Virus record (IMG/VR): IMGVR_UViG_3300010396_000057
Span: 1-45,475 of that record
Length of the DNA: 45,475 nucleotides
Strand: one strand, 5' to 3'
From: a virus
In this document: positions 1-45,475 of the stretch, one piece after another
Layout: each line of letters begins with the position of its first letter
Numbering within the stretch: position 1 is the first letter of the stretch
The notes under the pieces: generated by a model
What the model saw: the letters and a program-made list of their open reading frames with translations, nothing else
What the model was told of the DNA's origin: nothing
Databases searched by the model: none
Translations under genes and position numbers: made by a program

Positions 1-33
1 ACTGAACCGGGCCAAATCCTGTGTCGCGACGGC

Positions 34-62
34 TTGACAGTTCGCCGCAGCGTCGACAAACT
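34..62 (+). promoter_or_regulatory. Candidate promoter of the tRNA-Asn gene
   Basis: A perfect TTGACA -35 box (34-39) is followed after 17 bp by CAAACT (57-62), a weak -10 box. Transcription would start near 69, just before the mature tRNA 5' end at 74. The -35 box and spacing are good and the -10 box is poor. Confidence 0.45.
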
Positions 63-73
63 ACGCAGCTCAC

Positions 74-150
74 GCCCGAATAGCTCAGCTGGTTAGAGCA
101 CTTGACTGTTAATCAGGGGGTCGCTGGTTCGAGTCCAGCTTCGGGCGCCA
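74..150 (+). tRNA. tRNA-Asn (anticodon GUU)
   Basis: A 77-nt cloverleaf with a genome-encoded CCA. The acceptor stem pairs GCCCGAA (74-80) with TTCGGGC (140-146), followed by discriminator G and CCA (148-150). The anticodon loop CTGTTAA carries GTT. The T-stem is GCTGG/CCAGC around TTCGAGT. It is the integration target. Everything 3' of the crossover, somewhere at or after position 105, was supplied by the phage, so the present gene is a host 5' half joined to a phage 3' half. Pairing is intact, so it should still function. Confidence 0.97.
105..150. repeat. attL core: tRNA-Asn 3' segment
   Basis: 46 bp matching 45353-45398 with two differences: C124 against T45372, and G138 against A45386. 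These positions face each other in the T-stem, so the two changes compensate (C-G becomes T-A). The match starts in the anticodon loop and ends at the CCA, a usual span for tyrosine-recombinase att sites in tRNA genes. Confidence 0.93.
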
Positions 151-164
151 CTTTCGACCGGTTA

Positions 165-187
165 CGTGTAAATCATCGTGTAAATCA
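165..187. promoter_or_regulatory. Paired arm-type integrase sites, left end
   Basis: Two direct copies of CGTGTAAATCA lie at 165-175 and 177-187. The same word recurs at the other end of the prophage (45302-45312, and a shorter copy at 45249-45257) and I noticed it nowhere else. Direct repeats near both att cores are what lambda-type integrases bind with their N-terminal arm domain. The second copy overlaps the integrase stop codon. Confidence 0.65.
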
Positions 188-1315
188 ATCGCGCTTTCCG
201 GCCGCATCGACCACCTGTAACGCGTGGTCATACAGCCCCAACATCGCGTCCGTCTTGTGCCCGCTGGCCGCTTTCTTGTCCGCCTTTCGGCCTGGCGTGT
301 CGGTGATTCCGCGATGCTTGAGACCGTGCAGGCCGAACCGCGAATCCTTACCGATCACCTTCGCCTTGATCGCCGTCGCCATCGCGCGGCGCCATGCGCT
401 GTTCAGCGCCGACTTGCTCAGGGCGCACCCATCCTCCGACACCACTAGCGGGCGGCTTGCCTGCGCCCGGAATGACGGCTTCTTGAGCCAGATACGGGCG
501 CGTCGAGCTACCAACCAACCCCATGCTTCGACAAGCTCCGGGCACCAGCGCGTTACATTGCCGTCGCTGCCCTTGACTCGATCCACGATGATCCCGGCAT
601 CCGTTTTGTCCGCATCGGTCAGGTTGCGCACCTCGACGCTACGCATGCGGCAACGGTAGGCTATCTCCGCCACAGCCCAGACGTAGGGCGCAACTGACCC
701 CTTGCGCCGGCTTGGCAATGCGCCACGGACTCGCAGGAACGCCACCACAGCCTGTGCGGTGTCTGCCTCGGGCATCCGGTGCGCCTTGCGCTCCTTGGCC
801 TGCCTGACGCCCTGTGCAACGTTGGTGTCCGCATAGCCGTTCAGCACGCCCCATTGGTACGCCACCGACAGATACCGCTTGATGTGGTTGGCCTTGCTGG
901 GCGTGGCGACGGCGATATCGTTCACAAGCCGCTGAATGAGCGGCGGCGTGATCGCAGCTCGACGCAGGTAGGCGAACATCACACCAATCTTCGTTGCGTG
1001 ACGCTGCAGCGCGTCGCGGCAATAGCGGTAGTCCGTCTGTGTTGCTGCCGCGATTTCGGTCTTGAACTGGCCAGATTCCTCGAATTTGCCCAGCATGTAA
1101 TCCAGCGTCGAACTATCCGCGCCTTGTGCCAGTTCCATCGCCTTGTGCAGATCCGACAGCAACGCTTTGTCGTCTGCAATCGGCTTACTGCGCTTCCCGC
1201 CACGCAGCGTGTACCAGTTCCGGTCGCGCCGGTTCCAGTAGCAGCCCACCGGCAACTTGCGCTGGTCGATGTGATCGGGGATGGACGGATCATGCTTGCG
1301 CTGGCGCGGCATCAC
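185..1315 (-). CDS. int: Tyrosine recombinase integrase
   Basis: 376 aa. It catalyses site-specific recombination between attP and the tRNA-Asn gene, and excision. Catalytic residues can be placed: R225 in an R-x-x-E context, K248, H330, H353 and the nucleophile Y362 near the C-terminus. Where most family members have HxxR, this one reads HGLK followed by HR, a variant seen in a subset of phage integrases. Residues 70-170 form the predicted core-binding SAM-like domain. The gene points at attL and its stop codon overlaps an arm-type repeat. The start overlaps the end of the upstream small gene (ATGA-type coupling), so it is the last gene of the early left operon. An alternative start is the second Met, at 1312. 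Confidence 0.96.
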   Translation of the reverse strand: MMPRQRKHDPSIPDHIDQRKLPVGCYWNRRDRNWYTLRGGKRSKPIADDKALLSDLHKAMELAQGADSSTLDYMLGKFEESGQFKTEIAAATQTDYRYCRDALQRHATKIGVMFAYLRRAAITPPLIQRLVNDIAVATPSKANHIKRYLSVAYQWGVLNGYADTNVAQGVRQAKERKAHRMPEADTAQAVVAFLRVRGALPSRRKGSVAPYVWAVAEIAYRCRMRSVEVRNLTDADKTDAGIIVDRVKGSDGNVTRWCPELVEAWGWLVARRARIWLKKPSFRAQASRPLVVSEDGCALSKSALNSAWRRAMATAIKAKVIGKDSRFGLHGLKHRGITDTPGRKADKKAASGHKTDAMLGLYDHALQVVDAAGKRD

Positions 1316-1524
1316 AGCACCTTGTCTGGATCGTAGGCTTCGTCGTTTGACGATCCTACGCCAAGTGCGGCATTCAGCGCTTCTTGGGTCGTCCAGAGGC
1401 CATCCTTACCATCCAGCACACGGATACCCTGCGCACTGGCCCAGCGCCGCACAGCGGAGCGGTTATGCTTGCCGGACAACTGACGAAGCATCTGCGCGTC
1501 CACGATGTGCGGCGTCTGGCTCAC
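1312..1524 (-). CDS. DUF4224-like small protein, candidate excisionase
   Basis: 70 aa from a GTG start whose GTGA overlaps the stop of the preceding gene; no other start fits that coupling. The N-terminal half (residues 5-45) has the pattern of DUF4224 proteins: a short helix, a conserved region ending in a Trp-Thr-Thr-x-Glu motif, then an alanine-rich helix. These proteins lie directly upstream of phage integrases and resemble winged-helix MerR/excisionase folds. The position next to int suggests a role in excision directionality. Family membership is a reading of the motif; the role is inferred. Confidence 0.7.
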   Translation of the reverse strand: MSQTPHIVDAQMLRQLSGKHNRSAVRRWASAQGIRVLDGKDGLWTTQEALNAALGVGSSNDEAYDPDKVL

Positions 1525-1715
1525 GCGAATAGCTCCATCTGCGGCGCGACCGGCTCGCGCATAGCCATTGCCTCGCGCCTGCACTCGGCCGCGTAGTCGA
1601 GGTACTGCCAGAAGCTGTGCCAGTACCACGGTATCGTGGCTGCACGGTGGCGCCAGACGCGGGCCTGCGCGAGGTAGACGCGGGCGCAGTGGATCTGGAA
1701 GGCGCGGTCGGTCAT
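1521..1715 (-). CDS. Small hypothetical protein
   Basis: 64 aa starting at the ATG that overlaps the upstream methyltransferase stop (ATGA). It is rich in Arg, Trp, Tyr and Ala and probably all helical, with an IPWYWHSFWQYLDYAAECR-type aromatic segment in the middle. No signal peptide or membrane span is visible. Coupling on both sides (ATGA upstream, GTGA downstream) supports a real gene of the integrase-end accessory group. I do not recognise the family. Confidence 0.6.
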   Translation of the reverse strand: MTDRAFQIHCARVYLAQARVWRHRAATIPWYWHSFWQYLDYAAECRREAMAMREPVAPQMELFA

Positions 1716-2212
1716 GCGGCTGGCCTCATGAAGCAAAACCAGTGCGTACCGCTCCGCTTCGCTGACGGGTGCCCGAACAGGGGTTTATGCGGCGTCAGCT
1801 CCAGCACATCGCGGGTGGCCACCTGCACTGCCGACCATTTAAAGATCAGGACACCCTCGGGTTTCAGCACGCGGAAGCATTCGGAAAATCCGGCGCGCAA
1901 GTCGTCGCGCCAGTCGCTGCCGAGCTTTCCATACTTTCCGGCCAACCAGCTTTTCGGGCCTGCCCGCACAAGGTGTGGCGGATCAAATGCCACCAATGCA
2001 AACGACGAGTTAGCGAACGGCAGTGAACGGAAGTCCATGCGTGCGTCCGGATGGATCGACAGCGCGCGGGTTCCGTCGGTGCGATGCGTGCGGTCTGTGA
2101 CGACAAGGGTTTCATCTCGCTGATCGCCGAACAGGCAGCGCTGGTCTCTGCGGTCAAACCACATCATGCGCATGCCGCAGCAGGGGTCGAGCACGGCGGG
2201 GCCATCCATCAC
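1712..2212 (-). CDS. Class I SAM-dependent methyltransferase-like protein
   Basis: About 166 aa. Residues 8-12 (LDPCC) look like the AdoMet-binding loop, a central strand ends in FDPPH (76-80) where N-methyltransferases have their catalytic DPPY-type motif, and a late strand near 118-125 follows a Lys-Pro-Glu-Gly turn as in Rossmann methyltransferases. It is much shorter than a restriction-modification enzyme and has no evident target-recognition domain, so the substrate is unknown. Phage DNA (protection from host restriction) is the likely target by analogy. It could start at GTG 2212 (GTGA overlap) or the adjacent ATG at 2209. Confidence 0.72.
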   Translation of the reverse strand: MMDGPAVLDPCCGMRMMWFDRRDQRCLFGDQRDETLVVTDRTHRTDGTRALSIHPDARMDFRSLPFANSSFALVAFDPPHLVRAGPKSWLAGKYGKLGSDWRDDLRAGFSECFRVLKPEGVLIFKWSAVQVATRDVLELTPHKPLFGHPSAKRSGTHWFCFMRPAA

Positions 2213-2427
2213 TCAACCCCCATCAACGCCAGATCGACCGTATCGAAGCCCCAGCTGCGCATGATTGTTAGCGCTCGTTCGTGAAGCTTGATGCGCATGC
2301 GCGGGCTCTGCTCGTGAATCGCAATCCAAAATGCATGGGCCGCCGCTGTATCATGGATCAGGTTTTCATCCGTGGCGTCCACGATTGAGCCGTCACGACT
2401 AGCAGTGAGACTTGTTTTAAGCTTCAT
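2209..2427 (-). CDS. Small hypothetical protein
   Basis: 72 aa. The start at 2427 follows a strong AAGGAG ribosome-binding site 6 bases upstream. It is soluble and mixed alpha/beta by composition, with a histidine-containing central helix. The leader is nearly identical to the one inside the next gene upstream (2752-2774), which suggests that this gene start was duplicated or exchanged. No family recognised. Confidence 0.6.
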   Translation of the reverse strand: MKLKTSLTASRDGSIVDATDENLIHDTAAAHAFWIAIHEQSPRMRIKLHERALTIMRSWGFDTVDLALMGVE

Positions 2428-3100
2428 CGCCAGCTCCTTGCAGGTGGGCGTCGATAGAGGTGTCCACGTCATCGTGGCTTGACCCATATCCGTGGAACCG
2501 CAGGAACAACACCGAAGAACCAGCATCGCCATGCTGCGCTGAGATGCCAAACGTCGTCTGCGTATCCCGCAGCCACCGATACCTCTCCGCATCCCGCACC
2601 GCCGCCGCAATCTCGGCGTGGTGGGTGCGCAATAGGTTGACGGCGAGGTCGTCCCGGTCGTCTCCCGCGCCAACACCCTCGGGCCACCCACAGTTATCCA
2701 CCAAATCCTGCAAGCGCCGAAACTCCTCAAGCTCGCTCAATAGGTCATTGCTCATTGCCAGCTCCTTGCGGGTGGAAAATGATGCGCTTGATAGCTTCGT
2801 CATATTCAGGCGTACACCACATTTAGCCTCAAGAAATTCACGTAACAGCGCATCCGCCGCAGCGAGGCGGGATTCGACTTTTTCGGCGCGCATGATCGCT
2901 TCGGTTCGCTCGCGAGAACGCAGCATGCTTCGTTCGTCGGCATCCGACAGGTCATGTTGCAGCCGCTCAATCTCCGCATCCTGGCTCAGCAGGTGGGCGC
3001 GGATGGTTTGCCACATCTCGCGTTCGTCTGGATCTGATTCGTCATTCCAGCATTCGTTGCCATAACGAATCGCATCCTGTACGTCCTTCGGCAGCGTCAT
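2417..3100 (-). CDS. Accessory phage protein with DAxRYRWLRD motif; apparent fusion
   Basis: 227 aa from the ATG at 3100, which follows an AAAGGAA site. The first 110 residues are strongly helical and charged (predicted coiled coil, about residues 20-85). The second half holds AERYRWLRD, a motif shared with the 4638-4940 product and frequent in small ea22-like phage proteins. Between them is an in-frame AAGGAG plus ATG (start at 2755), so a 112-aa product (2417-2755) could also be made. I read this as two former genes joined by loss of a stop, or as one gene with an internal start. Function is unknown. Confidence 0.65.
   Translation of the reverse strand: MTLPKDVQDAIRYGNECWNDESDPDEREMWQTIRAHLLSQDAEIERLQHDLSDADERSMLRSRERTEAIMRAEKVESRLAAADALLREFLEAKCGVRLNMTKLSSASFSTRKELAMSNDLLSELEEFRRLQDLVDNCGWPEGVGAGDDRDDLAVNLLRTHHAEIAAAVRDAERYRWLRDTQTTFGISAQHGDAGSSVLFLRFHGYGSSHDDVDTSIDAHLQGAGDEA
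2424..2446 (-). repeat. Repeated ribosome-binding-site/start cassette, copy 1
   Basis: A 23-bp segment containing AAGGAG and the ATG of the 2209-2427 gene. It matches 2752-2774 at 21 of 23 positions. Both copies are in the same orientation and both place an ATG 6 bases after the Shine-Dalgarno core. Confidence 0.7.
2752..2774 (-). repeat. Repeated ribosome-binding-site/start cassette, copy 2 (inside an ORF)
   Basis: The second copy of the 23-bp gene-start cassette, differing from 2424-2446 at two positions. Here it lies within an open reading frame and provides an internal AAGGAG with ATG at 2755-2753. Confidence 0.7.
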
Positions 3101-3450
3101 GACTTGGGTTCCTTTGGCTGCGTGGCAATGGCGGATTCGAGCTTGTCGGCCCAACCATGCAGCAAGTGATCGTCCTTCTCCGCCACGGATCGCATCTCCG
3201 CGATCACCTCGCGCACAGCGGCAAGGTCGATGGGCGGGGCGGTGTATAGATCGACCCCGTTGCCGGGATACCTGCCGGGACGGAACACGACATTCATGCT
3301 CGGTGTGGTGAACGCAGCCGGCTCACCCATTCCCGCAAGGTGCAGAGCTATTGCCTCGCGCCACGCTATGAGCTGGTCTTCGGTGGGTAACTTGCCAACG
3401 CCAAGCATCACTCCGGACTGCTCCAATACGTCATCAAGCGTCATCGTCAT
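3097..3450 (-). CDS. Small hypothetical protein
   Basis: 117 aa. The ATG at 3450 is preceded by GGAGAG; ATGs further upstream lack a site. The N-terminus is acidic (MTMTLDDVLEQ), a central segment is rich in Pro, Phe and Gly, and the C-terminal helix ends in a Lys/Pro-rich tail. The stop overlaps the next gene's start by 4 bases. No motif points to a function. Confidence 0.6.
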   Translation of the reverse strand: MTMTLDDVLEQSGVMLGVGKLPTEDQLIAWREAIALHLAGMGEPAAFTTPSMNVVFRPGRYPGNGVDLYTAPPIDLAAVREVIAEMRSVAEKDDHLLHGWADKLESAIATQPKEPKS

Positions 3451-4382
3451 GACGGCTCTCCATGCGACGGGGCGGCGGTGAACAGCGCACATTCACGTTC
3501 GCTTTTGAAAATTCCACCGCATCCTTCCGGGAGGAAGGAATCGCAGTTCGGGCAGGTTTTCGATTGGTCAATCGGTGCTGATCCTGCAAGCGCCGACAAC
3601 CGACCAGACCAGTTATTGATCGTCTGCAGCGTTATTTCGCCTTCGCCAATCGACGCGCATATCCAGCACGCCTCTACTTCGTTCGCCAAATCTGTAAGGT
3701 CGTTCGCCTCACCCCGCGCCACTGGTTCGGCAGTGGGTGCTGCAAGGATGGCTTTGCGTAGTCGGTCTCGATTGTGCTCGACGCAATCGCGGGCGGCCCG
3801 CTGCGCCGCCTCGGGCAGAAATCCTGAACCGCGCTGGCGCCTTGTCGCTTCGTCGTATGCGCCGATTAATTCATCCGCATCCACCTGCGCCGCCTGTGCT
3901 GGCGGGTGAATGAATGTTTCAAGCGCGTCAGCACGAGCTGGCTTCGGTTCCCCAGACGCTCCGCAAAATGGGCATCGGGGAATGGGACGGTGAAAGTTAT
4001 AGGCAATCCAGTCGCGTTTCGTGAATATCGTGCCGCAATGCTGGCACCGAACCCTCACCCCTCCGCTCTCGCCACTCGGCAACAGGTGGGCTACGGCTTG
4101 GAGGGCAGTATGCATACGTCGTGTATGTTCTGCTTGCCACTCGGGCGAGCAGTCAGCCCAATTCATTACATGGATACCAAGTCGCGGAACGCTAAGTTGT
4201 ACCTGTGAGTCTTGAAATGCTTGTGCAACTAGGGCCGCAACCTCATCCGTCATCCCAGCCTTCGCTCGCTCGATCTGCTCAAGCAGGGTTGCGTAGGCGG
4301 TGAGCATGTCGAAAACTTTGCCGCTCTGGTAAACGCCTGCCATTAATCGAATTTCCTCCACCGAATACTCATGCTTCGTCAT
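3447..4382 (-). CDS. Hypothetical protein with zinc-ribbon-like cysteine pairs
   Basis: 311 aa. Residues 1-105 are helical. A CxxC pair in a CQHCG context and a CPFCG pair about 28 residues later form one likely zinc ribbon, and a second set (CPNC ... CGG ... C) lies near the C-terminus. The middle is helical and alanine-rich. The length and the patchwork of ribbon and helical parts suggest several small phage proteins fused together. The start overlaps the previous stop (ATGA at 4379-4382). No specific function can be assigned. Confidence 0.65.
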   Translation of the reverse strand: MTKHEYSVEEIRLMAGVYQSGKVFDMLTAYATLLEQIERAKAGMTDEVAALVAQAFQDSQVQLSVPRLGIHVMNWADCSPEWQAEHTRRMHTALQAVAHLLPSGESGGVRVRCQHCGTIFTKRDWIAYNFHRPIPRCPFCGASGEPKPARADALETFIHPPAQAAQVDADELIGAYDEATRRQRGSGFLPEAAQRAARDCVEHNRDRLRKAILAAPTAEPVARGEANDLTDLANEVEACWICASIGEGEITLQTINNWSGRLSALAGSAPIDQSKTCPNCDSFLPEGCGGIFKSERECALFTAAPSHGEPS

Positions 4383-4645
4383 TTCAGGTTCTCCACGGCG
4401 GCAAGGGCTTCTCGCGCCCGGTCATGCCAGAAGTGCGTGCAAAGGTCGCCATCACATCCGCTATCAGCAAGCGCGCGTTTCAATGCCTCGTGCTCAGCAG
4501 CGAACGCGTCGCGGGCTTTGCGAAATTCATCAAGCGCAATGCCGATTTCTTCCCTTGGTTTTCCGCGTGCATTCTTGTGCGCCATCTCAATGCCTTCTGC
4601 GTGCGCATCCAGCACCGCCAGCGCATCGGGGATTTTGTCAGTCAT
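4379..4645 (-). CDS. Small helical protein
   Basis: 88 aa from the ATG at 4645, chosen because AAGGAGG lies 5 bases upstream; the longer reading from 4672 has no such site. It is almost entirely helical and charged, with a cysteine/histidine cluster near residues 65-75 (CDGDLCTHFWH) that might bind metal. Its stop is coupled to the zinc-ribbon gene downstream. Unrecognised. Confidence 0.62.
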   Translation of the reverse strand: MTDKIPDALAVLDAHAEGIEMAHKNARGKPREEIGIALDEFRKARDAFAAEHEALKRALADSGCDGDLCTHFWHDRAREALAAVENLK

Positions 4646-4940
4646 GGGATCCTCCTTGCATGGCTCCGTCAATGGCTTGGTTTAGCGTGACGACGCCGAC
4701 GTGTGACGTTTTGTCGATGAGGTCGAACCAGCCGATGTACCCGTCTAACGTTTCGCCGACACACACACGTGTGATCGCGTGCGGCTTCTCGTTTTTGTTC
4801 GGGAATGGCTGGACGTGATCACGCAGCCACCGATACCTTGCTGCGTCCTTTCGCATCGCCTCAACCTTCTGCTCATCCGTCCACGCCCTCTCGCGGATCG
4901 GCGTCTCGGGTTGCGGGCAATCTTTGATGGGTTCGCTCAT
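4638..4940 (-). CDS. Accessory phage protein with DAxRYRWLRD motif
   Basis: 100 aa starting at 4940 after GGAAGAA. An N-terminal proline-rich stretch is followed by DAARYRWLRD (about residues 34-43), the motif also found in the 2417-3100 product, and a C-terminal beta-rich part ending in a Gly-Ser-His-Asp tail. Paralogous motifs in one operon suggest gene duplication among accessory genes. No enzymatic residues are apparent. Confidence 0.62.
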   Translation of the reverse strand: MSEPIKDCPQPETPIRERAWTDEQKVEAMRKDAARYRWLRDHVQPFPNKNEKPHAITRVCVGETLDGYIGWFDLIDKTSHVGVVTLNQAIDGAMQGGSHD

Positions 4941-4981
4941 TTCAATTCTTCCGATGGGGCGCAAGGTAGTTAGTATTGGCC

Positions 4982-5000
4982 GTCTAATCAGGTGTTAGGC
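4982..5000 (+). repeat. attC-like remnant (R''/R' boxes without the stem)
   Basis: GTCTAAT is followed 5 bases later by GTTAGGC, resembling the RYYYAAC and GTTRRRY boxes of an integron attC site with the central stem deleted. GTTAGGC overlaps the TAA stop of the lar-like gene (4995-4997). A stop codon overlapping a cassette core site is common in integron cassettes. Confidence 0.5.
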
Positions 5001-5198
5001 GGCGTCTTCGATAAACGCCGGCATGCGTTTCCGACTCAGCTTGTTCCACCGATAAGTCAGGGTTTCTTCGTCGCACCGAGCCTGCATCCGGTGCTCGCAC
5101 CAATGGCACTCGATCCAACTCGCCTCAGCATCCGCATTGCTGTCCAGCTCAAGGTCATCGGGGCATCCGCATTTTGGGCATGGCTTCAATTCACACAT
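4995..5198 (-). CDS. Lar-like restriction alleviation protein
   Basis: 67 aa. It begins with LKPCPKCG, the hallmark of the Lar family (PF14354), continues with a second CxxC in a CHWC context (about residues 33-36), and carries a later Trp-Asn in the conserved C-terminal part. Family members are small zinc-ribbon proteins; the founding member, from the Rac prophage, modulates type I restriction so that incoming DNA survives. A GAGGAAACAG ribosome-binding region precedes the start. The gene is bounded by attC-like boxes, with GTTAGGC just before the leader on its own strand and GCCTAAC at its stop. Family call is good; actual anti-restriction activity is inferred. Confidence 0.75.
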   Translation of the reverse strand: MCELKPCPKCGCPDDLELDSNADAEASWIECHWCEHRMQARCDEETLTYRWNKLSRKRMPAFIEDAA

Positions 5199-5221
5199 TT
5201 CTGTTTCCTCGTCGTGGTGTC

Positions 5222-5283
5222 GCCTAACACTGCATTCGAGCCGGACGGCCCATTCGGGCCGCCGCTCAACTCAAGGGTTAGAC
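5222..5283 (+). repeat. Complete integron attC-like site
   Basis: 62 bp from GCCTAAC (5222-5228) to GTTAGAC (5277-5283), matching RYYYAAC and GTTRRRY. The inside folds: GAGC pairs with GCTC, GG with CC and CGGCCC with GGGCCG around an ATTC loop, leaving an unpaired C and an unpaired A on the left arm. On the bottom strand these would be extrahelical G and T, as in attC sites that IntI recognises. The layout resembles the aadA-type attC. No integron integrase gene lies in the window. Confidence 0.72.
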
Positions 5284-5474
5284 GGCATGCTCTGTGAGCC
5301 TGCAATCCAGTGGTCTCGCTTTTCCTTATCGCAGATGACATCGCAGTCGGGTTCCTTTCTGCTGCGGCTACCGGCAAACCAAAACCATCCGGTTCGGTGT
5401 GCTGCTGTTCCGCAAACTCAGCAGACACGGCAGGTTGAGTCAAAGCGCTCGTACTGGTGCATCTCGGTTCGCAT
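5271..5474 (-). pseudogene. Small zinc-binding-type gene interrupted by an in-frame TGA
   Basis: A 67-codon frame with one TGA at codon 19 (5420-5418). Before the stop it encodes an 18-residue start ending CRVC; after it the same frame continues VCG, then an aromatic segment (GWFWFAGS), DCDVIC and a final stop at 5273-5271. Together the parts make a CxxC...CG zinc-ribbon pattern typical of small phage proteins, so the TGA probably arose from a sense codon such as GGA or CGA. The ATG lies directly behind an attC-like GTTAGGC box and the final stop lies inside the attC site. Confidence 0.5.
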
Positions 5475-5477
5475 TCC

Positions 5478-5503
5478 GCCTAACACGTCATCCAAGCGGA
5501 CGT
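5478..5503 (+). repeat. Truncated attC-like site (left half)
   Basis: GCCTAAC (5478-5484) is followed by a segment ending AAGCGGACG that resembles the R''/L'' half of an attC site. The sequence then runs into the end of the HNH-like gene and the right half is missing. A small hairpin CACGTC/GACGTG (5484-5504) remains. Confidence 0.45.
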
Positions 5504-5506
5504 GAA

Positions 5507-5788
5507 TCAAACCAGTTTCAGCCTCCCGGCCTCGATCAGCCGGCTGTGGGTGTTGACGATCGCGCGGTCCATCAGGGCGCGCTTCTGATCGCGGTTGTAT
5601 TCCTTGCCGTCCGTGAGTTGGCGATGGCACTGGGCGCAGAGATATGTAGTCATCCAGGCTTTCGTCTTGAGACCCATTCCCTTGCCGAAATCTCGATGTG
5701 CTACCTGCTGGCCCTGCGCACCACATAGCGCGCAGGCTTCGATGGAAGCCGTCGCCTCGAACCACTTGCGGTCGGCGGCGGTAGTCAT
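5507..5788 (-). CDS. YbcO/DUF1364-like putative nuclease
   Basis: 93 aa. A CALCG pair, an alanine-histidine step (VAHRDFGKGMG), and CAQCHRQLTDG follow the pattern of DUF1364 proteins, in which C-x2-C, AH, GxG and CxxCH build an HNH/treble-clef metal centre. E. coli YbcO (DLP12 prophage) belongs to this family and is thought to be a structure-specific nuclease of phage recombination. Its start overlaps the NinB-like gene, also typical of lambdoid nin regions. Downstream of it begin the attC-like sequences. Confidence 0.72.
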   Translation of the reverse strand: MTTAADRKWFEATASIEACALCGAQGQQVAHRDFGKGMGLKTKAWMTTYLCAQCHRQLTDGKEYNRDQKRALMDRAIVNTHSRLIEAGRLKLV

Positions 5789-6228
5789 GCGAACCTTCCG
5801 TGCATCGGGTCAGGATCGGGCACGTCAATGCCGAACTCCGCCGCCTTGCGCTGGATGAAGTCGTACATGCGCGCCATGGTCACGGTGTCGATGACATCGC
5901 GCTCGCCGCGCTCATTCGTCGTCGTGGTGCGCACCGGCTTGCGATGCCCTAGCGGGCCAGTCGCCCAGCCAAAGAAATCGCCGCAGAAGTCGTGGTGCAA
6001 CCGCTTGCGATCAACTTCGCCCTCAAGTCCCGTCGCCTCCATGATCGTTTTGTAGGCCAGCCCGAACGTCGCTGCGTTTTGATCGACTGAACGTTTCTTG
6101 TGGAACGGTGCAATCGTGACCACCCAAGACTTGTCCGGCGGCAGTCTGTCGATGAAGTCGTGCGCGCGCTGGCGAACCCCGTCGCGTTCCGGGCCATTGG
6201 CATTCAGCTGGTAGGTCTGCGGCTTCAT
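5785..6228 (-). CDS. ninB: NinB-like recombination protein
   Basis: 147 aa. The segment WVVTIAPFHKKRSVDQNA (residues 34-51) matches the NinB signature, in which a Lys-Arg-Ser-x-x-Gln-Asn box follows a beta strand. NinB of lambda (Orf) binds single-stranded DNA and helps load the recombinase, replacing RecFOR. The C-terminal helix (MARMYDFIQRKAAEFGI) agrees with the family. It lies between a YbcO-like nuclease and a PD-(D/E)XK nuclease, overlapping both by 4 bases. Length is close to the usual 140-150 aa. Confidence 0.82.
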   Translation of the reverse strand: MKPQTYQLNANGPERDGVRQRAHDFIDRLPPDKSWVVTIAPFHKKRSVDQNAATFGLAYKTIMEATGLEGEVDRKRLHHDFCGDFFGWATGPLGHRKPVRTTTTNERGERDVIDTVTMARMYDFIQRKAAEFGIDVPDPDPMHGRFA

Positions 6229-6824
6229 GCGGCTGCATCCAGCACATAGTTCTCACGCTCCGGCATGTGGATGCGCGCGAAAGCTTCCAGATCAGCGACC
6301 AGTCGCTCGCAGTCGCGCTCCAACTCCGGATAACGACACTGTTCCAGCGTGTGGAACTTGTGCACCAGGTACGTCATCGGTTCGACTTCCCGCATCTCGA
6401 ACACATTCCAGCGGAACAGATGCGCACGGAAGATCGACAGGTACAGGCGCCACTGATAGCCACTCAGGTAGCGGTCTGGATCGAAACGGCCAGTAGTCTT
6501 GTGGTCCTCGACGCGCAGGCCGTCCAGAACGTCCAGCTTGCCGGTGACGGTGACGCTGCCGTATTGACGTGACGCGCGCACTTCGCGGATCGCCGGCAAC
6601 GCGAGTTCGGCATCGACCTCAATGATGAACTTGAAACCTTGCGCCTCAGCGGTCGCCAGTTCGCCCGTGCCGGCATGTTCCAGCACATCGTGGAACGCCG
6701 TGCCGGCGCGCATGGCCTGCGACGGATTGTCGTTTCGCAGCCAGTCCAGAAATGCCGGCAGCTCGGCCTCGTCATCCTCGCGGAACTGCCGGAACGATTC
6801 GACTTCGGAGACACGGAACAGCAT
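6225..6824 (-). CDS. PD-(D/E)XK nuclease (RecB/Cas4-like phage exonuclease)
   Basis: 199 aa. The RecB-family order is visible: H45 in AGTAFHDVLE, then D98 (GKLDVL), then D107-x-K109 in VEDHKT, then Q124 and Y128 on the following helix. It would degrade linear duplex DNA to give single-stranded ends for the neighbouring Sak4-like annealing protein, as exonuclease-annealase pairs do in many phages. Cas4-type Fe-S cysteines are not seen. It abuts the Sak4 gene with a one-base overlap. Polarity and exact subfamily cannot be read from sequence. Confidence 0.8.
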   Translation of the reverse strand: MLFRVSEVESFRQFREDDEAELPAFLDWLRNDNPSQAMRAGTAFHDVLEHAGTGELATAEAQGFKFIIEVDAELALPAIREVRASRQYGSVTVTGKLDVLDGLRVEDHKTTGRFDPDRYLSGYQWRLYLSIFRAHLFRWNVFEMREVEPMTYLVHKFHTLEQCRYPELERDCERLVADLEAFARIHMPERENYVLDAAA

Positions 6825-7726
6825 TACGCGGCCTGCTGCTGTTCGATGTACGCGCCAGCTTTCTTGTCGAAGCCATACCCACGATCCGTGGCAGCCTTGT
6901 TGAACAGCGCCTGCGCCGCTTTCGGAGCCTCCTTGATCGCATCAAGCGTGTCGTTGAAGTCCGACAGCGCAGCGAGGTCGCCGATGGTCAGGCGCCACCT
7001 CTCCATGACTGCCTGAGCCTCGCGCTGCTCTTCCGTCAGCGCGTTGAGGCGATCCTTGATCTGCTGCACCACGCCGGCCAGGAACTCAGCGAACTCGGGC
7101 GAATCCTTGTGCGGGATCGGCAGCGGATCGAGCTGGCCCGGGTTCTTTCCGAACGCGGCATCGGTGGGCGAGAAGTTCAGCACGCGCTGACCATCGCGAA
7201 TTGCAATGCGACCCATCGCATCCGCCGCCTTGTAGATCTCACCCTTGCTGCCGCCCTGCACGTCCAGACGTTCGATGATTTCATCGCCGTTGCGCTGCTC
7301 GTCCATATGCGCGATCAGGATCACGTCCTTACCCAAGCTATTCAGCAGCTTGAGCCATGCGACGAACTCCGCCTTGAGCGTGCCATAGCCCTGCAAGGTC
7401 AACGCCCCGCCTCGGCCAGCCTTCGGGTTGCGCCGAATGATGTCGGCAGTCAGTGTGTCCAGCGCCCGGCCAGCGGTATCGATGATGACAGTGCGGTACG
7501 GCGCCAGATCGTCAGCGCTGATACCAGCCACGTCACCCCAGTGCGTGACGCGCACCACGTCCTTTCGATTCGCGGCTCGATGCGCGCCCTGGTCGAAGTC
7601 CAGCAACAGCGGCGCCTCGGCGGTGAACGCCAGCGAAGTCTTTCCGATGCCCGGCTGCGCGTAGATGCACAGATTCAGGCGCTCGACCGCGATCGGTTCA
7701 GCGGCTTTTGTGATTTTCAGGCTCAT
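6824..7726 (-). CDS. Sak4-like RecA-fold ATPase, single-strand annealing protein
   Basis: 300 aa. The P-loop is AQPGIGKTS (residues 23-31), the Walker B strand TVIIDTAG lies at 79-86, and LIAHMDEQ about 60 residues later matches the sensor strand of the AAA_24 family (PF13479). Phage members are called Sak4, a Rad51/RecA-related group of annealing proteins. The C-terminal 80 residues are helical and variable. Its neighbours (nuclease, NinB, YbcO) make this the phage's recombination module. The start has GAAGGAGA 5 bases upstream, inside the coupled 32-codon gene. Confidence 0.85.
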   Translation of the reverse strand: MSLKITKAAEPIAVERLNLCIYAQPGIGKTSLAFTAEAPLLLDFDQGAHRAANRKDVVRVTHWGDVAGISADDLAPYRTVIIDTAGRALDTLTADIIRRNPKAGRGGALTLQGYGTLKAEFVAWLKLLNSLGKDVILIAHMDEQRNGDEIIERLDVQGGSKGEIYKAADAMGRIAIRDGQRVLNFSPTDAAFGKNPGQLDPLPIPHKDSPEFAEFLAGVVQQIKDRLNALTEEQREAQAVMERWRLTIGDLAALSDFNDTLDAIKEAPKAAQALFNKAATDRGYGFDKKAGAYIEQQQAA

Positions 7727-7821
7727 CCCATGTCTCCTTCGTTTTCGGTTTCGTCGGGTTCGTGCTGTTCGCTGGCGTAAATTTCGCCCTCGGTGATCGC
7801 GCAGATGCTGGTTTGCGTCAT
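7723..7821 (-). CDS. Tiny acidic protein, coupled to the Sak4-like gene
   Basis: 32 aa starting at 7821 after AGAGGA. It is acidic, with a Glu/Asp/Asn-rich end, and its ATGA overlaps the Sak4 start. It may exist mainly to couple translation of the downstream gene. Below the size of most gene callers; supported by ribosome-binding site and overlap only. Confidence 0.5.
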   Translation of the reverse strand: MTQTSICAITEGEIYASEQHEPDETENEGDMG

Positions 7822-8031
7822 CACAAATCCTCTGCCGGAACCGCCGGCACGGTGTTGGAATGGGTTCCCGGCGCCCTGAATCTCGGCAGCGCCGGGCTTA
7901 TGCTTCCGTCTACCTTTGCCGTGTCGGTAGACCGTTCTCAGGCGGGATCAGGGAGCACAAGCAGCCGGCTAAAGCTCATGCGGATTGCACCTGTGCATGC
8001 ATCCGCCGGCATGGCTCTCCCTTCGCAATCC
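7822..8031 (-). other. Gap in the early operon with a hairpin and a possible 24-codon ORF
   Basis: 210 bases without a convincing gene. An 8-bp GC stem (7867-7874 with 7889-7896, loop 14) has no T-run, so it is not an intrinsic terminator; it could be an RNA processing or pausing element. A 24-codon ORF (7938-8012, minus) has a good GGGAGA site but no family or coupling support. Confidence 0.35.
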
Positions 8032-8310
8032 CTACTCGTGTGCATTCGGTTCCTCGCCGACCTTGGCCGGCTCTGCTGAAAGGGGTACCGGCACCGTGAC
8101 CTTGATCTTGTTCGGCTTGCCCGGGAGCGCCAGCAGCACCGGGCGTCCATCGACCACGCGGACCTTCGGCGGCGCGGCTCCGGCGTTCTCGCGATCTCGC
8201 ATGTCAGCGGAATAGCGCGGGCTATAGCGGGCCATGCGGTCGGCGGCGGACGGCTGATTGCATTGCGCCCAGCGATCACGCGGGAAGAACAGAGCGGCAA
8301 GAATGTTCAT
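8032..8310 (-). CDS. Small hypothetical protein
   Basis: 92 aa from an ATG with a strong AGGAGG site 5 bases upstream. The N-terminus is hydrophobic (MNILAALFFP), followed by an arginine-rich middle and a beta-rich section (KVRVVDGRPVLLALPGKPNKIKV region). It may be a small nucleic-acid-associated protein, but nothing specific is recognised. Its ATGA overlaps the stop of the previous gene. Confidence 0.55.
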   Translation of the reverse strand: MNILAALFFPRDRWAQCNQPSAADRMARYSPRYSADMRDRENAGAAPPKVRVVDGRPVLLALPGKPNKIKVTVPVPLSAEPAKVGEEPNAHE

Positions 8311-8519
8311 GCGACCTCCTGCGAATAGGTGCCAGCCGGCGCGCGATCCAGGGGGAGAATCTGCCGGAGGGAGGCCGGTGCGTCGGCTGGCGTGAACTTG
8401 TGTCCTGCGTACTTCTGCGCGCGCTCATCGACGCGACGTTTTGCGTTGCGGGTCATGCGCTCGATTTCGGCGGCGAGTTCGTCGAGCGGAAGGGAGGCGA
8501 AGGAGGTCAGGTTGGTCAC
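8307..8519 (-). CDS. Small hypothetical protein
   Basis: 70 aa from a GTG at 8519. That start is chosen because AAGGAA lies 6 bases upstream and GTGA overlaps the stop of the previous gene; longer readings would lie inside that gene. The protein is a charged helix (residues 10-35) followed by a Pro/Ala-rich tail. No family recognised. Confidence 0.55.
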   Translation of the reverse strand: MTNLTSFASLPLDELAAEIERMTRNAKRRVDERAQKYAGHKFTPADAPASLRQILPLDRAPAGTYSQEVA

Positions 8520-8788
8520 GGGCAATTCCTTAAGCTGTGACTCATCGCCGTCATACCGCAGCGCGAGCAAGTGGCGCTCCATGTGCATCCGTCCTCGGAT
8601 TCGTAGGGCGTGCCGTTCCAGTCGTGTTCGCACGGTCCGCCACTTGCACAAGCGCAGTAGCAGGCGTCCCGATGGTTCAGCGAGCACATGCCCGAAAGCT
8701 CCCAGCCCTCGGCTCGCATCTTCTCGACCCATGCATCGCGGGCAGCGTTGCGTTCTGCGCGAAGTGCATCGAAGTCGGGAGCGCTCAC
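8516..8788 (-). CDS. Cysteine-rich hypothetical protein
   Basis: 90 aa. An N-terminal charged helix (MSAPDFDALRAERNAARDAW) is followed by several cysteines: CACAS, GPCEHDW, CTWSATCSRCG. The last resembles one half of a zinc ribbon. The pattern of EHDW followed by a CSRCG knuckle is common in small phage proteins of unknown role. Coupled on both sides by overlaps. Confidence 0.6.
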   Translation of the reverse strand: MSAPDFDALRAERNAARDAWVEKMRAEGWELSGMCSLNHRDACYCACASGGPCEHDWNGTPYESEDGCTWSATCSRCGMTAMSHSLRNCP

Positions 8789-9003
8789 GACTGCACCTGC
8801 TCAGCGATCCACTGCTGGACGGCCTTGGCCGCATCGATGTATTTCCGCGAAGGCGTCTTTGTGATTTCCTGACCGGGCCGATAGGTCGCCCAGATGCGTT
8901 TTCGTAGGCGGACAGGCAGACGAAACCAATGAATCTTGCAACCCCACATTGCAGGAGGAACGGGCTTGCCGCAGTTGGGCCAATGGCAGGTATGGACGCT
9001 CAT
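8785..9003 (-). CDS. Small Cys/His protein with TYRPGQEITKTPS motif
   Basis: 72 aa starting at 9003 (ATGA overlap with the previous gene). CHWPNCGKPVPPAMWGC is followed by a His-Trp and by TYRPGQEITKTPS, a conserved block of a small protein family frequent in phages of beta- and gammaproteobacteria. The Cys-x4-Cys ... Cys-x2-His arrangement suggests one zinc ion. The role is unknown. Confidence 0.65.
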   Translation of the reverse strand: MSVHTCHWPNCGKPVPPAMWGCKIHWFRLPVRLRKRIWATYRPGQEITKTPSRKYIDAAKAVQQWIAEQVQS

Positions 9004-9248
9004 GACTTTGCCTCGCGGGCAATGAGCATCGCGTCGGCTACCAGATAGGCATATTGGGCTGCAAATGCAGGATCGCTTCCGCCTGCGGTTCCCATCGACT
9101 GAGCCAGAAGACCCTGCATTGCCTTCGCCGCGAAGTAATCGCGTGTGGTTATGCCGACCGAGCCCCACGGCGCATCGTTATGCGTGCTTCGGTCGTCATC
9201 CGCCGAAACAGGAAACGCCGGGCCGCCATCTTTGATCTGCTCGCTCAT
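9000..9248 (-). CDS. Small phage protein (GGPAFPV type)
   Basis: 82 aa starting with MSEQIKDGGPAFPV, a recognisable opening of a phage family whose members continue with a Gly-x-Thr-x-Arg-Asp-Tyr-Phe-Ala motif (GITTRDYFAAKAMQG here). The C-terminal half is alanine-rich and helical. The start at 9248 overlaps the upstream stop. The family is widespread in temperate phages and functionally uncharacterised. Confidence 0.68.
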   Translation of the reverse strand: MSEQIKDGGPAFPVSADDDRSTHNDAPWGSVGITTRDYFAAKAMQGLLAQSMGTAGGSDPAFAAQYAYLVADAMLIAREAKS

Positions 9249-9598
9249 GCCACATTCCTCCACGCATGCACCGCATCCCGCGCGGCCAGCTCGCAGCCGA
9301 CAGCCGCATCCATAAGCCGCAGCTGATACCGCGGCGTCATCGCGATCTGCCGCAGCCATGCATACGCGCCCGGATCACGCCGCCGGTGCTGCCGGGCATA
9401 GCGCAGCCGCAGCAGCGGGTCGCGGTAGCCATCGTCGATATACGTCGTGCCACTGCATCGTCCGCAGCCTTCGTTGCCGCAGCGCGGGCAGGGAGCAAGA
9501 CCGCTGCCGTCCGGGTGACGCGGCAATCCACGCTCGGACCGGTTCGGGTAGCTGTCGCGGACGCGGCGGCGTTGGGCGATCCAGGAGGCGCGGTTCAT
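9245..9598 (-). CDS. Arg-rich zinc-ribbon hypothetical protein
   Basis: 117 aa. A basic N-terminus precedes CPRCGNEGCGRCSG (about residues 37-50), four closely spaced cysteines that look like a DnaJ-type or rubredoxin-like knuckle, followed by an Arg/Tyr-rich helical part. Probably binds nucleic acid or a protein partner through the zinc site. Coupled by ATGA to both neighbours. Not assigned to a family. Confidence 0.6.
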   Translation of the reverse strand: MNRASWIAQRRRVRDSYPNRSERGLPRHPDGSGLAPCPRCGNEGCGRCSGTTYIDDGYRDPLLRLRYARQHRRRDPGAYAWLRQIAMTPRYQLRLMDAAVGCELAARDAVHAWRNVA

Positions 9599-9837
9599 GA
9601 CGCGCTCCCGACGTTAACGAGGGCAGCGCGGCTGCGACGCACGATGCTGTGCTCTTGCAACGCGCGGTAATCGACGCTTGTTCCAGCATCGACCTGCGCC
9701 AGTAACAAGCGGTGCGCCTCGATCAGCTCGGCCACGGCAGCGCGCGTTGCATTGAGGTCCGCAGTGCTGACCGGGATGTAATCGCAGTCGGCGATATGAT
9801 CCAGCACAGCCAGCACGTCCACCCGGTGCGCGCTCAT
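9595..9837 (-). CDS. Small helical hypothetical protein
   Basis: 80 aa from the ATG at 9837, which overlaps the previous gene's stop. It is Ala/Val/Leu-rich and soluble. The stretch DVLAVLDHIADCDYIPVSTADL is followed by a long helix. No catalytic or metal-binding pattern. Confidence 0.52.
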   Translation of the reverse strand: MSAHRVDVLAVLDHIADCDYIPVSTADLNATRAAVAELIEAHRLLLAQVDAGTSVDYRALQEHSIVRRSRAALVNVGSAS

Positions 9838-10121
9838 GACAGCCACCCGCGAACCACCGGCAACACCTTCGTCGCCAGCTCCCACGCGACGACCGTCATC
9901 GTCAGCGACCAGCCGACCGCCAGCGTGTATACGAGCCAGCGTGGTGCTGATGCGGGCTTGTCCGACGCGCCACGAATCCAGCTCGGGTGCTGCTGGACGG
10001 CAATGCCGGCAAGCTCAGCCCGCACGATCTGCGGAACGTTGCGGCGGGCGAAGGCGATGGCTTCGGCCTGGTGCTCGCGGTGCTGCATCAGATCGCGGGT
10101 GAGTAGGGCTTGGCGGTTCAT
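9834..10121 (-). CDS. Small single-span membrane protein
   Basis: 95 aa. The first 60 residues are polar and helical, then one hydrophobic segment (about residues 64-84, WLVYTLAVGWSLTMTVVAW) and a short tail. It is probably anchored in the inner membrane with its N-terminal domain in the cytoplasm. A membrane protein expressed early could serve in superinfection exclusion, but nothing in the sequence proves it. Confidence 0.55.
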   Translation of the reverse strand: MNRQALLTRDLMQHREHQAEAIAFARRNVPQIVRAELAGIAVQQHPSWIRGASDKPASAPRWLVYTLAVGWSLTMTVVAWELATKVLPVVRGWLS

Positions 10122-10660
10122 GCCTCGACCTCCGCGCGCTTGCGCATGTCTGCCATCGCATCGGCATTGGAGTCATAGAACCGCGCAGGATTGATCGGAG
10201 CGCCGCTCTCGCGATAGATCAGTTGCGCAGCCAGTGCCGTGTTGTGAAAGCGCTCCAGCGCATAGCCGGCTTTGCCCGCCAAGTGCACAACCCAACCGGC
10301 TCGGCAATGCGTGGTGTTGCAGGCGTGCCAATCCCGCATATCAAGAGCATTTGGCGCGCTGCAGGCCGCAAGCACAGTCGCGTCGATATTTTCTATTGTC
10401 GGCACTGCGGGAGCTACAGGCGCGTCACCGGTTTTGTCGAAGCAGCCGGAGCAGCCGGAGCAGCCGGAGCAGCCGGAGCAGTCGGAGCAGCCGGAGCAGC
10501 CGGAGCAGCCGGAGCAGCCGGAGCAGCCGGAGCAGCGGGAGCAGTTCGTACAATTCCGGCAGTCCTTGAGACTGGCCAGTGCAGCTTGCGCAGCTTCGGT
10601 CGATCCGAAATATTCGACGCTGCAACGGTTGCCGTTTGAGTCAGTCAGCCAAGTGCTCAT
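10118..10660 (-). CDS. Protein with a cysteine at every third residue
   Basis: 180 aa. Residues 34-73 carry 14 cysteines spaced exactly three apart, mostly as Cys-Ser-Gly triplets encoded by a 9-bp tandem repeat. Flanking domains are ordinary: a short N-terminal sheet and a C-terminal domain from about residue 90 with WHACNTTHCRAGWVVHLAGKAG, a conserved block seen in other phage and plasmid proteins with or without such repeats. The triplet array might form a left-handed helix or a metal or disulfide-rich rod. Repeat number can change by replication slippage without a frameshift. Function unknown. Confidence 0.65.
   Translation of the reverse strand: MSTWLTDSNGNRCSVEYFGSTEAAQAALASLKDCRNCTNCSRCSGCSGCSGCSGCSGCSDCSGCSGCSGCSGCFDKTGDAPVAPAVPTIENIDATVLAACSAPNALDMRDWHACNTTHCRAGWVVHLAGKAGYALERFHNTALAAQLIYRESGAPINPARFYDSNADAMADMRKRAEVEA
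10441..10539 (-). repeat. 9-bp tandem repeat encoding Cys-Ser-Gly triplets
   Basis: About eleven near-perfect units of AGCAGCCGG (plus strand); two or three units differ by one base. It lies inside the 10118-10660 gene and keeps its frame. It has no spacers and is not CRISPR. Confidence 0.85.
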
Positions 10661-10842
10661 GCCGCTACCTCAACCGGCACCGCTTCCGCCGCATTCAGCA
10701 GGTCGGCGGCCAGCTGGGCGGCTTCTTCGCGGCTCACCGTAAGCCATTGTTCGCCCGTGGCGATCCTGATGTTGCCGTCTTTGGTGCGCGTGACGACAGG
10801 AGTCACGTCGTCTTGCTGCGCGTAGATGCTGATGCGTGCCAT
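10657..10842 (-). CDS. Small hypothetical protein
   Basis: 61 aa. A beta-strand N-terminus (MARISIYAQ), a Thr-Lys-Asp-Gly hairpin and a C-terminal Ala/Glu helix suggest a compact alpha/beta fold. Its stop overlaps the Cys-repeat gene start. It is the second gene behind the leftward promoter. Not recognised. Confidence 0.55.
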   Translation of the reverse strand: MARISIYAQQDDVTPVVTRTKDGNIRIATGEQWLTVSREEAAQLAADLLNAAEAVPVEVAA

Positions 10843-10845
10843 GGC

Positions 10846-11049
10846 TCAGGCCTCCGCACGCGCAAGGAGGGCGCGACGGCTGGAGATCATGTGAGCCGCG
10901 AAGGCGCCGATCACTTCGACGCGAGCGCGCACTGACCGACCGGTCAGTGCGTAGTGCCGCCGATAGTTGGCCGTGATGCGGATGATGTGCCGGCGCGCGT
11001 TCTTGCGCTGGACGGGCCGAGCGTAGAGGTGGTGCGTTACCTGGTTCAT
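10846..11049 (-). CDS. Arginine-rich small protein, first gene of the left operon
   Basis: 67 aa after a good GGGAGA site. About one residue in five is arginine, mostly in residues 12-43, and there is no acidic cluster. It is the first gene after the repressor-controlled leftward promoter, the position of the N antiterminator in lambdoid phages, whose N-terminus is also an arginine-rich RNA-binding motif. That comparison rests only on composition and place; I found no obvious boxB-boxA pair. It could equally be a small DNA-binding protein. Confidence 0.5.
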   Translation of the reverse strand: MNQVTHHLYARPVQRKNARRHIIRITANYRRHYALTGRSVRARVEVIGAFAAHMISSRRALLARAEA

Positions 11050-11072
11050 GTCGTCTCCCTGATGGTGGCTTG

Positions 11073-11089
11073 TAGCACGCTAAGTGCTA
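11073..11089. promoter_or_regulatory. Operator O1 (left pair)
   Basis: TAGCAC-GCTAA-GTGCTA, a perfect 6-bp inverted repeat with a 5-bp spacer, and flanking G/C extends the symmetry. It lies just downstream of the predicted start site of the leftward promoter. Confidence 0.8.
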
Positions 11090-11100
11090 CCGATGGGCAG

Positions 11101-11129
11101 ACGTTACACGCAGCCAGAACGGCCGTCAA
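11101..11129 (-). promoter_or_regulatory. Leftward early promoter (PL-like)
   Basis: On the minus strand, TTGACG (11129-11124) is followed after 17 bp by TAACGT (11106-11101). The -35 box matches at 5 of 6 positions and the -10 box only at 3. The -35 box overlaps operator O2 and O1 sits just after the start site, so bound repressor would block it. It would drive the whole left arm to int. Confidence 0.55.
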
Positions 11130-11144
11130 GCACTTTGCGTGCTA
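11128..11144. promoter_or_regulatory. Operator O2 (left pair)
   Basis: AGCAC-TTTGC-GTGCT, the same palindrome with the outermost pair changed. It overlaps the -35 box of the leftward promoter. Confidence 0.75.
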
Positions 11145-11157
11145 TTTTTGATTGATT

Positions 11158-11490
11158 CTAACTATCGGATTTCGACTTTCGATAGGCTCGAAGGAGTGGC
11201 ATAACTGCAGCGCGCTCTTCAGGCGTCATTTCGTCCAGGATCGACGCCCCTTCGACAGCTTCGTGATGTTTCGTGACTTTGAGATCGCCCGCCATTGCAG
11301 CAAGGCTCACCACTGTTACGCCAGCCAATTCACATATCTTTTCCAGTGTTTCCCGGCTCATCGCCCGTTCTCCCCGCAGCATCATGCCAACAGCAGAGGC
11401 GGACTCATATCCGATCAGCTTGGCAATTTCGCCCTGCGTCAGACCCCTGTCTTTAAGCAGGGATGCAAGGATCGTTAAGTGTCCGCGCAT
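11158..11490 (-). CDS. XRE-family helix-turn-helix phage repressor
   Basis: 110 aa from the ATG at 11490; a GTG at 11559 would add 23 residues and lie inside operator O3. Residues 1-60 form a Cro/CI-type five-helix domain: LTQGEIAKLIGYESASAVGMMLRGERAMSRETLEKI shows helices 2-4, with the recognition helix around SASAVGMML. The C-terminal part is short and helical, without the Ala-Gly cleavage site and Ser/Lys dyad of LexA-type repressors. RecA-driven self-cleavage is therefore not expected, and induction would need an antirepressor or another route. Operators on both sides of the gene imply autoregulation. Confidence 0.8.
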   Translation of the reverse strand: MRGHLTILASLLKDRGLTQGEIAKLIGYESASAVGMMLRGERAMSRETLEKICELAGVTVVSLAAMAGDLKVTKHHEAVEGASILDEMTPEERAAVMPLLRAYRKSKSDS

Positions 11491-11549
11491 GAGATGAGAA
11501 TGGCTTTGTGGGGCCGTTATTCTCGCATTCGCACGCCCGTTTTTACCTA

Positions 11550-11566
11550 TAGCACTCACAGTGCTT
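11550..11566. promoter_or_regulatory. Operator O3 (right pair)
   Basis: TAGCAC-TCACA-GTGCTT, one mismatch from the full palindrome. It overlaps the alternative GTG start of the repressor (11559-11557). Confidence 0.75.
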
Positions 11567-11584
11567 GCAATCCGAGGCTGATAG

Positions 11585-11601
11585 TAGCACGCTGCGTGCT
11601 A
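11585..11601. promoter_or_regulatory. Operator O4 (right pair), overlapping the Cro-like start codon
   Basis: TAGCAC-GCTGC-GTGCTA, a perfect copy. Its last base is the A of the Cro-like ATG. On the minus strand TACTAT (11586-11581), beside it, could be the -10 box for the repressor. Confidence 0.78.
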
Positions 11602-11801
11602 TGAACCTTCCCGAATACATCCGAACTGTTGGTGAAGAGGTTGTAGCCAAAAAGTTCGAAGTCAGCATCTGGACTGTCCGCGCATGGCGTCAGCAGGCGA
11701 AATTTCCGCGCACCAGCAAGGCAAATGAAATCGTCCAAATGACAGACGGTGTTGTGAATCTGGAAGGCATTTACTCGCCAATCAAGACCGAGGCGGCCTA
11801 G
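11601..11801 (+). CDS. Cro-like regulator
   Basis: 66 aa, divergent from the repressor. The segment VAKKFEVSIWTVRAWRQQAKFPR (about residues 15-37) reads as a helix-turn-helix in which WTVRAWR is the recognition helix. Size and place fit a Cro repressor that binds the same operators to favour lytic growth. The ATG directly follows operator O4 and has no Shine-Dalgarno sequence, so the message may be leaderless. A TTG at 11565 is an alternative start that would place the operator inside the gene. Confidence 0.7.
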   Translation: MNLPEYIRTVGEEVVAKKFEVSIWTVRAWRQQAKFPRTSKANEIVQMTDGVVNLEGIYSPIKTEAA

Positions 11802-11920
11802 ATGCTCGCATCCGGCTTCTCTTTCGCCTGCCTCGCCAGCCATTCCGCGAACGTTTCCTCTTCGTCGGCTGCATCCAGTACCCAAGCAAGTAACTGCTCG
11901 AAAGTGGGTTCGTCGGGCAT
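11798..11920 (-). CDS. Small acidic protein opposite the Cro-like gene
   Basis: 40 aa from 11920 with AAAGGAG 8 bases upstream. It is a single acidic amphipathic helix pair (FEQLLAWVLDAADEEETFAEWLARQ). It converges on the Cro-like gene with a 2-base overlap of the stop codons. Small acidic phage proteins sometimes inhibit regulators, but that is speculation; the ribosome-binding site is the main support. Confidence 0.42.
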   Translation of the reverse strand: MPDEPTFEQLLAWVLDAADEEETFAEWLARQAKEKPDASI

Positions 11921-12006
11921 GGGGTGGCTCCTTTTTCGGGGTGGTGGGCATGCCGTTTTTTTAGGCGCAAATCGACCTTCCACGCCATTCCATTCGGCGG
12001 AACGTC

Positions 12007-12411
12007 ATGGCTGATGGCTTGGACTTGCGCGTGAAGCGTCCGCAGCGCGCCATCCCGGAGACGGAATGGACGTGGACATCCGAAGCGTCCGCGATCGCTT
12101 CCATGATCGCGTTGAGCGGCCTGCAGGAAAAGACCGTTGCCATCGAATCGGACATCGACAACAGCACGTTGGCGAAGGTGAAACAGGGCACGGCACGGCC
12201 GTCCGCCGATCACCTCGACAAGATGATGGACGCCACCGGCAGCGAAGCGTGGCTGTACTACTGGCTGCTGCGCCGCGGCTATGACCCGCGCAGCCTGCGC
12301 AAGCTTGAATCCGAAACCGAACGCCATCTCCGCGAAGCACGCGAAGCACTCGACGCCGAGCGCATGAAGGTGCGCGTTCTCACTGCTGCACTGCGCGGGG
12401 AAAACGCATGA
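12007..12411 (+). CDS. Helix-turn-helix regulator with C-terminal coiled coil (CII-like position)
   Basis: 134 aa. The middle (residues 40-75: EKTVAIESDIDNSTLAKVKQGTARPSADHL) has the Cro/CI pattern, in which residues after NSTLAKVKQG form the turn and recognition region. The last 35 residues are a charged coiled coil, probably for dimerisation. It is the first gene of the rightward early operon behind Cro, where lambdoid phages put CII. It may activate repressor synthesis or control replication. Start ATG at 12007 follows GGCGGAA. Confidence 0.6.
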   Translation: MADGLDLRVKRPQRAIPETEWTWTSEASAIASMIALSGLQEKTVAIESDIDNSTLAKVKQGTARPSADHLDKMMDATGSEAWLYYWLLRRGYDPRSLRKLESETERHLREAREALDAERMKVRVLTAALRGENA

Positions 12412-12614
12412 CCGAACGACAGCCCACCGTGGATTTCCGCGCCATGAACCACGCCATGCCCGAAGCGCTGGACTACACGATCCAGCCCAACGACGCCCTG
12501 GCCGGCTATGTGCGCGATCACCTGCCGAACGCCCGCGCACGCAAGGATCTGCAATCGCAGCTCGACGACAACGAGCACGAAATCAGCCGGTATTTGCGGG
12601 GACATGTGGCATGA
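12408..12614 (+). CDS. Small hypothetical protein
   Basis: 68 aa, overlapping both neighbours by 4 bases. It is acidic and mostly helical, with a C-terminal DLQSQLDDNEHEISRYLRG helix. It follows the regulator and precedes the methyltransferase. No family recognised. Confidence 0.58.
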   Translation: MTERQPTVDFRAMNHAMPEALDYTIQPNDALAGYVRDHLPNARARKDLQSQLDDNEHEISRYLRGHVA

Positions 12615-13303
12615 CAGAGCCTGTTGTGATCGGAAACGCAACCCTGTATTTGGGCGACTGCCGCGAAATCCTGCCGACTTTGCCGAAGGTGGATGTGGTG
12701 ATTACTGATCCCCCGTATGCCGACCGTACGCACAAGATGGCAAAGACGAACAAAGACAACGGGCACGGATCAAAGCTGGTGACGTTCGCCGCGCTGTCCG
12801 ATGACGATTTTTCGGCTTGCGTTCAACAGTGGCTTATAGCCGCTTCCGGTTGGTGCGTTGCAACCTGTGATTATCGACATGCGCGCCTCGCGTTTGACCT
12901 TCCGCAATTCGTTCGTCTGGGCGCGTGGGTGAAGCCAAACCCTATGCCACAAATCAGCGCAGACCGTCCCGGACAAGGCTTCGAGACGGTGTTGATTCTG
13001 CACGCTGGCGAAGTGAAGAAAGCTTGGAACCGTGGCGGCGGATCTGGCGTGTGGACATTCCCCGTCATCGACTGCGCGGAAGTTTCAACACAGAAGCCGC
13101 TTGCTCTCCTGCGCGCGTTCGTATCCGACTTCACGAACTACAGCCAAACGATCGCCGACCCATTCATGGGTAGCGGAACAACCGGGGTTGCGGCGCTTGA
13201 GCAAGGACGGCGGTTCGTGGGTATTGAGCAAGACCCCGACAGGTTCGAGATCGCCTGCCGCCGCATCGAGGATGCGCAGCGCCAAGGGAGACTGATCGCA
13301 TGA
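12611..13303 (+). CDS. DNA N-methyltransferase (N4-cytosine/N6-adenine type)
   Basis: 230 aa. The catalytic motif DPPY is at residues 33-36 and the AdoMet-binding motif DPFMGSGTT at 183-191, the beta-class order (IV before I). The target-recognition region between them is short. No restriction endonuclease gene is adjacent, so this is an orphan enzyme, probably protecting phage DNA or marking it for replication or packaging control. The sequence specificity cannot be read. The start overlaps the preceding stop. Confidence 0.9.
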   Translation: MTEPVVIGNATLYLGDCREILPTLPKVDVVITDPPYADRTHKMAKTNKDNGHGSKLVTFAALSDDDFSACVQQWLIAASGWCVATCDYRHARLAFDLPQFVRLGAWVKPNPMPQISADRPGQGFETVLILHAGEVKKAWNRGGGSGVWTFPVIDCAEVSTQKPLALLRAFVSDFTNYSQTIADPFMGSGTTGVAALEQGRRFVGIEQDPDRFEIACRRIEDAQRQGRLIA

Positions 13304-13437
13304 ACGACATCATCGCCTGGTGTGTGTTCGATCCCGCCACGAACGAACTGGTGCTGATCTGCAAGAGTCGCGCGGAAGCCCGGAAGATCGCGGCCGAATG
13401 CGACGGGGCGGTCGCGGTGGTGCGGAGGGTGCGGTGA
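13300..13437 (+). CDS. Small hypothetical protein
   Basis: 45 aa between the methyltransferase (ATGA overlap) and the next gene (GTGA overlap). It reads as a beta hairpin (AWCVFDPATNELVLICKS), then an Ala-rich helix and a valine strand, a plausible tiny alpha/beta protein. Too short for most gene callers, but supported by overlaps on both sides. Confidence 0.55.
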   Translation: MNDIIAWCVFDPATNELVLICKSRAEARKIAAECDGAVAVVRRVR

Positions 13438-13916
13438 GCCTGCCCAACCTGTTCGACGATGCCGCCAAGGCGCGGCTGCGGGCGCTCTATGGGGCGCGTC
13501 CGGTGCGCGATGACGCGTGGCATGCCCGACGGCTCAGGCATGCGCGGGAATGCCTTGCGGTCGCCGACAGGATGCACACGTCGGAAGAATTGGCGGCGGC
13601 ACGGGCAGCGTTGGAGGTCGATCCGAAGCATCCGCAGAAAACCCTTTTCAACGCACCGCCTCACGCTGGAGTAGCTACCAGCGGACAACCCGAGCCCTGC
13701 GGGCTGGCTGGTGCATCTATTCAGGGGTCAGGAGGTCACATGCGGATTTTTGAGACGGTTGGCGCAATAGATGTAGAAGCTGCCCCTGGCGGCGTGATGG
13801 TTACGCAGCATGACATTTGTGGGGGTGAGGCGAGCGTCATTTATATCCCGCAGACGCTGATCGGAATGGTATGCAAAGCGATCCTCAAGACAAGCAACGA
13901 AGACGCTGAAATCTGA
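13434..13916 (+). CDS. Hypothetical protein with an internal second start
   Basis: 160 aa from GTG 13434 (GTGA overlap). Residues 1-65 are a basic, Ala/Arg-rich helical part. A poorly conserved-looking linker follows, then a beta-rich C-terminal domain. Just before that domain is AGGAGG with an ATG at 13740, so a separate 58-aa protein (13740-13916) is likely made. No stop codon separates the two. The frame may therefore be two genes fused by loss of a stop, or two genes that happen to share a frame. Function unknown. Confidence 0.55.
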   Translation: MSLPNLFDDAAKARLRALYGARPVRDDAWHARRLRHARECLAVADRMHTSEELAAARAALEVDPKHPQKTLFNAPPHAGVATSGQPEPCGLAGASIQGSGGHMRIFETVGAIDVEAAPGGVMVTQHDICGGEASVIYIPQTLIGMVCKAILKTSNEDAEI

Positions 13917-14770
13917 TGAGTGCCGACGCACGCATCGCGACCGGTCTTCCGGCGCACCCAAAAACCAAGAAGTTGATACGTAGGCTAGGTGACGTCGCGG
14001 CGTGGCGTTTGGTCTGTCTGTTCCTGTGGGCGGCATCGAATCGCAGCGATGGAGACCTTGCGGGAATGACTGACGAAGATATTGAGCTTGCGGTTGACTG
14101 GTCGGGCGACGAAGGACGGTTTGTGTCTGCGCTGGTCGAGGTTGGCTTCCTTGACGGACTGAAGGGATCCTATTTAATTCACGACTGGAGCGAACACAAC
14201 CCTTGGGCCGCTGGCGCGGAATCGCGTAGCGATAAGGCTAGGTGGGCGGCTCTTTGCAAGCACGAAGGACGCAAAGAGGCTGCAAAGAAGATGCCTGGGT
14301 ACGCAAAGCGCCTGCTTGACGCAGGTAAAGAGACTGCTGGAACGCTCCTTGATTCTGCTAATAGCAAGCTAATAGCACAACCAGATGCTGCTAGTAGCAC
14401 ACCACAAGCAGAGTCTGGTTGTGCCCCATCTCCATCTCCATCTCCATCTCCATCTCCATCTCCATCTCCATCTCCATCTCCATCTCCATCTCCAAGAGCA
14501 GGCTCACGCCTACCCCCTGACTGGCAACCATCACCCGACGAACTGCGGTGGGCAATAGACGCGCGCCCCGACTTGGTCATCCCGACCGAAGTCGAATCGT
14601 TCCGGGATTATTGGATCGCCAAGCCGGGAAAGGATGGCCGCAAGTCCGATTGGGCCGCCACGTGGCGTAACTGGATTCGCCGGGCGAACGCACCACGCGG
14701 CCAAGCAATCGGGAGCGCAAACACAACCACGGCGGCGGCCAGCGTCGCCGCATCGAGACCCATGGCATGA
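13916..14770 (+). CDS. Phage replication initiator-like protein with Ser-Pro linker
   Basis: 284 aa. The N-terminal 110 residues (GLPAHPKTKKLIRRLG ... YLIHDWSEHNP) form a winged-helix domain of the kind found at the start of phage replication proteins. A linker with eleven Ser-Pro repeats (about residues 172-193) follows. The C-terminal part (LPPDWQPSPDELRWA ... FRDYWIAKPGKDGRKSDWAATWRNWIRRA) is the conserved block that in DnaT/O-like proteins contacts the helicase loader or helicase. It sits directly before the DnaB-type helicase and overlaps it. An origin is probably inside or next to this gene, as with lambda O; I cannot identify the iterons. Confidence 0.75.
   Translation: MSADARIATGLPAHPKTKKLIRRLGDVAAWRLVCLFLWAASNRSDGDLAGMTDEDIELAVDWSGDEGRFVSALVEVGFLDGLKGSYLIHDWSEHNPWAAGAESRSDKARWAALCKHEGRKEAAKKMPGYAKRLLDAGKETAGTLLDSANSKLIAQPDAASSTPQAESGCAPSPSPSPSPSPSPSPSPSPSPSPRAGSRLPPDWQPSPDELRWAIDARPDLVIPTEVESFRDYWIAKPGKDGRKSDWAATWRNWIRRANAPRGQAIGSANTTTAAASVAASRPMA
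14429..14494 (+). repeat. Hexanucleotide tandem repeat (TCTCCA)x11
   Basis: Eleven perfect TCTCCA units encoding Ser-Pro pairs in the replication-protein linker. Because the unit is 6 bp, changes in copy number lengthen or shorten the linker without a frameshift. Confidence 0.95.
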
Positions 14771-16068
14771 ACCTTCTCGAATCCAGCACCCTGCTCGAAA
14801 TCGAGCGCTCCCTGCTCGCGACGCTCATGCTTCGGCCCAGCGATTGCCACCGCGTGCAGATCAGCGCTGACTACTTCGCGAACGAAACCCATGGCGACGT
14901 TTACCGCGCCATCCAATCGCAGCTGGCGGACGCCAAGCCGTTCGATCCCGTCACCCTGGCTGACCTGTTCGAGCAAGAGGGCCGCAAACCGCTGTCGAAT
15001 CTGGTGATGGAGATGGGTTCGGACGCGATGGTGACTGCGGTTCCTGAAGCGTTCGCGCACCGGGTCACGACGGCATGGCGTCATCGGCGATCCCGTGAAA
15101 TCGGCATGGCGCTGATGGAATCCACGAGCGAGAAAGCCGTGGATCAGGCGATCAACGCGCTGATGAGCCTGCATGCCACAGAGCAAAACCACGAGTGGGA
15201 TGCGAAGCAGGCAGCCAAGGCGGCATTTGCGGAGCTGACCACGATCTACAACAGCGACGGCAAGCTGCCTGGTGTGACAACCGGCCTGATCGACGTAGAC
15301 GACAAGCTGGGCGGCATGCATCGTGGTGACATGATCGTGATCGGCGGTCGGGCCGCTATGGGCAAGACCAGTTTCCTGCTCGGCATGGCTCGCGCGGCAG
15401 CCAAGATCGGCCATCCGGTGGGCATCATTTCCGGCGAGCAGCCGGTGGAGCAGATGACTCTGCGGATGATGTCGTCGGCGTCAAACATCGACTCGAAAAA
15501 GTTCCGCACGGCGCGGTTCGAGGATTTCGAGTGGGGCAAGCTCGCTGGCGTGGTGGGATCGACCTCTGAGCTGCCGATGTGGTTTCTGGATCGCTCCGCG
15601 CCAACGATGGCGGAGGTTGCGCGCATCGCCCGACGCTGGAAGCACAAGCATGGCATCCAGGCGCTTTACGTTGACTACCTGCAGCGGATCGGCGGGGAGG
15701 GTGAACGCAAATACGAGCAGGTGAGCTTCGTGGCTCGCGCACTAAAGAACCTGGCTCGCGATCTGGATATCCCGGTGATCGTGCTCGCTCAGGTTGCTCG
15801 CGCCGTAGAAAACCGCCCCAATTCCGTGCCGCGCATGGGCGACTTGTCCGACTCCAGCGAGATCGAGAAGGAAGCCGATCAAGTGCTGATGCTGTATCGC
15901 GAGGGCTATTACAACGCGGATGCCGATCAATCAATGGCTCGGGTGATCGTCGAAAAAAACCGCCACGGCGCGACGGGATACATCGACCTGCACTGGCAGG
16001 GAAACACGATGACATTCGGCAATCTGTCGCGCGAATACGGGGACGGCGCGATGGAGAGCAGCCGATGA
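14767..16068 (+). CDS. dnaB: Replicative DNA helicase, DnaB family
   Basis: 433 aa. The N-terminal helical domain spans residues 1-110. The RecA-like domain has the P-loop GGRAAMGKTS (193-202), an Asp-Tyr-Leu-Gln Walker B element (ALYVDYLQRI), the H3 glutamine region (IVLAQVARA) and the C-terminal VEKNRHGATG motif that binds DNA and nucleotide. It unwinds the phage replication fork as a hexamer. It replaces the host DnaB recruitment step and pairs with the initiator upstream (4-base overlap). Length is typical. Confidence 0.95.
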   Translation: MNLLESSTLLEIERSLLATLMLRPSDCHRVQISADYFANETHGDVYRAIQSQLADAKPFDPVTLADLFEQEGRKPLSNLVMEMGSDAMVTAVPEAFAHRVTTAWRHRRSREIGMALMESTSEKAVDQAINALMSLHATEQNHEWDAKQAAKAAFAELTTIYNSDGKLPGVTTGLIDVDDKLGGMHRGDMIVIGGRAAMGKTSFLLGMARAAAKIGHPVGIISGEQPVEQMTLRMMSSASNIDSKKFRTARFEDFEWGKLAGVVGSTSELPMWFLDRSAPTMAEVARIARRWKHKHGIQALYVDYLQRIGGEGERKYEQVSFVARALKNLARDLDIPVIVLAQVARAVENRPNSVPRMGDLSDSSEIEKEADQVLMLYREGYYNADADQSMARVIVEKNRHGATGYIDLHWQGNTMTFGNLSREYGDGAMESSR

Positions 16069-16376
16069 CCGGCCCGAAAATCCATCCACGGCGCGACGAA
16101 AACGAGCCGATCGACCGCGTCTCGTCGACGGGCCACGGTAGCGCACGCGTCGGGCGCACGATCATGGAATTGCTGCTGGACGAAGCGACGCTGATGATCG
16201 TCAGAGCGGCAAACGGCGAAGTATTCGCGTTGGACCCCTTGGGCTTGCGAGCTCAGTCCATCGCGAATCTACACCCGGACTGGATCACCGGTACCTACAC
16301 CCGCCGCTGCGGTGTCGGAGCGATTGCTGGCGATCTGGTTGTGCAGTGCCGTGAAGTGCGGAGGTTGGCCGCATGA
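16065..16376 (+). CDS. Small hypothetical protein
   Basis: 103 aa, overlapping the helicase stop and the next start. A basic N-terminus is followed by a helix (TIMELLLDEATLMIV) and a beta-rich C-terminal half. It lies in the replication operon. Not recognised. Confidence 0.55.
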   Translation: MTGPKIHPRRDENEPIDRVSSTGHGSARVGRTIMELLLDEATLMIVRAANGEVFALDPLGLRAQSIANLHPDWITGTYTRRCGVGAIAGDLVVQCREVRRLAA

Positions 16377-16603
16377 CTGCTCGCCGAAAGTCCACTCCAC
16401 ATCCCCGCGTCGGATTGCACGTCGAGATAACCCGGCTGCTGCAGGATCGCGCGCTGACTGCCATTGACCTCGCTGCGATGCTCGACAAACAACAGGCTGG
16501 CATAGACAGCGCACTGCGTGGGATGGAGCGGCGCGGGGAGATTCGGCGGCTGCCGTACCGGCTGGGCGTGTGGGCGAAATGGACGTTGCGGGGCGCGGCA
16601 TGA
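16373..16603 (+). CDS. Small winged-helix DNA-binding protein
   Basis: 76 aa. The sequence reads as a winged helix: [24 protein letters not shown], then [19 protein letters not shown] as the recognition helix, and a short wing (YRLGVWAKW). Similar proteins occur next to rusA in phages and may regulate or assist DNA processing. It is coupled to rusA by ATGA. Family assignment is by fold pattern only. Confidence 0.6.
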
Positions 16604-16992
16604 CGCATCCCGCCAGCATCGCGCCCATGCGCGAACTCGTGCTGCCGTGGCCCAGCAAGGACCTGTCGCCGAATGCCCGCGTGCACTGGGCAGTCAGGGC
16701 CAGCAAGGCATCCCTTGCGCGCACCGAAGCGTGGACATTAGCCCTGTATGCCGGATGGCTTAATGCGGACTTGCCTGACGGGCGCCTACATCTGTGGATC
16801 ACCTTCCACCCGCCAACCAAACGTCTGCCTGACGACGACAATATGCTGGCCCGGTTCAAGTCTTATCGTGACGGCATAGCGGATGCACTCGGCATCGACG
16901 ACAAGCGCTTCATCTCGCATCCCTACGTGAGCGACAAGCCGGTTAAGTACGGCGAGGTGCGGGTGCGGATCACGGGAGGGCCGAGCGCATGA
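16600..16992 (+). CDS. rusA: Holliday junction resolvase RusA
   Basis: 130 aa from the ATG at 16600 (coupled to the previous stop). The RusA signature [25 protein letters not shown] is spread over residues 77-101, and D78, D80, K87 and D100/D101 match the acidic metal-binding residues and conserved lysine. RusA cuts four-way junctions symmetrically, here resolving recombination or replication intermediates before packaging. Length agrees with the 115-140 aa usual for phage RusA. Confidence 0.9.
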
Positions 16993-17202
16993 CTACCGTC
17001 GCGCCAGCTGCTCTAGCGCGTATTGCACCGCATAGCTCGGCGTCCGGTAACCAGGGATCGACGGATCGCACAGATGCGCTCGCATCTGCCGATCAGAGAT
17101 GCCGATCAGCTTCGCAGCGGCGCGCTGCGTCAGCCCGGCCTGTGCGAGCAACGCCCGGAGGTATTCCGGGCGCGGGTCGTGGCGGGAGGCGTCGGGTTTC
17201 AT
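16993..17202 (-). CDS. Helix-turn-helix protein, second gene of an autoregulated minus-strand pair
   Basis: 69 aa starting at 17202, whose ATGA overlaps the stop of the upstream minus-strand gene. LRALLAQAGLTQRAAAKLIGISDRQMRAHL (about residues 13-42) is a clean helix-turn-helix with GISDRQMRAH as the recognition helix. It is encoded against the direction of all surrounding genes and ends back to back with rusA without spacing. It is the likely repressor acting on the palindrome at 17497-17513. Similar two-gene units with the regulator second occur in toxin-antitoxin and exclusion systems. Confidence 0.65.
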   Translation of the reverse strand: MKPDASRHDPRPEYLRALLAQAGLTQRAAAKLIGISDRQMRAHLCDPSIPGYRTPSYAVQYALEQLARR

Positions 17203-17447
17203 TCGCCGCGCGCAGCAGCGACCCAAGCCATGGCCGCATGGTCAGGCGAGTGCACCTGAGCCGACACACCACCATCAGGACACCGATAGACCTTTTTCCC
17301 GGCGTCGTCGAAAGAGCCAAGCAGCTCGAACAAACCCTCCTCTTCCTGCGCCCGCTGAATGTCATTGGCGGCCTCGCTACGCATAGCGTGCAGGTACGAG
17401 GTAGAGCGGAGGACGGCGGTCCGGAAATAATCATTCTTGATGTTCAT
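17199..17447 (-). CDS. Hypothetical protein, first gene of the minus-strand pair
   Basis: 82 aa from 17447, with AGGAGA 6 bases upstream. The first 45 residues are helical (YFRTAVLRSTSYLHAMRSEAANDIQ is the core), and the second half is a beta-rich part with YRCPDGG and a Val-His-Ser-Pro-Asp-His segment. No family recognised. Being expressed from a strong operator-bearing promoter in reverse orientation, it could be active in the lysogen as a toxin, exclusion protein or regulator partner; that is inference from layout alone. Confidence 0.55.
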   Translation of the reverse strand: MNIKNDYFRTAVLRSTSYLHAMRSEAANDIQRAQEEEGLFELLGSFDDAGKKVYRCPDGGVSAQVHSPDHAAMAWVAAARGE

Positions 17448-17492
17448 CTCGATCTCCTGTCTGCGCCTCGCCGAAGTGGCTGGCATGGATAT

Positions 17493-17521
17493 ATAGTAGG
17501 CTCATTGAGCCTATGCGTCAA
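17493..17521 (-). promoter_or_regulatory. Promoter with palindromic operator in its spacer
   Basis: On the minus strand TTGACG (17521-17516), a 17-bp spacer and TACTAT (17498-17493) form a good sigma-70 promoter. The spacer is filled by the palindrome TAGGCTCA-T-TGAGCCTA (17497-17513, perfect 8-bp arms), which overlaps the -10 box. A repressor bound there would shut the promoter. It drives 17447-16993. Confidence 0.72.
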
Positions 17522-17602
17522 GCGCCCGAACGAAAATAATCGAAACGATTTCCGTCTGCGCAGTACAGTAATTGCACGGGTCTGTCTCGCGGACTGCGAC
17601 GC

Positions 17603-17788
17603 ATGATCAAGCTCATCACCTGCTCGACCTGCCGGCATTTCGCGCCCTATCCGCCGAATCCGGCCCAAGCCGTCGGCCAGTGCGCACATCCCCAACATCC
17701 AGGCGACGAATACTGGTTCGCCGGCGTCGTACATCGATGCGCGGATCACGAAACCAAGCCCGGGGACGCTCATGATCCAGCCCCGTAA
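17603..17788 (+). CDS. Small cysteine-rich protein
   Basis: 61 aa. CSTCRHF near the N-terminus and C...HRCADHE later (four Cys, several His) suggest one zinc site. Such short proteins of the CxxCxxF type are frequent in phages just upstream of late regulators. It overlaps the next gene by 17 bases. Role unknown. Confidence 0.58.
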   Translation: MIKLITCSTCRHFAPYPPNPAQAVGQCAHPQHPGDEYWFAGVVHRCADHETKPGDAHDPAP

Positions 17789-17978
17789 CGCTCCGCGACC
17801 CGATAGCTGCTGCGTGTCCGCTGACGTGCTGACGGGCCCGGAACGCGCGTGCCAGCTGCCCAAGCTGCCCGATGTGCCCAAGCACCGACAGGGCATCGAA
17901 TGGCACTGCGGGCTGCGCTGGGGAGATGTGGAATCCATTGCCTGCGTGTTGCGCGTACTCCGGAGTAGCCATGACTGA
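17772..17978 (+). CDS. Small hypothetical protein
   Basis: 68 aa overlapping both neighbours slightly (17 and 8 bases). Two adjacent cysteines near residue 13, two more later and a WHCGLRWGD segment give a possible metal site. The support is its close packing between two better genes. Uncertain. Confidence 0.45.
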   Translation: MIQPRNAPRPDSCCVSADVLTGPERACQLPKLPDVPKHRQGIEWHCGLRWGDVESIACVLRVLRSSHD

Positions 17979-18480
17979 GACAAACCAACTTTGGGGCAAG
18001 GATCGCCCGATGCTGATGGAGCGGCTTGGCCGCTTGCTCGGCAGCACGACGTATCGCGATCAGGACTCCGGGGGCGGGACACCTTTCAGCGCCCGCAAGC
18101 TGACCAGCGAGGCGGAAATGCTGCTGGCGCTCAAACTGGCGCAAACGCATGCCGGTGATGTCGGCCCGTGGATCGTCTACAGCATCGCCCTGCAGATCGA
18201 CGATCGGGAACGCGAAATCGTGGAATGGCTTGCCGGCAAGCTGGAACGCGGGACCGGAGCGCATGGGCGCCGCAATGCAAGCCGCATGCTCAAGATTGCG
18301 CTGGCGTCCTATCAGCTCGCGGTGCATGGGATCGAGCCGGCATGTCCGAAGGATCGCACCGCCGAGTTCTTCTTGCTTGCCAATATCGGCGCCGGTTGGC
18401 TCTGGATGAAATGCGAGAGCGCGGTGGATCGGGCGCAGTGCGCGATGAGTTCGCGCGAGCCGGCTGCAACTGCCGCTTGA
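17971..18480 (+). CDS. Candidate late-gene regulator (Q position)
   Basis: 169 aa from 17971, with CGGAG 6 bases upstream. It is helical throughout. Residues 85-125 (DREREIVEWLAGKLERGTGAHGRRNASRMLKIALASYQLAVHG) contain a basic helix pair that could bind nucleic acid. I recognise no family. It is the last early gene, and directly behind it lie a promoter and a terminator (18477-18577) before the lysis genes, just as lambda Q precedes pR'-tR'. The late-regulator role rests on this context. Confidence 0.55.
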   Translation: MTETNQLWGKDRPMLMERLGRLLGSTTYRDQDSGGGTPFSARKLTSEAEMLLALKLAQTHAGDVGPWIVYSIALQIDDREREIVEWLAGKLERGTGAHGRRNASRMLKIALASYQLAVHGIEPACPKDRTAEFFLLANIGAGWLWMKCESAVDRAQCAMSSREPAATAA

Positions 18481-18506
18481 CTGTCAAGGGGGTAATCGCA
18501 TAGATT
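18477..18506 (+). promoter_or_regulatory. Candidate late promoter (pR'-like)
   Basis: TTGACT (18477-18482), an 18-bp spacer and TAGATT (18501-18506). The -35 box overlaps the stop codon of the preceding gene. Transcription would start near 18513 and meet the terminator at 18547 after about 35-65 bases. Confidence 0.5.
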
Positions 18507-18546
18507 TCGCTACAGGCGAAGTTGCCACCCACGCCAGCCATTACCC

Positions 18547-18577
18547 AAACCCCTGCCCGAAACGGCGGGGGTTTTTT
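18547..18577 (+). terminator. Intrinsic terminator before the lysis genes
   Basis: A ten-pair GC-rich stem (AACCCCTGCC with GGCGGGGGTT, one G-T pair), a CGAAAC loop and a run of six T. It lies 16 bases before the endolysin start, so late expression needs read-through or a promoter within the few bases beyond. Confidence 0.85.
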
Positions 18578-18592
18578 GTTCACGGAGCGCCC

Positions 18593-19021
18593 ATGCAGCC
18601 GAGTCAGGACGCCGTTGATCTGGTCAAGGCGTCCGAAGGGCTGCGTCTGCAGACATACCGGGATGCGGTGGGGATGCTCACCATCGGATGGGGGCATACG
18701 GCCGGCGTGCGCGGCACCCAGACGATCACCGAAGCCGACGCCGAGCAGATGCTTGACGAGGACCTGGACGACGCGGCAATAACGGTGAATCGGCTGGTGA
18801 CCGTGCCGCTGACGCAGGGCCAGTTCGACGCGCTGTGCGATTTCACGCTCAACATGGGGTCGGGTCGGTTGGCCAGCTCGACGCTGCTGCGACTGCTCAA
18901 TCAGGGCGATTACGGTGCCGCCGGCGCGCAGCTCAAGCACTGGATCATGGCTGGCGGTGTGGCATTGCCGGGACTTATCACGCGACGCGCCGCCGAGCTG
19001 GCGCTCTGGAACAAGTCATGA
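18593..19021 (+). CDS. Endolysin, GH24 lysozyme
   Basis: 142 aa. The catalytic triad pattern E15-x8-D24-x5-T30 is exact, within SEGLRLQTYRDAVGMLTIGWGHT. It cleaves the MurNAc-GlcNAc bond of peptidoglycan. The N-terminus is hydrophilic with no signal or SAR segment, so release to the periplasm must depend on the holin genes behind it. Length is normal for phage T4/P22-type lysozymes. CGGAG precedes the ATG at 18593. Confidence 0.94.
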   Translation: MQPSQDAVDLVKASEGLRLQTYRDAVGMLTIGWGHTAGVRGTQTITEADAEQMLDEDLDDAAITVNRLVTVPLTQGQFDALCDFTLNMGSGRLASSTLLRLLNQGDYGAAGAQLKHWIMAGGVALPGLITRRAAELALWNKS

Positions 19022-19359
19022 CCGAACCCGTTACCAGCATTCTCGGCGTCAAGCTGGGAACGACCATTGCTGGCTTCGCCGGTGGCGTCGTGTCGCTGGC
19101 CTTCGTGCAGGGCTTGACTCGATTGCAGGGCGTCATGGCTGTCGTGGTGGGCATGCTCACGGCGGCTTACCTCACCCCACTGGTAGTGGAAAAGCTCAGC
19201 ATCACGCCGGAGTTGCAAAACGGCGCGGCCTTCGTGATCGGTCTGTGCGCCATGTCGATCATCCCGATCATCAAAAAGGCTGTGCCGTCAGCCGCATCGC
19301 TGATTGCCGCCCATTACACGTCATCCGATCCGACACAGGGGAAAGGAGGCGACAAATGA
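19018..19359 (+). CDS. Holin-like membrane protein
   Basis: 113 aa from the ATG overlapping the endolysin stop. Three hydrophobic stretches lie at about residues 13-32, 37-58 and 69-86, followed by a polar, charged tail ending GKGGDK. Size, topology and place match a phage holin that opens the inner membrane for the endolysin at a set time. It shares the lysis cassette with a second membrane protein, so one of the two may act as antiholin. Confidence 0.75.
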   Translation: MTEPVTSILGVKLGTTIAGFAGGVVSLAFVQGLTRLQGVMAVVVGMLTAAYLTPLVVEKLSITPELQNGAAFVIGLCAMSIIPIIKKAVPSAASLIAAHYTSSDPTQGKGGDK

Positions 19360-19709
19360 ACCTGCTCAACCTGCTCGACATCGCGATCTTGTCTGTCGTG
19401 CTGATGTGTTGCTTCGAGATCGTCCGCGTGCTGAATCCGATGGATGCGCCGTGGAAGGCTGTCGCCTTCGTGCTGATCACCATCGGCAGCTTCGGATGGA
19501 TCAATTACGACCTCGCCGGCCATGCTGTTGCCTGGTACGCCCTGGTGCTGCATTTGGGCTTTGCGATCTGCTCGGTCGTGATCTTGCACAACCAGCAGAT
19601 GCGCCGACGGTCGTCCGATCATGTGATTTCGCAGAAAACGTTGCGGTATCTGGCCACGCACCGCCAGCACCAGATTATCCGCCCCACTGTTCCACGGCCG
19701 AAAAGGTAG
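19356..19709 (+). CDS. Second lysis-cassette membrane protein (holin/antiholin candidate)
   Basis: 117 aa, coupled to the holin by ATGA and preceded by AAAGGAGG. Three hydrophobic segments (about residues 8-25, 34-51 and 58-78) are followed by a strongly basic tail (MRRRSSDH ... RPTVPRPKR), which should stay in the cytoplasm. Pairs of three-span proteins are common in phage lysis cassettes. It is not possible to tell holin from antiholin. Confidence 0.68.
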   Translation: MNLLNLLDIAILSVVLMCCFEIVRVLNPMDAPWKAVAFVLITIGSFGWINYDLAGHAVAWYALVLHLGFAICSVVILHNQQMRRRSSDHVISQKTLRYLATHRQHQIIRPTVPRPKR

Positions 19710-19713
19710 ACCC

Positions 19714-20187
19714 ATGAAAACCCAAACCCTGATCGCGGCGCTTGTCGTCGCGTGCATGCTCGTGCTCGCCGGTTGCGCCACCGATGGCGCAAAGCAACTC
19801 TCGCCGGCCCAGATCGCCGCCATCGCCTGTCCGCAAGTCAACTTGGTCAACAGCCAACTGACCGTCATCAATACGGCCATGCTCGCATCGCCGGCTACCG
19901 CGCCGTTCGCGAAAAAGGCCAGCGCTGAACTGATCGCAATCCAGCCGACCGTGGCTGCAGTGTGTGCCGCCGGCGCAACCGTGACGGCGACAAACCTGCA
20001 AGCCTTGGCCCAGCAAGCGCTCCCGGCGCTCGGAACGGTCGTGGGCAGCCTTCCGATCACGCCCGCGCAGCAGGCGCAGGCACAAGCCGCTCTGGTCGTG
20101 GCTGAAACCGCGCTCGGGCTGGCTGGAGTGGTCGAGCAGCAGATTCAAGCTGCCAAGGCAGATCCGGCGGCACCCACTTCGAAATAA
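19714..20187 (+). CDS. Lysis-cassette lipoprotein
   Basis: 157 aa. A signal peptide ends in the lipobox LAGC (lipidated Cys at about residue 21), so the mature protein is anchored in a membrane facing the periplasm. The remainder is Ala/Gln/Val-rich and helical. An outer-membrane spanin subunit is possible from the location, but most o-spanins are shorter and proline-rich, and no i-spanin with a long periplasmic coiled coil is seen. It may be a structural lipoprotein or a single-protein spanin variant. Confidence 0.72.
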   Translation: MKTQTLIAALVVACMLVLAGCATDGAKQLSPAQIAAIACPQVNLVNSQLTVINTAMLASPATAPFAKKASAELIAIQPTVAAVCAAGATVTATNLQALAQQALPALGTVVGSLPITPAQQAQAQAALVVAETALGLAGVVEQQIQAAKADPAAPTSK

Positions 20188-20197
20188 GGAGAAGACC

Positions 20198-20446
20198 ATG
20201 CATTACCGCAACGGCCGCGAGGCCAAAAACGGCGATACCGTCGTGCAGCTCAACACGGTCGATGGGAAGTTGGTGTCGGCCGGCGTGCTGTATCACGCCA
20301 CGCCTGGCAACGACTACTGCAACGGCTACCTCGCGCCGATCCAGAATGCCGTCACGAGCGCGTGCATGTGCGACTGCCTGCATATCGACGATCTGGCGCA
20401 ACTGCTGGCCGAGAAGGGCCTGGATAAGCGGCCGCAAGGCAAGTAA
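20198..20446 (+). CDS. Small hypothetical protein
   Basis: 82 aa following AAGGAGA. The start MHYRNGREAKNGDTVVQ is a beta-rich opening common to small phage proteins of unknown role. A cysteine pair (CMCDC) lies near residue 57. It sits between the lipoprotein and the lipase. It has no membrane span. Confidence 0.62.
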   Translation: MHYRNGREAKNGDTVVQLNTVDGKLVSAGVLYHATPGNDYCNGYLAPIQNAVTSACMCDCLHIDDLAQLLAEKGLDKRPQGK

Positions 20447-20450
20447 CACC

Positions 20451-21020
20451 GTGCGCCCCATCGACTACGCCCTACTGGCCGAACGTGCCTACACGGACGC
20501 GCCGACGGTGGGAAAAGCTGACAGCGCGAGCAGGATGCACGTCTACGGCGACATCCATGTGTTTCGCGGCACCGATGACGTGTTGTCTGTGCTGGCGGAT
20601 GCCGATTGCGAGATTGCGGATGTGCATGGGATGGGCAGGGTGCATGCCGGGTTCTACCGGGCGCTGGCTGTGATCCTGCCGGCGTGTCTGGCATTGCCCC
20701 GGCCCGTAGCGGTGACCGGGCATAGCCTGGGTGCCGCGATGGCGGTCATCTATGCGGCCGTGCTGGCGCAGCTCGGATGCGTGGTGCCGGTGTATGCCTT
20801 CGAGCCGCCGCGCCTGTGCGCTGACGGCGTGATGGCTGACCTGTTCCGCGGGAAACAAGTGCCTTGGTACGCGACACGCAACGGCAATGACCTGGTTACG
20901 CAGATTCCGTGGATGCTGACGCTTCCCGCCCCGCTGACGCACATCGGCCAAGCCGCGCTGCCGATCGACAACATCGCCGACCACGGCATCAATCGCGTGA
21001 TCGTGGCACTCGGAGCCTGA
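20451..21020 (+). CDS. Class 3 lipase-like alpha/beta hydrolase
   Basis: 189 aa from a GTG at 20451. The nucleophile elbow GHSLG holds S92; D147 in GNDLVTQIP and H178 in ADHGINRV complete a plausible catalytic triad in the order and context of lipase class 3 (PF01764). There is no signal peptide. Located between the lysis genes and terminase, it might hydrolyse membrane lipids late in infection and help lysis or release, in the way LysB-type esterases aid mycobacteriophages, though it is not related to them by visible motifs. The substrate is unknown. Confidence 0.78.
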   Translation: MRPIDYALLAERAYTDAPTVGKADSASRMHVYGDIHVFRGTDDVLSVLADADCEIADVHGMGRVHAGFYRALAVILPACLALPRPVAVTGHSLGAAMAVIYAAVLAQLGCVVPVYAFEPPRLCADGVMADLFRGKQVPWYATRNGNDLVTQIPWMLTLPAPLTHIGQAALPIDNIADHGINRVIVALGA

Positions 21021-21021
21021 C

Positions 21022-21198
21022 ATGGGAATCCTGATCATGTGGTATCTCGCCATCGTGTTCGTGATCACCGTCCTGTTCGTCGTGGTATGGCTGATCTACG
21101 AGCTGCGGTTGGACAAGATCGCCGAGCAGGATCGGGACGACTGGCGGGAGCTGACACGGCCGGTGGGTGAGCGGTGGCCGCCACGGGATGATGTATGA
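21022..21198 (+). CDS. Small single-span membrane protein
   Basis: 58 aa, short enough to be missed by callers. Residues 6-25 are strongly hydrophobic, then a charged helix (ELRLDKIAEQDRDDWREL) and a short tail. It overlaps the small terminase start by 4 bases. The layout (N-terminal anchor plus charged helix) recalls an inner-membrane spanin in miniature but is too short to cross the periplasm. Unassigned. Confidence 0.58.
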   Translation: MGILIMWYLAIVFVITVLFVVVWLIYELRLDKIAEQDRDDWRELTRPVGERWPPRDDV

Positions 21199-21605
21199 GC
21201 CTCACTGCGCGTCAGCAGCGATTCGTCGATGAATATCTGATCGACTTGAACGCCACACAGGCTGCAACCCGCGCTGGATATGCAAAGCCAAATCAGCAGG
21301 GTCCTCGCTTGTTGGTGAATGTTGGTGTGCGCGCAGAAATTAACAAACGGCAGTCGGTGCGTGCAGAGAAGATGGAAATCACTGCGGCATCCATCACTGC
21401 ACGACTTATAGCGATTGCCGACAAGGCAGAGAAAATGAATGGCCCTAGCGCCCTTTCCGTCGCCCGCCAATCCATGATGGACGTGGCGAAGCTGAATGGA
21501 TTGGTGGTGGAGAGCCATGAAACCATCACCCGCAGCCCGGAAGAGCGCAGGGCGCGCCTTGCCGAGTTGAGGACTGAACGTGAACGCATCGCTCGCACGC
21601 ATTGA
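21195..21605 (+). CDS. terS: Terminase small subunit
   Basis: 136 aa. The opening LTARQQRFVDEYLIDLNATQAATRAGYAKPNQQGPRLL is the Terminase_2 (PF03592) DNA-binding domain, a helix-turn-helix that recognises the packaging site. The C-terminal part is a charged helix for oligomerisation and contact with the large subunit. It overlaps the large-subunit start by 26 bases. Length is typical. Confidence 0.92.
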   Translation: MSLTARQQRFVDEYLIDLNATQAATRAGYAKPNQQGPRLLVNVGVRAEINKRQSVRAEKMEITAASITARLIAIADKAEKMNGPSALSVARQSMMDVAKLNGLVVESHETITRSPEERRARLAELRTERERIARTH

Positions 21606-23019
21606 TGCGGAGATCGCGGAATTAGAGGAGCTTGAGGCCGACGATCTAGAGCGGGAAGTATGCGCGGCATCGCTCGCGGCATTCGCTCGTCGGTCCTGGC
21701 ATGTCCTGGAGCCTGCCACGCCTCTGAAGTGGGGCTGGGCGCTGGACGCCATCTGTGAGCACCTAGAGGCAGTGACAGATGGGCGTATCCGTCGCCTGCT
21801 GATCAATGTGCCGCCCGGATCGATGAAGTCATTGTTGACGAGCGTTATCTGGCCGGCGTGGGAGTGGGGGCCGAAAGGTAAGCCTGAGCATCGGTTCCTT
21901 GGCACCGCGCATAAGCAAGACTTGGCCGTGCGCGACAACATGAAGTGCCGGCGGCTGATTCAGTCCTCCTGGTATCAACGACAATGGCCAATGGTGCTCA
22001 CGGGCGACCAGAACGCCAAAACCAAGTTCGAGAACGCACAGACCGGGTTTCGTGAGGCAATGGCCTTCACGGGCATGACGGGGTCGCGTGGTGATCGAGT
22101 GATTCTCGATGACCCGCATTCCGTCGATGACGCAAACAGCGTGGTGACGCTGGCGGCTGACATCGTGACGTTCCGCGAGGCGCTTCCGTCCCGTGTGAAT
22201 AATGATCAGTCAGCCATCGTCATCATCATGCAGCGACTGCATGAGCTGGACGTGTCAGCGGTGGCGCTTGAGCTGGGTTATGCACACCTGTGCATTCCCA
22301 TGCGCTACGAGGGCGAGCGGCCAGCTACCTGCATTGGCTGGAAAGACCCGCGAACGTTCGACGGGGAGCTGATGTTTCCCGAACGCTTCCCTGAGAAGCA
22401 GGTGGCGGAGTTGGAGCGGTCGCTCGGCATATACGCCACGGCCGGTCAGCTTCAGCAACGTCCAGCGCCGCGCGAAGGCGGCATGTTCAAGCCCGATCAA
22501 ATGCCAGTGATCGATGCGGTGCCGGCCGGCGACATCAAGTGGGTTCGGGGCTGGGATTTGGCGAGTGTCGTCAATGGCGGCGATTGGACAGCCGGCTCCA
22601 AATTCGGCCGATTACCTGATGGGCGTTTCGTTATTGGCGACATGGTCCGGATGCAGCGCGGGCCGGACGAACGTGATGCAGCCATCGTCAATACGGCTTC
22701 ACTAGACGGCCGATCAGTCAAGGTCAGCATCCCCCAAGATCCCGGGCAGGCCGGTAAGACACAGGTGCTCTACCTCACCCGCGCCTTGGCTGGCTATAAC
22801 GTAAGCTCATCTCCTGAGACGGGTGACAAAGTAACACGCGCCGAACCTCTGGCCGCACAGATGAATGCAGGCAATGTGTTAATGGTGCGTGGTGCCTGGA
22901 ATGAGACGCTTCTTAACGAATTACGCATGTTTCCTAACGGATCACACGACGATCAAGTTGATGCACTTTCGCGCGCTTTTGCTGAAGTGATGATTCCTCG
23001 CCGCAGCTTCTTCGGATAA
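21580..23019 (+). CDS. terL: Terminase large subunit
   Basis: 479 aa from a GTG start. The ATPase half has a Walker A variant VPPGSMKS (residues 77-84) and Walker B VILDDPH (174-180), where two acidic residues end the strand. The C-terminal nuclease half begins near RGWDLASV (about residue 325), an RNase H-like strand with the first metal aspartate, and DDQVDALSRA near residue 460 supplies the last acidic motif. It powers DNA entry into the prohead and cuts the concatemer. Whether packaging is headful or cos cannot be decided from the window. Confidence 0.95.
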   Translation: MNASLARIDAEIAELEELEADDLEREVCAASLAAFARRSWHVLEPATPLKWGWALDAICEHLEAVTDGRIRRLLINVPPGSMKSLLTSVIWPAWEWGPKGKPEHRFLGTAHKQDLAVRDNMKCRRLIQSSWYQRQWPMVLTGDQNAKTKFENAQTGFREAMAFTGMTGSRGDRVILDDPHSVDDANSVVTLAADIVTFREALPSRVNNDQSAIVIIMQRLHELDVSAVALELGYAHLCIPMRYEGERPATCIGWKDPRTFDGELMFPERFPEKQVAELERSLGIYATAGQLQQRPAPREGGMFKPDQMPVIDAVPAGDIKWVRGWDLASVVNGGDWTAGSKFGRLPDGRFVIGDMVRMQRGPDERDAAIVNTASLDGRSVKVSIPQDPGQAGKTQVLYLTRALAGYNVSSSPETGDKVTRAEPLAAQMNAGNVLMVRGAWNETLLNELRMFPNGSHDDQVDALSRAFAEVMIPRRSFFG

Positions 23020-23027
23020 TCCCCTGC

Positions 23028-24536
23028 ATGTTCTGGAACCGCAAGCTCAAACCGGCCGAAACCGCGCCGGCGCGCAAGGCTGCGTCGAGTTTCTTCTCCA
23101 CGCATGCATTTGACGGCAGCGGAAGGAGTCTTGATGTAGGGGCTAAGCTCGGCGAACTGAAACGCGTGCAGCCGATGTTCTCTGGAGACTTTGCGCAGGA
23201 CGATTCCAGCGACGGCTATCCGCAGTTCAAGGCCCTTGCTTCGGGCACCACGACCATCAGCGACGCGCTGGTGATGTGGTACGCCTCGCAGGGTTTCATC
23301 GGCCATCAGCTCTGCGGCATCCTCGCGCAACACTGGCTGATCAATAAAGCCTGCTCGATGCCGGGCGACGATGCGATCCGCAAGGGTTTCGACATCGTTT
23401 CGGTGGACGGTGATGAGCTTGAACCGAAGGCGCTGCAGATCCTCAAGCGCTACGACCGGTCGATGCGGCTGAAAGAACACATGCGCGAGTTTGTGCGCAA
23501 GGGTCGCATCTTCGGCATCCGCATCGCGATGTTCAAGGTCGAGTCCACTGATCCGAAGTATTACGAGAATCCGTTCAACATCGACGGCGTCACGAAAGGA
23601 TCCTACAAGGGCATTGTGCAGGTCGACCCATATTGGACCGCGCCGATGCTGGATCAGGGCGCCTCATCGCAACCCGATACGTTGCACTTCTATGAGCCCA
23701 CCTGGTGGATCATCAACGGCAAGAAGGTGCACCGTTCGCACTTGATCATCTTCAGGCATGCCGAGCCGGTGGACGTGCTGAAACCGCAATATCTATATGG
23801 TGGCGTGCCACTGACGCAGCAGATCATGGAGCGCGTCTACGCGGCTGAGCGCACCGCCAACGAAGCACCGCAACTCGCCCAGACCAAGCGAACGAACGTC
23901 TGGCTGACCGATATGGAAACGGTCATGAGCAATTCCGAAGCAGTAGCACAGCGCCTGAACGATTGGGCCTACTTTCGCGACAATTACGGCATCAAGCTCG
24001 GCGACAAGGAAGGCGATTCCTTCGAGCAGTTCGATACCACCCTGGCCGACATGGACGCCTTGATCATGACGCAGTACCAGTTGGTGGCTGCCATTGCCGG
24101 TACGCCGTCAACCAAGCTGATCGGCACCGCACCGAAGGGGTTCAATGCGACAGGCGAGTACGAGGAGGCCAGTTATCACGAGCTTCTTGAGACCATCGAA
24201 GAACGTGATCTGACGCCGTTGGCCGAACGCCATCATGCGCTGGTCATGAAGTCCTACGTCGAGCCGGTACTGGGCAAGATTGGCGTACAGACCACGGTGG
24301 CCTGGGCGCCGCTGGATTCCCCGACAGCGAAGGAACTGGCCGATACGAACCTGGTCAAGGCGCAGACGGGCGCTGCGCTGGTGCAATCCGGCGCCATCAG
24401 TAGCGAGGACGAACGCCAGCGCATTGCCACGGATCCGGAGAGTGGCTATCACGCGATGGGCCTGGATGAAGCTGACGCTCCAGACGGGGATGACGATGCC
24501 GACGACCCGAAAGATCGTCCGTCCACCGGTCGATGA
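23028..24536 (+). CDS. Portal protein (DUF1073 family)
   Basis: 502 aa. Position after the terminase and before the head morphogenesis gene, plus the length and conserved blocks (SQGFIGHQLCGILAQHWLINKACSMPGDDAIRKGF and GTPSTKLIGTAPKGFNATGEYE regions), fit the DUF1073 portal group. The C-terminus is acidic ([13 protein letters not shown] type). Twelve copies would form the vertex channel. Database entries for this family sometimes carry an anti-CBASS Acb1 name because of a shared domain definition; context here says portal. Confidence 0.88.
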   Translation: MFWNRKLKPAETAPARKAASSFFSTHAFDGSGRSLDVGAKLGELKRVQPMFSGDFAQDDSSDGYPQFKALASGTTTISDALVMWYASQGFIGHQLCGILAQHWLINKACSMPGDDAIRKGFDIVSVDGDELEPKALQILKRYDRSMRLKEHMREFVRKGRIFGIRIAMFKVESTDPKYYENPFNIDGVTKGSYKGIVQVDPYWTAPMLDQGASSQPDTLHFYEPTWWIINGKKVHRSHLIIFRHAEPVDVLKPQYLYGGVPLTQQIMERVYAAERTANEAPQLAQTKRTNVWLTDMETVMSNSEAVAQRLNDWAYFRDNYGIKLGDKEGDSFEQFDTTLADMDALIMTQYQLVAAIAGTPSTKLIGTAPKGFNATGEYEEASYHELLETIEERDLTPLAERHHALVMKSYVEPVLGKIGVQTTVAWAPLDSPTAKELADTNLVKAQTGAALVQSGAISSEDERQRIATDPESGYHAMGLDEADAPDGDDDADDPKDRPSTGR

Positions 24537-25341
24537 ACGCGGTGGCGTCGGTGGCGCCTTGCGCCCAGCCATCAATATCGCCGATGACATGGCGCGGCCT
24601 GTTCGCGTGCTTATCGAGCGCATGGCCAAGGAGATCAAGCGTGAGCTGATCGCGGTGTTCCATGAAACCGGCATGGATCACAGCCATGGTATGGATGCGG
24701 CCGACGGGTCGATCCGTTCGCGGGTGGTGTTGAACAAGTTGCAGGACAAATGGGCTCCGCGATTCAACCGGCTATCCAAGAAGATCGTGGATCGGATGAT
24801 CTCGCGGGTGCTGAAGAACTCGGCGGTCACGCTCGGCATGTCGTTGCGGCAGATTTCCAAGGATTTCGAGATAGATACCAGTTTCATCGACGAGCGATTG
24901 AAGCAGGTAATCAGCGCCAGCACACAGGAAGCGGCAAATCTGATCAAGCTGATCCCGCAGAACTACTTGGCTGACGTGCAAGGCGCGGTGATGCGGTCGA
25001 TTACCACCGGGCGCGGCATGAAGGACCTGGCGCCATACCTCAACGAGAAGTACGACGGGAATATCCGCTGGGCGCGAAACGTCGCCATGGATCAGACCCG
25101 CAAGGCATACAGCAACGTCAATGCAGCTCGGCTGCAAGCGATCGGTGTGCAGTCTTTCGTCTGGATTCACACCGGTGGCGGAGCGCATCCGCGCAAGGAT
25201 CACATTGCCATGTCGGGCAAGGAATACCGGTATGACAACCTACCGGTGATCGGCGTGATGTACGGCAAGGAAGTACGCGGCAAGCCCGGTGACCTTCCGT
25301 TCTGCCGCTGCATCATGAAGCCTGTCCTGAATTGGAATTGA
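24490..25341 (+). CDS. Minor head / head morphogenesis protein (Mu gpF-like)
   Basis: About 283 aa from the ATG at 24490 (or 24496), overlapping the portal gene by 47 bases. The C-terminal region [50 protein letters not shown] ... FCRCIMKP is the Phage_Mu_F/SPP1 gp7 signature, with the His-x-x-Ala and CRC end. These proteins enter the prohead with the portal and may be ejected with DNA. The N-terminal half is helical. Confidence 0.88.
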
Positions 25342-25345
25342 TGCG

Positions 25346-27016
25346 ATGCCATTGAAATCCGGATCCAGCAATAAAGTCATCAGCGAGAACATCGCCGAGA
25401 TGGTCAAGGCTGGCCATTCGCAGGCGCAAGCGGTGGCGGCTGCCTACAACAACGCGCGCAAGTCGCATGGCATCGACGCGAAGGGCGACGGCAACCCGGA
25501 CAACGATCACCAACGCGATCTGCAGGAAGAGCCTGACACGAAGGTTGTTTCCTTCATCGTCTACACCGATGGAGACCGCATCCTGTGGATGCGTCGCACC
25601 AAGGACAACAGCTGGGGTTTCCCTGGCGGTCATGTCGAGGAAGGCGAAAGTCCGATCGAGGGCGCGATCCGCGAGAGTCGCGAAGAAACCGCGTATGTGC
25701 CGCGCACCGGGCTGATGGAGATCCTGGAAGATGGAAACGTTCACCTGTTCCATTGCAATGATGGCGAGTTTGAGCCGGCGCTGAACGATGAGCATGACGC
25801 CTTCGTCTGGGCACCGATGGACGATGCGCCGGAGCCCTTGTTTCCTAAGATCGCCGACCAGACCGAAGAGATCAAGGAAGCAGCAGCGATGGATCGGCGC
25901 GAATACGATCTGAACGGGTGGTTCGAGGTCAAGGACAACCCGCTGTCGTCGGTTGGCGTGTATTCCTACGGTGGCAAGTCGATCGGGGGCGATGCCGATC
26001 CGGATCGTATGTACCGCGTGTATCGGCCAGCTGAGGAGCTGGCTACCGAGGAATGCATCCAGTCCTTTCGCCTCCTGCCGTGGATCGACAACCACGTCAT
26101 GTTGGGCAGTGAGGACGCCGGCCTGACCCCGGCCGAACAGAAAGGCGTGCAGGGCGTGATCGGCGAAGATGTGACCTTCGACGGCGAGACCCTGCGCGGA
26201 AATATCAAGGTTTTCTCCGAGGCGATGAGCAATCTCATTGCGAACGGAAAAAAAGAGTTGTCGTGCGGCTATCGCTGCCGGTACGAGAAGTCGTCGGGCA
26301 CCTTCAACGGTGAGCCTTACGATTACGTGCAGCGGGATATCCGAGGCAATCATTTGGCCCTCGTCGAGAACGGACGGATGGGACCAAAGGTAGCGGTCCT
26401 AGACCATCTGGTTTTCACTATAGATCAAGCGGAGTTTCATCCCATGGCAAAAGACACGAAAGACGAAAACGGCTCCGGCGCCATGACGCTGGAAGAAGCC
26501 GCAAAGGCGATTGGTGAAATCATGCCGATCATCAGCAAGATCCAGGAAATGCTCGGCGGTAGCACGGCAGCCGCCGGCGAAGAAGTCGATGACGACAACA
26601 ATGACGACCAGGACGACCAGGACGTGATCGACCGTCGTGGAAAGGACGCCGAAGAACAGGAAGCCCGCAAGGCGAAGGATGCCGAGGAAGAGGGCAAGAA
26701 AAAGGATGACGAAAAGGGCGAAGGCATGGATGCGGCCGCCATCACGCGTCAGGTCGAACAGAATCTCGCGGCCAAGCAGAAGCTGTATGGCTTGCTCACC
26801 CCGCACATCGGCACCTTCGATGCTGCCGAAATGAGCGTGGAGAAGATGGCCAAATACGGCTGCAAGCAGCTCGGCATCACTCCGCCCAAGGGTCAGCGTG
26901 TGACCTTCCTGCAGGCCTACTTGCAGGGCAAGGGCCAGCCAAGCCGTGCCGCGATGGATGCGGCGCCGCGCAAAGGCAATTTCCTCGAACGCCACATGAA
27001 CCAGAAGGCCTCCTGA
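25346..27016 (+). CDS. NUDIX hydrolase - prohead protease (DUF2213) - scaffold fusion
   Basis: 556 aa in four parts. Residues 1-45 are a small head-protein motif ([19 protein letters not shown]). Residues 65-190 are a NUDIX domain with box G95-x5-E101-x7-RE109-110-x2-EE113-114; the usual Gly of the box end is Ala116. Residues 195-355 are a DUF2213-type protease-like domain ([26 protein letters not shown]). From 367 on comes an acidic, Lys/Glu-rich helical scaffold, and a site GGAG with ATG 26444 could start it separately. The protein would process and shape the prohead; what the NUDIX part hydrolyses is unknown. Confidence 0.82.
26444..27016 (+). CDS. Nested scaffold product by internal start
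   Basis: 190 aa in the same frame as the protease gene, from an ATG with GGAG 9 bases upstream. It comprises the acidic, Gln/Glu/Lys-rich helical segment and the C-terminal motif ([15 protein letters not shown] region). Nested protease-scaffold genes with a shared C-terminus are well known (lambda C and Nu3). The ribosome-binding site is moderate, so internal initiation is plausible but not proven. Confidence 0.5.
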
Positions 27017-27017
27017 T

Positions 27018-27524
27018 ATGAGCAACGCACAGCTGCAATCCACCGTCAACATCACGCTGGGCTTCGGCGTCGTCGGCGAACTCATCGTCGATGGCCCCCA
27101 GCGCGTCGAACCGCTGACTCTTGACGCCAATGGCGGCACGGTCGGCAACTATTTCACCAAGTCCAACACCACCAACGTGGCTACCCAGGGCGGCACGATC
27201 ACCAATGGCAGCATTGTCGCGGCCGGTTTCTTGGTGAACCCGAAGGTCTATGCATCCATGGGTGGCGCCAACCCGCTCGATCCGACGCTCGCGCTTCCGG
27301 GCAATGCGCAGGGCGAGTTCCTGACGATGGGCACCATCGTGGTCTATATGACCACGGCGGCTAACATCGGCGACCTGGTCGAATACAACCTGACCACGGG
27401 CGTACTGGGCGCGGTCGCGCCGGGTAGTGCGGCCACTTCCGGATTCGCATTGATCCCGAATTGCGTCGTCTGGCGCTACCCGACGTCGGCCGCCGGCCTC
27501 GTCGCCATCCGCATCACTGACTAA
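27018..27524 (+). CDS. Capsid cement/decoration-like protein
   Basis: 168 aa. It is rich in Gly, Thr, Val and Ala and lacks charge, a jelly-roll-like beta profile (VNPKVYASMGGANPLDPTLALPGNAQG is a typical loop). Located between the scaffold and the major capsid gene, it matches the structural-cement gp24-type proteins found at this place in related myophages. Start at 27018 right after the scaffold stop. Confidence 0.7.
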   Translation: MSNAQLQSTVNITLGFGVVGELIVDGPQRVEPLTLDANGGTVGNYFTKSNTTNVATQGGTITNGSIVAAGFLVNPKVYASMGGANPLDPTLALPGNAQGEFLTMGTIVVYMTTAANIGDLVEYNLTTGVLGAVAPGSAATSGFALIPNCVVWRYPTSAAGLVAIRITD

Positions 27525-27535
27525 GGAACATCGCC

Positions 27536-28639
27536 ATGCAAATGTCAAAAGAGCACAGCCATTTCGGCCCGCGCGAGGTTCGCCCGGTCGTGATGACTGC
27601 GGAAGATGTGGCGGACTACGCCGCACTGTCCAAGATCGGCATCAACTTCAGTCGCCAGCAATTGGTCCAGATGGCGAACTTCACCATGGACGACCAACAG
27701 GGCGGCATCACGTCCGGCAGCATCACCGTGCCGGTGCAGTTCCTGCAGGAATGGATGCCCGGTTTCATCCGCACGATCACGGCGGCCCGCAAGGCCGATT
27801 CGCTGATGGGCATCTCCACCATCGGCTCGTGGGAAGACGAGGAGATCGTGCAGGGTGTGCTGGAACCGTTGGGCACGGCCGTGCCTTACGGCGACTACAC
27901 CAATGTCCCGCTGTCGAGCTGGAACACCAACTTCATCCGTCGTTCGGTGGTCCGTTTCGAGAAGGGTCTGAAGGTGGGCGCCCTCGAAGAAGCCCGTGCA
28001 GCACGCATCCGCGTCAGCACGGCGGCGGAAAAGCGAGGTTCGGCCGCGTTGGCTCTGGAGATCCAGCGCAACCTGATCGGCTTCAACGGTTTCAACGGCG
28101 GCTCGAACCTGACCTATGGCTTCCTGAACGATCCGAACCTGCCGGCCTATGTCACCGTGGCGGCTTCGGGCACCGGCAGTTCGACCCTGTGGTCGTCCAA
28201 GACCCTGCTGGAGATCATCGCCGATATCCAGGCGGCGGCAGCCAAGCTGCAGACGCAGTCGCAGGACACTATCAATCCGGGTGACGTGGAATGCACGCTG
28301 GCGGTGGCGACCACGGTTTACCAGTACCTGTCCACTCCGTCGGACCTAGGCTACTCGGTCAAACAGTGGGTCAAGGAGACCTATCCGAAGTGGCGGATCG
28401 AGTCGGCCCCGCAGCTCAACGCGGCAAACGGCGGTGCAAACGTGTTCTATCTCTACGCCGAGAGCGTGGACGATGGCGCGTCCGATGACAGCCGGGTCTG
28501 GCAGCAGGTGGTCCCGGCGAAGTTCCAGACTTTGGGCGTCGAGAAGCGGGCGAAAGCTTACGTCGAGGACTACACGAACGCCACGGCCGGCGCGTTTCTG
28601 AAGCGCCCTTACGGCGTGGTGCGTTACAGTGGCGTGTAA
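27536..28639 (+). CDS. Major capsid protein (DUF2184-type)
   Basis: 367 aa, preceded by AAGGAAC. Conserved blocks: FTMDDQQGG, the IRTITAARKADSLMGISTIGSWEDEEIVQG segment around residue 80-110, and the C-terminal FLKRPYGVVRYSGV. These agree with the DUF2184 capsid family, which adopts the HK97 fold. It is the only protein of suitable size and position and is followed by two strong terminators, consistent with the high expression of a capsid gene. Confidence 0.9.
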   Translation: MQMSKEHSHFGPREVRPVVMTAEDVADYAALSKIGINFSRQQLVQMANFTMDDQQGGITSGSITVPVQFLQEWMPGFIRTITAARKADSLMGISTIGSWEDEEIVQGVLEPLGTAVPYGDYTNVPLSSWNTNFIRRSVVRFEKGLKVGALEEARAARIRVSTAAEKRGSAALALEIQRNLIGFNGFNGGSNLTYGFLNDPNLPAYVTVAASGTGSSTLWSSKTLLEIIADIQAAAAKLQTQSQDTINPGDVECTLAVATTVYQYLSTPSDLGYSVKQWVKETYPKWRIESAPQLNAANGGANVFYLYAESVDDGASDDSRVWQQVVPAKFQTLGVEKRAKAYVEDYTNATAGAFLKRPYGVVRYSGV

Positions 28640-28666
28640 CTGATTCGATCAAGGCAACACCTGCGG

Positions 28667-28686
28667 CCCGCTGATGCGGGTTTTTT
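28667..28686 (+). terminator. Terminator behind the capsid gene (first)
   Basis: CCCGC, TGAT loop, GCGGG and six T. Short but perfect stem with a strong T-run. Confidence 0.82.
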
Positions 28687-28718
28687 ATGGGCGGTCCAGT
28701 CGGGCCGCCCATTTTCTT
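28687..28718 (+). terminator. Terminator behind the capsid gene (second)
   Basis: ATGGGCGG pairs with CCGCCCAT around a 10-base loop, followed by TTTCTTT. It directly follows the first hairpin, so the pair acts in tandem. The structural operon continues beyond, so termination must be partial or overcome by an antiterminator or another promoter. Confidence 0.65.
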
Positions 28719-28738
28719 TCGGCTACACGAGGATTCCC

Positions 28739-29113
28739 ATGTCGAAGTCTGCCCATGTCTTCAGCACACTGGCCAACGACCAGCTCTACACCAATTACCA
28801 GCGCAACGCATCCGGCGTTCCCGTGCCAACCGCCGAGATCCTCATCAAGGGCGGTGCCGGCGTGGCGAACAAGCGAATGATCACCCCGCTTGGCGTGGCG
28901 ACGGAGATCGCAGAGGACAGCTTGCCGGAGCTGGAGAAGAATGCTGTGTTCCGTCAGCACCGGGATGCCGGGTTCCTTGTCGTGCGCACCCGATCAGCCG
29001 ATCCGGACAAGGTGGCCAGCGACATGAATCGTCGTGATCTTTCCGCACCGTTGACCGATGCGGATTACCAGAATCCCGACGATGTCGCCGTGAAAGTGGC
29101 AGCGATGCACTGA
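28739..29113 (+). CDS. Hypothetical head/neck protein
   Basis: 124 aa after GAGGA. An N-terminal polar stretch, a beta hairpin with Gly-Gly (ILIKGGAGVANKRMITPLG) and a C-terminal acidic part. In related phages this slot between capsid and DUF4054 holds an uncharacterised virion-associated protein. No motif known to me. Confidence 0.66.
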   Translation: MSKSAHVFSTLANDQLYTNYQRNASGVPVPTAEILIKGGAGVANKRMITPLGVATEIAEDSLPELEKNAVFRQHRDAGFLVVRTRSADPDKVASDMNRRDLSAPLTDADYQNPDDVAVKVAAMH

Positions 29114-29115
29114 TC

Positions 29116-29556
29116 ATGACCATGCCGTCCTACAACGATGCGAACTTCCGGATGCAATTCCCGGCGTTCGCCAATGCGACCACGTATCCCGAAGTCATGT
29201 TGCAAGGCTATTGGACGATGGGGACGGCCTATATCAATGAAGACGGCGGTCCGGGCTGGAATTGCAATCCGGCACAGCTTCAGCTCGCGCTCGACCTGAT
29301 GGCCGCACACCTGGCGGCGTCCTATACACTGATCAATGCTGGCATACCATCCGTCGTAGTGGTCGGTTCCACGGAAGGCACGGTTAGCGTTTCCATGATG
29401 CCTCCGCCCGCGAAGTCTGCGTTTGGGTATTGGTTGGCCACGACACCCTATGGCACACAACTGCGCGCGTTGCTTAAGGCGGTCGCTAATGTCGGTTTCT
29501 ACGTCGGCGGACTTCCCGAGCGTGCCGCCTTCCGCAAGGTGGGTGGGGCATTCTGA
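29116..29556 (+). CDS. Head-tail connector (DUF4054-like)
   Basis: 146 aa. FRMQFPAFANATTYPEVMLQGYWTMGTAYIN and the later region SFGYWLATTPYGTQLRALLK follow the DUF4054 pattern (here KSAFGYWLATTPYG). These connectors lie under the portal as adaptor proteins of long-tailed phages. Its place before a gp10-like completion protein agrees. Confidence 0.84.
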   Translation: MTMPSYNDANFRMQFPAFANATTYPEVMLQGYWTMGTAYINEDGGPGWNCNPAQLQLALDLMAAHLAASYTLINAGIPSVVVVGSTEGTVSVSMMPPPAKSAFGYWLATTPYGTQLRALLKAVANVGFYVGGLPERAAFRKVGGAF

Positions 29557-29558
29557 CC

Positions 29559-30110
29559 ATGGCCTTCGATTTAAAGAGAATCGAGGCGAAGCTGGCCCAC
29601 GTGTCGGATGAGTTCAGAGGCAAGCAGGCGCAGATGGGCTTCCCGAAAGATGCATTCTACGAAGACGGCACGCAGGTTGCTTATGTAGCCACCATCCAGA
29701 ATTTCGGTGCGCCGGCGCGCGGGATACCGCCGCGTCCCTTCATGGAACCAACCGTTGCCGAGCATCAAGCGGAGTGGGTCAAGCAGTTGGCTCGTGGCGT
29801 GAAGAAGGTCAGTGACGGCGGCCTGACCGCCTTCGATGTGCTTGACGGCGTCGGTCGATTGGCGGTAGCGGATATCCAGGCCACGATTGCCGGTATCACG
29901 GAGCCGGAACTGAGTGCGGTGACGGTATTGCTGCGCAAATGGAAGAAGGAAGGCCGAACCATTACCGGGACCACCGTGGGTGAAGCGTCATCCGCCATTG
30001 CGGCAGGAGAAGATCCCGGAAGTGACAACAAGCCATTGAACGCGACGGGCTACATGATCGCGTCGGTACGCAACGCCGTGAACAAGACAGGCGAGGAGAT
30101 GCAGGGATGA
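29559..30110 (+). CDS. Tail completion / HK97 gp10-like protein
   Basis: 183 aa. MGFPKDAFYEDGTQVAYVATIQNFGAPARGIPPRPFM contains the typical Ala-x-Gln/Asn-Phe-Gly and Ile-Pro-x-Arg-Pro-Phe motifs of virion morphogenesis proteins that join head and tail. The C-terminal tail ends in a helix (NAVNKTGEEMQG). It overlaps the next gene by 4 bases. Confidence 0.8.
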   Translation: MAFDLKRIEAKLAHVSDEFRGKQAQMGFPKDAFYEDGTQVAYVATIQNFGAPARGIPPRPFMEPTVAEHQAEWVKQLARGVKKVSDGGLTAFDVLDGVGRLAVADIQATIAGITEPELSAVTVLLRKWKKEGRTITGTTVGEASSAIAAGEDPGSDNKPLNATGYMIASVRNAVNKTGEEMQG

Positions 30111-30496
30111 GCATGAACCTGCGCGCGCTCGCCAATCCTTTCACGCAACTCACCAATCCGAACATTCCCATTCCGTGGATTCAGTCGATCGGTTACACGA
30201 CGGACGCGAATGGCAAGCGCACGCCGACCACGAATACTATCGGAGGTGTGGGTCAGGTCCAGGCGATGAGCGCATCGGATCTGCGTCACGTGGATATGCT
30301 CAATATCACCGGTGTGCTTCGTTCGGTGTACTGGTTCGGCAGTCTTCAGAGCGTCGTCCGTGTGGATCAACAAGGTGGCGACATCCTGCAATTCCCTGAA
30401 GTTCCGGGCGGACCGATACGCAACTGGCTCGTAACAACGGTCATCGAAACGTGGCCGCAATGGTCGCATGTCATCGTGACCTTGCAGGCATCCTGA
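30107..30496 (+). CDS. Neck/tail connector protein
   Basis: 129 aa. It opens with a Pro/Asn-rich stretch (ANPFTQLTNPNIPIPWIQSIGYT) and ends with a beta-rich part (YWFGSLQSVVRVDQQGGD). Uncharged and compact. It lies between the gp10-like protein and the tail terminator, where related myophages have a head-closure or neck protein. I assign it by synteny. Confidence 0.66.
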   Translation: MSMNLRALANPFTQLTNPNIPIPWIQSIGYTTDANGKRTPTTNTIGGVGQVQAMSASDLRHVDMLNITGVLRSVYWFGSLQSVVRVDQQGGDILQFPEVPGGPIRNWLVTTVIETWPQWSHVIVTLQAS

Positions 30497-30497
30497 T

Positions 30498-31016
30498 ATG
30501 ACCGTGACGATAGATATCGTCGATCAGCAGGTTTTTGGCGTCCTGCGCGACTTCCTGCTGGCTGTGCTGCCCAATGGCATTGAAGTCGTGCAGGCGCAGG
30601 ATAATCGGGTCGCGATGCCGCTGGGCGGCTTTGTGACGATGAACAACGCCGGAAAGAAGCGCCTGGCAACCAATGTCAGTACCTATACGCCCACGGGCTC
30701 CACGAAAAGCGTGCAGATGTCCACGCGTTATGACATGCAGCTCGACTTCTACGGCCCGCTGTCGGAGTCATGGGCACAAATGGCACAAGCGCTATTCCGT
30801 GATGAGTTCGCGGTCAACATGATGCCGGCGAACATTCAACCGCTCTACGCCGATGATCCCATGCAGATTCCGCTAATCGACGGTGAACAGCAATACGAGC
30901 AGCGCTGGAAGCTTACAGCGACCATGCAATACAACCCTATCGTTACCGTGTCTCAGGATTTCGCCGACACGTTGACGGTCATCCCCGCCGAAGTGGACGC
31001 GACATTCCCGCCGTAG
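30498..31016 (+). CDS. Neck/tail terminator protein (gp12-like)
   Basis: 172 aa. The segment QVFGVLRDFLLAVLPNGIEVVQAQDNRVAMPLGGFVTMN and the middle strand SVQMSTRYDMQLDFYGPLS resemble the LIC_12616/gp12-like terminator family, which caps the tail tube at the neck. The place directly before the sheath gene supports this. A terminator follows 27 bases later. Confidence 0.75.
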   Translation: MTVTIDIVDQQVFGVLRDFLLAVLPNGIEVVQAQDNRVAMPLGGFVTMNNAGKKRLATNVSTYTPTGSTKSVQMSTRYDMQLDFYGPLSESWAQMAQALFRDEFAVNMMPANIQPLYADDPMQIPLIDGEQQYEQRWKLTATMQYNPIVTVSQDFADTLTVIPAEVDATFPP

Positions 31017-31042
31017 AACAAGACTCATCCCAACCACCACCG

Positions 31043-31067
31043 AAGCCCGCCATGCGCGGGCTTTTTC
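31043..31067 (+). terminator. Terminator before the tail sheath gene
   Basis: AAGCCCGC pairs with GCGGGCTT around CATGC, followed by TTTCG: a strong stem with a short T-run. It sits between the neck gene and the sheath gene and would lower expression across the junction. Confidence 0.72.
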
Positions 31068-31091
31068 GTTTCCGCAATCGGAGCACATCCC

Positions 31092-32585
31092 ATGGCAATT
31101 TCCGCCAGTCGCATTGCAAGTGTTATCCCGAGCGTACTTTCCGCTGCAGGTTCGGCGCTTGATCTCAACGGCTTGATCCTGTCGCAAAACACATCCATTC
31201 CTTCGGGCGCCATGCTCCCGTTCGCGAGCGCATCCGATGTCGGCGACTTCTTTGGCCTGACCTCAACCGAATACCAGATGGCGCAGGTTTATTTCGAGGG
31301 CCAGAACGGCGCGACCGTCACGCCCGGAAAGCTGTACTTTGCGGCGTACAGCTCGGCCGCCACCAGCGCATTCCTTCGTTCTGGCTCGCTGGCCGGCATG
31401 ACGCTCACGCAGTTGCAGGCGCTCACTGGCACGCTGACCGTCACGATGGATGGCACGGCCAACACGTCTGCGTCGATCAATCTTTCCAGCGCTACCAGCT
31501 TCACGTCGGCCGCGACGATCATCGAGGCGGCATTCACCACGCCGGACTTCACGCTGGCATACAACACGCAATTGAGTGCGTTCGTTTTCACCAGCGACAC
31601 CACGGGCATCACGTCTACCTCGACCTATGCCACGGGCACCATCGCGGCTGGTCTGAACCTGACCCAAGCCACGGGCGCCGTGTTGTCGCAGGGCGCCGCT
31701 ATCCAGACGCCCGCCACGGCCATGCCGGTGTTCGCCGCCGCTGCAGGCGACTGGGCCGGCTTCGCGACGACGTGGGAGCCGGTGACCGCCGACAAGGAAG
31801 CTTTCAGCGCATGGACCGGACTACAACAGAGGCGCTACTTCTACGCCGGTTTCGATACCGACGTAAACGCGCTGACGTCCGGCAATACCGCGACCTGGCT
31901 GGCTGCCGTCATCGCCGCGAACGAAGATGGCACCATTGGCATCTGGGCCGCCAACGACGCCGAGGGTGCGCTGGAAGCGGCAGCGGTGCTCAGCTGGGCC
32001 GCCTCGCTCAACTTCACCCAGACCAACGGCCGCACCACGCTTGCCGAGCGCTCGTTCTCCGGACTGACGCCCACGGTCACCACGGATGCGCAGGCATCCG
32101 CCTTGCAGGCCAACGGCTACAACTACTATGGCGACTTTGCCACCAGTTCGACGCAGTGGCAGTTCTTCTATCCGGGCTCGATCACCGGTCAGTACAAATG
32201 GGCGGATTCCTACGTCTGCCAGATCAAGCTCAACGCCGATCTGCAAGACGCAATGATGAGCCTGCTGACGTCTGTCGGGTCCATTCCGTACAACTCGGCC
32301 GGCTATGCGCTGATTCATTCGGCACTCGCCGACCCGATCAATGCCGCATCGAACTTCGGCACGATCCGAACCGGTATCACGCTATCCGCATCGCAGGTTC
32401 AAGAGCTCTACAACGCCATCGGTTTCGACGTGTCGCAGCCCATCAATGCAGCCGGCTACTACCTCGACATCAAGGATGCGCCGCCATCGACGCGCGTCGC
32501 ACGCCAGTCCCCGCCCATGACCCTGTACTACACCGACGGTGGTTCGGTGCAGGCCCTTTCCCTTGCCAGCATCGAGGTACAGTAA
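31092..32585 (+). CDS. Contractile tail sheath protein (DUF3383)
   Basis: 497 aa. Composition is high in Ala, Thr, Ser and Gly. The N-terminus (ISASRIASVIPSVLSAAGSALDLNG), the FFGLTSTEYQMAQVYF region, the central WAANDAEGALEAAAVLSWAA and the C-terminal GYYLDIKDAPPSTRVARQSPP agree with the DUF3383 family, the sheath in a group of myophages. It makes the tail contractile together with the tube gene that follows. Confidence 0.92.
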   Translation: MAISASRIASVIPSVLSAAGSALDLNGLILSQNTSIPSGAMLPFASASDVGDFFGLTSTEYQMAQVYFEGQNGATVTPGKLYFAAYSSAATSAFLRSGSLAGMTLTQLQALTGTLTVTMDGTANTSASINLSSATSFTSAATIIEAAFTTPDFTLAYNTQLSAFVFTSDTTGITSTSTYATGTIAAGLNLTQATGAVLSQGAAIQTPATAMPVFAAAAGDWAGFATTWEPVTADKEAFSAWTGLQQRRYFYAGFDTDVNALTSGNTATWLAAVIAANEDGTIGIWAANDAEGALEAAAVLSWAASLNFTQTNGRTTLAERSFSGLTPTVTTDAQASALQANGYNYYGDFATSSTQWQFFYPGSITGQYKWADSYVCQIKLNADLQDAMMSLLTSVGSIPYNSAGYALIHSALADPINAASNFGTIRTGITLSASQVQELYNAIGFDVSQPINAAGYYLDIKDAPPSTRVARQSPPMTLYYTDGGSVQALSLASIEVQ

Positions 32586-33019
32586 TGAGCACGATCACTT
32601 CTGCGAACTCCTCGTTCGCCATCGTCATCCCCGGCGTGTATACCGCGCCGCGTTCGATCCAGGGCTATGCCACGGACGACGCCTTTGCCGCCGAAGCCGT
32701 GGAAAAGGTGGAGACCAAGATGGGCATCGACGGCAAGCTGTCGGCGGGCTACATCTTCACTCCCTACAAAATGTCGGTCACGCTGCAGGGCGATTCTGCG
32801 TCGTTCGACATCTTCACGAACTGGCAGCTCGCGCAAGATGCCGTGCGTGAGGTCATCTCCGCCTCCGCTACCATCCTCATCCCGTCGATCGGTTACAAAT
32901 TCGCGATGACGAATGGCTACCTGTCGCGTTTCCAGGCGATGCCGGAAGCGAAGAAGACGCTGGATACGCTGAAGTTCGAAATCACCTGGGAAAAGATCGT
33001 CGGCGCGAGGGCATCCTGA
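32585..33019 (+). CDS. Tail tube protein (DUF3277-like)
   Basis: 144 aa, starting at the last base of the sheath stop. The beta-rich sequence with TSANSSFAIVIPGVYTAPRSIQGYATDDAF and SVTLQGDSASFDIFTNW is typical of the DUF3277 tube family paired with DUF3383 sheaths. It forms the inner tube that penetrates the envelope. Confidence 0.88.
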   Translation: MSTITSANSSFAIVIPGVYTAPRSIQGYATDDAFAAEAVEKVETKMGIDGKLSAGYIFTPYKMSVTLQGDSASFDIFTNWQLAQDAVREVISASATILIPSIGYKFAMTNGYLSRFQAMPEAKKTLDTLKFEITWEKIVGARAS

Positions 33020-33462
33020 TGGCGCGCAAGACTTCCCGGGTCACCATCGACGAAGACGGCCGCGATAAGGGAAAGACCTTTGTCGTGACCGAACTTGCGG
33101 CGCTGGACATCGAACGATGGACGGTTCGGCTGGTGCTTGCGCTCGGCAAGAACGGCATCAGCCTGCCGAACGTGCAAGTCGATTCCGGGTTCGCTGGCAT
33201 TGCCGGCGTGCTCTGGGCGCTGATGGCGCAAGTGTCTCCGGAAGAGGCGGAAACGCTGATGGCGACGATGCTGGAAGGTCTCAAGATCGACGAAGGCAAG
33301 ATCATCCGTGAACTGATGGCGGATGACGTCGAGGAACCGGAAACCCTGTTGCAGCTTCGCATGGCGTGGGTGGACCTGCATGCGGGTTTTTTCACGAAAG
33401 GCGGTCGCCTGATCTGGGGCCGCCTGACATCGTCGATTGGCGCAAATACGCCCGCGTCCTGA
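33019..33462 (+). CDS. Tail assembly chaperone, short form (G)
   Basis: 147 aa. Helical C-terminal region (SPEEAETLMATMLEGLKIDEGK) and place between tube and tape measure identify the chaperone that coats the tape measure during tail assembly. At codons 124-125 it contains the slippery heptamer T TTT TTC, so a fraction of ribosomes make the longer GT form. Confidence 0.82.
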   Translation: MARKTSRVTIDEDGRDKGKTFVVTELAALDIERWTVRLVLALGKNGISLPNVQVDSGFAGIAGVLWALMAQVSPEEAETLMATMLEGLKIDEGKIIRELMADDVEEPETLLQLRMAWVDLHAGFFTKGGRLIWGRLTSSIGANTPAS

Positions 33463-33620
33463 ATGTTCCCGCCACGATCTCCTGCGCCGTGTCATCCAAG
33501 CTGGTGACTTTCGCGGAACTCGCCACCACGCTCTCCTTGCAAGACCTGTGGGACGTATTGGAAATCCATGCCGTGAATGCACACAACGAAAACGTCGCAT
33601 CGCGTGAGGGTCGCTCATGA
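33019..33620 (+). CDS. Tail assembly chaperone, -1 frameshift form (GT)
   Basis: About 200 aa: the first 125 codons of the G frame, then the -1 frame from 33393 to the stop at 33618-33620. The added part reads DIVDWRKYARVLNVPATISC and a C-terminal helical stretch, with no plausible independent start of its own. Fixed G/GT ratios are conserved in long-tailed phages. The stop overlaps the homing-endonuclease start by 4 bases. Confidence 0.75.
33387..33393 (+). promoter_or_regulatory. Programmed -1 frameshift site TTTTTTC
   Basis: In the zero frame this is T-TTT-TTC: both tRNA-Phe can slip one base back and keep pairing (TTT-TTT). It fits X-XXY-YYZ and lies where the two overlapping frames must be joined. 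Confidence 0.8.
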
Positions 33621-34315
33621 ATGTTATCGAGGGCCATTTCTATGTATACGAGCACTGGCGTACTGATACGTGCACCTGCTTTTATGTGGGCAAGGGGCAC
33701 AACGATCGGGCATTCAGATTTCGCCGAAACAATTACTACAACCATATCGTGAAGAAACTCGCGCGATCAGGCTTGGTGCCCGAGATTCGAATCGTGAATG
33801 ACGGTCTCGACGAGAACGTCGCCCTTGCGATCGAAGTGGAGCGCATCGCGTACTGGAAGGCACATGGTGCCACGTTGGCAAATATCACGGACGGCGGTGA
33901 AGGCGTCAGCGGTCTGAGGCATTCGGAAGAGACGCGAGCGAAGATCAGGTCGAAACGCGCCCAGCAAAAGATCGTCTGTTCGGCAGAGACGCGCGAACGA
34001 ATCGGCCTTGCACAGCGTGGAGTTCCGAAACCAATGGAACGCAGGCTGGCCCAGTCTCGCACCATGACGGGCCGCAAGCTTTCTAAGGAGCATTGCGCAG
34101 CCATTGCGGCAGGGAATACGGGGCGCCGGCATTCGGCACAAGCAAGGGCCAACATGAGCATGGCGCAGCGTGGACATCCCACGTCGGATCAGGCGCGCGC
34201 GAACATGCGAGCAGCGCATATTGGAAAACAGTTGCCATCCGAAACCCGTAGGAAGATGAGCGAGTCGCAAAGGGCGCGATGGGCGCGTCGTCGGTCGGCG
34301 GGTGAAGCGCAATGA
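33617..34315 (+). CDS. GIY-YIG homing endonuclease with NUMOD3 repeats
   Basis: 232 aa. The nuclease domain has YVYEHWR (residues 9-15) and FYVGKGHNDRA (22-32) with R31, and a conserved glutamate in the AIEVERIAYW helix (E73 or E75). From residue 98 on come four to five NUMOD3-type DNA-binding units of the G-x-x-x-S-x-E-x-R pattern (GLRHSEETRAKI, GRKLSKEHCAAI, GRRHSAQARANM, GKQLPSETRRKM). It is a free-standing homing endonuclease between chaperone and tape-measure genes, overlapping each by 4 bases, so it entered without breaking either. It spreads by cutting phages that lack it. Confidence 0.92.
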   Translation: MNVIEGHFYVYEHWRTDTCTCFYVGKGHNDRAFRFRRNNYYNHIVKKLARSGLVPEIRIVNDGLDENVALAIEVERIAYWKAHGATLANITDGGEGVSGLRHSEETRAKIRSKRAQQKIVCSAETRERIGLAQRGVPKPMERRLAQSRTMTGRKLSKEHCAAIAAGNTGRRHSAQARANMSMAQRGHPTSDQARANMRAAHIGKQLPSETRRKMSESQRARWARRRSAGEAQ

Positions 34316-36249
34316 ATATCATTGACGCACTTTTCATAACACTTTCGCTCGACACCAAGGACTATGAGAAAAAACAGAAGGAAGTCACGACCTCGCTCAC
34401 CAAAATGGGCGACGCATCGGACAAGCAAACCAAGCTGATCGCCGAGAGCGGAAAGAAAGCAGCGGGGGCATTCAGCCTGCTCAAGGTCGAAGTGTTGGGC
34501 GCGCTCGCCGCGTTCGGCATGGGAGCCGGGTTCAAGTCGTTCATCGAATCGAGCATGATGGGGCAGGCGCAGCTTGGCAGGCTTTCCACCACGCTTGGCG
34601 TGTCCACGCATGCGCTGCAGGCATGGAAGCTTGCCGCGAAAGAAATGGGCGGTTCCGGTGGCGAGGCCATGGATGCATTGCAAACCGTTGCCAAGGGCAT
34701 GGCGGAAGCCAAGATTCACGGTACATCCGCGCTGATTCAGGCATCGCGCCGGTTTGGTTTCGGTGTATCGAATGATCCGACGCAAACGCTGATCAATATC
34801 AGCCGACGCATGTCGCAGATGCATGATCCGCAGCAGGCATTGCAGGTGGCCGAAGCGGCAGGCATCAGCAACTTCACCATGCAACAAATGCTGCTGCAAG
34901 GTCCTGACAAATTGCAGGCGCAGCTTGCTCGAACCATGGGGCTTACCGGCGCCGCCACCAAGTCAAGCACCGAGCAAGCGGCAAGGCTTCAGGCGCAGTG
35001 GGCGGATTTGCAAGAACGTTTCCGCCAAGTGGGAGAACGCGTGTTCTACAAGCTTGAACCGATCCTTGCGAAACTCGGCGAGAAGCTTGCCAATTGGATC
35101 GATCGCATCGACTGGAACAAGGTTATTGCATCCATCGGTCACTTCATCGACAAGGTGCAAGAAGTCGTGAAGGAAATGGGCGGCTGGAAAACGGTCGCTG
35201 AAATTCTTGGCGGCGTCCTGGCACTCAAGGTGCTCATGCCGGTGATTGCCCTGGTCTCGAACTTCGGACGCCTCATTCCCTTGCTTGCTGGCGGCGTCGG
35301 CTCCGTCACGGGTATCGCGCTCGCCTTCGGGAGTCTTGGTGTGGCTCTCGCTGCCGCAGGAGGCGCCTATCTGGGCCTCAAGGCGAGCGGCGCACTTGAC
35401 GATGCGGCGAAAAAGTCCACAGGTAACAAGGATGAGACCTTCGGGACGTATCTATACGAGCGCTACAACCCCTTCAATCCGGCATCCGGCAAACGTGAGT
35501 TCAGTTTTTGGAAAGGTGCTTCGGCGACGGATGAAAGTATCCGCAAGAACACGGATGAAGAACGCCAATGGATGAAGCAAACAGTACACCCCACGGCCGC
35601 TGATGCGGCGCTGGGAAGTGATTTCCTTGGCACTTACGATCCCATGAAGTCGCGTAAGTTCGGTGGCAACAACGCAAGCCTCTTTTCGACACTGGAGCAA
35701 CGGTACGGCTTACCGGCCGGAACGCTGACCAAGAAGTTCGCCGTGGAATCGGCCAATGGCACGCGCCTCAAATCCCCAGCCGGTGCCGTTGGACCCATGC
35801 AGTTCATGCAGGGAACCGCCAAGGATATGGGGCTGACGTTCGGTCCTGGCGGAAACGTCATGGATCTGGATGACAGCGCGGAAGCTGCCGCGAAATATCT
35901 GCAACGCCTGCACAATCAGTTCGGCGATTGGGATAAGGCGCAGGCGGCCTACAACTGGGGTCCAGGCAATCTCAAGAAGGATCTTGCAAAGCATGGCAAC
36001 CAGTGGCTCGCCTTCGCGCCATCCGAAACGCAGAAGTACGTCTCCGCACATCGTTTGCTGCAATCGGCATCGCCGGTATCCGCAGCGGCGCAACGTCAAG
36101 GGTCATCCACCAGCACAAACACCGTCAGCATCAATACGCTGAATGTCAACGCACCCAAGGCCACCGACGCGAATGGCATCGTCAAGGGCATGAAAACGGC
36201 GATGCGCAGTAACCCGCTGATCGCGGGATCGGTCACGGCGCTCGCCTGA
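34312..36249 (+). CDS. Tape measure protein with C-terminal lytic transglycosylase
   Basis: 645 aa. Residues 1-330 are helical, with hydrophobic stretches near 58-75 and 295-350 as in tape measure proteins. Residues about 455-575 form an SLT-type domain: catalytic Glu in KKFAVESANG, then GPMQFM and AAYNWGPGN. It sets tail length and probably opens peptidoglycan during DNA entry. The Ser/Thr/Asn-rich end may connect to the baseplate. A short tape measure predicts a short tail. Confidence 0.92.
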   Translation: MNIIDALFITLSLDTKDYEKKQKEVTTSLTKMGDASDKQTKLIAESGKKAAGAFSLLKVEVLGALAAFGMGAGFKSFIESSMMGQAQLGRLSTTLGVSTHALQAWKLAAKEMGGSGGEAMDALQTVAKGMAEAKIHGTSALIQASRRFGFGVSNDPTQTLINISRRMSQMHDPQQALQVAEAAGISNFTMQQMLLQGPDKLQAQLARTMGLTGAATKSSTEQAARLQAQWADLQERFRQVGERVFYKLEPILAKLGEKLANWIDRIDWNKVIASIGHFIDKVQEVVKEMGGWKTVAEILGGVLALKVLMPVIALVSNFGRLIPLLAGGVGSVTGIALAFGSLGVALAAAGGAYLGLKASGALDDAAKKSTGNKDETFGTYLYERYNPFNPASGKREFSFWKGASATDESIRKNTDEERQWMKQTVHPTAADAALGSDFLGTYDPMKSRKFGGNNASLFSTLEQRYGLPAGTLTKKFAVESANGTRLKSPAGAVGPMQFMQGTAKDMGLTFGPGGNVMDLDDSAEAAAKYLQRLHNQFGDWDKAQAAYNWGPGNLKKDLAKHGNQWLAFAPSETQKYVSAHRLLQSASPVSAAAQRQGSSTSTNTVSINTLNVNAPKATDANGIVKGMKTAMRSNPLIAGSVTALA

Positions 36250-36995
36250 TGTCCGTTCCTGCCACCTTCTTCCTGGGCGCTATACAGGCGCTCGGGATCG
36301 ACCTGTTGAATACAGGTGCCCCGACGTATGCAGTGGTCACGGCTGGCACCACGGCGAGTGCGGGAGGCTTCATGGCGTCGGTTTCCGGCGTGCTGGGCGC
36401 GACTCAGAACGGCAGCCCCGTACTGACTCCCGACAGCGTGATTTCGCTCGAATGGCATGGCGAGGAGCGCATCAGCGATTACCCCGTCCAGAACGGACAG
36501 TTCGTCTCTTACAACAAGGTCAAGGTGCCGTTCGATCTGCGCATGGTCATGACCTGTCAGGGACTGAATTATGTGCAGGACGCACTCAAGCCCGTGACGC
36601 AATCGCTCGATCAGGCGCTCTCCAATATCGGGCTGGCATTCGGCCAACCGATGAGCCGAGACGCCTTCCTGCGCCAACTGGACATGATGCTGGACAGCAC
36701 GGACCTGTATGACGTGGTGACGCCAGACAAGGTGTACCAGAACGTAAACCTGGTGGGCTGCAACCACGCCAAGAAAAACGATGAAGGCGGCACGCTGATC
36801 ATCGCGGAATTGATATTCCGGGAAGTGCGTGAATCCGGGAATGCCGATTACCAGACGCCTACGGTATCGACGGGCACTATCACGGGATCCGCGTCACCGT
36901 CCTCCGCAACGCCCGTCAATGTTGGAACCGTCGTTGGAACGCAAGCCTCGACATCAAGCGTAGCCACCTTCAATGGATCATTCCCGCCGACATGA
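36249..36995 (+). CDS. Baseplate-associated tail protein
   Basis: 248 aa. The first 70 residues are hydrophobic and Gly/Thr-rich. A central helical part (CQGLNYVQDALKPVTQSLDQALSNIG) and a beta region (VYQNVNLVGCNHAKKNDEGGTLIIAELIFREV) follow, and the tail is Ser/Thr-rich and flexible. In related phages the gene after the tape measure codes for a hub-proximal baseplate protein. Assigned by position. Confidence 0.7.
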   Translation: MSVPATFFLGAIQALGIDLLNTGAPTYAVVTAGTTASAGGFMASVSGVLGATQNGSPVLTPDSVISLEWHGEERISDYPVQNGQFVSYNKVKVPFDLRMVMTCQGLNYVQDALKPVTQSLDQALSNIGLAFGQPMSRDAFLRQLDMMLDSTDLYDVVTPDKVYQNVNLVGCNHAKKNDEGGTLIIAELIFREVRESGNADYQTPTVSTGTITGSASPSSATPVNVGTVVGTQASTSSVATFNGSFPPT

Positions 36996-37312
36996 TCGCC
37001 ATCCCGTTGCAATCCATTCCGGCGCAGGCATTCAATGTTTCGCTTGGCGGCCAGTCATGCAGGATTTCGCTCTACCAAAAGGGCGACTTTTTCTTCATGG
37101 ACTTGACGGCGAATAACGTGACGGTCGTGCAGGGACGCATGGTGTTGAACAGCGTCTGGATCGTTCGCTATGCCTATCTTGGATTGGTGGGTGACCTGGT
37201 GATGTTCGACACGATGGGCGCGAACGACAGCCCGACTTATGACGGTTTGGGCGCGCGCTATCAGCTCTACTATCTGACGCCGGATGAACTTGCCGCGAGA
37301 ATTGCATCGTGA
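36992..37312 (+). CDS. Baseplate plug protein (Pam3 gp18-like)
   Basis: 106 aa. MIAIPLQSIPAQAFNVSLGGQSCRISLYQKGDFFFMDLT and ARYQLYYLTPDEL form a compact beta protein like the plug of cyanophage Pam3 (gp18), which closes the hub channel. Position between baseplate and hub genes supports it. Overlaps both neighbours. Confidence 0.76.
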   Translation: MIAIPLQSIPAQAFNVSLGGQSCRISLYQKGDFFFMDLTANNVTVVQGRMVLNSVWIVRYAYLGLVGDLVMFDTMGANDSPTYDGLGARYQLYYLTPDELAARIAS

Positions 37313-38241
37313 GCTTCACCAAGCGCGGGCTTGGGTATCTGATCGAATTGAATCAGGGTGGCACCCCAAATAACAGTGCACCCGCTTCTTTCGACAATGG
37401 TTCAAGCACGCTCAATATCGACAGTATTCGAAGCATGGCGTCTATCCAGTCGGTGATTGGTGGAGATACGGCATTTGGCGGACAAGCATTGATCCAGCTA
37501 TGGGGCATGAAACCCTCGAATATCGCACAGCTTTCCACGCTCGGTTTTGATCAAGCCAAGATTAACAAGAACAAGATCACTGTGTTTGCTTACGATGCCA
37601 ACGACAAAGGCAATCAGATAGAGGTTTTCTCTGGTGGAATCTTTGTCGCGCACATCAATTACAACGCGATGCCGGATGTGTCGCTAGAACTTGAATGTTA
37701 TGCATCCATCGGGCAACAGACGCAGGCGATACCAGCCACCAGCGCGCAAGGTTCGAGCGATGTCGCAGCAATGCTTCAGGGCATCTGCGCGGCATGCGAC
37801 CCGCCCATGACATTCGTTAACAAAGGCGTTTCAGCGAAACTATCGAATGCAGCCTATGCCGGATCACCGTTTCAGCAGATCACCAATATTTGTTGCGATG
37901 CGGGCATACCACATTCAATGGCAGCCGGGACGCTGACCATCTGGCCGAATGGCACGAACGTCGACGGGAATACGATCACGATCGGCCCGGATAATGGCAT
38001 GGTGGGTTACCCTGAATACACACAGATCGGGATCGACGTCACAATGGAGTTCAATCCAGACGTGCAGCTTGGGCGTCAGCTTGCGATCCAGAAAGCGGCA
38101 GGAGATTCCGTGCCTATACCGGGCGTGCCCGGAACGTTCTGGATCAATGTCGTCGAACATGAGCTTTCGTCTGAAATGCCGGACGGTCCATGGTTTACGC
38201 GCGCCAGCGTGAGCAATATCCAGATCGTCGGGCGCAGCTAA
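37309..38241 (+). CDS. Baseplate hub protein
   Basis: 310 aa from a GTG start. It opens with a beta barrel-like part (two strands around SASIQSVIGGDTAFGGQALIQLWGM) and continues with a domain of VTMEFNPDVQLGRQLAIQKAAGD and a C-terminal strand (FWINVVEHELSSEMPDGPWFTRASV), matching hub proteins of short myophages (gp27/gp44-like). It joins plug and spike. Confidence 0.75.
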   Translation: MSFTKRGLGYLIELNQGGTPNNSAPASFDNGSSTLNIDSIRSMASIQSVIGGDTAFGGQALIQLWGMKPSNIAQLSTLGFDQAKINKNKITVFAYDANDKGNQIEVFSGGIFVAHINYNAMPDVSLELECYASIGQQTQAIPATSAQGSSDVAAMLQGICAACDPPMTFVNKGVSAKLSNAAYAGSPFQQITNICCDAGIPHSMAAGTLTIWPNGTNVDGNTITIGPDNGMVGYPEYTQIGIDVTMEFNPDVQLGRQLAIQKAAGDSVPIPGVPGTFWINVVEHELSSEMPDGPWFTRASVSNIQIVGRS

Positions 38242-38978
38242 TGGCAGGCACGGGCTCCTATTTCAATTCGTCGGCCAGTGCCAATTCGTTGACGTCCTGG
38301 TCATTCGCCTTCCGTGCTGCCATGGCTCAGGTGCGCACCACCATTCCAGTGCAGGTGGTTGCGATACACGGCGGCGGTTTGGCGCCCGTAGGGCGTGTGG
38401 ACGTGCAGCCACTTATCCAGCAGACGGACAGCGCAGGGAACGTCATGGCGCTTCCGGTGCTATATGGCTTGCCCTATCTACGCTGGCAGGGAGGCGCAAG
38501 CGCGGTGATCCTTGATGCGGCCATAAATGACATTGGCCTCATCTGCTTCGCCGATCGTGACGTGTCGGCGATCATCGCCAGTGGCAAGCAGTCGGCGCCG
38601 GGCTCAAACCGCAGGTTCAGCCTTGCTGACGGCTTCTACATGGGCGCAACATTGAACGCGCAGCCCACGCAATATTTGTGGTTCGATTCTGACAACGGCA
38701 TCAAACTGATCTCGCCGAACCCGATTCAGGCTATCGCGAACAACGGCGCGAGCAACCCGCCGACAGTCACGATGAACAGTTCCGGGATCGTGCTCAGCTT
38801 CGGCGGTCATTCGATCACGATCAACAGTAGCGGAATCGCGATCATCGGCCCGGTGACGGGCGACAACACCGCGACCTTCAGCAAGGAAGGAACGTTCAAC
38901 GGAGGCCATACGGTCAGCGCACACGTGCATCCGGGTGTCACGTCGGGCAGCAGCAATACCGCAGAACCAACTGGCTAA
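38241..38978 (+). CDS. Tail spike / puncturing protein with Gp138-type OB domain
   Basis: 245 aa. Residues 30-125 (TIPVQVVAIHGGGLAPVGRVDVQPLIQQ ... GLICFADRDVSAII) form the Gp138-like N-terminal OB fold. The rest is a repetitive beta-helix (TVTMNSSGIVLSFGGHSITINSSGIAII). HVHPG near the end is an HxH motif that holds an iron atom at the tip of such spikes. It pierces the outer membrane when the sheath contracts. Confidence 0.86.
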   Translation: MAGTGSYFNSSASANSLTSWSFAFRAAMAQVRTTIPVQVVAIHGGGLAPVGRVDVQPLIQQTDSAGNVMALPVLYGLPYLRWQGGASAVILDAAINDIGLICFADRDVSAIIASGKQSAPGSNRRFSLADGFYMGATLNAQPTQYLWFDSDNGIKLISPNPIQAIANNGASNPPTVTMNSSGIVLSFGGHSITINSSGIAIIGPVTGDNTATFSKEGTFNGGHTVSAHVHPGVTSGSSNTAEPTG

Positions 38979-39424
38979 CGCACCTGGACAGGGATTGTGG
39001 CTTGAACATCCCTACCCATACTGTCTTCTTTAACCAGAGGGCCGGCGAGATTACCTCCATTCTTGCCGATGGCCGCAATCACGCCAGGCGGCTGCATGAA
39101 GGGAGCGATCATGATGACTTGGTACGAATAGTTTCCCGGGGATAGACACGACAGACCGGTGATTCCGACCGGCCCAAACGCGCCATGCGATACGGCGACG
39201 TTTGCGGCATTCAATGCGCAGCCTTCCGCGCGATTGAATTCTGACCCCGGTTCGCCCATGAGTCCGATGCTCAAAATAGTCCCATCCGGTAAGTTCGTTG
39301 TCCCGGACACGATCCCGTTCGTTGAAATGATCGAAGGCAGCTTGATCCACACGTTCAATGGCTGTTGAGCGTAAGACGCGCACGCGACAAACAGCAATGC
39401 GCAGACCAGCGAGAAACGTTTCAT
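38975..39424 (-). CDS. Secreted protein, probable lysogenic-conversion (moron) gene
   Basis: 149 aa on the opposite strand inside the tail operon. A clear signal peptide (KR, then LVCALLFVACASYA, cleaved before QQP) predicts export; the mature part is beta-rich with two cysteines (CALN and LSCLSPG) that could pair. It converges on the spike gene with a 4-base overlap. A GGGGTGGG region precedes its start. No family recognised. Its orientation and export suggest expression from the prophage with an effect on the host envelope; this is inference. It could also act as a periplasmic block to superinfection. Confidence 0.72.
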   Translation of the reverse strand: MKRFSLVCALLFVACASYAQQPLNVWIKLPSIISTNGIVSGTTNLPDGTILSIGLMGEPGSEFNRAEGCALNAANVAVSHGAFGPVGITGLSCLSPGNYSYQVIMIAPFMQPPGVIAAIGKNGGNLAGPLVKEDSMGRDVQATIPVQVR

Positions 39425-39446
39425 AACCCACCCCTATAGCCGAGAC

Positions 39447-39803
39447 ATGCAGACTCTACCACTCGACACTACCAGCTGGGACTTGGCGCTGGACAGCAAT
39501 GGCAACCTGTCGCTGACCGATCCCGATTACAGCATTGCGCAGGACGTGGCCTCGGCTATCCGCACCTTTCAGGGTGAATGTTGGTACGGCGCTACGCTCG
39601 GCATGCCTTATTTCCAGTCGATTCTAGGCAAGCTTCCGCCGCGATCGTACATCACGAGCCTGCTGGAACGGGCGGCATTGACCGTGACCGGCGTGGTGTC
39701 AGTAACCGTGGTCAGCCTGGGGCTCAATGCACAACGCCAGTTAACCGGCTCCGTGATCGTGGTCAGCACGGACACCAATACTCCCATCGTTGCGAGTTTC
39801 TGA
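39447..39803 (+). CDS. Baseplate gp25-like protein
   Basis: 118 aa. LTDPDYSIAQDVASAIRTFQGECWYGATLGMPYFQSILG is the gp25/W conserved region (with YF and the LG ending), then a beta part. It seeds sheath polymerisation at the baseplate. The gene is separated from the spike by the reverse-oriented secreted protein; the two would normally be adjacent. Confidence 0.85.
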   Translation: MQTLPLDTTSWDLALDSNGNLSLTDPDYSIAQDVASAIRTFQGECWYGATLGMPYFQSILGKLPPRSYITSLLERAALTVTGVVSVTVVSLGLNAQRQLTGSVIVVSTDTNTPIVASF

Positions 39804-39804
39804 T

Positions 39805-41022
39805 ATGACCGGCACCGCCGTCCCCGACATCCAGTTCACGCCCACAGGCCTTGTGCTGCCGACCGATTCGGCCATCCTCGGCGGCGTTCAGTCCGATCAG
39901 CAACGGGCGTTCGGTGGCAACCTATCGTTGTCGTTGTCGTCGCCTCAGGGACAGCTTGCCCAGGCGCTGACCGCCATCATCAGCGACAAAAACGCGCAGA
40001 TCGCCGAAATCGTGAACCAGGTGGACCCGGCTAATGCTGCCGGTGTCATGCAGGACGCCATCGGGGCGATCTATTTCATGCAACGGATTGCGGCGTCGGG
40101 CACCTTGGTGGCCGGGACATGCAACGGCCTGGCCGGCACCGTCATCCCGCAGGGGGCTATCGCGCAGGACACGGCAGGCAACCAGTATGCGTTGCTCTCT
40201 GCGGTCACCATCGCATCGTCTGGCAATGTCATCGGTCAGTTCCAGTGCCTGAGCATGGGTCCGATCGCCTGTCCCACAGGAACGCTTACCACGATCTACA
40301 AGGCCATTTCCGGGTGGGAGTCCGTTACGAATGCGACGGCCGGCGTTCCTGGAGTGAATGAAGAATCGCGTGCGGATTTCGAGCTGCGTCGGCAGAACTC
40401 CGTGGGTGTCAATGCGCTGAACTCCATCCAGTCCGTGCTTGCGGCTGTGCTTGCGGTTCCGAACGTCATCGACGCTTACGTGACGGACAACTCGACGAAT
40501 GCCGCGGTCAACACCGGCCCGACCAATTATCCGATCATCGGAAATTCGATTTACGTGGCTGTCGCGGGCGGCGCGGCGGCGGATGTTGCCAAGGCCATAT
40601 GGAGCAAGAAATCGCTGGGTTGCGCGTACAATGGCACAACGACGTACACCTACACGGACTCATCCACGGGCGTCTTGCCCTATCCGACGTACACCGTGAA
40701 GTGGGTCACCCCTACATCGGTTCCGGTGTATTTTGCGGTGAACATCGTCAACAATACGAGTGTCCCATCCAATATCACGCAATTGGTACAGGCCGCCATT
40801 CTTGCGGCCTTCAATGGGCAGGATGGCGGTTCGCGTGCACGAATCGGCTCGACCCTGTACGCAGGACGTTACTTCGCGGGCATCGCAGCCATCGGCAATG
40901 GCGTCGAACTGCTTTCGATCGGCATCGGCGCATCAGCCAGTCCCACAGCAACGTCTCTGGCGTTGGGCATTGATCAATTGCCAACCTTGAGCGCCAGCAA
41001 CATCACGGTGACCCTGTCGTGA
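39805..41022 (+). CDS. Baseplate J-like protein
   Basis: 405 aa from 39805; a TTG at 39790 would add five residues. Conserved parts include EIVNQVDPANAAGVMQDAIGAIY, the AGVPGVNEESRADFELRRQNSVG block and GARIGSTLYAGRYF near the C-terminus (here RARIGSTLYAGRYF). It forms the wedge of the baseplate. The overlap with the next gene is GTGA. Confidence 0.92.
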   Translation: MTGTAVPDIQFTPTGLVLPTDSAILGGVQSDQQRAFGGNLSLSLSSPQGQLAQALTAIISDKNAQIAEIVNQVDPANAAGVMQDAIGAIYFMQRIAASGTLVAGTCNGLAGTVIPQGAIAQDTAGNQYALLSAVTIASSGNVIGQFQCLSMGPIACPTGTLTTIYKAISGWESVTNATAGVPGVNEESRADFELRRQNSVGVNALNSIQSVLAAVLAVPNVIDAYVTDNSTNAAVNTGPTNYPIIGNSIYVAVAGGAAADVAKAIWSKKSLGCAYNGTTTYTYTDSSTGVLPYPTYTVKWVTPTSVPVYFAVNIVNNTSVPSNITQLVQAAILAAFNGQDGGSRARIGSTLYAGRYFAGIAAIGNGVELLSIGIGASASPTATSLALGIDQLPTLSASNITVTLS

Positions 41023-42443
41023 GAGTGGTGCAGAACATCACGGCTAACGCCGAAGTCTTTGCAACCGGAGATGGCGCAACCTCGGTCTATCCGCTGACCT
41101 TCGACGGACTGACGCTTGTCGATCCCGAAAAGGCGCGAGTCACCGCCATCCACCGCGCGGACTGGCAGGGCCGCCAGCTGCTGTATCCGACGCCGCGGAC
41201 GAACAGGGTACGGCAGTCCAGCACCCCGACAAGCTCCTCCCTGTCAAACGTCACCTTGGCAACGGTGGCCGGCGCTGCGCCTGACGGCTCCGCAAGTGTT
41301 TCGTCGATGACGGTAACGGGTGGCACAGCACCGCAAATGTCTGTGCTTATGACGTCCAACGCTCCAGTAGTGGATGAGGACGGCAATACAGGGTTCTCGC
41401 TTTTTGTTGATAAAACCTCTCCCTCGGGGTTTGCGGGCATCCAAGTTAACCAGCAGAACGGCCCGACGGTTCTGGCGGCGTCTTTCATCGCACTGAACCT
41501 AGCGACGGGGGTTCTTGGCAACGAGTTCCTGGTCTCGACCGCTCTCAACAACTTCACCGCCACCGTCGATTCGCTGCCTGGTTGGTACAAGATCACCATC
41601 AAGTTCCCGGTGCGCCCCACGGCCACCTCCGTCCAGCCCTATATCTGTGTGCCGAACAGCACAACTTCGCGCAGCGGCACCGTAGGCGCAGTGCTTCGGT
41701 TCTTCGGCGGCATGAGTTTCTACGGCTCCTACATCCCCACCACTTCCGCCCCCGTTACCCTCACCGATTACACCTACACCCCGGCAGGTCAGGTCACGCT
41801 GGGGCAGGTGCCAGTAAATGGCGCGGTGTTGGATTGGGGTGGCAGCGGAACCATCAATCTGCTGGATGCAACGCCTACCTTTCTGTCCCAGTACGCCACA
41901 TCGCCCATCCTGACGAGCTTAATCCAGGCCGCCAACGAGACGATCGACCCGCAGGCGGATTTCGATGCGTTCATGGCGAACGTGTGGGATGTCTACACCG
42001 CTCAGGGGTTCGGCTTGGACATCTGGGGACGCATCGTCAACATCCCGCGCACGATCAATATTCCGGCATCGTCCGATTTCTTTGGATTCGACGAAGCGTT
42101 GCCGGATGCCGAGCCCTTCAACCAGGCGCCGTTCTACAACGGCCCTACAGGCGGAACGCTCTTCACGCTGACCGATGACGCCTATCGCGTGCTCATCCTG
42201 ACCAAAGCGCTTGCAAATATTTCGAGCTTCACCGCGCAGTCGATGAACGCCCTGCTGAACTTCATGTTCAACGGACAGGGTTCGACGCGAGGTTCATGCT
42301 ATGTGCTTGAGAGCGGCACACCGATGCAGATTTCCTACGTGTTTAATTTCGCGCTGACGTCGTGGGAGGCAGCTGTGCTTGAGCAATCGTCACTCATGCC
42401 AAGGCCTACAGGCGTTGGCGTGACGATCACCGTCAATCCATAA
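41019..42443 (+). CDS. DUF2612 baseplate/tail protein with an N-terminal fibre-like insertion
   Basis: 474 aa from a GTG start. The C-terminal 180 residues (VWDVYTAQGFGLDIWGRIVNIPR, DDAYRVLILTKALANIS) are the DUF2612 family, the tail protein after baseplate J. Residues 40-260 hold a Thr/Ser-rich beta domain with RTNRVRQSS and WYKITI blocks, resembling the head-spike or fibre carbohydrate-binding domains seen in phage fibres. A receptor-binding part inside a baseplate protein would be an adhesin variation; function by similarity of pattern. Confidence 0.78.
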   Translation: MRVVQNITANAEVFATGDGATSVYPLTFDGLTLVDPEKARVTAIHRADWQGRQLLYPTPRTNRVRQSSTPTSSSLSNVTLATVAGAAPDGSASVSSMTVTGGTAPQMSVLMTSNAPVVDEDGNTGFSLFVDKTSPSGFAGIQVNQQNGPTVLAASFIALNLATGVLGNEFLVSTALNNFTATVDSLPGWYKITIKFPVRPTATSVQPYICVPNSTTSRSGTVGAVLRFFGGMSFYGSYIPTTSAPVTLTDYTYTPAGQVTLGQVPVNGAVLDWGGSGTINLLDATPTFLSQYATSPILTSLIQAANETIDPQADFDAFMANVWDVYTAQGFGLDIWGRIVNIPRTINIPASSDFFGFDEALPDAEPFNQAPFYNGPTGGTLFTLTDDAYRVLILTKALANISSFTAQSMNALLNFMFNGQGSTRGSCYVLESGTPMQISYVFNFALTSWEAAVLEQSSLMPRPTGVGVTITVNP

Positions 42444-42469
42444 CCCGATCCATTCCAAGCATTTCGAAG

Positions 42470-42492
42470 AGGCCGCCTTGTGCGGCCTTTTC
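42470..42492 (+). terminator. Terminator before the tail fibre gene
   Basis: AGGCCGC pairs with GCGGCCT around CTTGT, followed by TTTTC. Located in the short gap between the DUF2612 gene and the fibre gene. Confidence 0.72.
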
Positions 42493-42511
42493 ATTTTACA
42501 GAGGCTAGACC

Positions 42512-44197
42512 ATGCAGAAGTCCAATGCGCCTACGAAACTAACCTTGGCGTTTGCTTCGGGTTCCGGGGCAGGCCCGGTGAATGTCGTTCCCTTGACGCC
42601 GGGAGCCACGCCCGGAACCGCCAGCTACCAGACCGGTTTCACGTCGATCAACATGGAACCGATTGCTTCGGGTGGCATCCCGCCGTTTGGTGCAGATTTC
42701 AATGGACTGTTCGGCGCTGCTACCACGGCGCAAATTTGGCAGCAATCCGGCTACACTTGGACGTTCGATTCCGCGTTCGCGTCGAATGCCAACATCGGCG
42801 GTTATCCGGCCGGCTCCGTACTGATGATGGGCAGCGGCAAAGGTCTGTGGGTCAATCAGACCGACAATAATACCGTCAGCCCTGATTCGACGGGATCTAC
42901 AGGATGGGTCGGCATCCCCGCCGCTGGCGTTTCCACGATAGCTACCACGGGCGGCACGAAGACGCCCGATCCTTCAGCACTGGGTGTCACGACATTGCTC
43001 GTGAGTGGCGCGCTGACTTCGAATGCAACTGTTGTGCTTCCGCTCACCGCTGGTGCGCGCTGGATCATCGCCAACAACACCACGGGAAGTTTCACGCTCA
43101 CCGTTCAAGGCGCCACTGGGGCAGGCGTTGCGATCACGCAAGGATCCGCGCTGACTGTATTCACCGACGGCACCGCGTACTTTGCTGCGAGTGCCAATCT
43201 CTCCGGCGCCTATCTCCCCATTGGCGGAACTGCCGTCGCAGCAACCAAACTGGCGACAGCGCGAACATTCAGCCTAAGCGGACAAGCTACGGGGGCGGGC
43301 ACAACCAGCTTCGATGGCACGGGCAATCTGGTGATCAATGTCACTGCGCTTGCGCCCACCGCTGCGCAGATAAATGCTGGATTGACTTATACGGCAGCAA
43401 ATGACGCGAATGTTGTCCACATTAATGGGACAGAAACGATTACGGGCACCAAGGCATTCTCGAATGTAATAACAACGCCTAGCATGAGCATCGGCGCCAA
43501 CCTGGTTTACCTTTATGAAACCGGAACTCCGGGTGCACTAGGAATCCGCACAGGCACGGGAAGTTCGCCATCGTATTGTTCGATCGGAGTGGACGGTTCC
43601 TTTATCACGCCCGGTAATATTACAGCCACCGGTAACATCGCCAGCTCTGGTACCGTTTCCGGCGCAACCATCACGAGCAGTGGCACTGTAACTGGCGCAA
43701 CCATCACTTCATCGGGAGTCGTGAATTCCGGCGCGAACTTCACCTCAACGTCATCGACGGTAAATCTGAATACGACGGGCACAGGCACCGTGCAACTACG
43801 GCCTAATGGGCAAGGAAGCTCGACTGGTCAACTCTCTATCGCTTCCACCGGCAATGTCGTGGCGTCTGGCACGATCACTCCGGGCTCCGATGAGCGCATA
43901 AAAGATAACGTGCAGCCGATCACTGGGGCGCTTGATATGGTGCGCGCAGCGCTGGTTGGCGTCGAGTATGACCGCAACGATCAAGATGGCGCACATGACG
44001 CCGGATTTATCGCTCAGCGCGTGAAGCAGTATCTTCCGCACCTGGTGCCTATCACGAAGACACACGGATTCGATGATTTCCATTCGATGAACTACAACGG
44101 CGCCGTAGCCTATTTGTCGGCCGCTCTGGTCGAGTTGCATGACATCGTAAAGAAACAGCAAATTGTGATCGACGCACTGACTGCCAAGGTAGGTTGA
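42512..44197 (+). CDS. Tail fibre with S74 peptidase chaperone domain
   Basis: 561 aa. The N-terminus attaches to the baseplate, and the centre is a long Ser/Thr/Gly-rich beta repeat (SSGTVSGATITSSGTVTGATITSSG type). The last 103 residues start SDERIKDNV at about 459 and belong to the S74 family: an intramolecular chaperone that trimerises the fibre and cuts itself off at that serine, ending in a helix (LVELHDIVKKQQIVIDALTAKVG). It should determine host receptor choice. Confidence 0.92.
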   Translation: MQKSNAPTKLTLAFASGSGAGPVNVVPLTPGATPGTASYQTGFTSINMEPIASGGIPPFGADFNGLFGAATTAQIWQQSGYTWTFDSAFASNANIGGYPAGSVLMMGSGKGLWVNQTDNNTVSPDSTGSTGWVGIPAAGVSTIATTGGTKTPDPSALGVTTLLVSGALTSNATVVLPLTAGARWIIANNTTGSFTLTVQGATGAGVAITQGSALTVFTDGTAYFAASANLSGAYLPIGGTAVAATKLATARTFSLSGQATGAGTTSFDGTGNLVINVTALAPTAAQINAGLTYTAANDANVVHINGTETITGTKAFSNVITTPSMSIGANLVYLYETGTPGALGIRTGTGSSPSYCSIGVDGSFITPGNITATGNIASSGTVSGATITSSGTVTGATITSSGVVNSGANFTSTSSTVNLNTTGTGTVQLRPNGQGSSTGQLSIASTGNVVASGTITPGSDERIKDNVQPITGALDMVRAALVGVEYDRNDQDGAHDAGFIAQRVKQYLPHLVPITKTHGFDDFHSMNYNGAVAYLSAALVELHDIVKKQQIVIDALTAKVG

Positions 44198-44198
44198 C

Positions 44199-44861
44199 GT
44201 GACCACTGGGTTAAAAACGAAAGCATCAGGAAATGCTGACCTGGATCTGGTGTTCGATCCCTACGTGCAAGGTACGTCACCGCCGGCGACCGGGCTAAAC
44301 GTCGGCGGCACGACAACTGACATCAATACACGCTACGCGCCAATCGTTTTCGGTTCGGCAGCGGCGGCGACAGGATTCAACACCAAACAATCCGGAAACG
44401 CCGACCTGAACACGTTATTCGCGGCTTATGGGACAGCGGTCTATGCACTGCCAATCAACGGGAACCGTTATACAGCCGCCGCCTTCACGACTGGCGCGGG
44501 CGTCAATGCGGCGCTGAATTTCAATGCCGCGACCTCCGGATGGACGGTAACGAAGAACATTGCCGGCACGGTGACCACACTGGACTCGGGAACTATTCCT
44601 GCCGGCGCGACGAAGGTCAAATATACGGACACATGGTTGAACGCAACGGGCGATACCGGCACCGGAAGCCCAACCAATGGCGCGCCATCCTTCACGACGC
44701 TGACTTCAACGAGCATCAGCGCATCCGACAGCATCGGCGTGGCTGGGGGCGGCGGCACCAAGCAAACCACGCACAGCATGAATATCCAGTTCCAGAATGC
44801 GGCGGGCGCGACGATCTCCAATACGACGATCACTTTCGTCTGTACAGCGGACGGCGAGTAA
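44199..44861 (+). CDS. Tail appendage protein with triplicated motif
   Basis: 220 aa from GTG 44199. The first 80 residues contain three related units of about 20 residues: TGLKTKASGNADLDLVFDP (3-21), TGLNVGGTTTDINTRYAP (31-48) and TGFNTKQSGNADLNTLFAA (58-76). The remainder is a Thr/Ser-rich beta sandwich (GWTVTKNIAGTVTTLDSGTI). It ends the late operon next to the fibre and may be a receptor-binding tip or fibre accessory protein. Confidence 0.7.
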   Translation: MTTGLKTKASGNADLDLVFDPYVQGTSPPATGLNVGGTTTDINTRYAPIVFGSAAAATGFNTKQSGNADLNTLFAAYGTAVYALPINGNRYTAAAFTTGAGVNAALNFNAATSGWTVTKNIAGTVTTLDSGTIPAGATKVKYTDTWLNATGDTGTGSPTNGAPSFTTLTSTSISASDSIGVAGGGGTKQTTHSMNIQFQNAAGATISNTTITFVCTADGE

Positions 44862-45014
44862 TTCGCGGGAGGCGATCCGACGCTCCAATCAGCCTTCGCC
44901 GACAGCATCATTTCGTTGACGCCGACACAATGATCCCGCCCCGGTCGTCAGGCCTCATCCGGCGATAGTCAGCTCAGGCGACGTGCGTTCAGGCGCGGGC
45001 CGATGGCCGGGGCG
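44862..45014. other. Gap after the last tail gene
   Basis: 153 bases without an open frame or a clear terminator. I see nothing more specific. Confidence 0.5.
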
Positions 45015-45206
45015 CTACTTCTGCTTCAACCAGCGCAGGCAGCGCTCGATCACGGTCTGCCGTTCCCGACACCAGGCGCATTCGATCTTCGGTGCAAAGG
45101 GATGCCGCGGCTTCGACTCGCCCACATTGCCGCAGACCGGGCAGCGGGACAGGGCAAGCATGGCGACGGCGTCGACGGTGATCTGGCGGGGGTCGTTCAA
45201 GGGCAT
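45015..45206 (-). CDS. Small zinc-ribbon protein near attR
   Basis: 63 aa from the ATG at 45206; a longer version from 45329 would run through the arm-type repeats and is less likely. CPVCG and CAWC, 21 residues apart, form a zinc ribbon, followed by a basic helix (ERQTVIERCLRWLKQK). It is transcribed toward the late operon, from the phage end. No good ribosome-binding site is visible. Such proteins are common beside attR in prophages. Confidence 0.52.
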   Translation of the reverse strand: MPLNDPRQITVDAVAMLALSRCPVCGNVGESKPRHPFAPKIECAWCRERQTVIERCLRWLKQK

Positions 45207-45248
45207 GGCGGCGAGGGTAGCGGGAGGCAGTCTCAGGGGGTGAAATCG

Positions 45249-45312
45249 CGTGTAAAACCCGTCCCGCAGCCCGCATTCCTGCGTCGAAATGAGCCCGTTT
45301 TCGTGTAAATCA
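45249..45312. promoter_or_regulatory. Arm-type integrase sites, right end
   Basis: CGTGTAAATCA at 45302-45312, identical to the two left copies, and CGTGTAAAA at 45249-45257. They lie 40-100 bases from the attR core, as P' arm sites should. Confidence 0.6.
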
Positions 45313-45352
45313 ATTCGCAGTAACCCCATGATTTCAAAGTATCGTCTACCTT

Positions 45353-45398
45353 ACTGTTAATCAGGGGGTCGTTGGTTCGAGTCCAACTTCGGGCGCCA
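45353..45398. repeat. attR core: displaced tRNA-Asn 3' end
   Basis: 46 bp repeating the anticodon loop to CCA of the tRNA-Asn gene. It carries T45372 and A45386 where the left copy has C124 and G138. Followed by the host terminator, this is most likely the original host 3' half. Confidence 0.93.
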
Positions 45399-45407
45399 GA
45401 CACAGAC

Positions 45408-45443
45408 AAAGGCCGGCAAGAAATTGCCGGCCTTTGCTTTTTC
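45408..45443 (+). terminator. Host tRNA terminator, separated by the prophage
   Basis: A perfect 12-bp stem (AAAGGCCGGCAA with TTGCCGGCCTTT), a GAAA tetraloop and then GCTTTTTC. Ten bases behind attR. It would have ended tRNA-Asn transcription before integration. No similar hairpin follows the tRNA at the left end. Confidence 0.9.
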
Positions 45444-45475
45444 GCATGATCAGAAGCAGAAAGGGCGCCGCGGCG

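Follow-up and report, generated by a model that had tools for sequence, protein, structure and literature searches.

An attC site antisense to the early operon of a temperate phage, very likely the remnant of a phage-type integron cassette array

Research on integrons has treated them as devices of bacteria, and a sequence that looks like an integron attC site in the early operon of a temperate phage raises the question of whether it is a true recombination site and, if so, to whom its cassettes belong. The window analysed here is the whole of the IMG/VR virus contig IMGVR_UViG_3300010396_000057 (45,475 bp). An earlier note on this DNA had described one complete and two partial attC-like sites, with two small genes placed between them as in gene cassettes, and had proposed that a temperate phage without an integron integrase could carry such cassettes from cell to cell.

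The attC site and its setting in the early operon

The prophage end of the window encodes a phage tyrosine integrase, not an integron integrase (185-1315, - strand; PHROG 1, E 3.5e-26), which adjoins a tRNA gene at 74-147. The early operon runs leftward on the - strand and encodes an AAA_24 ATPase (6824-7726; PF13479, E 7e-40), a PD-(D/E)XK exonuclease (6225-6824; PF12705, E 2e-5; PHROG 2139), a NinB/Orf-like recombination mediator (5785-6228; PHROG 72, E 4e-7), and an HNH endonuclease-like protein (5507-5788; PHROG 131, E 6e-17), whose gene is the operon neighbor upstream of the cassettes. The attC segment sits between this HNH gene and further early-operon genes. An Rfam search returned no match in the segment, nor did BLASTN find any long match to it among phages or plasmids. 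Elsewhere on the - strand, 10118-10660 encodes a protein with a tandem cysteine repeat, CSGCSGCSGC, of about 15 units.

The complete site (5222-5283, + strand) has the features by which attC sites are defined: an R'' box (RYYYAAC; here GCCTAAC, 5222-5228) and an R' box (GTTRRRY; here GTTAGAC, 5277-5283) flank an imperfect inverted repeat with L boxes, and unpaired bases on one arm set the strand polarity. As an independent test we trained a covariance model, R1, on 24 attC sites taken from class 1 integrons and from the chromosomal integrons of Xanthomonas; it is made only of bacterial integron sites, largely from Xanthomonas, and the window was excluded from its training. In a 45-kb search R1 scores the site at 51 bits (E 1e-11) on the + strand and 12.9 bits on the - strand. 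This difference identifies the + strand of the window as the attC top strand, and therefore the recombinogenic bottom strand as the - strand, which is the coding strand of the phage. Both strands fold more stably as DNA than shuffled sequences (z -4.3 for + and -3.4 for -), and the minimum-energy fold of the - strand leaves a bulged T and G on its 3' arm. When 7.3 Gb of plasmids were searched, the best matches to the site included the attC of the aac(6')-IIa cassette and that of the aadB cassette, in both of which the gene runs in the attC direction; in the phage collection the sole match is MW202573. The site thus resembles attC of the Xanthomonadales and of class 1 integrons, and by sequence and fold it is a genuine attC. 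The earlier note had claimed a complete site here and had named attC models, bottom-strand folding and a search of relatives among the ways to check it; the attC model and the relatives favor attC.

The flanking sites are less well preserved. At 5478-5502 (+) only the R'' and L'' half of an attC is left (GCCTAACACGTCATCCAAGCGGACG); over 25 nt it is the same as the corresponding half of attC in four other phage sequences (L010, L034, L059, L061), which partly substantiates the site proposed on this side. On the other side, at about 4984-5000 (+), is a probable truncated attC that has lost its stem; its R' half (CAGGTGTTAGGC) retains the box GTTAGGC, with CAGGT in front of it, yet scores 9 bits with R1, which is within the noise and not significant alone, so that here (4982-5000 in the earlier note) the box stands and the site is only probable. 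The motif GTTAGRC by itself shows no enrichment, occurring 5 times in the window where 3.7 are expected. What had been read as an array of sites is therefore degenerate, with a single complete member.

A search of the window by tblastn with phage and bacterial IntI queries found no integron integrase, as the earlier note had stated for these cassettes in a temperate-phage early operon. A complete integron comprises an intI gene and an attI site; the window lacks them, and IntI is present in a relative, L099. A CALIN comprises at least two nearby attC sites with no integron integrase nearby; the window agrees in the latter respect but falls short of the usual threshold of two sites, since one is significant and the other two are truncated.

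Gene polarity in the window and across viral contigs

Two small genes lie beside the attC on the - strand. The first (4995-5198) is intact and encodes a Lar-like zinc protein of the restriction alleviation family (PF14354, E 6.8e-6, 26.7 bits against a gathering cut-off of 28.6; PHROG 599, E 6e-5); its TAA stop codon falls inside a GCCTAAC box, the complement of R'. L021, a contig of another phage, encodes a homolog of 66% identity next to an attC that is likewise antisense. The second gene (5271-5474) is broken by an in-frame TGA at 5418-5420, and no homolog of it was found. A pattern scan for viral relatives of window proteins (Lar, NinB-like and 4638-4964) also found none. Of the two genes in the earlier description, then, one is alive. 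Their spacing is cassette-like, as that description held, but the layout is the mirror image of a normal cassette: read on the gene strand, the GTTAGGC before the start is R'' and the GCCTAAC at the stop is R', and the genes lie on the - strand while the attC top strand is the +. In a conventional cassette the gene runs with attC. These genes are antisense to it and would read against the Pc promoter in a bacterial integron, so that, although the attC in this temperate-phage operon is real, the genes are not ordinary bacterial cassettes in transit.

The same polarity prevails in other viral sequences. The sequences compared here, labeled with L-numbers, are mostly metagenomic IMG/VR contigs whose hosts are not known. 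A half-site pattern found 78 sites in 68 IMG/VR contigs, 51 of them with an R' box. Polarity was surveyed with R1 sites and a codon-model gene caller: 149 of 193 attC sites in IMG/VR have antisense genes on both sides and 17 on one side only, 14 have sense genes on both sides, and 13 are mixed or sense on one side. By contig, 48 are antisense, 3 sense and 5 mixed (n=56). The 170 intervals between neighboring attC sites have a median spacing of 462 bp; exactly one antisense gene occupies 114 of them, and any sense gene is found in only 2. Sense arrays of chromosomal type do exist in some viral contigs (L052/L216, L020, L025).

The antisense frames are real genes. Between homologs (74 pairs, some redundant), substitutions at codon positions 1, 2 and 3 of the antisense frame number 757, 628 and 2142, and this third-position excess indicates selection on the encoded proteins. 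Of 106 attC sites of at least 75 nt, 44 enclose a Shine-Dalgarno sequence with a start codon on the coding strand, and 2 do so on the opposite strand. A longest-ORF rule for gene direction, which divided viral IntI loci 26 to 14, was dropped in high-GC contigs; we ascribe this division to shadow ORFs at high GC, since it is the antisense frame that the substitution test favors. MW202573 is antisense according to its own GenBank annotation, and phage TJE1 has sense cassettes, with R1 sites and genes both on the + strand; the method therefore recovers either polarity.

Integrases, cassette exchange and cargo of phage arrays

Seven of 50 attC-bearing records, L099 among them, encode a protein exceeding the TIGR02249 cut-off, and a scan with four such IntI proteins found 57 viral contigs with IntI. 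In these contigs all R1 sites are on the canonical strand, on the upstream side of IntI, and the cassette genes run toward IntI and co-directionally with it, 78 sites being antisense on both sides; the 8 sites that are sense on both sides are all in L216, the sole sense array among viral IntI contigs and apparently chromosomal. IntI is co-directional with cassettes in about 40 viral contigs, and no R1 sites were seen in several viral IntI loci. The attC of the window is antisense to the phage operon, as the proposed class of phage antisense integrons has it; without a co-directional IntI, the window is at best a remnant of such an integron. At bacterial IntI loci, sampled more widely than Xanthomonas, neighboring genes diverge from IntI in the normal layout in 35 of 37, unlike the phage arrays. 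Two bacterial IntI loci, L302 (genome G184) and L283 (genome G214), have mostly co-directional upstream ORF length and are possible prophage integrons.

Because just 6 of 50 records yielded the PHROG 2 terminase, other phage genes served to judge phage nature: those for integrase, tail and baseplate occur on the same contigs as viral IntI. The viral IntIs retain the catalytic residues, and among solved structures the integron integrase 2A3V comes closest. The viral label clusters strongly in a tree of 89 IntIs (6 changes, against 30 when shuffled), and one viral-only clade of 23 members has support of 99/99; phages thus have IntI lineages of their own. In five named host genomes the only matches to TIGR02249 were to recombinases, weak and short of the cut-off. 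L315 (KX853513, Virus Rctr41k) was not counted, since its IntI-like gene (4680-5678, annotated xerD) comes without an R1 site; this phage genome also has its own xerC-like integrase.

Comparison of closely related contigs reveals exact gain, loss and exchange of cassettes at R' boxes or attI. Between L010 and L061, whose flanks are 99-100% identical, a 1041-bp insertion consists of three antisense cassettes, placed exactly between two CTAAC boxes. Five contigs (L192, L193, L194, L195, L200) have IntI and attI nearly or fully identical and differ in their cassettes; in L192 and L195 the sequence past the first cassettes also agrees, at 99.9% over 5.1 kb, and the stretch that differs is exactly the one from the attI core to an R' box. 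An 840-bp methyltransferase cassette is common to L219 and L233, and an identical 580-bp cassette is first at attI in one of L221 and L225 and internal in the other; these blocks are bounded by R' boxes or attI. Across distinct alignment ends, 10 of 29 fall within 12 bp of R' where 3.8% are expected (p 6e-8, the ends not being fully independent), and many lie away from R'. In L195 the first cassette at attI (7490-7854) is gene-poor and has a second strong inverted repeat (CAAGTAAGCGGTGTCGCTTGAATGATTTCAATTAAGCGACACCGCTTACTTG).

Few of the 122 cassette proteins have a Pfam match. Those that do include Lar (3), N4/N6 and C5 methyltransferases, an Acb2/Tad1 hairpin match (one protein, E 6.7e-18), Gp157, Phage_gp49_66 and a DHH protein, to which PHROG adds Mu Gam-like and HNH proteins. 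Acb2/Tad1 is a family of anti-CBASS/Thoeris sponges. PADLOC matches are mainly to methyltransferases.

Relatives of the window phage were found with the AAA_24 ATPase as anchor (69 viral and 11 genome relatives). Only 2 of these about 80 relatives have attC, namely L099, with antisense attC and IntI, and L070, with antisense attC; the array is therefore no constant feature of the lineage. Both share the AAA_24 ATPase and exonuclease with the window as operon partners. The closest relative, L069 (94% in AAA_24), has no attC in the sequence covered, which ends about 1 kb past the region.

Origin of the segment and relation to known integrons

In our view the segment is very likely an integron cassette array of the phage type that has decayed to a remnant, given the operon partners shared with L099 and L070, the polarity, one complete site beside truncated ones, one live and one broken gene, and the lack of IntI. 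That the inverted repeat arose by chance and is unrelated to integrons is barely credible: the GTTAGRC count and the noise-level left site would suit it, but not an E-value of this size from a model that had not seen the window, nor a half-site shared with attC of other phages. It is also most improbable that the hairpin is an RNA element of the early operon (a terminator, processing or translation-control stem) that merely looks like attC. Its position between genes of one operon and its good single-strand fold agree with such a role, as do the ribosome-binding sites enclosed by long sites; against it, the R boxes and polarity fit a model built from bacterial attC alone, relatives gain, lose and exchange cassettes exactly at R', and IntI is often encoded beside the array.

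The segment could instead be an ordinary bacterial cassette fragment or CALIN that illegitimate recombination took from a chromosomal integron of the host and that is inverted by chance. The likely host group does have chromosomal integrons, for AAA_24 relatives occur in Xanthomonas and Stenotrophomonas, and intI is matched, with an E-value of 1e-40 or lower, in 8 of 20 Xanthomonas-group genomes; the likeness of the site to Xanthomonadales and class 1 attC and the sense arrays in viral contigs point the same way. A captured cassette would nonetheless have its gene in sense, not antisense as in the window and most of the contigs surveyed, and inversion of a whole segment cannot turn genes antisense to their attC. 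Lar, moreover, is typical of phages, and the homolog in L021 lies in another phage's antisense array. For the class as a whole the polarity statistics refute host capture, and for the window we regard it as unlikely.

In the proposed phage arrangement, complete arrays, which occur in related and unrelated phages alike, have the IntI gene last in the early operon, an attI-like core at the 5' side of IntI, and single-gene cassettes in which attC has its normal polarity relative to IntI and the gene runs against attC. From the far end, the phage early promoter would transcribe the cassettes and then IntI, each cassette presenting on the coding strand R', the attC stem, R'' and the gene body. The TAA of R' could often serve as the stop codon of the preceding gene, and the stem of long sites often holds the Shine-Dalgarno sequence and start codon. 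IntI would recombine folded attC bottom strands, by which cassettes could be swapped or added, and the cargo includes early genes of phages and genes of counter-restriction (Lar, DNA methyltransferases, Acb2/Tad1-like, Gam-like), represented in the window by the Lar-like gene. We infer that IntI catalyzes this exchange, in the lytic or induction phase, with a counter-defense benefit. Unless another source provides IntI in trans, the array of the window probably has no activity.

The reversed-cassette arrays of related phages, often with their own IntI, suggest a swappable gene library run by phages. We lean toward the broader view that phages have long run an integron system of their own, in which phage-specific IntI lineages end the early operon, a cassette pool of reversed polarity is functionally separate from the bacterial one, and a counter-defense library is exchanged between phages. 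If the class holds, a group of phages has integrons adapted to the phage operon, and phage and bacterial cassette pools share their recombination chemistry but not their direction of expression. Part of the mosaicism of phage early genes would then be explained by site-specific recombination, and many small early genes of unknown function would gain a context and become a place to seek new counter-defense genes. The transfer route proposed in the earlier note would be limited, as phage cassettes read the wrong way in a normal integron.

attC sites, CALINs and integrons in phages have already been published by Qi et al. 2023 (PMC9892861), with Tetrasphaera phage TJE1, Myoviridae MW202573 and Vibrio anguillarum and Shewanella prophages as examples; there the phage-borne sites appear as scattered pieces, and IntI1 recombined five of six tested virulent-phage attC sites with attI1. 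Those phages resemble the present arrays in having attC in the phage genome and methyltransferase cassettes. The complete integrons listed in that paper are described as Vibrio-type, class 1 and Shewanella-type, not as an antisense phage lineage, and in the text searched we found no remark on the antisense layout of MW202573. Our search of the open-access literature found no report of reversed cassette polarity or phage IntI lineages.

The sedentary chromosomal integrons of Xanthomonas (PMC12444791) share the attC sequence type and the IntI-attI-attC geometry but are chromosomal, with an IntI clade other than that of phages. The reverse integron of Treponema denticola (PMC7691350, PMC4909258) is similar to the phage arrays in that IntI and cassette genes are co-directional. 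In Treponema, however, it is the integrase gene that is flipped, while the ORF runs with attC and has its stop codon in R''; in the phage arrays attC keeps the canonical polarity to IntI, and what is flipped is the cassette ORF. The window, with ORFs antisense to attC, accordingly falls outside the Treponema type as defined in PMC7691350. Integrons described as anti-phage defense libraries in 2025 papers, as far as these are reported in PMC12444791, likewise place the integron platform in the conflict between phage and host; the bacterial ones carry defense, and the phage arrays carry early and counter-restriction-like genes.
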